From an uncultured Burkholderiales bacterium (lineage in GTDB: Bacteria > Pseudomonadota > Gammaproteobacteria > Burkholderiales > Burkholderiaceae_C), in NCBI GenBank assembly GCA_903956845.1, contig CAJBOO010000084.1, positions 1 to 32,187 of the forward strand: DNA of 32,187 nucleotides. Reading direction: 5' to 3'. This document shows positions 1 to 32,187 of this stretch, piece after piece (position 1 is the first letter of the stretch; each line of letters opens with the position of its first letter). The position numbers were made by a program, and so were the translations under genes. Below the pieces are notes generated by a model that was not told the DNA's origin, did not search any database, and was given only the letters and a program-made list of their open reading frames with translations.

Positions 1-912
1 GGCGAACTGCTCGAGCTCAAAGGGCGCGAAGGTGACAGCGTGAAGGCCGGTCAAGTGCTCGCCCGCATCGACCCCACCGAATACCAACGCCGACTCCGTC
101 AAGCCGAACAACAAGCCGATGCCGCCAAAACCCAGATCGACATCGCCAAACGTCAATATGACAACAACAAAGCCTTGGTTGACCAAGGCTTCATCTCCAA
201 AACCGCGCTCGACACCTCGTTTGCCACCTTGGCTGGCGCGCAAGCCACGTACAACGCCGCCTTGGCAGGTGCGGATGTGGCGCGCAAGTCCCTGGACGAA
301 GCTGTTTTGTACGCCCCTATTTCTGGACAAATCTCAGCGCGATTGGCTCAGCCTGGTGAACGGGTGGGTATCGACACCCGCTTGCTTGAATTGGTGGACC
401 TGAGCAGCTTGGAGCTCGAAGCCACCCTCAGCCCCGCAGACTCGGTGGATGTGCGGGTTGGCCAAGAAGCCAGGCTGAATTTGGAAGGGCGCGAACAACA
501 AATCGCAGCACGGGTGCAACGCATCAACCCCAGCGTGCAATCCAACAGCCGAAGCGTGCTGGTGTACTTGCAACTGCAGTCCACCAGCGGTTTGCGTCAA
601 GGCATGTACGGTCAAGGCGAATTGCAATTGAGCCAAACCCAGGCCATTGCCCTCCCCTTGGAAACCGTGCGCACTGACAAGCCCCAGCCGTATGTGCAAG
701 TGCTCGACAAAGACCGGGTCATGCACCAAACCGTCACGCTGGGTACCCGCGGTCGACTCTCCAGCGGTGCGCAAGGGGGCACCTGGGTGGTGGTCCAAGG
801 TTTGCCTGCCAACACGCAAGTTTTGCCAGCCCGCGTGGGTGCGTTGCGCGAAGGCCTGAACGTGCGCATCGCCAGCCCCGCACCGACTGCTGACAACACC
901 AAGAAACCCTAA
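1..912 (+). CDS. RND efflux periplasmic adaptor (HlyD/MexA family), 5'-truncated
   Basis: C-terminal 303 codons of a membrane fusion protein that would bridge an inner-membrane RND pump and an outer-membrane channel in the periplasm. The reading frame is open from base 1, so the start and any signal peptide lie outside the window; the methionine-like GTG at 40 is internal. Visible parts in order are the first lipoyl half (QVLARIDPTEY), a helical hairpin rich in Ala, Gln and Lys, the second lipoyl half (APISGQISARLAQPGERV), a beta-barrel region and a membrane-proximal domain ending in a Pro/Lys-rich tail. The permease starts 3 nt after the stop, so the two are surely cotranscribed. The substrate cannot be read from the sequence. 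Confidence 0.93.
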   Translation, partial: GELLELKGREGDSVKAGQVLARIDPTEYQRRLRQAEQQADAAKTQIDIAKRQYDNNKALVDQGFISKTALDTSFATLAGAQATYNAALAGADVARKSLDEAVLYAPISGQISARLAQPGERVGIDTRLLELVDLSSLELEATLSPADSVDVRVGQEARLNLEGREQQIAARVQRINPSVQSNSRSVLVYLQLQSTSGLRQGMYGQGELQLSQTQAIALPLETVRTDKPQPYVQVLDKDRVMHQTVTLGTRGRLSSGAQGGTWVVVQGLPANTQVLPARVGALREGLNVRIASPAPTADNTKKP

Positions 913-915
913 GCC

Positions 916-3900
916 ATGTGGTTCACCCAAGTCAGTTTGAAAAACCCGGTGTTTGCCACCATGGTGATGCTCGCCCTGGTGGTGCTCGGCGCCTTTTCGT
1001 TCCAGCGACTCAAGATCGACCAGTTCCCCAACATCGACTTGCCTGTGGTGGTGATCACCACCGAGTACCCCGGCGCCTCGCCCGAGATCATCGAGAGCGA
1101 AGTCAGTAAAAAAATCGAAGAAGCGGTGAATTCCACCGCGGGCATCAGCGCCCTGACCTCCCGCAGCTACGAGGGCATGTCGGTGGTCATCGTTGAGTTT
1201 CAGCTGAGCGTCAACAGCCGCAAAGCCGCAGACGATTTGCGCGAAAAGGTGTCCATGGTGCACCCCTTGTTGCGCCCCGAGGTTCGAGAATCGCGCATCC
1301 TGCGCTTTGACCCATCAAGCCGCCCCATCTGGAATGTGGCGGTGGTCCCCGACCCCACCACCTTGGTGGCAGGCGCCCAAGCCCCCAGCCATGTTGAGCT
1401 GACCAATTGGGCCGACCAAGTGCTGAAAAAACGCTTGGAAAACGTGCGTGGAGTCGGCTCGGTCAGCTTGGTGGGCGGCACCAAACGCGAAATCAACCTC
1501 TACCTGAACCCGCAAGCCATGGAGTCCTTGGGCATCACCGCTGACCAGGTGGTGGCCGCGGTGGGCAATGAAAACCAAGAATTGCCAGTGGGCTCGGTCC
1601 GGTCTTTGCAACAAGACCGGGTGGTGCAGGTGCAAGGCCGCATTGAACGCCCTGAGGACTTTGGCAACATCATCGTCGCCCGCAAAGCGGGCAGCATCGT
1701 GCGCTTGTCGCAAGTCGCTCGCGTCAACGATGGCGCACAAGAGCTGGAAAACCTGGCGCTTTACAACGGCGGTCGCACCCTGCTGCTGAGTGTGCAAAAG
1801 TCGCAAGACGAAAACACCATTGAAGTGGTTGATGGTTTGGTGGGCACGGTGGATGCATTGCGCCAGCAACTGCCCCCAGGCATTCGCCTGGAAGTCATTT
1901 ACGACGGCTCGCGTCAAATCCGGGTGGCCGTCAACAACGTGCGCAAAACCCTGATCGAAGGGGCTTTGCTCACCGTGCTGATCGTGTTTTTGTTCCTCAA
2001 TTCATGGCGCTCGACCATCATCACCGGCTTGACGCTGCCCATTGCCGTGATCGGTACCTTTTGGGTCATGGCCCTCATGGGCTTCACCATCAACATGATG
2101 ACCTTGATGGCCTTGTCGCTGTGCATTGGCTTGCTGATCGATGACGCGATCGTGGTGCGAGAGAACATCGTGCGGCATGTGCAAATGGGGCAAAACGCCT
2201 TCGACGCCGCCATGCAAGGCACCCGTGAAATTGGCCTGGCGGTGCTGGCCACCACCTTCTCGATCGTGGCGGTGTTTTTACCCATTGGCTTCATGGACGG
2301 CGTGATTGGCAAGTTTTTTCACGAATTTGGCCTGACCATCGTGGCCGCGGTGATGATCTCCATGTTCGTGAGTTTCACCCTCGACCCGATGCTCTCTAGC
2401 GTTTGGCATGACCCCAGCATCCACATCGATGGTCAACCCAAACCCGCGAACAGTTGGTATGACCGCACCTTGGGTCGGGTGACGCAGTGGTTCGAAGAAG
2501 GCACGGAACGCTTGAGCCATGTCTACCAAGGCCTGCTGGCCAAGGCGCTTCGCCACCGCTTGGTCACGGTGTTGCTGGCCTTGGGCGTCTTCATTGGCAG
2601 CCTCATGATGGTGCCATTGCTGGGAACCGAGTTTGTGCCCAAAGCGGATTATTCAGAAGCCTCGGTGACGTTCTACGTGCCTGTGGGTTCATCCGTTGAG
2701 GTCACAGAGGCCAAAGCCAAAGAAGTCGAGGCCATGTTGCGCAGCTTCCCAGAAGTTCGCTACACCTTGTCGACCATCAACACCGGCAACGCCAACGGCA
2801 AAATTTACGCCAATGTGTACTTCCGCATGTTGGATCGCCATTTGCGCCAGCTCAATATCAACGATTTCACCCCCAAAATCCGCGAACGCTTGCTCAATAT
2901 GCCAGGGCTGACTGTCACCCATGTGGGCCTGCTCGACTCTGTGGGCGGCGCCAAGCAAATAGAGTTCTACATCCTGGGCCCTGACCAAGCCGAACTCGAA
3001 CGCTTGGCCGCGGTGGTGATGGCCAAAATCAAACAAGTCCCCGGCTTTGTCGATATCGAGTCGAGTGTCAAGCCCAACAAACCAACCATTGACATCACGG
3101 TGCGACGAGAAGCGGCTGCCGATTTCGGTTTGGGCGTGGCCAGCATCGCCAACCAGTTGCGCACCTTGGTCGCGGGTCAAAGCGTGGGCGTCTGGCGTGC
3201 CAGCAATGACCAAACGTACGAGGTCAAGGTACGCCTGGATCCGCAGTTGCGCAGTGCAACCCAAGACTTGGAGCGCCTGCCGTTCAACGTGGGCCAGGGG
3301 GCTGACGGCAGCACCCGCATCGTGCGGCTCAACCAAGTCGCGCAGATCCGCGAAGGCTTTGGCCCCAACCAAGTCAACCGTCGCGAACTCTCACGCGAAG
3401 TGGCTTTCAGCGGCAACACCTATGGCCGCCCCGGCGGTGATGTGTCCAAGGACATCCAAGCCATCATGGCCGAGATCCCCATGCCCGACGGTTACCGCTA
3501 CCAGTTTGGCGGTTCGACCAAAAACATGAAAGAGTCGTTCCAATACGCCTTGATCGCGGTGAGCATGGCCATCATCTTCATTTACATGATCTTGGCCAGC
3601 CAGTTCAAAAGCTTCTTGCAGCCCTTGGCCTTGATGACCTCCTTGCCCCTGACCCTGATCGGGGTGGTGTTGGCGCTGATGGTGTTCCGCTCCACCTTGT
3701 CCATGTTTTCGGTGATTGGCGTGATCATGCTGATGGGGTTGGTCACGAAAAACGCGATCTTGCTGCTCGACTTCGCGATCCGCGCCCGCGAGGGCTTGCT
3801 GCGTGCCGATGGCAGCAGAGAAGCGCCCTTGGCCCGCACCGATGCCCTGCTGATGGCAGCCAAAGTGCGCTTGCGCCCGATTTTGATGACCACCTTGGCG

Positions 3901-4101
3901 ATGGTGTTTGGCATGGTGCCCTTGGCCTTTTCTGTGAGCGAAGGCTCTGAGCAACGCGCCCCCATGGGCCAGGCCGTGATTGGCGGGGTCATCACCTCTT
4001 CCTTGCTGACCCTGGTGGTCGTGCCCGTGGTCTACTGCTACTTGGACGATCTGAGCCAATGGCTCAAACGCCGCTGGCAGGGCAAAGCGCATGTGGCTTG
4101 A
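916..4101 (+). CDS. RND efflux permease, HAE1-type drug/proton antiporter
   Basis: Inner-membrane proton-driven exporter of 1061 aa, the normal length for the AcrB/MdtB/MexF group. The N-terminus begins with the typical short cytoplasmic helix (WFTQVSLKNPVFATMVM) and the first membrane segment. The proton-relay pair is present as D409-D410 in LIDDAIVV of TM4, and the matching lysine is K945 in GLVTKNAILLLDF of TM10. Two large periplasmic loops follow TM1 and TM7, as expected from an internal duplication. There is no clear Shine-Dalgarno sequence; translation probably continues from the adaptor, 3 nt upstream. Family placement is firm. The substrates are unknown: the sequence suggests organic drugs rather than metals because the metal-pump (CusA-type) features are not obvious. 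Confidence 0.95.
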   Translation: MWFTQVSLKNPVFATMVMLALVVLGAFSFQRLKIDQFPNIDLPVVVITTEYPGASPEIIESEVSKKIEEAVNSTAGISALTSRSYEGMSVVIVEFQLSVNSRKAADDLREKVSMVHPLLRPEVRESRILRFDPSSRPIWNVAVVPDPTTLVAGAQAPSHVELTNWADQVLKKRLENVRGVGSVSLVGGTKREINLYLNPQAMESLGITADQVVAAVGNENQELPVGSVRSLQQDRVVQVQGRIERPEDFGNIIVARKAGSIVRLSQVARVNDGAQELENLALYNGGRTLLLSVQKSQDENTIEVVDGLVGTVDALRQQLPPGIRLEVIYDGSRQIRVAVNNVRKTLIEGALLTVLIVFLFLNSWRSTIITGLTLPIAVIGTFWVMALMGFTINMMTLMALSLCIGLLIDDAIVVRENIVRHVQMGQNAFDAAMQGTREIGLAVLATTFSIVAVFLPIGFMDGVIGKFFHEFGLTIVAAVMISMFVSFTLDPMLSSVWHDPSIHIDGQPKPANSWYDRTLGRVTQWFEEGTERLSHVYQGLLAKALRHRLVTVLLALGVFIGSLMMVPLLGTEFVPKADYSEASVTFYVPVGSSVEVTEAKAKEVEAMLRSFPEVRYTLSTINTGNANGKIYANVYFRMLDRHLRQLNINDFTPKIRERLLNMPGLTVTHVGLLDSVGGAKQIEFYILGPDQAELERLAAVVMAKIKQVPGFVDIESSVKPNKPTIDITVRREAAADFGLGVASIANQLRTLVAGQSVGVWRASNDQTYEVKVRLDPQLRSATQDLERLPFNVGQGADGSTRIVRLNQVAQIREGFGPNQVNRRELSREVAFSGNTYGRPGGDVSKDIQAIMAEIPMPDGYRYQFGGSTKNMKESFQYALIAVSMAIIFIYMILASQFKSFLQPLALMTSLPLTLIGVVLALMVFRSTLSMFSVIGVIMLMGLVTKNAILLLDFAIRAREGLLRADGSREAPLARTDALLMAAKVRLRPILMTTLAMVFGMVPLAFSVSEGSEQRAPMGQAVIGGVITSSLLTLVVVPVVYCYLDDLSQWLKRRWQGKAHVA

Positions 4102-4113
4102 CCCCTGGCTGGC

Positions 4114-4119
4114 TAAAAT
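4114..4119 (+). promoter_or_regulatory. Candidate -10 box (TAAAAT) for the methyltransferase-tolC pair
   Basis: TAAAAT lies 26 nt upstream of the methyltransferase start in the 44-nt gap after the permease gene, and matches the -10 boxes common in Burkholderiales. A TTGACC sits at 4098-4103, but the spacing of 10 nt is too short for a normal -35, so this is weak evidence. It suggests the next two genes may be transcribed separately from the pump. Confidence 0.3.
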
Positions 4120-4145
4120 CATTCGATTGACCTGAACCCACACCC

Positions 4146-4799
4146 ATGAACACCGAACTTGCTCGTTTCAACATGGTCGAACAGCAAATCCGCACCTGGT
4201 CGGTGCTGGACCTGCATGTGCTGGGCCTGCTGGCCCGCCTCGATCGCCATTTGTTTGTCCCGCCTGCCTTTGCTTCGCTGGCTTACAGCGACACAGAAAT
4301 CCCTTTGGCCCATGGCGAGCACATGCTCGCGCCCCGTGTGGACGCCCGTTTGCTGCAAGACCTGCAACTCCAAGCCCATGAAAGCGTGTTGGAGATTGGC
4401 ACCGGCAGCGGCTATCTGACCGCTTTGCTGGCGCAATCTTGCGCCCAGGTGCTCAGCCTGGAGTGCCACCCCGACTTGGTCCACACCGCCCAACAACACC
4501 TCGCCCAAGCAGGCGTGCGCAATGTGCAGGTACGTCACAGCATCGGCGTGCCCAAGGCCCTGCCCGAAGGCCCGTTCGATGCCGTGATCTTGGGTGGTTC
4601 GGTGGCCTCGGTGCCGCCTGCCATGCTCGACTTGCTCAAACCCGGTGGCCGCTTGCTCGCGGTGGTGGGCGACGAGCCCATGATGCAAGCCACCCGCATC
4701 ACCCGCCAGCCCAATGGCCAAGGCCACAGCCACATCCTCTGGGATGTGGTCACCCCGCGCCTGCATGGTTTCGCTGACACCCCCGCTTTTCACTTTTAA
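4146..4799 (+). CDS. pcm: Protein-L-isoaspartate O-methyltransferase-like SAM methyltransferase
   Basis: A 217-aa cytoplasmic protein with the Rossmann SAM-binding motif LEIGTGSGYLTALLA and a downstream FDAVILGGS strand, the overall Pcm arrangement. Pcm enzymes methylate isoaspartyl residues to start their repair. The N-terminal segment that in classical Pcm reads PIGxGQTISQP is here PLAHGEHMLAP, so the region that carries substrate-binding and catalytic residues is strongly altered. It sits between the permease and tolC, 44 nt after the former and 17 nt before the latter, an order I recall from other Burkholderiales. Classification as a Pcm-like methyltransferase is secure; isoaspartate repair activity is doubtful. 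Confidence 0.8.
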   Translation: MNTELARFNMVEQQIRTWSVLDLHVLGLLARLDRHLFVPPAFASLAYSDTEIPLAHGEHMLAPRVDARLLQDLQLQAHESVLEIGTGSGYLTALLAQSCAQVLSLECHPDLVHTAQQHLAQAGVRNVQVRHSIGVPKALPEGPFDAVILGGSVASVPPAMLDLLKPGGRLLAVVGDEPMMQATRITRQPNGQGHSHILWDVVTPRLHGFADTPAFHF

Positions 4800-4822
4800 C
4801 CCGTCGTACACAAAGGATGACC

Positions 4823-6169
4823 ATGAAATTGTTTCGCACCCTGCCCTTGATTGCGGCCATGAGTTTGGCCTTCTCAGGCGCAGCCCGAGCTCAAAGCCTG
4901 GTCGAGTTGTTTGATGTTGCCCGCGATTTCGACGCCAGCTTCAAATCGGTTCAGCTGCAAGCCCAAGCCACCAAACTCAAAGTCGAGCAAGCCCAGGCCA
5001 AGTTGGGCCCCAGCGTCAACCTGAACCTGAAAGCCGATGTCAACAGCCTGAATTCCAACTACATCAACACGGTCCCCACTGGCTTTGCAGACAACACCCG
5101 TGGCTACAGCGTGCAATCCGGTACCGTGGCGGCCACCCAGCCCTTGTACCGCCCAGCGGACAACGCCGAGGTGTCACAGGCGAATTTGCAATTGAAACTC
5201 GCCGATGAGCAACTGCGCGCTGCCGAGCAAGACCTGATGGTGCGCCTGAGCCAGGTGTATTTCGATGTGCTGGCCAGCCAAGACACCCTGACCTTTGTGC
5301 AGGCCCAAATGAAAGCCGTGGCCGAGCAACTCGCCTCTGCCAAGCGCAATTTCGAGGTGGGCACCACCACCATCACCGATACGCGTGAAGCACAAGCCAC
5401 CTACGACCTGGTGGTGGCCCAAGAAATCGCGGCCAGCAACGACTTGCGTGTAAAAAAAATGGCCCTCGAGCAGCTCGTGGGCAAATCGGGCTTGAGCCCC
5501 AAAGCCGTGGCCTTGAGCGCCATGCCTGAAGCACCGCAGCCCGCCAATGTGGAGGAATGGGTGCTGATCAGCGAACAACAAAACGCCTCGGTCAAACAAG
5601 CCCGCATCGGCGTGGACGTGGCCCAACTGGAAACCAAAAAAGCCGATGCGGGTCTTCGCCCCACGCTGGACGCACAACTGAGCTACACCTACCAAAACAA
5701 CGTCAATGGCGGTGCCGCGGGCTTGGCCGATTCCCGCATGGGCGTCGCCACGGGTGCCGTGGTGTTGAACTGGCCTTTGTACACCGGTAACGCCTTGAAC
5801 AACCGCGTGCGCGAAACCCTGTCATTGGCCAACAAAGCGCAATCCGATCTGGACAACGCCGCACGCAACATCGCCCAAGCCACCCGCGCCGCTTACTTTG
5901 GCGTGGTCTCTGGTGTGGGACAAGTCAAGGCCTTGAAAGCCGCTGAAGAATCCAGCCAAGTGGCCCTGGAAGCCAACCAACTCGGTTACTCGGTGGGTGT
6001 GCGCATCAACATCAATGTGTTGGATGCGCAAAGCAAGCTCTATGACACCAAGGCCAAATTGGCCAAAGCACGTTATGACGTGCTGGTCGGTCACCTCAAG
6101 TTGCGTCAACTCAGTGGCAGCTTGCAGTTGCAAGACCTGCAAGACATCAATAAATTATTGGCCCCTTAA
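4823..6169 (+). CDS. tolC: TolC-family outer membrane efflux channel
   Basis: Outer membrane/periplasmic tunnel protein of about 448 aa, serving RND pumps and possibly type I secretion. A signal peptide is visible (MKLFRTLPLIAAMSLAFSG, cleavage after ARA). Two repeated OEP halves follow, each with long Ala/Gln/Lys-rich alpha-helical stretches, including the typical FEVGTTTITDTREAQATYDL segment of the first half and LGYSVGVRININVLDAQSKL of the second. Start choice: an AAAGG sequence ends directly before ATG 4817 and is properly spaced from ATG 4823, so 4823 is preferred over 4817. The gene converges with waaA; their stop codons share four bases (TTAA). Confidence 0.93.
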   Translation: MKLFRTLPLIAAMSLAFSGAARAQSLVELFDVARDFDASFKSVQLQAQATKLKVEQAQAKLGPSVNLNLKADVNSLNSNYINTVPTGFADNTRGYSVQSGTVAATQPLYRPADNAEVSQANLQLKLADEQLRAAEQDLMVRLSQVYFDVLASQDTLTFVQAQMKAVAEQLASAKRNFEVGTTTITDTREAQATYDLVVAQEIAASNDLRVKKMALEQLVGKSGLSPKAVALSAMPEAPQPANVEEWVLISEQQNASVKQARIGVDVAQLETKKADAGLRPTLDAQLSYTYQNNVNGGAAGLADSRMGVATGAVVLNWPLYTGNALNNRVRETLSLANKAQSDLDNAARNIAQATRAAYFGVVSGVGQVKALKAAEESSQVALEANQLGYSVGVRININVLDAQSKLYDTKAKLAKARYDVLVGHLKLRQLSGSLQLQDLQDINKLLAP

Positions 6170-7437
6170 CCCAGCAAGTCGCGCATCAAGGCCACGCATT
6201 TAGCCACCGCGCCTTGGTGACGCTTCGAGAAGGCGCTGGCGGCGCCAGCCATGCGAGCTTGGCCTGAGCGGTCCAGCGCCAAATCGTGCGCTTGTTGCAT
6301 GCCCTGCGCCAAGGTGTCCACCCGCCAGGCTGCGCCTTCAGACAAGGCCGACCTCGCCGCTTGCGCAAAGTTGTAGGTGTGCGGCCCCATGACCACGGGA
6401 CACCCGCTGGCACAGGCTTCGATCAGGTTTTGTCCACCCAAGCGCTCGAAACTCCCGCCCAGTAAAGCCACACTGGCCGCACCCAAGTAAAAAGGCATCT
6501 CACCCAAAGAGTCGCCCAACACCACGGCTTGTGGGTTGCTGAGTTCTTGGCATGCAGGGGTTTCTGACCAATCACTGCGGCGCACCAAACCCAAGCCACG
6601 CGCTTGCACCATGGCGGCAACCTCCTCGAACCGTTGGGGATGGCGGGGCACGATCCACCATTGCACGGCTTGCATCCATTCGGGTTTAGCCAGCAGCAAG
6701 TCCAGCAACGCGGCTTCCTCGCCTTCTCGCGAAATCGCCAACACCACGATCGGCTTGCTTGTGTGCTCGCGCCAGGCGTGTCCGAGGGTCAACAGCTCTG
6801 GATCTGGCTTGGCATCGAATTTCAAATTGCCAGTCACGGCAGTGACCGGTGCGCCCAAAGAACGCAAGCGTTTGGCGTCTTCTTCGGATTGCGCCCATAC
6901 CGCGTGCAAACTGCCAAACGCGGGCCGTGAAATGAACTGCCACTGCAATGCTTTGCGCCAGGATTTGTCGCTCAAGCGGGCATTGGCCAACACCACGGGC
7001 ACGCCACGGGCTTTGGCTTGCCAGAGCAAATTCGGCCACACCTCGGTGTCAATCAAGAGGCCGATGCGCGGTTGGAAATGGTTGAGAAAACGCTGAACCG
7101 CTTGCGGCGTGTCCCAGGGTTGCCAGACCTGGACATCGCCTGCCTGCAGCATCGCCAAACCTTCGGTGCGCCCGGTGGCAGTGCCGTGGGTGAACACAAA
7201 ACGCATGCCTGGGTTGGCCTCGCGCAAAGCCTTGACCAAGGCCATGGCTGCGCGGGTCTCACCCAATGAGACCGCATGTATCCACACGGCACCCGCTTGG
7301 GCAGGCATTTCGTAAACACCAAAACGCTCGGCCACTGACTGGCCATACACCGGCTCGCTGCGCGAGCGCTTGAACAATTTGAAGAGCAGCAGTGGCACCA
7401 GCAACCACATCAAGACAGCGTATGCGAAGCGGATCAT
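6166..7437 (-). CDS. waaA: 3-deoxy-D-manno-octulosonic acid (Kdo) transferase
   Basis: Transfers Kdo from CMP-Kdo to lipid IVA, the first sugar step of the LPS inner core, at the cytoplasmic face of the inner membrane. The 423-aa length matches the family (about 425). It begins with a membrane anchor (IRFAYAVLMWLLVPLLLF), followed by the N-terminal GT30 domain with AVWIHAVSLGETRAA and the C-terminal domain with LGDSLGEMPFYLGAA and LLGGSFERLGGQNLIEA, both hallmark WaaA motifs. The start at 7437 is chosen because it lies 4 nt after the waaC stop and begins at the anchor; a longer frame to 7494 would overlap waaC. It is the last gene of the LPS operon. Confidence 0.96.
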   Translation of the reverse strand: MIRFAYAVLMWLLVPLLLFKLFKRSRSEPVYGQSVAERFGVYEMPAQAGAVWIHAVSLGETRAAMALVKALREANPGMRFVFTHGTATGRTEGLAMLQAGDVQVWQPWDTPQAVQRFLNHFQPRIGLLIDTEVWPNLLWQAKARGVPVVLANARLSDKSWRKALQWQFISRPAFGSLHAVWAQSEEDAKRLRSLGAPVTAVTGNLKFDAKPDPELLTLGHAWREHTSKPIVVLAISREGEEAALLDLLLAKPEWMQAVQWWIVPRHPQRFEEVAAMVQARGLGLVRRSDWSETPACQELSNPQAVVLGDSLGEMPFYLGAASVALLGGSFERLGGQNLIEACASGCPVVMGPHTYNFAQAARSALSEGAAWRVDTLAQGMQQAHDLALDRSGQARMAGAASAFSKRHQGAVAKCVALMRDLLG

Positions 7438-7441
7438 GGAT

Positions 7442-8431
7442 TCAGTTCCTGCCAGGCGCAGCATGCAAGACGCGCACATGCGCTGCCCAGACATCGTCTA
7501 CGGTTGGCGGTGATTCGCCACCCACGGCCTCTTGGTGGAGGTAACCGACGGGACCTGCACGTGCCACCCGCGGTTGACTGAAGATTTGCACGACCGGCAG
7601 GTGTTGGGCAATCGCCAAATGGCTCAAGCCTGAATCCACGCCCACAACCAAACTGGCCTGGGCCATCGCCAAGCGCAGGCTGGCCAAATCCATGCGCGGC
7701 CAAACCGTGCAGCCTTGACCCAAGGCTTCTTGCAATTGCTGAGCCCATTGGCTTTCGCGGTCACTGGACTGCGGCACAGCCACATGAAAACCCGCTTGGA
7801 TCAGGCCTTGACCGAGGGCCAGCCAACTGTCAAACGGCCACTCGTTGTCCAAACGCGTGGTCCCATGGGCGAACACCACCCAGGGCGGTTGGCTGGCTGT
7901 CACCGAGGGCCAAGGGTATGTTGGTGGCGTTAACAACCACTGCGCAACATCCTGCCCGCAGGCACGCGCGGCCAAACTGCGGTAGCGCGCCACCGCGTGG
8001 ATGGTTTGTTCCATGGGCACGCTGCGCTTGAGGAGCCAGCGCACCGGCCATTCATAGGCGCACCAATCGCTGCCATTGGCATAAGTGACGCTCACACCCC
8101 CTGGAGCCAAGCGGGCGCCACGTGCCACCCATGCCGATTTGATGAGGCCTTGAAAATCAATCACCAGGTCGTAGTCCACCTCGTGCAGCTGGTCCCAAAA
8201 AGCTTGCCAGCCTAGGCGGCTTTCGCGACCCAAGGGTTGCTTGCGCCAGCGCCTTTGTGCGATTGGCAAGACGCGTTGGATGCTGGGCACGCTGCGCAAG
8301 AGGTCGGCAAAGGCTTCCTCCACCACCCAGTCGATGTGCACGCCGGGCAAGTGTTGCTGCAAATCATGCAAGACGGGCAAGGTCTGGATGACATCGCCAA
8401 GCGAAGACAACTTGACGACCAACACCCTCAA
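7442..8431 (-). CDS. waaC: LPS heptosyltransferase I
   Basis: Adds the first L-glycero-D-manno-heptose onto Kdo2-lipid A in the cytoplasm (GT9 family). The 329-aa protein starts with RVLVVKLSSLGDVIQTLPVL, the classical heptosyltransferase N-terminus, contains DLVIDFQGLIKSA and ends with the nucleotide-sugar site region VVGVDSGLSHLAIA. The start codon is TTG at 8431, overlapping the stop of the upstream phosphohexomutase as TTGA; the family's usual N-terminus supports this start over an in-frame GTG two codons later. waaA follows after 4 nt, so translation of the three genes is likely coupled. Confidence 0.95.
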   Translation of the reverse strand: MRVLVVKLSSLGDVIQTLPVLHDLQQHLPGVHIDWVVEEAFADLLRSVPSIQRVLPIAQRRWRKQPLGRESRLGWQAFWDQLHEVDYDLVIDFQGLIKSAWVARGARLAPGGVSVTYANGSDWCAYEWPVRWLLKRSVPMEQTIHAVARYRSLAARACGQDVAQWLLTPPTYPWPSVTASQPPWVVFAHGTTRLDNEWPFDSWLALGQGLIQAGFHVAVPQSSDRESQWAQQLQEALGQGCTVWPRMDLASLRLAMAQASLVVGVDSGLSHLAIAQHLPVVQIFSQPRVARAGPVGYLHQEAVGGESPPTVDDVWAAHVRVLHAAPGRN

Positions 8432-9828
8432 TGCGCGGCCTCTTGCACCTGTGCGCCGGGTTTGACTTGCCGCAGCAAGTCCATCATGTCGGCTTGGATG
8501 CGAGCCAAGGCCTCGGGGGTTTGGCCTTCAAAGCGCAAGACCAACACCGGTGTGGTGTTGGACGCCCTCACCAATCCAAAGCCATCTGCCCAGTCGATGC
8601 GCACGCCGTCGATGTCGCACAACACCGGTTGGTGCGTGGGTGACGGCATGCCTTGGGTTTGTGCAAGCAGGAGCAAGTCGGCGGTGACGCGGTGCGGCTC
8701 ACCTTCGGCGCAGGCCACGTTGAGCTCTGGGGTGGATTGGCTGGTGGGCAAAGCATGCAAGACCGCATTGGCGTCAGGCGAGCGGCTCAGGATCTCAAGC
8801 AAGCGGCAGCCTGCATAGGTGCCATCGTCAAATCCATACCAGCGTTCTTTGAAAAACACATGGCCGCTCATCTCACCACCCAAGGGCGAATCGATGGCTT
8901 TCATCTGCGCCTTGATCAGCGAATGACCGGTTTTGAACATCACAGGCACACCGCCAGCCGCGCGAATCGCTGGGGCGAGTTGCTGCGAGCATTTCACATC
9001 GAACACGATCGAGCCACCGGGTACGCGGCTCAGCACGTCTTTGGCAAACAGCATCATTTGGCGGTCGGGGTAAATGGTTTGGCCGTCGTTGGTGACGATG
9101 CCCAAACGGTCGCCATCGCCATCAAAGGCCAAGCCCAACTCGGCCCCGCTCGCCTTCAAGGCGGCGATCAGGTCGGTGAGGTTTTCGGGTTTGCTGGGGT
9201 CGGGGTGGTGATTGGGAAAGTCACCATCCACCTCGCTGAAGAGTTCAATCACCTCGCAGCCAATCGCACGCAAGATGTCGGGCGCAGATGCGCCAGCGAT
9301 GCCGTTGCCACTGTCCACCACGATGCGCATCGGGCGGCTCAATCGGATGTCTTGCACGATGCGGGTTTGGTAGTGCGCATTCACCGACACTTGCTCGACG
9401 CTGCCGCCCGCTTGCAAGACCCAGGTTTGGTCTTGCATCATTTGGCGCAGGCCTTGTATCTCGTCTCCGTGGATGGCTCGCCCCGCCATCACCATCTTGA
9501 ACCCGTTGTAATCCTTGGGGTTGTGGCTGCCGGTGATTTGAATGCCGCTGGTGCACAAGGTGTTGGCAGCAAAGTAAAGCTGGGGAGTGGTGACCATCCC
9601 CACATCGATCACGCGCACGCCCGCGTCGATCAAACCTTGCACCAATGCCTTGGCAAGCGAGGGGCCGCTCAAGCGGCCATCACGGCCAACAGCCACCGTG
9701 GTTTCACCCTGCGCCAAGGCTTGGGTGCCGAAGGCACGACCCAGGGCGGTGGCGAGTTCGGGATTCAATGCGCTGGGCACCACGCCACGGATGTCGTAGG
9801 CCTTGAAAACATGAGCTTGGATATGCAT
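8428..9828 (-). CDS. algC: Phosphomannomutase/phosphoglucomutase (AlgC/ManB type)
   Basis: Interconverts hexose 6-phosphates and 1-phosphates for LPS and polysaccharide precursors. The 466-aa length matches bifunctional PMM/PGM enzymes. Visible motifs are the phosphoserine loop TGSHNPKDYNG (S101), the metal loop DGDGDR (D236, D238, D240), the sugar-binding GEMSGHVFF and the phosphate-binding RASNTTPVLVLRFEG, in the expected order. It is the first gene of the waaC-waaA operon, which fits a role in supplying core sugars. No Shine-Dalgarno sequence precedes the ATG, and a TACAAT box ends 8 nt before it, so the message may be leaderless. The symbol manB is equally used for such genes. Confidence 0.92.
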   Translation of the reverse strand: MHIQAHVFKAYDIRGVVPSALNPELATALGRAFGTQALAQGETTVAVGRDGRLSGPSLAKALVQGLIDAGVRVIDVGMVTTPQLYFAANTLCTSGIQITGSHNPKDYNGFKMVMAGRAIHGDEIQGLRQMMQDQTWVLQAGGSVEQVSVNAHYQTRIVQDIRLSRPMRIVVDSGNGIAGASAPDILRAIGCEVIELFSEVDGDFPNHHPDPSKPENLTDLIAALKASGAELGLAFDGDGDRLGIVTNDGQTIYPDRQMMLFAKDVLSRVPGGSIVFDVKCSQQLAPAIRAAGGVPVMFKTGHSLIKAQMKAIDSPLGGEMSGHVFFKERWYGFDDGTYAGCRLLEILSRSPDANAVLHALPTSQSTPELNVACAEGEPHRVTADLLLLAQTQGMPSPTHQPVLCDIDGVRIDWADGFGLVRASNTTPVLVLRFEGQTPEALARIQADMMDLLRQVKPGAQVQEAAH

Positions 9829-9836
9829 GGTCGGGC

Positions 9837-9842
9837 ATTGTA
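9837..9842 (-). promoter_or_regulatory. Candidate -10 box (TACAAT) of the algC-waaC-waaA operon
   Basis: TACAAT on the minus strand ends 8 nt before the algC ATG, so transcription would begin at or next to the start codon. No good -35 is seen at 16-18 nt. There is no ribosome-binding site between the box and the ATG, which fits a leaderless message. Confidence 0.4.
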
Positions 9843-9881
9843 GGTCGCGTGGCCACGGGCGCTGAGGGGCCGTCCAACGCT

Positions 9882-9887
9882 TATGAT
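9882..9887 (+). promoter_or_regulatory. Candidate -10 box (TATGAT) for ogt
   Basis: TATGAT lies 36 nt upstream of the preferred ogt start in the 95-nt gap between the divergent algC and ogt genes. No convincing -35 element is visible, so this is only a suggestion. The box sits inside a 14-codon open frame (9883-9927) that ends across the ogt ATG. Confidence 0.25.
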
Positions 9888-9923
9888 GACCTCCATGTTT
9901 GTGCCGCAGTCCACTCCGTCCAC

Positions 9924-10442
9924 ATGACCTCTGCCTCCAAAGTGTTTGCCGACCATTGCCAAGCCTGGCAGATGCCGATCAGCACCCCACTGGGAGGCAT
10001 GACCTTGGTGGCCACCGAAGCCGGTTTGAGCGGTGCATGGTTTGACAACCAGCGACACAAACCCAGCTTCCAACACCTCCCTTGGGGCCCCAAACAACAC
10101 TGGTTGCGCATGGCCAAACAGCAACTGAGCGAGTACTTTGCAGGACAGCGAGAACAGTTTGACCTGGCCTTGGACGCCCTCAGTGGCAGCTTGTTTCAGC
10201 AACAGGTCTGGCAAGCCTTGCGTCAAATCCCTTTCGGTCGCTTCAGTACTTACGGCGAGTTGGCCCAACACCTGAACCACAGCAACGGTGCCCGCGCGGT
10301 GGGCATGGCGGTGGGACGCAACCCCTGGAGCATCATCGTGCCTTGTCACCGGGTGGTAGCCGCGAATGGTGCACTCACGGGTTACGCTGGCGGCCTGGAC
10401 CGCAAATTAGCCCTGTTGCAACAAGAGGGAATGCTTTTGTGA
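9924..10442 (+). CDS. ogt: Methylated-DNA--[protein]-cysteine S-methyltransferase
   Basis: Suicide DNA repair protein that transfers O6-alkyl groups from guanine (and O4 from thymine) to its own cysteine. The active site is IIVPCHRVV with acceptor C141, followed by the usual GYAGGLDRKLALLQQEG tail; the helix-turn-helix region FSTYGELAQHL and the Asn-hinge region lie before it. The protein is 172 aa from ATG 9924, typical for Ogt. A GTG at 9849 would add 25 residues that do not look like Ogt, so it was not chosen. It diverges from the LPS operon; no Ada-type regulatory domain is attached, so induction by alkylation cannot be inferred. Confidence 0.95.
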   Translation: MTSASKVFADHCQAWQMPISTPLGGMTLVATEAGLSGAWFDNQRHKPSFQHLPWGPKQHWLRMAKQQLSEYFAGQREQFDLALDALSGSLFQQQVWQALRQIPFGRFSTYGELAQHLNHSNGARAVGMAVGRNPWSIIVPCHRVVAANGALTGYAGGLDRKLALLQQEGMLL

Positions 10443-10548
10443 AACCCGCTTTGCCCTGGCGGTCATGGCTGCCAGATTTTGCTGGGCACCGCCTTGGCCA
10501 GTGGCTTGCTGCCGCGTCGCCTGCCCGTCACGCTGTGAGTGTCAGCCT

Positions 10549-11406
10549 TCACAGGCGTTCTTGACAGACCCCAAGCACCAGGTCGTTCAAGGGGTGTCCT
10601 CGCGTTGCAAAAGCGTCCATCATGCTGAAGTGGTGCAATCCCGGCACCACTTGCGCCACCGGCACGCATTGGCGTCCCCAGGCGTTTTGAATCAACTGGT
10701 TGTGGCTTAAAAACGCTTCGCTTTCCAACCCACCCACGACGCTGAAGAGCTGCCCCGCCATGGGCGGGACCATCCAAGCTGGGCTGCAAGCCAGCACTTG
10801 CTTGTCGTCCAATCGCAGGTCTTGTTGCAGCAAAGGCGATTGGCGAACAGAGTCCAATTCGTACAAGCCCGAAACCGACAGGGATGTTTTGACCAGATCG
10901 GGTGGCAAGTCGGGCTCGTAGGCACGCCAATCGCAGCCCATCAACATGGCGGTCAAATGCCCCCCTGCCGAATGCCCGGCCAGGTGGATGCGGCTGGGGT
11001 CTCCTCCCCAGGTGTCGATGTGCCGCCATACCCAGGCCAAGGCCTTGACCATTTGCATGACGATGTCGGGAATGGTGACCGCGGGACACAAGGCGTAATT
11101 CGGCACCACCACGCAAACCCCTTGCTCGGTCAGGGCAGGCGCCACGAAGGAGTGGTCAGATTTGTCCAAGGCGCGCCAATAGCCGCCATGCAAAAACACC
11201 AAGACCGGGGCCTTGGCTTGGGAGGTGGTGAAGATGTCGAGGTTTTCGCTGGGACCGCTGCCGTAACGCAGGTCGGTCAAGCATGGTTGGGTGTGACGCA
11301 CCGCTTGTGAATCAGCCGTCCAGCGTTGCAAATAAGTGGCGAAGTCGGGTACCAAGGCCCGGTTGTTGTAGACCCGGTCAAACCACGCTGGCGAACGTGC
11401 GTCCAA
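10549..11406 (-). CDS. Alpha/beta hydrolase, arylformamidase/KynB-like esterase
   Basis: A 285-aa cytoplasmic hydrolase. The oxyanion-hole motif HGGYW is at 73-77 and the nucleophile elbow GHSAGGH places the catalytic serine at 146; a late His in GLHHFSMMD is the probable third triad member. This pattern is typical of the carboxylesterase group that includes kynurenine formamidases and related esterases; the substrate is not known. The N-terminus (AWFDRVYNNRALVPDF) matches that group. The start is TTG at 11406, only 3 nt after the bactofilin stop, with no strong ribosome-binding site, and no better in-frame start exists nearby. It is probably the last gene of the M23 peptidase-bactofilin transcript. 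Confidence 0.85.
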   Translation of the reverse strand: MDARSPAWFDRVYNNRALVPDFATYLQRWTADSQAVRHTQPCLTDLRYGSGPSENLDIFTTSQAKAPVLVFLHGGYWRALDKSDHSFVAPALTEQGVCVVVPNYALCPAVTIPDIVMQMVKALAWVWRHIDTWGGDPSRIHLAGHSAGGHLTAMLMGCDWRAYEPDLPPDLVKTSLSVSGLYELDSVRQSPLLQQDLRLDDKQVLACSPAWMVPPMAGQLFSVVGGLESEAFLSHNQLIQNAWGRQCVPVAQVVPGLHHFSMMDAFATRGHPLNDLVLGVCQERL

Positions 11407-11409
11407 GGT

Positions 11410-11844
11410 TTATTTGCTGGTTTGCGCTTGGCGAATCGCTGAATTGGCCGCGTCGCCTGCGGTACTGCCGCCCGCTGGGTTTTGGATCACCAGGCCCAGC
11501 AATCGCGCACCGTGTTCGACCGCGATCGAGCCATAAGAAATATCGCCATGCACCACCGAGTCTTTGTGGAACTCGACGCGCTCAGACGCGTAAATATTGC
11601 CTTCCACCTTGCCCGCCACCATGACGCGGTGGGCGGTGACGTCCCCGGAGACTTCACCACTGGCGCCAATGGCGACCGTGACTTTGTTTTCCTTGGCGGT
11701 TTCGATGTTGCCGACCACCTTGCCATCGATGCGCACGCTGTCAACCAACACCACGCGCCCGTAAATTTGGGTGGTGCGCCCGATCAGGGTTTCAAACCGC
11801 TCTTGCGAGCTGGCCAGGGGTTTTTCGCGCAATTTTTCAAACAT
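11410..11844 (-). CDS. Bactofilin family cytoskeletal protein
   Basis: A 144-aa polymer-forming protein. The body is a right-handed beta-helix of short repeats (GKVVGNI, GEVSGDV, GKVEGNI, and so on) flanked by unstructured tails, the classical bactofilin layout; these proteins assemble into filaments without nucleotides at the inner membrane. ATG 11844 is preferred over the TTG at 11865 because GGAG lies 8 nt upstream of it and because MFEKLREK is the common bactofilin opening. It directly follows the M23 peptidase gene, 17 nt after its stop. Such pairs shape the cell wall in other bacteria, which suggests this bactofilin scaffolds the peptidase. Confidence 0.92.
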   Translation of the reverse strand: MFEKLREKPLASSQERFETLIGRTTQIYGRVVLVDSVRIDGKVVGNIETAKENKVTVAIGASGEVSGDVTAHRVMVAGKVEGNIYASERVEFHKDSVVHGDISYGSIAVEHGARLLGLVIQNPAGGSTAGDAANSAIRQAQTSK

Positions 11845-11861
11845 GGGGACTCCGGTGCGGT

Positions 11862-12791
11862 TCAACTCGAACTCAAGGGCAACACCTGGACAGGGTTGAT
11901 GACCCGTTCCTTGTTGAACACCTCGTAATGCAAATGGGGCCCGGTGGAGCGGCCAGTGCTGCCGACTTCGCCCAGCACGCTGCCGCGCTCGACGCTGTCA
12001 CCCACTTGTGCGATGCGCTTGCTCAAGTGGGCATAACGGGTGGCAAAGCCTTCGGCGTGTTGGACTTCGATCACGTTGCCGTAACCCATGTCCCAGCCTG
12101 AGCGAACGACCGTGCCTTTGGCTGAAGCCACCACCTTGGTGCCGGTGGCTGCGGTGAAATCCAAGCCTTCATGCATGGCCAAACCGCCGGTGAACGGGTC
12201 GTTGCGGATGCCAAAACCACTGCTCACCCGAAAGTCGCCTTGGATGGGAACGCCGGTCGGGAGGGTGTGGAGCCAATCGAGCTGTTTTTCCCAGCGGCTG
12301 CGCAATTCAAGAACCGCGTTTTGGGTTTGCACAAAATCTTGCAGGGTTTGGTCAAACTCGATGCCCAAAGGCTGTCTGAACAAACTAGAGAAAGGACGGG
12401 GTGCCACCAAGGGGCCGCCTTTGTTGTCGTCTCGGCGGTTGACCTTGTCACGCACCACCGTGGGGGTGGCCATTTCCATGAAACGGTTCTTCATGGTTTC
12501 GAGCTGGCGAATTTCGTTGACCGTGGTTTGCATGGATTCGCGCAATTGCGCCAGGTGATCCCGGTAGACCGACTCCATGCGCTTTTGCTCGGCCTCGGTG
12601 GTCACGCCACCAATGCTGCGCGCCAGGTCGGGGTTGTATTCCACCGCGATTTTGAAACCCACGAAGTGCAGCAAGAAACCGGAGGCGACCAGGAACAAAC
12701 CCACCATCACCGACGCCATGAGCACGGTGCGGGTGGTGATCGAGATGGTCCTGACGTTACCGGTCGGCCCTGAGAGCCACATCAACTGCAT
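11862..12791 (-). CDS. M23 family metallopeptidase with N-terminal membrane anchor and coiled coil
   Basis: Cell-wall endopeptidase or activator of 309 aa. It has a short cytoplasmic segment, one membrane anchor (about residues 23-48), a periplasmic coiled coil with many Glu, Arg and Gln (about 65-105) and a C-terminal LytM domain. The zinc ligands are intact: H207 and D211 in HEGLDF, and H286/H288 in HLHYEV. An active peptidoglycan hydrolase is therefore likely, in contrast to degenerate EnvC-like activators. An AGGA sequence 8 nt before ATG 12791 supports the start. The bactofilin and hydrolase genes follow, and the pair resembles the peptidase-bactofilin modules that control cell shape. 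Confidence 0.93.
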   Translation of the reverse strand: MQLMWLSGPTGNVRTISITTRTVLMASVMVGLFLVASGFLLHFVGFKIAVEYNPDLARSIGGVTTEAEQKRMESVYRDHLAQLRESMQTTVNEIRQLETMKNRFMEMATPTVVRDKVNRRDDNKGGPLVAPRPFSSLFRQPLGIEFDQTLQDFVQTQNAVLELRSRWEKQLDWLHTLPTGVPIQGDFRVSSGFGIRNDPFTGGLAMHEGLDFTAATGTKVVASAKGTVVRSGWDMGYGNVIEVQHAEGFATRYAHLSKRIAQVGDSVERGSVLGEVGSTGRSTGPHLHYEVFNKERVINPVQVLPLSSS

Positions 12792-12944
12792 GCACGGATC
12801 CTGTGTTTTTGTGAGTCCTGCGGACCCACCCTGAAATAGGGATCGTCATTCTATGCACAGACCTGAAGTCCGCAAAGCAAAAAATTCTGCCTTTATTAAA
12901 TATATAGAAAGCCTTTTTCAGGTGTTTTTGGCATAAAGCACTAC
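12792..12944. other. 153-nt gap without a gene, AT-rich part at about 12880-12925
   Basis: The gap separates two minus-strand gene groups and should hold the promoter of the M23 peptidase gene. TAGAAT on the minus strand (12848-12853) is a possible -10, with TTTGCG 17 nt upstream as a poor -35. The AT-rich stretch contains no obvious hairpin terminator for the membrane-protein pair upstream. Confidence 0.4.
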
Positions 12945-13745
12945 CTACTGGGATCCCAGCCAGTGGCTCAAAAAGAAAACACTGCTCAAATTGGTAGCCC
13001 ATGCCCAAAAAAACCGGTTCAGGCCAAAAAACCAGAACACCAAGAAGTGAAACAGCAAGGCAACGCCACCGAAAAGCCACACCCAATCGGGTTTGAACAG
13101 CACCAAGGGGAACACCCCTTCCCACACAATGAAGGCCCAACTGCAGACGAAAGCCACTGCCGGGCGGCGAAACACACTGTCCGCCGCCAATGGCCCGTAG
13201 AGGCCACTGTTGAGAAACACCGTCATGGCTTGGCCGCTGCGCCATTCGGCACGCTTGAGCTTGACCCAGCCGGAGATGAAATAGGAGCTGAGGGTGTGGA
13301 TGGCGACATAGCCCAAGCCGGTTGCCCACGCCAAACTGGGGTCCAAGAACAGCATGAGCACCTGCGCGATCAAGATGCCGGTCAAGCTCACCAGGGTCAT
13401 GAAGTCGCTGCCGCCATTGAACGCCCCGCGCCAGCGCACCAAGATCAACAGCTGAATGACAAACAACACCACGGCGATCCCTAAGTTGGCCCCGCCAACC
13501 GCCAATGACAAGGCCGCCAGGCCTCGCAGCCACAGCAAGGCGCGGTAAGGCACAGGCTGATAAAGCCTGTCCAAGCATGGCAAGACCCAAGCGGGTGAGG
13601 CAGGTATGTCGGCCCGCTGCACCGGCCAAGACCAGACGCCTGAGGGGTCGGTGCTGTCAGCGATGCGCCAGTACTCGATGGTTTGCAGCAGCACGCTCCA
13701 AGCGCACAACAGCTCTAGGCAACGGATGACTTGGTCTCCGCTCAC
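12945..13745 (-). CDS. Polytopic membrane protein, HTTM-like
   Basis: A 266-aa integral membrane protein with about six or seven hydrophobic segments. A central segment (FNGGSDFMTLVSLTG) between membrane helices resembles the GG-D region of HTTM/vitamin-K-carboxylase-like proteins, but I cannot confirm homology. Many Trp and Phe residues are present in the C-terminal half. The start is GTG at 13745 and overlaps the stop of the upstream gene as GTGA, so the two are translationally coupled. Catalytic function is unknown; the known HTTM carboxylase active-site lysine cannot be assigned. Confidence 0.75.
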   Translation of the reverse strand: MSGDQVIRCLELLCAWSVLLQTIEYWRIADSTDPSGVWSWPVQRADIPASPAWVLPCLDRLYQPVPYRALLWLRGLAALSLAVGGANLGIAVVLFVIQLLILVRWRGAFNGGSDFMTLVSLTGILIAQVLMLFLDPSLAWATGLGYVAIHTLSSYFISGWVKLKRAEWRSGQAMTVFLNSGLYGPLAADSVFRRPAVAFVCSWAFIVWEGVFPLVLFKPDWVWLFGGVALLFHFLVFWFFGLNRFFWAWATNLSSVFFLSHWLGSQ

Positions 13746-14254
13746 AGTGCCATCTCCGGGCTGCGCAGCACCGTGTCACTGCTGGCAAAACCACTGGGAA
13801 TGGGTCGCTCCAGCCGGATTTCCAGCTGATAGCGTCCTTGCGCGAGCCCAGGGTGCAGGCGGCGAACGGCCTGCGCTGCCAAGCGACACACCAATTGGTA
13901 AGTCACCAAGCGACTGGCATCTTGCCCCTCCCCCAAGTCCTTGATGTCACTGGACAAATGGTCCACCAGGTTTTGCTCGGCCAGGGCACGGTTGCCCCAG
14001 GGGTTGTGAAACAGGTTCCAGACGCTGCGGGTGCGGCGCGGGTAGACCCACTGCCAATCGCTCCAGGCTTGACCGGGGGCTTCACAGCGCACATACAAAT
14101 GCGGCACAGGCCCGACCTGGTGATAGAACTGCCAATTGGGAAAGAAGGCGCGAAACAAAAAGAACCACGGCCCGCGCACGGTTTGGCTCTGCCACACCAA
14201 TCCGATGGCCAGCCAAACAAAATACATCAAGATCAACCATGCGATGGTTGGCAT
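13742..14254 (-). CDS. Unknown protein with single N-terminal membrane segment
   Basis: A 170-aa protein that I do not recognise. An N-terminal hydrophobic helix (IAWLILMYFVWLAIGLVW) is followed by a soluble domain rich in Trp, Arg and His, with the conspicuous stretch YPRRTRSVWNLFHNPWGNRA. ATG 14254 is chosen because GGAG lies 8 nt upstream and the hydrophobic helix starts at once; the longer frame to 14587 would run antisense through minC. It overlaps the HTTM-like gene by four bases (GTGA), so the products probably act together in the inner membrane. Confidence 0.7.
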   Translation of the reverse strand: MPTIAWLILMYFVWLAIGLVWQSQTVRGPWFFLFRAFFPNWQFYHQVGPVPHLYVRCEAPGQAWSDWQWVYPRRTRSVWNLFHNPWGNRALAEQNLVDHLSSDIKDLGEGQDASRLVTYQLVCRLAAQAVRRLHPGLAQGRYQLEIRLERPIPSGFASSDTVLRSPEMAL

Positions 14255-14346
14255 ACCCTGCTCTCCTGCAATTGGCAGCCATTGTCCCGAAATTGGCCGG
14301 CGGCCTAGCGGGCTCCAGGTCAAGGCGGCCAAGCGTGTAAAGTCAC

Positions 14347-14364
14347 GGCCTGATGTGTCAGGCC
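14347..14364 (+). promoter_or_regulatory. Perfect hairpin in the minC upstream region
   Basis: GGCCTGA (14347-14353) and TCAGGCC (14358-14364) form a 7-bp stem with the 4-nt loop TGTG, ending 26 nt before the minC ATG. It lacks a T-tract on either strand, so it is not a normal terminator. It may be a leader hairpin of the minCDE message or a protein-binding dyad. Confidence 0.5.
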
Positions 14365-14390
14365 TACCGCTTGAACCCACCGGATACTTT

Positions 14391-15122
14391 ATGAGCGCTC
14401 GTTCTACCCCTTTGTCCTTTGAAATCAAAAACGCCAACCTGCCGCTGGTATCGGTTTTGGTCAAATCCCTGGACCTGGCGCAATTGGCCACTGACTTGCA
14501 AACCCGTTTTGGCGACTCCCCTGATTTTTTCGACAACGACCCCAGCCTGATCGACATCCAGGACACCGAAGGCGCCTTGGATCTCAACGGCCTGTTGCAA
14601 TTGCTGCGCCGCTACCGCTTGAACCCCGTCGCCCTCAAAGCAGGCCATCCCGCCCACGAAGCCGCAGCCACCTTGGCCGGCCTGTTCATCACCAGCGAAG
14701 CGCGGGTCTTGCCTGGCGCCTCGGCCACCACTGAAGTGGTGCGCGAAGTCATCCGCGAAGTCGAGGTGGTGCGCGAAGTGGCCGGCGCGGGTCAGAGCGC
14801 CATGGTGGTGGACAAACCCTTGCGATCAGGTCAACAGGTGTATGCGCGGGGCCGAGACCTGGTGGTGTTGGCCATGGTCAACCCCGGTGCCGAGGTGATG
14901 GCCGATGGGCATATCCATGTGTATGCACCGTTGCGTGGCAAAGCCATTGCGGGTGCCAAGGGCGACACCAGTGCACGCATTTTTGCCGCGAGTTTGGAAG
15001 CCGAATTGGTGTCCATCGCAGGTGTTTACCGCACCAGTGACACCCCCTTGCCCAAAGAAGTGGCAGGCAAGGCCGCGCAGGTCTGGTTGGCAGACGACAA
15101 GTTGGTGATGCGGGCCTTGTAA
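14391..15122 (+). CDS. minC: Septum site-determining protein MinC
   Basis: FtsZ-assembly inhibitor of 243 aa that is recruited to the membrane by MinD and blocks division near the poles. The N-terminal domain (SFEIKNANLPLVSVLVK) binds FtsZ; the C-terminal beta-helical domain (SGQQVYARGRDLVVLAMVNP through SARIFAASLEAELVSIAGVY) dimerises and binds MinD. The linker between them holds an unusual run of Glu-Val-Val-Arg-like repeats (residues about 112-128). ATG 14391 gives the normal family length; longer frames run back into an antisense unknown gene. minD follows after 68 nt. Confidence 0.96.
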   Translation: MSARSTPLSFEIKNANLPLVSVLVKSLDLAQLATDLQTRFGDSPDFFDNDPSLIDIQDTEGALDLNGLLQLLRRYRLNPVALKAGHPAHEAAATLAGLFITSEARVLPGASATTEVVREVIREVEVVREVAGAGQSAMVVDKPLRSGQQVYARGRDLVVLAMVNPGAEVMADGHIHVYAPLRGKAIAGAKGDTSARIFAASLEAELVSIAGVYRTSDTPLPKEVAGKAAQVWLADDKLVMRAL

Positions 15123-15190
15123 ACTCTCAGGCTATCTCCTGCGACGCATGGCCGTTGCAGCGGTTTATTTCTCAACAAGGATTTTTTTCG

Positions 15191-16006
15191 ATGACCAAAA
15201 TAGTCGTGGTGACCTCAGGCAAGGGCGGCGTGGGCAAAACCACCACCAGCGCCAGTTTTGCATCTGGTTTGGCTTTGCGTGGCCACAAAACCGTGGTGAT
15301 CGACTTTGATGTCGGTTTACGCAACCTCGACTTGATCATGGGCTGCGAACGCCGAGTGGTCTATGACTTTGTCAATGTCATCAATGGCGAAGCCACCCTC
15401 AACCAGGCCTTGATCAAAGACAAGCATTCCGACAAGCTGTATGTGCTGGCCGCTTCACAAACCAGAGACAAAGAAGCCCTGACCCAAGACGGCGTTGAGC
15501 GCGTGTTGCGCGAATTGGCTGGCATGGATTTCGAATTCATCGTGTGCGATTCACCCGCTGGCATCGAAACCGGCGCCTTGATGGCGATGCACTTTGCCGA
15601 TGAAGCCTTGATCGTCACCAACCCTGAAGTCTCCTCTGTGCGTGACTCAGACCGTATTTTGGGCATGTTGGGCAGCAAAACCATGCGTGCCATCCAAGGC
15701 CAAGAACCCATCAAAGAACATTTGCTCATCACCCGCTACAACCCCACCCGCGTTCAAGACGGTCACATGTTGTCGCTGGAAGACATCCAAGACATCTTGC
15801 GCATCCCCTTGATTGGCGTGATTCCCGAGTCCGAAGACGTGTTGCAAGCCTCCAACCAAGGTGTGCCTGCGGTGCTGCTGGACAAGAGCGACGTGGCTGA
15901 AGCCTACAAAGACGTGGTGGACCGCTTCTTGGGCAAGGAAGTGCCTTTGCGCTTCACCGAGGCCGCCAAACAAGGCTTGTTGCAACGCGTGTTCGGTCGG
16001 AGATAA
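15191..16006 (+). CDS. minD: Septum site-determining ATPase MinD
   Basis: Membrane-binding ParA-type ATPase of 271 aa that drives pole-to-pole oscillation with MinE and positions MinC. The deviant Walker A motif is KGGVGKTT (K11 signature lysine, K16), followed by [15 protein letters not shown] and DSPAGIE. The C-terminal amphipathic membrane-targeting helix is [18 protein letters not shown] 15191 has AAGGA about 9 nt upstream; a frame to 15155 adds 12 residues not seen in the family. minE begins 5 nt after its stop. Confidence 0.98.
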
Positions 16007-16011
16007 GCAGC

Positions 16012-16272
16012 ATGTCCTTTCTGTCTTTCCTGATTGGCGAAAAGAAAAAAACCGCCAGCGTGGCCAAAGAGCGGCTGCAAATCATCCTCGCGCACGAGCG
16101 CTCAGGCCAAAACGCCCACCAACCGGACTATTTGCCCGACTTGCAGCGCGACTTGATCGCGGTGCTGTCCAAGTACGTCAACATCAACCCCAATGACATC
16201 AAAGTCAACCTCGAGCGTCAAGACAACCTCGAGGTACTGGAAGTCAAAATCGAGTTGCCTGACGCTCGCTGA
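16012..16272 (+). CDS. minE: Cell division topological specificity factor MinE
   Basis: An 86-aa protein that stimulates MinD ATPase and confines MinC inhibition to the poles. The N-terminal membrane-targeting and anti-MinCD helix ([22 protein letters not shown] is the region) is followed by IILAHERSG and the dimerisation domain. A GGAG sequence overlapping the minD end is the ribosome-binding site. It closes the minCDE operon and is followed by a strong terminator 17 nt downstream. Confidence 0.97.
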
Positions 16273-16289
16273 GACGCGTCTTGACCATG

Positions 16290-16319
16290 AAAAAAGGCGA
16301 CCCGCAGGTCGCCTTTTTT
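16290..16319 (+). terminator. Rho-independent terminator after minE
   Basis: Stem GGCGACC (16296-16302) and GGTCGCC (16307-16313) with the loop CGCA, flanked by six A residues before and six T residues after. The stem can extend through the A/T pairs. The A-tract and T-tract make it work in both directions, though no minus-strand gene ends here. Confidence 0.92.
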
Positions 16320-16490
16320 CATGGGTAGGGTCTGAAAAGAGTCTATCAAACCCCTGTGCAACTCAGATGAATGGAAGTTGGTCGCATGAATATGCGATTC
16401 GCCGAGATGAGAAGGTCTCCAAAATCGGCAAATGGTTTCGGCAATGAACACCAGACGATCCCCACTTTCCATCTGTACCAGGAAACACAC

Positions 16491-16886
16491 ATGCGCCAAC
16501 CCGACAGTTTCAACCACAACGCTTTGATGCAAATCATTTGTCAACTGCATGATTGGGAAAACCAACACCTCGAATTGGCCCACTCCCAAGCCGGTCGCTA
16601 CCTCTACCTCAACATCGTCAAACAATTACAAGGCAAGGCCGAGGGGCCCAGTGCCTTGCTCAAAGGCATCTACTACAACAAAGACCTGAGCGAGCGGGCA
16701 CTGCGCTACAAATTGCGGGAATTTGAAAACCAAGGCTTGATTGCTTTTGAGGCCAGCACCACGGACAAACGCTCCAAACGCATTTTGCCCACCGACAGTT
16801 TGGTGCAGACCATGGCAGACCATGCCAGTGCCTTTGACCAGTTGCTGGGCAAAGAATTCCTGGTCCTGCCCAAAAACAAAGCCTGA
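16491..16886 (+). CDS. Small winged-helix (MarR-like) protein
   Basis: A 131-aa cytoplasmic protein. An N-terminal helical part is followed by a winged-helix signature: KDLSERALRYKLREFENQGLI (recognition-helix region, about residues 63-83) and a wing with TTDKRSKRILPTDS, as in MarR/LexA-type DNA-binding proteins. Exact family is uncertain. ATG 16491 is preferred because AGGA lies 8 nt before it; an earlier in-frame start at 16371 has no such site. It begins after the minE terminator and ends 4 nt before the kinase gene. It is the only DNA-binding candidate of the three-gene signalling cassette, so it may be its output. Confidence 0.75.
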   Translation: MRQPDSFNHNALMQIICQLHDWENQHLELAHSQAGRYLYLNIVKQLQGKAEGPSALLKGIYYNKDLSERALRYKLREFENQGLIAFEASTTDKRSKRILPTDSLVQTMADHASAFDQLLGKEFLVLPKNKA

Positions 16887-16890
16887 TCCC

Positions 16891-17739
16891 ATGCTGTTGC
16901 CTGATGGTTTGACATGGACATGGCTGAGCTTGTTGTCGTTGGGCTTGGTGTGCCTTGGCCTGCTTTACCTTTGGCGGTCAGCTGTGTCGCGTCAGCAAGC
17001 CCTGCGTGAGCAACTCACCCACGCTCAGGCGGGCAAACAACGCTTGCAAGCATTCCTCACCTCGATGTCACACCACTTGCGCACCCCGCTCAACGGCATC
17101 ATGGGTTATGCGGAATACATCCACAGCAGCTCGCAAGAACCGATGGTGCAATTCACTTCCAAAATCATTTTGGAAAACAGCCTGCACATGCTTGACTTGG
17201 CCAATGGACTGCTGGATTTGTCGCATATCCAAGAAGGCACGCTGCGACTGTCGCAGTCATCCTTTGAAATCCATGACCTGCTCGATTCCTTGAAAGTGCT
17301 GCATCAAGCACGTGCAGATGAAGCAGGCATCCAACTCTTCACCCAAATCGCTCTAGACACGCCCGCCACGATGCACGCCGACCCCTATCGGGTGCGTCAG
17401 GTGCTCAACAACTTGCTGGACAACGCCTTGAAGTACACGCCGCCACAAGGCCAAGTGGTGATGGCCGTGTCACCCACCGCCAATGGCCAATGCGTCACTT
17501 TTTCCGTGCAAGACAGCGGGCCAGGCATCGCGCTCGAGTTGCAGCATCAACTGTTCAAGCCAGACTTCGCCGATCCTTCAAGCTTTGTGCTCCGGCCCAA
17601 AGAAGGTGCGGGTTTGGGATTGCTGCTGAGCCACCAACTGGTGGGCCTGATGGGCGGTACCCTGGACTTCACCACGCAGGTGGGCCAAGGCAGCTTGTTT
17701 TTTTTCACCCTGCCCTTGCAGGCAGACAACCCAGCCTGA
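16891..17739 (+). CDS. Membrane-anchored histidine kinase without sensor domain
   Basis: A 282-aa sensor kinase. A single hydrophobic helix (about residues 7-28) is followed by a short coiled linker and the HisKA H-box FLTSMSHHLRTPLNG with phosphoacceptor H61, then the N-box NNLLDNALKY (N174, N178), the G1 box DSGPGIAL and the G2 box GAGLGLLLSHQLVGLMGG. All catalytic boxes are intact. No periplasmic, PAS or HAMP domain is present, so the input must come through the membrane helix or a partner. The H-box reads SHHLRTP rather than the commoner SHELRTP. The gene starts 4 nt after the winged-helix gene and 3 nt before the receiver gene. Confidence 0.92.
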   Translation: MLLPDGLTWTWLSLLSLGLVCLGLLYLWRSAVSRQQALREQLTHAQAGKQRLQAFLTSMSHHLRTPLNGIMGYAEYIHSSSQEPMVQFTSKIILENSLHMLDLANGLLDLSHIQEGTLRLSQSSFEIHDLLDSLKVLHQARADEAGIQLFTQIALDTPATMHADPYRVRQVLNNLLDNALKYTPPQGQVVMAVSPTANGQCVTFSVQDSGPGIALELQHQLFKPDFADPSSFVLRPKEGAGLGLLLSHQLVGLMGGTLDFTTQVGQGSLFFFTLPLQADNPA

Positions 17740-17742
17740 GCC

Positions 17743-18102
17743 ATGACGCCTTTGCATGTGATGGTGGTGGACGACAACCCCACCAACCGACAGTTACCCG
17801 GCTTGTTTTTGCGCCCTTTGGGCCATGTGGTCAATGAGTGCGACAGCGCAGAACAAGCCCTGGCTTGGTTGGCTCATCAAGCCTGCGACCTGCTGCTGCT
17901 CGATATCTCCATGCCCCTGGTGAGTGGCTTGGAACTGTGCCGCCAACTGCGTGCACAACAGGGCTTGAAGCACCTGAAAATCATTGCCTACACCGCCCAC
18001 GCCATGCCGCATGAAGTGGCATTGCTGTTGGATGCGGGGTTTGATCAGGTGTTGCTCAAGCCCATCCGCAGCCAGGCCTTGTTAGAGGCCATTCAAACCT
18101 GA
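17743..18102 (+). CDS. Stand-alone receiver-domain response regulator
   Basis: A 119-aa CheY-like protein made of one receiver domain only. The acidic pocket is D10-D11, the phosphoacceptor D54, with T84 and K106 completing the conserved set. There is no output domain, so it must act by protein contact or as a phosphorelay step. It begins 3 nt after the kinase stop and is doubtless phosphorylated by it. CheY itself would sit among chemotaxis genes, which are absent here. Its likely partner is the winged-helix protein two genes upstream, but this is inference. Confidence 0.93.
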   Translation: MTPLHVMVVDDNPTNRQLPGLFLRPLGHVVNECDSAEQALAWLAHQACDLLLLDISMPLVSGLELCRQLRAQQGLKHLKIIAYTAHAMPHEVALLLDAGFDQVLLKPIRSQALLEAIQT

Positions 18103-18116
18103 TCGCATCCTGCGAT
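18102..18116. terminator. Weak hairpin between convergent genes
   Basis: ATCGCA and TGCGAT form a 6-bp stem with a 3-nt loop, in the 32-nt gap between the receiver gene and ahpF. The stem starts on the last base of the receiver stop codon and has no T-tract, so termination by it is uncertain. Confidence 0.3.
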
Positions 18117-18134
18117 GCGTCCTGGGCCATGACC

Positions 18135-19742
18135 TCAGGTGGTTTCCAGCTGAGGAAACCCCTCTGCTTGGGAGGCATCTTGAGGGGCCGGTGTGCGAAT
18201 CAGGTAATCAAACGCACTCAACGCTGCCTTCGCACCTTCACCTGCCGCAATCACGATCTGTTTGAAGGGCACGGTGGTCACATCACCCGCGGCAAACACG
18301 CCCGAGAGGTTGGTGTGCCCTTTGGCGTCCACCACGATTTCCCCGTGCTTGCTCAACTCGAGCGTGCCTTTCAAAAACTCGGTGTTAGGCACCAAGCCGA
18401 TTTGCACAAACACGCCTTCGAGCTCCAGGTGCTGTGAAGCTTGACTCACGCGGTCTGTGTAGCGCAAGCCATTGACTTTCTGGCCGTCACCGGTGATCTC
18501 GGCGGTTTGCGCATTCACATGGATGCTGACATTGGACAGGCTCTTGAGCTTGCTGACCAACACCGCATCGGCCTTGAGGCTGTCGGCGAATTCGAGCAGG
18601 GACACATGGGCCACCACGCCAGCCAAATCAATCGCTGCCTCGACGCCCGAATTGCCGCCGCCGATGACCGCCACGCGTTTGCCCTTGAACAAGGGGCCAT
18701 CGCAATGCGGGCAGTAGGCCACGCCTTTGTTTTTGTATTGCTCTTCGCCAGGGACGTTCACATTGCGCCAACGCGCACCCGTGCAGACGATCACGCTGCG
18801 CGACTTCAAGCTGCCGCCATTGGCCATGCGCACTTCGACCAAGCCACCTGGCTGTGAAGCGGGAATGATTTGTTCGGCACGTTGCAAGTTCATGATGTCC
18901 ACGTCGTAGTGGCGCACTTGGGCTTCCAGAGCGGACGCGAACGTCGGCCCATCGGTTTCCAAGACAGAGATGTAGTTTTCAATGCCCATGGTGTCATTCA
19001 CCTGACCACCAAAACGCTCAGCGGCCACACCCACGCGGATGCCTTTGCGCGCCGCATACACCGCGGCTGCCGCGCCTGCAGGACCACCGCCGACGATCAA
19101 CACATCGAACGGGTCTTTCTCGTTGAGCTTGGCGGCTTCACGCGCTGGGGTGCTGGTATCGAGCTTGCCCAATATTTCTTCCAGGCTCATGCGGCCGGAA
19201 CCCAACACGTGGTCATTGAGGTAAACCATGGGAACTGCCATGACTTGCCTTGCATCGACCTCCGCTTGGTTCAATCCGCCATCGATGATGGTGGTTTGAA
19301 TCTTCGGGTTAAAGACGGCCATCAACGTCGCCGCCTGAACCACATCGGGACAGTTGTGGCAGGACAAGGACATGTAAACCTCGAGCTTCATGGCCTGGTC
19401 CATCGCCTTGATTTGTGCAATCACTTCAGGCTCGACCTTGGGCGGGTGACCACCCGTCCAAAGCAGGGCCAACACCAAGGAGGTGAATTCATGCCCCAGT
19501 GGAATCGCCGCGAAACACACACCTTGAGTCTCCCCGTCTTTGGCAATCACGAAAGACGGCTTGCGGGCATCGTTGCCTGACTCATCCACGCTGACTTTGT
19601 CGGACAAAGACGCGATTTCATTGAGCAGTTCACGCATGTCTGCGCTGTGCTCACTTTGGTCGAGCGAGGCAATCAAGCGAATCGGATGACGCAAGTTTTG
19701 CAAGTAGGCTTGCAATTGGGTTTTCAAGGCGGTGTCGAGCAT
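18135..19742 (-). CDS. ahpF: Alkyl hydroperoxide reductase subunit F
   Basis: NAD(P)H-dependent flavoprotein disulfide reductase of 535 aa that recycles the peroxiredoxin AhpC. The N-terminal tandem thioredoxin-fold domain carries SCHNCPD (C128, C131); the FAD domain contains [10 protein letters not shown], the NAD domain [10 protein letters not shown], and the second redox pair is CPHCDG (C344, C347). Positions match the E. coli enzyme almost exactly. An AGGA lies 7 nt before the ATG. It follows ahpC after 24 nt and belongs to the same operon. Confidence 0.98.
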
Positions 19743-19766
19743 GGCAATTCCTAAGGGAGAGGGGGT

Positions 19767-20330
19767 TTAGATCTTGCCGACCAAGTCCAAAGAAGGTGTC
19801 AAGGTTTTGGCGCCTTCGTTCCACTTGGCGGGGCAGACTTGACCAGGGTTGGCCGCGGTGTACTGAGCTGCTTTGAGCTTGCGCAGGGTTTCTTTCACAT
19901 CACGTGCGATTTCGTTGGAATGCACTTCCATGGTCTTGATCACGCCATCGGGGTTGATCACGAAGGTACCACGCAGGGCCAGGCCTTCTTCGTCGATGTG
20001 CACGCCAAACGCACGTGTCAGTTGGTGGGTGGGGTCACCAACCAGGGGGAACTTGGCCTTGCCCACAGCAGGCGATGTTTCGTGCCACACCTTGTGCGAG
20101 AAGTGGGTGTCGGTGGTGACGATATACACCTCGGTGCCGGCTTTTTGAAATTCAGCATAGTTCTCAGCAGCGTCTTCGATTTCGGTGGGGCAGTTGAAGG
20201 TGAATGCGGCTGGCATGAAGATCAGAACCGACCACTTGCCTTTGAGGCTGGCTTCGGTGACTTCGATGAACTTGCCGTTGTGGAAAGCGTTGGCTTTGAA
20301 CGGTTGAACGTGGGTGTTAATGAGGGACAT
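19767..20330 (-). CDS. ahpC: Alkyl hydroperoxide reductase subunit C (peroxiredoxin)
   Basis: Typical 2-Cys peroxiredoxin of 187 aa that reduces H2O2, organic hydroperoxides and peroxynitrite in the cytoplasm. The peroxidatic cysteine is C47 in FTFNCPTE (the E. coli motif has Val where Asn stands) and the resolving cysteine is C166 in GQVCPAKW. ATG 20330 gives the family length and is preceded by AGGAAG; the frame extends to 20399 but that part is not AhpC-like. It is transcribed together with ahpF. The upstream region holds an OxyR-like dyad and a 5' hairpin, described separately. Confidence 0.98.
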   Translation of the reverse strand: MSLINTHVQPFKANAFHNGKFIEVTEASLKGKWSVLIFMPAAFTFNCPTEIEDAAENYAEFQKAGTEVYIVTTDTHFSHKVWHETSPAVGKAKFPLVGDPTHQLTRAFGVHIDEEGLALRGTFVINPDGVIKTMEVHSNEIARDVKETLRKLKAAQYTAANPGQVCPAKWNEGAKTLTPSLDLVGKI

Positions 20331-20364
20331 GTTGCTTCCTTTGCATGGTTGAAAAAAACTATTG

Positions 20365-20381
20365 AATGAGAAAAACTCATT
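20365..20381 (-). promoter_or_regulatory. Hairpin in the ahpC 5' leader
   Basis: AATGAG and CTCATT form a perfect 6-bp inverted repeat around a 5-nt spacer. If the -10 at 20389-20394 is used, this hairpin would lie right at the 5' end of the ahpC message. Such 5'-terminal hairpins can protect mRNA; alternatively it is an operator. Confidence 0.45.
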
Positions 20382-20388
20382 GAGAAGA

Positions 20389-20394
20389 ATCATA
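20389..20394 (-). promoter_or_regulatory. Candidate -10 box (TATGAT) of ahpCF
   Basis: TATGAT on the minus strand lies 58 nt upstream of the ahpC start. No matching -35 is seen 16-18 nt further up, as is common in activator-dependent promoters. Confidence 0.35.
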
Positions 20395-20415
20395 ATCACA
20401 TAACGGGTTAACCCT

Positions 20416-20432
20416 GATTGTTTGTCTCAATC
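20416..20432. promoter_or_regulatory. OxyR-like dyad GATTG-N7-CAATC upstream of ahpC
   Basis: A perfect 5-bp dyad with a 7-nt spacer lies about 22 nt upstream of the candidate ahpC -10, the place where OxyR binds. The spacing matches the ATAG-N7-CTAT half of known OxyR sites, but the bases are ATTG-N7-CAAT, a general LysR-type form, and a second dyad 10-11 nt away is not evident. A 10-bp palindrome (GGGTTAACCC, 20405-20414) is next to it. Confidence 0.35.
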
Positions 20433-20493
20433 TCGGCGATGGGTATTGCCTATGCACCCACCCTTGGACAACACCGCCACGGATAATGTCCCG

Positions 20494-20622
20494 ATGAATG
20501 ACACCCAGAACAACCCACCTCGATTTGGTCGACTGCTGCTGGCCTGCGCATTGGCCGTGGCTTTTTGCATCTTCACCGTGTGGTTTGCCAGCACCTACCT
20601 CACCGACTGTTGTGGCCCATGA
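20494..20622 (+). CDS. Small single-pass membrane protein
   Basis: A predicted 42-aa protein with a polar N-terminus, one hydrophobic helix (FGRLLLACALAVAFCIFTVW) and a short tail ending DCCGP. The stop codon overlaps the next gene's ATG as ATGA, the main argument that it is real. ATG 20494 is chosen because GGA lies about 10 nt upstream; ATG 20452 would add 14 residues and TTG 20422 would place the ahpC dyad inside the coding region. I do not recognise the family. It diverges from ahpC. Confidence 0.5.
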   Translation: MNDTQNNPPRFGRLLLACALAVAFCIFTVWFASTYLTDCCGP

Positions 20623-20963
20623 GGACAGATCAACCGCTCCAGCATGCCGTCAGTGTCCTGTTGCTGGGGGTGCTCCTCGTGGCTTGCACCGCGCTACACG
20701 CCCAAAACCTGCAATCGCGCACGTGTGAAGCATGGAACACCGCTCGCAAGGCCAACCTGAGCACCGCCGTGCAACGGGAGTGGTTGTTTGGCTATGTCAA
20801 TGGGTGGAGAGATGCTCAATTGGCATTCGCTGGCAAGGATGTGTTTGAAACCATGCCTGCCCTCGAAGTACTCATTGAAAAAACCAACGCATTTTGCGAA
20901 CAGCAACCAGACGCCAAGGTCAATCAAGTGTTGGCGGGTTTGTTGCCTCCTGCCTCCCAATGA
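20619..20963 (+). CDS. Small exported protein, Rap1a/HdeA-like in outline
   Basis: A 114-aa protein with an N-terminal export signal. The segment LLLGVLLVAC ends in a possible lipobox (LVAC, C23), while cleavage by signal peptidase I after ALHA (residue 28) is also possible. The mature part has two cysteines, in RTCEAW and NAFCEQQP, that could form a disulfide, and the segment WLFGYVNGWRDAQ, reminiscent of small periplasmic proteins of the Rap1a/HdeA type. This likeness is only visual. The gene starts at ATG 20619, overlapping the upstream stop as ATGA. It ends at the terminator shared with the opposing gene. Confidence 0.7.
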   Translation: MRTDQPLQHAVSVLLLGVLLVACTALHAQNLQSRTCEAWNTARKANLSTAVQREWLFGYVNGWRDAQLAFAGKDVFETMPALEVLIEKTNAFCEQQPDAKVNQVLAGLLPPASQ

Positions 20964-20988
20964 AAAAACCCGGCCTACAGGCCGGGTT
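20964..20988 (-). terminator. Strong terminator between two small exported-protein genes
   Basis: Stem AACCCGGCC (20967-20975) with GGCCGGGTT (20980-20988), 9 bp, loop TACA. On the minus strand it is followed by a T-run, so it ends the 21008-21427 gene. On the plus strand the following TTGGCTTG is poor, but the hairpin could still end the 20619 gene. Confidence 0.82.
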
Positions 20989-21007
20989 GGCTTGACATAC
21001 CGCAGGC

Positions 21008-21427
21008 TTATTCGCTGACGCGGTTGCCATTCATGGCCATGCGGCTTTCGCAGGCGTTGTTGGCCACTTTGAGGTCATGCTCAATCAAAGGCTTGTAGAA
21101 AGACAAGTTGTCCATGCTTGGCTCAACGGCACGCACTGGCAAGCGACCTTTGACGGTCAATACCGCAAAGTCTGCCAACGCCAAGGTGCCGTTGGCACAG
21201 TTGACCACATAGTCGATTTGCTGCACACCGCTGTCACCCATGTCGTGGAATTCACGCACCTTGGTCATGCCCTTGGGGGCGTTGGCTGCAATCACGGACC
21301 AGGTGGTCTTGTTCATGGCAACCATCACGGAAGCGTCTTTGTCTGAAACCACAGCGCTGTTGTTGTCAGCAGCGAAGGCGAATTGAGCGGAAACCAAACC
21401 GGCGATGAGGAGAAGGTTTTTGATCAT
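21008..21427 (-). CDS. Small secreted protein, surface-adhesin-E-like in outline
   Basis: A 139-aa protein with a clear signal peptide (MIKNLLLIAGLVSAQFAFA, cleavage before ADNN). The mature part has a Trp near the start (TTWSVIA), a Cys in DYVVNCANG and a second Cys in NNACESRM, an arrangement like the surface-adhesin E family; this is pattern resemblance, not a proven match. AAGGA lies 8 nt before the ATG and a fair promoter is seen upstream. The gene stands alone between two terminator or promoter regions. Function unknown. Confidence 0.78.
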   Translation of the reverse strand: MIKNLLLIAGLVSAQFAFAADNNSAVVSDKDASVMVAMNKTTWSVIAANAPKGMTKVREFHDMGDSGVQQIDYVVNCANGTLALADFAVLTVKGRLPVRAVEPSMDNLSFYKPLIEHDLKVANNACESRMAMNGNRVSE

Positions 21428-21478
21428 GGTGAAGTCCTTAGGGGTTGAAAGGGGGGCTGTCTTGAAGCCGGTAAATGA

Positions 21479-21506
21479 ACTGTAGCAGATGAATATGTTT
21501 TGTAAA
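21479..21506 (-). promoter_or_regulatory. Sigma-70 promoter of the small secreted-protein gene
   Basis: On the minus strand TTTACA (-35, 21501-21506) and TACAGT (-10, 21479-21484) are 16 nt apart, about 50 nt upstream of the ATG. Five and four bases match the consensus. Confidence 0.5.
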
Positions 21507-21603
21507 GATTAAAAGTAAACGAAATCTAAATATTAGGGGTTTTACCAATGTTTTTTGAAAATATCTGCGTCAAAATCTGTTCATGCTCAGGTAAATATGC
21601 CGA

Positions 21604-21618
21604 ATAAAGGTACTTTAT
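21604..21618. promoter_or_regulatory. Palindrome ATAAAG-GTA-CTTTAT
   Basis: A perfect 6-bp inverted repeat with a 3-nt spacer, 104 nt upstream of the MerR-family gene. It is a candidate operator for that regulator or another factor; no T-tract suggests termination. Confidence 0.4.
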
Positions 21619-21686
21619 GACACATATCCATGACAAAAACATGCACAAGCCCGTGTGGTGAATGCACTGCAACGGCCAAGCAAGCC

Positions 21687-21715
21687 TTGATATTTATAAA
21701 CAAAACATAAACAAT
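21687..21715 (+). promoter_or_regulatory. Candidate promoter of the MerR-family gene
   Basis: TTGATA (21687-21692) and AACAAT (21710-21715) are separated by 17 nt. The box ends 7 nt before the ATG and no ribosome-binding site precedes it, so transcription would start at the start codon and give a leaderless message. Confidence 0.4.
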
Positions 21716-21722
21716 TGACCGC

Positions 21723-22658
21723 ATGACTGACGCCAACCCCTATCAATACACCATCGGTATCGTTGCCAAGCGAACCCAAATCCATCCTGAAACCCTGCGC
21801 GTGTGGGAGAGGCGTTACGGATTGATCGTCCCGGGCAGAAGCGAATCGGGACGCCGCTTGTATGCAGAGGCTGACATCACCAAGCTGGGCTTGGTCAAGC
21901 AATTGACCGACAGGGGTTACCCCGTGAGTGGTTTAGCCCAGTTGTCCATCGGCGATTTGTCTAAGCAACTCCAAACCGCGCTGGCTACCCCATCGCCTGT
22001 TGCCCATGCGCCCTTTGAAAAATGCCGACTGGTGTTTGCCAGCGCCAGTTTGCGACAACGGGTGGCGCGCGATTTGTTGCTGCACGAGGACATCCAAATC
22101 ATGGCGGATTGGCACCCCAGCGACCCCTCCCCTGGGCCGGCAACAGCCGATGTCTTGGTGCTGGAATGGGTAGCCCTCACCCCCGACTCCCTCGCGCAGA
22201 TTCAACTCGACATGGCGCACGCCGGTTGCTCCACAGCCATGGTGGTTTTCAACTTTGGCAACAAGAAAACCCTTGCCACCCTGGAACAGGCCGGCGTCAT
22301 TTGCCTCAAAGGAATGGTCACGGCCGCAGATATACACCGGGCTAGCTTGTTTGTTCGGCAACGCGCTGCACGGACCAGCCAAGCCACTGAACAGGTGGTG
22401 GCGCCACGTCGATTCAGCAACGAGCAACTGGCCCGTGTGACGGGTTTGACCAGCACCATCGCCTGTGAATGCCCCAACCACCTGGCAGAATTGATCAGCA
22501 ACTTGAGCGCATTTGAGCTCTACAGCAGTGAATGCGCCAACCGCGATGCAAAAGATGCACAACTTCACCAACAATTGAACCAATCGGCTGGCAAGGCCCG
22601 GGCGATTTTGGAAGAGAGCTTGGCCCGCTTGATGGACATCGAAGGCATCGTGGTGTGA
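21723..22658 (+). CDS. MerR-family regulator with extra Rossmann-like and helical domains
   Basis: A 311-aa regulator in three parts. The N-terminal MerR winged helix (YTIGIVAKRTQIHPETLRVW to RRLYAEADI, about residues 8-50) binds DNA. The middle part (about 95-215) alternates strands and helices like a cobalamin-binding or receiver fold, with VLVLEWVALTP and AMVVFNFGNKK, but lacks the DxHxxG cobalamin motif found in LitR/CarH light sensors. The C-terminal helical part (about 228-308) has ACECPNHLAELISNLSAFE. The layout recalls LitR/CarH/BluR-type regulators; the effector is unknown. An SRAP gene follows after 35 nt. Confidence 0.85.
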   Translation: MTDANPYQYTIGIVAKRTQIHPETLRVWERRYGLIVPGRSESGRRLYAEADITKLGLVKQLTDRGYPVSGLAQLSIGDLSKQLQTALATPSPVAHAPFEKCRLVFASASLRQRVARDLLLHEDIQIMADWHPSDPSPGPATADVLVLEWVALTPDSLAQIQLDMAHAGCSTAMVVFNFGNKKTLATLEQAGVICLKGMVTAADIHRASLFVRQRAARTSQATEQVVAPRRFSNEQLARVTGLTSTIACECPNHLAELISNLSAFELYSSECANRDAKDAQLHQQLNQSAGKARAILEESLARLMDIEGIVV

Positions 22659-22693
22659 GCTTGCTCATTTTGTGTGAGCCATACTGACGCAGC

Positions 22694-23329
22694 ATGTGCA
22701 CCAATTTTGCCGCCACCCGCAACAACCCATGGGTCAAAGAACACTTTGACCTCGACCTGCCTGCGGGCGACTATCCCCCCGAGGCCTACCCAGGTTATGT
22801 GGCACCCTTGGTGGTCAAAAGCCACCAAACCGGGCGCGTGGCGTGTGGCTTGGCCCGGTTTGGGTTGATCCCCGGCTGGGCCAAAGACGACAAGATCAGC
22901 CGACACACCTACAACGCCCGCTCGGAAACGGTTGACAGCAAACCCAGCTACAGAACCGCTTGGCGACAAAGACGCTATGGCATCGTGTTGTTGGACCACT
23001 TCTTTGAGCCCAACTATGTGAGCGGCAAAGCTGAGCGTTGGCAAATTGCCTTGGCTTCGCACACGCCTTTTGGCATCGCCAGCATTTGGGACACCTGGAC
23101 CGACCCCCACTCAGGCGAAGTGGTGACCAGTTTCTCCATGTTGACGGTGAATGCGGACCAACATCCGGTGATGAACCAGTTCCACAAGCCAGGTGAAGAA
23201 AAACGCACGCCTTTGGTGTTGGCACCGTCGCAATTTGCGCCATGGTTGGGTGCGCAACCCCTGCAAGCCGCGGCAATGATGCATTGGCAATCGATGCCGA
23301 ACTTGGTGTCGCAACACATGCCCAAATGA
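22694..23329 (+). CDS. SRAP/HMCES-type abasic-site-processing protein (YedK family)
   Basis: A 211-aa protein of the family that crosslinks to abasic sites in single-stranded DNA through its second residue. C2 follows the initiator Met (MCTNF), N74 is in NARSET, E105 in HFFEPNY and H164 in FHKPGEEKRTPL, so the catalytic set known from YedK (C2, N75, E105, H160) appears retained. However, the usual GFYEW and HxRMP sequence contexts are strongly changed, so this is a divergent member. It may be cotranscribed with the MerR-family gene 35 nt upstream. No LexA box was found nearby. Confidence 0.9.
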   Translation: MCTNFAATRNNPWVKEHFDLDLPAGDYPPEAYPGYVAPLVVKSHQTGRVACGLARFGLIPGWAKDDKISRHTYNARSETVDSKPSYRTAWRQRRYGIVLLDHFFEPNYVSGKAERWQIALASHTPFGIASIWDTWTDPHSGEVVTSFSMLTVNADQHPVMNQFHKPGEEKRTPLVLAPSQFAPWLGAQPLQAAAMMHWQSMPNLVSQHMPK

Positions 23330-23350
23330 AAAACGCCCCGTGAGGGGCGT
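23329..23350. terminator. Bidirectional terminator between SRAP gene and tRNA-Ser
   Basis: Stem ACGCCCC (23333-23339) and GGGGCGT (23344-23350), loop GTGA. On the minus strand it is followed by TTTT, ending the lysC-tRNA transcript; on the plus strand the following CTTTGCTTGTTTG is moderately T-rich and ends the SRAP gene. Confidence 0.8.
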
Positions 23351-23364
23351 CTTTGCTTGTTTGC

Positions 23365-23457
23365 TGGCGGAAACGGAGGGATTCGAACCCTCGATGAGGC
23401 TCTACACCCCATACTCCCTTAGCAGGGGAGCACCTTCGGCCACTCGGTCACGTTTCC
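23365..23457 (-). tRNA. tRNA-Ser (anticodon GCU), CCA encoded
   Basis: A 93-nt class II tRNA for AGC/AGU codons. The acceptor stem pairs GGAAACG with CGTTTCC, followed by discriminator G and an encoded CCA. The anticodon loop is CTGCTAA in the stem CTCCC/GGGAG, giving GCU. A long variable arm typical of serine tRNAs and a T arm GAGGG-TTCGAAT-CCCTC are present. It lies 11 nt after the lysC stop with no terminator between, so it is probably processed from the lysC transcript. Confidence 0.97.
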
Positions 23458-23468
23458 AGCTGTGTAAA

Positions 23469-24737
23469 TTATGCCTGATTCTGCTCAAGGTCAAAGGCTT
23501 TGTGCAAAGCCCGAACGGCCAACTCCAAATACTTCTCGTCCAGCACCACCGAGGTTTTGATTTCACTGGTGGAGATCATTTGGATATTGATGCCCTCGGC
23601 GCTCAGGCAAGCAAACATTTTGCTGGCCACGCCCACGTGGCTGCGCATGCCGATGCCAACGATAGACACCTTGCAAATCTTGTTGTCACCCAATACCTCG
23701 GGCGCACCCAAGGCCGGCAACACCTTGGCTTTGAGCAACTCCATGGCGCGAGCATGGTCGTTGCGGTTGACCGTGAAGCTGAAATCCGTCAAGCCGCCCT
23801 TGCTGATGTTTTGGATGATCATGTCGACTTCGATGTTGGCCTCGGCCACCGCACCCAAAATTTGATGGGCAATGCCAGGTTTGTCGGGCACACCGATCAC
23901 GGAAATTTTGGCTTCGTCGCGGGTGAAGGCAATGCCAGATACGATGGCTTGTTCCATTTGTTCGTCTTCCTCAAAAGTGATCAAGGTGCCTGACTTGGCT
24001 TCCTCGTTGATGTCGATGTCCCAGGGTGTGAAGCTCGAGAGCACACGCAGTGGCACTTTGTATTTGCCCGCAAATTCCACCGAGCGGATTTGCAATACCT
24101 TGCTGCCAAGCGATGCCATTTCCAGCATTTCTTCAAAGCTCACGGTGTGTAAGCGCTTGGCCTCGGGCACCACTCGGGGGTCGGTGGTGTAGACGCCATC
24201 GACGTCGGTGTAGATCAAGCACTCAGCCGCCTTCATGGCCGCAGCCACAGCCACTGCTGATGTATCCGAACCACCGCGACCCAAGGTGGTCACATGGCCA
24301 TCGGGGTCCACGCCTTGAAAGCCGGTGATGATGACCACTTTGCCCGCGCTCAAATCGGCACGCACACGCTTGTCATCGATCGATTCGATGCGGGCCTTGG
24401 TGAAGGCGCTGTTGGTGTGGATCGGCACTTGCCAACCCGAGTAACTGACCGCAGGAATACCTTCGGCTTGCATGGCGATGGCGAGCAAGGCGGATGACGC
24501 TTGTTCGCCCGTGGCGGCCAGGGCGTCGAGTTCGCGCAGGTGGGCGTCGGTGTGGGCATTGCCGCCGAGTTCTTTGGCCAAACCCAGCAAACGGTTGGTT
24601 TCACCGCTCATGGCCGAGGTAACCACGACCATCTGGTGCCCGGCTCGGGCCCATTTGGCCACCCGCTTGGCCACGTTTTGGATGCGTTCGGTCGAGCCCA
24701 TAGAGGTGCCGCCGTATTTATGAACGATGAGAGCCAT
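23469..24737 (-). CDS. lysC: Aspartate kinase
   Basis: Phosphorylates aspartate, the first step to lysine, threonine, methionine and diaminopimelate. The 422-aa protein begins IVHKYGGTSMG (K7 to G14), the catalytic kinase motif, and carries the regulatory C-terminal half with two ACT domains (from about residue 265, with GVPDKPGIAHQILGAVAEAN and VSIVGIGMRSHVGVASKMF), which usually confer feedback control by lysine and threonine. ATG 24737 is the family start; the upstream extension overlaps tilS. The preceding sequence has only a weak ribosome-binding site, with tilS ending 26 nt before. Confidence 0.97.
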   Translation of the reverse strand: MALIVHKYGGTSMGSTERIQNVAKRVAKWARAGHQMVVVTSAMSGETNRLLGLAKELGGNAHTDAHLRELDALAATGEQASSALLAIAMQAEGIPAVSYSGWQVPIHTNSAFTKARIESIDDKRVRADLSAGKVVIITGFQGVDPDGHVTTLGRGGSDTSAVAVAAAMKAAECLIYTDVDGVYTTDPRVVPEAKRLHTVSFEEMLEMASLGSKVLQIRSVEFAGKYKVPLRVLSSFTPWDIDINEEAKSGTLITFEEDEQMEQAIVSGIAFTRDEAKISVIGVPDKPGIAHQILGAVAEANIEVDMIIQNISKGGLTDFSFTVNRNDHARAMELLKAKVLPALGAPEVLGDNKICKVSIVGIGMRSHVGVASKMFACLSAEGINIQMISTSEIKTSVVLDEKYLELAVRALHKAFDLEQNQA

Positions 24738-24763
24738 CTTGTAGAGGTATGCGTCTGGAAAAG

Positions 24764-25759
24764 CTAGAAATTGTACCAATCGAGCGTTGCACCACTGCGC
24801 CTGACAAAGCCGTCACCCACTTTGATGTCGATCTGGTGCCCGCGGGTGGTGCAAGCGCTGATTTGCACCTGTAACGCGTCGAGTTGGCGGGTACTCGCCT
24901 GCACGCCCCGCCCGCTCAACCAATGCCGCAACAGGTTGGCCTGCCGTGCCGCAGACAAGGCTTGTAGCTGGGCAATCGCAGGTGGGATGCCCACCACTTG
25001 GGCATCTTGCTCGGCCAATTCGCGCAACAAACCCTGGGCTTGGGCCGCGTGTCGGGCACTGCGCGCAAAGGTTTGTCTGAACGAGGGAAACGCTTTTTCC
25101 AGCACAGGCAACAAGTGATGGCGAATGTGGTTGCGGGTGAATTGCGTGTCCGCATTCGTGGGGTCTTCGACCCACGTGACCGCCATGTGTGTGAGCCAAT
25201 CACGCAACACCGCAGCTTTGACGTGCAGCCAAGGCCTGTGAATCACCAAACCGTGACGCTCCATGCGCTCGGGCATGGCTGACAAGCCCGGCAAACCCGC
25301 GCCACGCGACAGGGCCAGCAACAAGGTCTCCACCTGGTCATCTGCATGCTGGGCCAAGGCCACGTCGCGGATCTGGCCATCCCAGTGGCTTTGCAACACC
25401 TGGGCAAACGCGGCATATCGAGCTTGGCGGGCGGCATCTTCGGGGCTTTCGCCAGAGGCGTGCTTCGCGTTCACAGCATGCACCACCAAGGGCACGTCAC
25501 ACACAGCGCACAGGCGTTCGCAATGGCGGGCAAAGTCATCTGCTGCGTCTTGCAAGCCATGGTGCACATGCACTGCCCTCACCTGCCCTGGCCACTGCTT
25601 GGCGCAAGCCAACAGCAGCGCGGTTGAATCAGCGCCGCCGCTCAAGGCCACGGCAAAGGGAAGCGGGGGGTGAAAGTGGTCGAGGCTCAGGTCCGCTGGC
25701 ACAGCGGCCTGACGCCACGCGTCAACGGCTGTCGGCTTTGGTGTCGTTGAATCGGCCAT
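24764..25759 (-). CDS. tilS: tRNA(Ile)-lysidine synthetase
   Basis: Converts C34 of tRNA-Ile(CAU) to lysidine so that it reads AUA. The N-type ATP pyrophosphatase P-loop SGGADS is at 40-45, followed by HVHHGLQ, and [22 protein letters not shown]. From ATG 25759 it is 331 aa, at the short end of the family, with a brief C-terminal part and no obvious full extra domains. The start is uncertain: this ATG overlaps the accA end by 38 nt, ATG 25777 by 56, and a GTG at about 25702 would avoid overlap. It is linked to accA and lysC. Confidence 0.92.
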
Positions 25760-26699
25760 AGCTTTGCAGCCGTTCATAGCGACGGTCGAGCAGCTCTTTG
25801 ACCTTCAGGTCGCTCACCTGACGCCAAGCATCGTTGAGACCACGTTTGAGTTGCGCGGCCATGTGCTTGGTGTCTCGGTGTGCGCCCCCCACGGGCTCGT
25901 TGACGATCTTGTCAATCAAGCCCAAGGCTTTCAAGCGGTGCGCGGTGATGCCCAAGGCATCTGCCGCGTCTGAGGCGCGGTCCGAGGTTTTCCACAAAAT
26001 CGAAGCACAGCCTTCAGGGCTGATGACCGAATAAATCGCGTATTGCAACATGACCAACTGATCGGCCACGCTGATGGCCAAAGCGCCACCAGAACCACCT
26101 TCACCAATGATGGTGGTGATGATGGGCACTTGCAGTTGGGCCATTTCAAAAATGTTGCGGCCAATCGCTTCCGACTGGCTGCGCTCTTCTGCGTCGATGC
26201 CAGGGAATGCGCCGGGCGTGTCCACAAACGTGAACACAGGCAGCTTGAATTTCTCAGCGGTCTTCATCAGGCGCAAGGCTTTGCGGTAACCCTCGGGGCG
26301 GGTCATGCCGAAATTGCGGGCGGTGCGCTCTTTGGTGTCGCGGCCTTTTTGCTGGCCAATCACCATGCAGGCATTGCCATTGAAGCGGGCCAATCCGCCC
26401 ACGATGCTCAAATCGTCTGCAAAGTGGCGGTCACCGTGCATCTCCACAAAGTCTGTGAAGATTTCAGCGATGTAATCCAGGGTGTAGGGACGCTCTGGGT
26501 GTCGGGCGATTTTGGTGATTTGCCAAGGGGTCAGGTCGCTGTAAATATCCTTGGTGAGCTGCAAGCTCTTTTTGGACAACTGGTCTATTTCTTCGGATAT
26601 GTCCACCGCAGATTCGACTTGCACATAGCGCAGTTCTTCAATCTTGGTTTCGAGTTCGGCAATCGGTTGCTCAAAGTCGAGGAAAGTTTTCTTCGCCAA
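25722..26699 (-). CDS. accA: Acetyl-CoA carboxylase carboxyltransferase subunit alpha
   Basis: The 325-aa alpha subunit of the carboxyltransferase that makes malonyl-CoA for fatty-acid synthesis. [20 protein letters not shown] at the N-terminus, [12 protein letters not shown] and [11 protein letters not shown] are classical AccA sequences. The start codon is TTG at 26699, supported by a well-placed AGGAG 7 nt upstream and the usual N-terminus. It overlaps tilS downstream. Confidence 0.97.
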
Positions 26700-26732
26700 T
26701 CGGGTCTCCTTGATCGCTGGGCTTTGGCCCGT

Positions 26733-27380
26733 TCAGTAAGAAACGGGTTGCGGGTCGAGCGAGCGCCAAATATACCAAGTTGCCACACTGCAATACGGCG
26801 CCCAGGCCGAGGCCACTTCGCGGGCATCGCTGCGACTGACTGCTTCACCGGAAAAATAGTTGTGGCTGATGCCATTGATCAGGCCCACATCGTCCAGCGG
26901 CAAAACGTTGGGGCGCAGCAAATAAAAGATCAAAAACATCTCAGCGGTCCAGCGGCCAATGCCCCGGATCGCCACCAATTCTTCAATGATGGCCTCGTCG
27001 TCCATCTCGGACCATTGGCGGGTGTGGACCGTGCCGTTGGAGAAATGCAGGGCCAGGTCAACCAGGTATTCCACTTTGCGGGCAGACAAACCGGCAGCGC
27101 GCATGTCGTCCACCTTGAGCTTGAGCACGCTCGCGGGCGTGAGGCTTTTGGTGAGTGCGGCAAACCGCTCCCACACCGCTTGCGCGGCTTTGACCGAGAT
27201 TTGCTGGCCCACGATGCTGCGAGCCAACGTGATGAACGCGTCACCTCGCGACTCCAAACTCACGTCGCCAAACTGCGGAATGAGTCTGCGCATCACCCGG
27301 TCTTTTTTGGCCAGGTGTTTGCACGCCTCGTCCCAATAAGCGGGCTTGGTGCGTTTGACGGGCAAGGGGCGAACGGCCAT
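26733..27380 (-). CDS. DNA-3-methyladenine glycosylase 2 (AlkA-like, HhH-GPD)
   Basis: Base-excision repair glycosylase of 215 aa, without the N-terminal domain of E. coli AlkA. The helix-hairpin-helix region AIRGIGRWTAEMF is followed by the catalytic aspartate in VLPLDDVGL, and AITLARSIVGQQIS-like sequence (FITLARSIVGQQIS) precedes it. The ATG at 27380 shares one base with the cysS stop (TGATG), so translation is coupled. The pairing with accA and cysS is common in Burkholderiales. The substrate is likely alkylated purines. Confidence 0.92.
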   Translation of the reverse strand: MAVRPLPVKRTKPAYWDEACKHLAKKDRVMRRLIPQFGDVSLESRGDAFITLARSIVGQQISVKAAQAVWERFAALTKSLTPASVLKLKVDDMRAAGLSARKVEYLVDLALHFSNGTVHTRQWSEMDDEAIIEELVAIRGIGRWTAEMFLIFYLLRPNVLPLDDVGLINGISHNYFSGEAVSRSDAREVASAWAPYCSVATWYIWRSLDPQPVSY

Positions 27381-28756
27381 CAGGCACGCTCCCACTGGGT
27401 GCCTTGGGCCGAGTCTTTGAGCACGATGCCTTGGGCCAGCAATTCGTTGCGGATGCGGTCAGCTTCGGCGAAGTTTTTGGCGGCTTTGGCCGCGGCTCTG
27501 GCTTGTATGTGGCGTTGGATGCTGTCTTCGTCCACGCCTGCCGCACCGGCTTGCAAGAACGCTTGCGGGTCTTGTTGCAGCAAACCCAACACGCCGGCCA
27601 AGCCTTTGAGCAATCCACTGAGCGAGGCAGATGGCTGACGGTTGATCTCGGTCGCCAATTCAAACAACACCGCGACGGCTTCTGGGGTGCCAAAGTCTTC
27701 GTCCATCGCGGCTTTGAAACGCGCCGCATGGGCTTGCGTCCAATCGATGGTCACCGCGTCGGGCTTGACCGCATGCAGCGTGGTGTACAAGCGTTTGAGT
27801 GAAGCACGTGCATCGTCCAAATGCACATCGCTGAAATTCAAGGGGCTGCGGTAATGGCTGCGCACCACAAAGAAGCGAACGACTTCGGGCTCATAGGCCT
27901 TCAAGACATCGCGGATGGTGAAAAAGTTGCCCAGGCTTTTGGACATCTTGACGTTGTCCACGTTGATGAAGCCGTTGTGCATCCAAACCGACGCCATGGG
28001 CACGCCATGCGCACCTTCGCTTTGAGCGATTTCATTTTCGTGGTGGGGGAACTGCAAATCCGCACCGCCGCCGTGGATGTCAAAGGATTCACCCAGCAAC
28101 TCGCAGGCCATGGCTGAGCACTCGATATGCCAGCCGGGACGGCCCAAGCCGTGCGGGCTGTCCCATTTCACGTCAGCGGGCTCTTCTGCTTTGGCGGTTT
28201 TCCACAACACAAAGTCGAGTGGGTCTTCTTTGCCATCGAGCACAGCGACGCGCTCGCCTGCATGCAATTCATCCAAGGACTTGCCAGACAACTTGCCGTA
28301 GCCCTGGAATTTACGCACCGCAAAATTGACGTCGCCATTGGGAGATGGGTAGGCCAAACCACGTTGCTGCAATTTGTCGATGATGGACAACATGCCCGGC
28401 ACATGGTCAGTGGCGCGGGGCTCGGCGGTGGGTCGTTCTATGCCCAAAGCATCTGCGTCTTGGTGCAAGGCATCAATCATGCGGTCGGTCAAGGCGCGGA
28501 TGGTTTCGCCGTTTTCGGTGGCGCGACGGATGATTTTGTCGTCTATGTCGGTGATGTTGCGCACGTAAGTCACTTGGTAACCCGATTGCTTCAACCAGCG
28601 CTGAACCACATCGAAAGCCACCATGGAACGGGCGTGGCCAATGTGGCAAAAGTCGTAGACCGTCATGCCGCAAACGTACATGCGCACCTGCCCTGTTTGC
28701 AGGGGCACGAAAGTTTGCAATTCACGCGTGAGCGTGTTGTGGATGCGAAGGGTCAT
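27380..28756 (-). CDS. cysS: Cysteinyl-tRNA synthetase
   Basis: Charges tRNA-Cys. The 458-aa length fits the family (E. coli 461). The zinc ligand C29 is in YVCGMTVYD, the HIGH motif is at 38-41, and the KMSKS motif is at 270-274 in [14 protein letters not shown] 28756 begins [15 protein letters not shown], the typical opening; the frame continues to 28855, but without family similarity. No good ribosome-binding site is seen. It is the first gene of the minus-strand run that ends at the tRNA. Confidence 0.98.
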
Positions 28757-28782
28757 GGTGTGAGGCGAAGCTTGCGAAGCGC

Positions 28783-28840
28783 AACAAGAGGCGTGATATC
28801 TCTCAACTACAATGACCGCAGTATATCTAGGCCTCTTGTT
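28783..28840. promoter_or_regulatory. Inverted repeat around divergent -10 boxes of cysS and the TPR gene
   Basis: AACAAGAGGC (28783-28792) and GCCTCTTGTT (28831-28840) are perfect 10-bp inverted repeats 38 nt apart, with a shorter inner pair GATAT/ATATC. Between them are TACAAT (28808-28813, plus strand) and TATACT (28820-28825, minus strand), candidate -10 boxes for the TPR operon and for cysS. No clear -35 boxes are seen. Confidence 0.4.
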
Positions 28841-28880
28841 TTTGCGTCCCGACAATCTTTGGATGCTTCACCACCATCTC

Positions 28881-29465
28881 ATGCGCATGCCCTTTTCTTT
28901 CCTTGGAGATCTGCCCTGTTGGCGCCGCGTCAGCTGTGTGTTGTCCATGGGTTTGCTCATCGGCATGACCCCCGCTCAAGCGCAAACGTCAACGGCCCAA
29001 AACTTCAAAGGCACACCCCACGACGAAGTGCAAAAAAGCTTGACGCGTCGTGATTGGACCAATGCGATGTGGCAGATCGATGCCTACTTGGAAAAACAAC
29101 CCCGCGATCCACAAATGCGCTTTTGGCGAGCCCGCCTGTTGCAACAACTCAAACGCGATGACGAAGCTTTTGATGTCTACATTCAACTCGCGCAAGACTA
29201 CCCCGAACTGCCTGAGGTGCAAAACAATTTGGGGGTGATGCTGGCCGCGCAAGGAAAAATGGACGAAGCCCAACAAGCGTTCATGCACGCCTTGCGCAAC
29301 AACCCCAACTACGCCACCGCCCACGAAAACCTGGGCGACGTGTTGCTTCACTTGGCCAAGCGATCCTTTCTCAAAGCACAAGAAACTGGCGGCAACGCCA
29401 AGCCATTGGGCAACAAACTCACTGCCCTTCAACCTGTTTTACAACTCACTCTGTCAACACCATGA
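28881..29465 (+). CDS. Exported tetratricopeptide-repeat protein
   Basis: A protein of about 194 aa with a signal peptide (VLSMGLLIGMTPAQAQ, cleavage after AQA) and two to three TPR units from about residue 60 (PEVQNNLGVMLAAQGKMDEA, NYATAHENLGDVLLHLAKR), so a periplasmic scaffold is likely. Starts at 28863, 28881 and 28887 are all possible; none has a strong ribosome-binding site and 28881 is a choice of convenience. The stop overlaps the next start as ATGA, tying it to the two cyclophilins. Confidence 0.8.
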   Translation: MRMPFSFLGDLPCWRRVSCVLSMGLLIGMTPAQAQTSTAQNFKGTPHDEVQKSLTRRDWTNAMWQIDAYLEKQPRDPQMRFWRARLLQQLKRDDEAFDVYIQLAQDYPELPEVQNNLGVMLAAQGKMDEAQQAFMHALRNNPNYATAHENLGDVLLHLAKRSFLKAQETGGNAKPLGNKLTALQPVLQLTLSTP

Positions 29466-30058
29466 GCACATTCACACGTCGCGGCCTGATGGCCTTGTTC
29501 ATCACTTTGGGCGCTGCCATGCACGCTCAAGCGCAAACCAACCCCCAAGTGAAATTTGTCACTTCGGCGGGTGAATTCGTTGTCGAACTTGCTGCCGACA
29601 CCGCACCCAACACCGTGGAAAATTTTTTGGGCTATGTCAAAAGTGGCCACTACAGCGGCACGATTTTTCACCGTGTGATCAACAACTTCATGATCCAAGG
29701 TGGTGGTTACGACACCAAGTACCAAGAAAAACCCACCAAAGCGCCCATCAAACACGAAGGTGCTGAAGCCAAGGCCAAAGGCGGCTTGCGCAACAGCGTG
29801 GGCACCCTGTCCATGGCCCGCACCAACAACCCCCACTCGGCCAGCGCACAGTTTTTTATCAACGTGAAAGACAACGACTTCTTGGACCACCAAGCGCCTT
29901 CTGGACAAGGCTGGGGCTATGTGGCTTTTGGCAAAGTGGTCTCTGGCATGGACGTCATCACCAAGATCAAGCAAACCCCCACCGGCCCTGGCGGCCCCTT
30001 CCCCACCGACGCGCCCCAAACACAGGTGGTCATCCAATCCGCAACTTTGGTGAAATGA
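29462..30058 (+). CDS. ppiA: Exported peptidyl-prolyl cis-trans isomerase (cyclophilin)
   Basis: A 198-aa cyclophilin for protein folding in the periplasm. The N-terminal signal is [19 protein letters not shown] with cleavage after residue 24 (AQA); the paired Arg resemble a twin-arginine signal but the rest of that motif is imperfect. The catalytic Arg is in FHRVI, with [21 protein letters not shown] and the C-terminal VVSGMDVI, all cyclophilin features. It overlaps both neighbours by four bases (ATGA) and is 50-60% like the next gene by eye. Confidence 0.92.
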
Positions 30059-30567
30059 ACATGTCCAACCCTCAAATCGAATTGCACATCCAAGACCTGG
30101 GCGTGATCACCCTCGAACTCGACGCAGACAAAGCCCCCAAAACCGTGGCCAATTTTGTGGACTACGTGGAAAAAGGCCACTACGACGACACGATTTTTCA
30201 CCGCGTGATTCCTGGCTTCATGGTCCAAGGCGGCGGCATGTCGCCTGGCATGAAGGAGAAAAAAGTCGCCAGCACCATCGACAACGAAGCCAACAACGGC
30301 TTGAAAAACGATTGCTACACCGTGGCCATGGCCCGCACCAGCGACCCACACTCGGCCACTGCACAGTTTTTCATCAACGTCAAAGACAACGGCTTTTTGA
30401 ACCACACCGCACCCACTGCTTCTGGTTGGGGCTATGCGGTCTTCGGCAAAGTCATCTCCGGCACCGAGGTGGTTGACGCGATCTGCAAGGTCGACACAGG
30501 TCGCCGTGGCTTTCACGACGACGTGCCCAAGGACGATGTGGTCATCACCAAAGCCGTGGTGGTCTGA
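30055..30567 (+). CDS. ppiB: Cytoplasmic peptidyl-prolyl cis-trans isomerase B
   Basis: A 170-aa cyclophilin without a signal peptide, as in E. coli PpiB (164 aa). The active-site [34 protein letters not shown] and [14 protein letters not shown] are intact. ATG 30055 overlaps the previous stop as ATGA; ATG 30061, two codons later, is an alternative. The two adjacent genes are clearly paralogues, one exported and one cytoplasmic. Confidence 0.95.
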
Positions 30568-30576
30568 CTGGCTTGA

Positions 30577-31374
30577 ATGGCTGCGTTGACTGCCGCACCT
30601 CCGTCAGCGCCAGCCAAAGAGGTGGATGGCCAGCCATGGTCATGCATCGAGTTCATCTCCGACCTGCACCTGCAGCAGTCAGAGGTCGCTACTTTCCAAG
30701 CCTGGTCACATTACCTGCGCGATGTGCAAGCCGACGCCTTGTTCATCCTGGGCGACTTGTTCGAGGTGTGGGTGGGCGACGACTTACTGGACCACCCTGC
30801 AGGCGAATTTGAACGCGACTGTTTGCATCTGATTCGGCAAACCAGTCGGCGCTTGCCTGTCTATTGGATGGTGGGAAACCGTGATTTTTTGTTTGGCGCC
30901 AAAGCATTGGCGGCAAGCGGCATGCAAGCGCTGAGCGACCCGTGTGTGCTGCACACACGAGACGGCAGTGGCCTGCTCAGCCACGGCGATGAACTCTGTT
31001 TGGCAGACACGGACTACCAAGTTTTTCGCAAGCAAGTGCGCAGCACCGCTTGGCAAGCGGCTTTTTTAGCGCAGCCCTTGGACGTCCGCACAGAGATGGC
31101 GCGTCAATTGCGCGCACAAAGCGAAGCACGCAAGAACTTGTCACACACCTTGGTGGATGTGGACCTGGCTGCCACACTGGCCTGGTTGGACGAATCACAA
31201 ACCACATGGATGGTGCATGGGCATACCCACCAGCCGGCCTGCCATGACCTGGGGCAAGGCAAGCAACGCTGGGTGCTGAGCGACTGGGATGGGCAGGCCT
31301 CCCCGCCTCGTTTGCAAGCGCTGCGATGGCAAGCCGAGCGAGGCTTTCATCGCATCGATTTACACACGGTTTAG
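30577..31374 (+). CDS. lpxH: UDP-2,3-diacylglucosamine diphosphatase
   Basis: Hydrolyses UDP-2,3-diacylglucosamine to lipid X in lipid A synthesis at the inner membrane. The 265-aa calcineurin-like phosphoesterase has D29 and H31 in FISDLHL, then GDLFEVWVGDD, GNRDF, HGDEL and the C-terminal HGHTHQP, giving the complete dinuclear metal site. The N-terminal 20 residues are longer than in E. coli (240 aa). It begins 9 nt after ppiB. Its stop shares four bases with that of the opposing gene (TTAG). Confidence 0.96.
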   Translation: MAALTAAPPSAPAKEVDGQPWSCIEFISDLHLQQSEVATFQAWSHYLRDVQADALFILGDLFEVWVGDDLLDHPAGEFERDCLHLIRQTSRRLPVYWMVGNRDFLFGAKALAASGMQALSDPCVLHTRDGSGLLSHGDELCLADTDYQVFRKQVRSTAWQAAFLAQPLDVRTEMARQLRAQSEARKNLSHTLVDVDLAATLAWLDESQTTWMVHGHTHQPACHDLGQGKQRWVLSDWDGQASPPRLQALRWQAERGFHRIDLHTV

Positions 31375-32187
31375 CGCTTGAGCAATACCTTCAAGGCGGC
31401 CTGCACGCGTTGGGCAGCGTCCGCTTGGTAAGGCGATGACAACACTTGCGCCATGTCTTGCGCCCACGTTTGTGCAGGCGGGGCTTCATGGCGCTTGGTC
31501 AACAACTGCAACTGCAGGGCACGTCGTGCGTCCATGTGGCTGGCAGGGGTGGCCACTTCCGCGGCCATTTCCATGCGCAGCAAAGCCGTGTCTGCGTTAC
31601 CTTGCGCATTCGCTTGAAGCGCTTGCGTCCAGGCCTGGCGCTGGGCTGGGGTGACCCGGTTGCCCAACTCTTTGGCCGCCGGGAGTTGTTCTGCTTGTCG
31701 TGTTTCCCAAGCCGTCAACACGTGAACCAAGGTCTCGCCGTGCGCTTGCATGGCCAAACGGCGCAAGGCGTTGTCGGCTTGCTCTAAAGCATGCCGTTGG
31801 GCACGGAAAGCTGCATCCCCCAAACGGGGTCCACGTGGTTCAAAAGCGTCACGGTCACGCCCACGCGGCGCATCTGCCCCGCGCCGCGCCCCGGGGCCGT
31901 CGCGTTGGTCACGACGGGCACCAGGTTTGTCGCCGAACCGACCTGCAGGCGCAGGCTCTGTTTTTTTCTGACCGGGGCGGTCGTCGCCTCGCACCGCCAC
32001 AACTTTTTTCGGTGGCGCAGGTGGTTTTGCTGGCGTGGCAACGGCTTCAGAAGAGTCAACTGCTTCTGAAGAGTCAACTGCTTCTGAAGAGTCAACTGCT
32101 TCTGCAGTGGCAGGTGGTTCATCGTGCGAGACCTCAGCGACCTCAGCGACCTCAGCGACCTCAGCGACCTCAGCGACCTCAGCGACC
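31371..32187 (-). CDS. C-terminal part of a large Ala/Gln-rich protein, probably DUF349-domain type, 5'-truncated
   Basis: The frame is open to the window edge, so only the last 271 codons or so are seen; the start lies beyond base 32187. The upstream part is low-complexity: Val-Ala-Glu triplets, then three copies of the hexapeptide Glu-Ala-Val-Asp-Ser-Ser, then a basic, Arg/Gly/Asp/Pro-rich linker. The C-terminal part (about residues 125-271) is helical, with QRQAWTQALQANAQG and ARRALQLQLLTKRHE, which resembles DUF349-type proteins of this family of bacteria; the match is by memory, not search. The GTG at 32000 is internal. Confidence 0.65.
   Translation of the reverse strand, partial: VAEVAEVAEVAEVAEVAEVSHDEPPATAEAVDSSEAVDSSEAVDSSEAVATPAKPPAPPKKVVAVRGDDRPGQKKTEPAPAGRFGDKPGARRDQRDGPGARRGADAPRGRDRDAFEPRGPRLGDAAFRAQRHALEQADNALRRLAMQAHGETLVHVLTAWETRQAEQLPAAKELGNRVTPAQRQAWTQALQANAQGNADTALLRMEMAAEVATPASHMDARRALQLQLLTKRHEAPPAQTWAQDMAQVLSSPYQADAAQRVQAALKVLLKR
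32044..32097. repeat. Three 18-bp tandem repeats
   Basis: GCTTCTGAAGAGTCAACT occurs three times head to tail (first copy with one A for T change). The repeats are in frame and encode Glu-Ala-Val-Asp-Ser-Ser on the minus strand. Confidence 0.95.
32131..32187. repeat. 9-bp tandem repeats, at least six copies
   Basis: ACCTCAGCG is repeated six times and continues past the window edge. It encodes Val-Ala-Glu on the minus strand. The unit is a multiple of three, so copy changes alter length, not frame. Confidence 0.95.

Follow-up and report, generated by a model that had tools for sequence, protein, structure and literature searches.

The window analysed here, a stretch of 32,187 nucleotides from an uncultured Burkholderiales bacterium (contig CAJBOO010000084.1), carries three open reading frames between minE and ahpF, which encode a small winged-helix protein (wH), a histidine kinase (HK) and a lone receiver (REC). 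Comparison with related genomes suggests that this set is a reduced form of a genus-restricted cassette at minCDE, whose fuller form would run OmpR-type response regulator (RR), wH, HK, REC. What is new here is the upstream RR in nine relatives, together with a promoter repeat; the cassette itself is a genus-restricted variant of known signalling parts, and we consider the loss series of the RR to be the more interesting part of its story. The original prediction for this locus, that DNA binding by wH is controlled through contact with the receiver, is partly supported as a whole. We tentatively prefer another reading, to which we give slightly less than an even chance: HK and REC form a coupled module, and wH is a co-expressed, facultative regulator.

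The three frames lie on the plus strand, exactly where they had been predicted. wH (131 aa; 16491–16886), an open frame with orthologues in relatives, is followed by HK (282 aa; 16891–17739) after 4 nt, the spacing originally given, and HK by REC (119 aa; 17743–18102) after 3 nt. The set had also been described as following the terminator of minE. An intrinsic terminator does lie there, at 16285–16324 of the plus strand, with an 18-pair stem, a 4-nt loop and a T-run; it folds at −31.3 kcal/mol (z −8.17), and none of 200 shuffles of 16285–16324 folds equally well. This hairpin is absent from the output of a terminator pattern scan, which it probably escaped because its A/T arms pair with the T-run. 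A promoter scan gave no match. Downstream, ahpF (18135–19742) is on the minus strand, convergent with the cassette, so the statement that the cassette precedes ahpF is right as to position only. In none of the 23 related loci checked is ahpF near the cassette. minE, on the other hand, flanks the cassette in 10 of the 16 genomes besides the window that have a close wH (at least 55% identical to that of the window), most of the remaining loci having a flank too short or cut to judge; it also flanks the cassette genes of genomes G261 and G210. In several relatives, a gene whose small product appears to be exported and contains KKSDSGICH as a repeated segment sits between minE and the cassette (for example, L005:3624–4106, minus strand); none is seen in the window.

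HK is a minimal histidine kinase. Pfam finds HisKA at E 4.5e-14 and HATPase_c at E 5.7e-24, each above cut-off, and the H, N and G boxes are present. Its first 78 residues contain a single hydrophobic stretch, residues 7–25 (16909–16965; KD19 hydropathy 1.86), predicted to be a membrane helix, and no sensor family reaches the Pfam cut-off; the kinase was thus correctly described as having one membrane helix and no sensor domain. The predicted phosphoacceptor, His61 (17071–17073), lies in the box SHHLRTPLN, which is found in 16 of 16 kinases examined, a sample outside which the interrupted G215 kinase stands. The orthologue in L005 is 57% identical. REC yields Response_reg (E 9.3e-28) as the sole Pfam family above cut-off, in keeping with the claim that it lacks an output domain, and its acidic pair, phospho-Asp, T and K mark it as a single-domain response regulator. 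Asp54 (17902–17904), within LLDISMP, is the predicted phosphorylation site, and this motif is accompanied by the acidic pair, T and K in all 16 receivers examined.

The family of wH is less sharply drawn. Its best Pfam matches are HTH_12 (E 9e-4) and MarR (E 0.11), both sub-threshold, and the MarR score of 12.8 bits compares with a family cut-off of 24.6. Since no curated cut-off is reached, we reject wH as a member of the MarR family proper and call it MarR-like. Five of the 17 members of the wH alignment match MarR at E up to 0.1, and a 17-sequence wH profile finds MexR as its best PDB match (E 5e-4), nearly all of the top dozen of 37 entries listed being named MarR, SlyA-like or MexR. An AlphaFold model, built with two sequences as input, is of low confidence (mean pLDDT 49); at that confidence, the order of helices and strands is as expected for a MarR-like protein, and residues 69–80 (16695–16730, plus strand) are the predicted recognition helix. 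Residues 66–80 are the most conserved segment, with a mean pairwise identity of 0.95 across 13 orthologues, window included. wH is also the tightest-constrained gene of the set: its dN/dS (Nei-Gojobori) is 0.027–0.055 in seven close pairs of relatives, compared with 0.05–0.22 for HK and 0.05–0.19 for REC (nine close pairs each) and 0.16–0.17 for the RR (two close pairs), with dS above 1, and hence saturated, in many of the dN/dS pairs. wH is a tightly conserved and probably DNA-binding protein.

How widely is the cassette distributed? Searched with the single wH sequence, 200 genomes of the family yield relatives in 3, one of them the window's; a wH profile has matches in 9 of 399 genomes from the family and in 1 of 369 from the class, that one being the window, and an earlier profile matched 21 of 399 genomes of the order, mostly weakly. 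The order-level wH loci were scanned with the four cassette proteins. Within the genus, where many genomes are incomplete draft assemblies, a broad profile matches 32 of 84 genomes at E up to 1e-4, and a close wH is found in 17. HK and REC lie directly downstream of the close wH in 16 of these 17; in the other, G254, the contig ends inside wH. All three frames are open in 13 of the 16 triplets, the imperfect ones being those of G216 (contig starts inside wH), G279 (wH frameshifted) and G215 (HK and REC interrupted). G210, which is outside the close-wH count, has a 43% identical wH with broken pieces of HK and REC near minE. Because HK and REC follow wH so regularly, a chance grouping of the three genes is excluded. 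In the samples searched, wH is rare outside the genus, and the cassette is genus-restricted.

More distant arrangements vary. The order wH, long kinase, REC occurs in G232, G234, G237 and G238, and because the long kinase of G232 carries a dCache-like sensor match above cut-off, we infer that the short, window-type kinase lost its sensor. In G250, wH adjoins REC, with no HK match beside them; in G272, REC precedes wH, and the adjoining gene is a convergent hybrid kinase, followed further out by another kinase. Around other wH genes, neither HK nor REC is matched at E up to 1e-3. A distant wH-like frame, of 116 aa, is in the window's own genome (G000:C221:12349–12693, locus L002; E 3e-4 with a single-sequence query), and there is no kinase or receiver match beside it. 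Of the wH genes without HK or REC neighbors, one in G087 and one in G276 are beside HlyD and ABC-transporter genes. Paralogues beside type I secretion genes are seen at L067:5043–5423, L144:5281–5673, L065:4156–4578 and L141:5460–5897, the HlyD and ABC genes being confirmed by Pfam in L067 and L144 and by eye in L141; the L065 paralogue also adjoins an ORF of 2697 aa. Such paralogues may regulate surface or secreted giant proteins. In G219 (L062:2415–3065, minus strand), a convergent LuxR-type gene lies beside wH; it has GerE above cut-off, and a receiver domain is not matched at E up to 1e-3.

The original prediction held that the arrangement differs from ordinary two-component systems. This is true of the window, whose operon contains no response regulator with an output domain of its own, but not of nine relatives (G270, G255, G254, G274, G244, G269, G277, G280 and G279), in which an OmpR-type, DNA-binding RR is encoded directly upstream of wH; in G279 the RR is itself preceded by a further kinase gene. 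Trans_reg_C is above cut-off in all four of the upstream RRs scanned. Eight of the nine could be aligned (frameshifted G244 was left out), and each of them retains the phospho-Asp position; the DNA-binding domain is conserved as well. The rest of the receiver is another matter: three RRs (G255, G254, G279) keep both the acidic pair and the Lys, one (G274) keeps the Lys alone, and four (G270, G269, G277, G280) have neither. No RR is found upstream of the cassette in the window, G206, G213, G223, G276 or G261; G221, with 70 bases of flank, and G216, with none, are outside this count. At least three branches of the tree lack the RR, namely the window, the G206/G213/G223/G276 group, and G261. No RR match adjoins the window's wH, and the best RR relatives elsewhere in its genome are 33–35% identical. 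Before the wH of G215 there is a weak RR-like stretch of 21 residues (L007:822–884; 48%, E 0.086), which may be a relic of a lost RR gene.

Presence of the RR goes with a promoter element. All nine RR-containing genomes have a direct repeat of 10 bp, TCAGTTTnnnTCAGTTT, some 70 bp ahead of wH. In eight of eight, two copies of TCAGTTT with a period of 10 bp lie at −66 to −73 relative to the start codon of wH, with 0 to 2 mismatches, and are matched by 0 or 1 of 300 shuffles in each; the G279 repeat, at −69, has 3 mismatches and no shuffle score. The repeat is absent from all six RR-less genomes that have wH and enough flank (window, G206, G213, G223, G276, G215), G221 again being left out for its short flank. 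Their best repeat-like matches have 4 or 5 mismatches and are equalled by 133 to 284 of 300 shuffles; for the window, the figures are 5 mismatches and 207 of 300. The intergenic region before the window's wH (16325–16490) therefore contains neither an OmpR-type RR gene nor the repeat. These scores come from the same data in which the repeat was first seen, as alignments, and the nine RR-containing and six RR-less genomes are related, so they do not count as independent events. The link is also imperfect, because G261 keeps a 3-mismatch repeat, seen in its sequence just before HK, without an RR. As a regulon-wide signal the repeat was rejected: at two mismatches its forward plus reverse counts exceed a reversed-pattern control in 2 of 16 genomes (G277 and G280) and equal that control in one. 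Among the matches listed for G255, the only exact one is the cassette's own. wH was likewise considered as the protein that binds the repeat, and it is a less likely binder than the RR, since its recognition helix is nearly unchanged in genomes that lack the repeat.

A survey from the receiver side shows which parts can be dispensed with. A profile built from receivers beside wH matches 30 of 84 genus genomes at E up to 1e-25, and 26 of the 30 have LPG or LPA in helix alpha1 of REC. Among the other four, in G202, G226 and G256 the receiver stands alone and its gene converges on that of a large kinase, and the G208 contig ends before a wH could show. wH is in the same cassette in 22 of the 26; the remaining four genomes (G261, G264, G235 and G217) have an HK-REC pair and no wH at E up to 1e-4. 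In G261, the pair is intact at the same minE locus, with neither RR nor wH. This locus, and the placement of G261 as sister of G255 (support 90), which has both genes, make their loss from G261 the simplest reading; dN/dS between the two is 0.07 for HK and 0.10 for REC, with dS above 1. The wH-less pairs of G217 and G235 are found near a hybrid kinase and a lone HPt gene. In G217 (L136:1509–5390), hybrid kinase, receiver, short kinase and LPG receiver stand in succession, the opposite strand carries the lone HPt gene (identified with Pfam), and the arrangement in G235 (L135) is similar. These gene runs could encode a multi-step relay that works without wH. Lone receivers beside kinases also occur elsewhere in the order.

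It is this persistence of HK-REC pairs, without RR and wH in G261 and without wH in G264, G217 and G235, that leads us to favor HK and REC as the core. Their stable association is further indicated by the junction, where the genes overlap by 4 nt in 13 of 15 cassettes and are 3 nt apart in the remaining two, and by the catalytic residues (H, Asp, the acidic pair, T and K), which are intact in 16 of 16. On this reading, the membrane-anchored, sensorless HK would autophosphorylate and pass the phosphoryl group to the co-translated REC, as the conserved catalytic residues suggest, and the pair would act as a split hybrid kinase. REC would then contact at least one partner besides wH; the simplest candidate is an HPt protein or another kinase. 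wH, as a MarR-like DNA-binding protein, would be tied to the circuit mainly through the shared operon and would be a facultative part of it. In the relatives, the OmpR-type RR may drive the wH-HK-REC operon from the 10-bp repeat with which it is correlated; the window lineage has neither the RR nor its putative site.

The proposed partner of REC needs some comment. In receivers, alpha1 is the docking face for kinases and HPt, and alpha4-beta5-alpha5 is the usual output face. In REC (n = 15; mean pairwise identity, element limits set by hand and no control family), alpha1, with its RxLPGLxLR signature (17779–17820, plus strand), is the best conserved helix at 0.90, and alpha5, at 0.45, is the least conserved element; this contrast favors a partner other than wH. 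The lower elements also include alpha3 (0.66), alpha4 (0.57) and alpha2 (0.54), so that alpha4 belongs to the bottom four of the 13 elements scored; it would be wrong to call alpha4 and alpha5 the two lowest, since alpha2 is below alpha4. Against the argument from alpha1, two loops exceed it, beta4-alpha4 (0.97) and beta5-alpha5 (0.93), and these contain the conserved T and K. The profile is a weak argument for the type of partner. HPt is favored by the lone HPt genes near the G217 and G235 pairs and by the single such gene that the window genome shows at an E threshold of 0.01, and we regard it as a candidate partner of this REC. Other observations go against our preferred reading. A loose partner would be expected to share the cassette less often than in 22 of 26 genomes, and wH, supposedly facultative, is the most constrained gene of the set. 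Moreover, wH and REC adjoin without an HK match beside them in G250, and REC precedes wH in G272.

The original prediction is one that we consider possible, though less probable: phosphorylated REC would bind wH and switch its DNA binding, the two together being a response regulator in two polypeptides. Conserved co-occurrence was the check proposed for it, and the regularity of the triplet among close-wH genomes bears it out, as do the four genomes with wH, long kinase and REC, the contiguity of wH and REC with no kinase between them in G250 and G272, and their being neighbors in most genomes with this receiver. There is also precedent: pull-downs with the Xanthomonas single-domain regulator McvR recovered HpaR1, Zur and two proteins of the HU family (PMC8995066). 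On the other side, failure of wH to co-occur had been named in advance as contrary evidence, and this is what is seen, in part, at the cut-offs used: four of the 26 genomes with this type of receiver keep HK-REC without a detected wH. The low conservation of alpha5, and to a lesser degree alpha4, also speaks against contact through the usual face, subject to the limits of the profile given above. Finally, in the comparable archaeal MA4377 arrangement, the Msr proteins were negative in what its report terms preliminary data (PMC11784639).

The decay seen in the upstream RRs admits two further readings. In one, which we think unlikely, a response regulator is being dismantled: the OmpR-type RR would lose receiver residues, then its gene and the repeat, and REC and wH would replace it as a two-polypeptide regulator under a sensorless kinase. 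In the other, more doubtful still, REC acts in trans, replacing the decayed receiver of the RR, contacting the RR and controlling its binding to the repeat, a target now gone from the window lineage. The acidic pair and Lys lost from four of eight RRs, and the pair lost from a fifth, next to a conserved DNA-binding domain and a repeat retained at the wH promoter, would fit such a role, but none of the eight has lost the phospho-Asp, and REC is present both with an intact RR receiver (G255, G279) and without any RR (window and others). Least probable of all is that the cassette is a decaying remnant, unimportant in the window strain and lost piecemeal across the genus: the branches without RR, the possible relic in G215, the broken look of wH in G279, of HK and REC in G215 and of the kinases in G210 and G208 (draft assemblies), and the higher dN/dS between window and G270 (wH 0.21, HK 0.26; REC not computable) would fit, but dN/dS is low in the RR-less pairs G206/G223 (wH 0.04, HK 0.14, REC 0.15) and G213/G276 (0.05, 0.14 and 0.19), and the catalytic residues are kept in the window's HK and REC.

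Single-domain response regulators form a large group, and their mode of action on gene expression has been called unclear (PMC8995066). The cassette's combinations of parts within one genus (RR, wH, HK and REC; wH, HK and REC; HK and REC; wH next to REC) amount to a series of deletions made by nature, which allows tests of what a lone receiver and the DNA-binding protein beside it do. Among the matches listed in a search of the open-access literature, we found no description of this cassette. The Burkholderia BiofilmReg operon is made of other parts, and its authors did not find orthologues in Comamonadaceae (PMC5192318).

Several known systems resemble parts of the cassette. McvR of Xanthomonas campestris, like REC, is receiver-only with an important aspartate, and binds separate DNA-binding proteins (PMC8995066); VemR, also receiver-only, interacts with AtoC in X. 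oryzae (PMC9218911). As far as the relevant passages of these papers go, both differ from the cassette in having no co-encoded MarR-like protein and dedicated kinase. In Methanosarcina acetivorans, the kinase MA4377 has REC-only regulators and HTH regulators (MsrC/MsrX) nearby, so that output is likewise separated (PMC11784639). That system is archaeal, its HTH family is another one, and the Msr regulators were excluded by the authors on preliminary data (PMC11784639). Likeness to TorS-type hybrid kinases is of a different kind. The TorS model is the best NCBIfam match of HK and of REC, followed by BarA and other hybrid kinases, all far below cut-offs; in the cassette, however, kinase and receiver are separate polypeptides, encoded in the window by separate ORFs 3 nt apart, with neither sensor nor HPt domain, and so do not make a hybrid histidine kinase. 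ArlR and MgrA of Staphylococcus aureus are of OmpR and MarR type, respectively. The ArlRS two-component system acts via MgrA as its downstream effector (PMC6548404), which recalls an RR upstream of wH. In the cassette, control of the wH operon by the RR is suggested by the promoter repeat alone, and unlike the staphylococcal pathway, the wH operon includes its own kinase and receiver.
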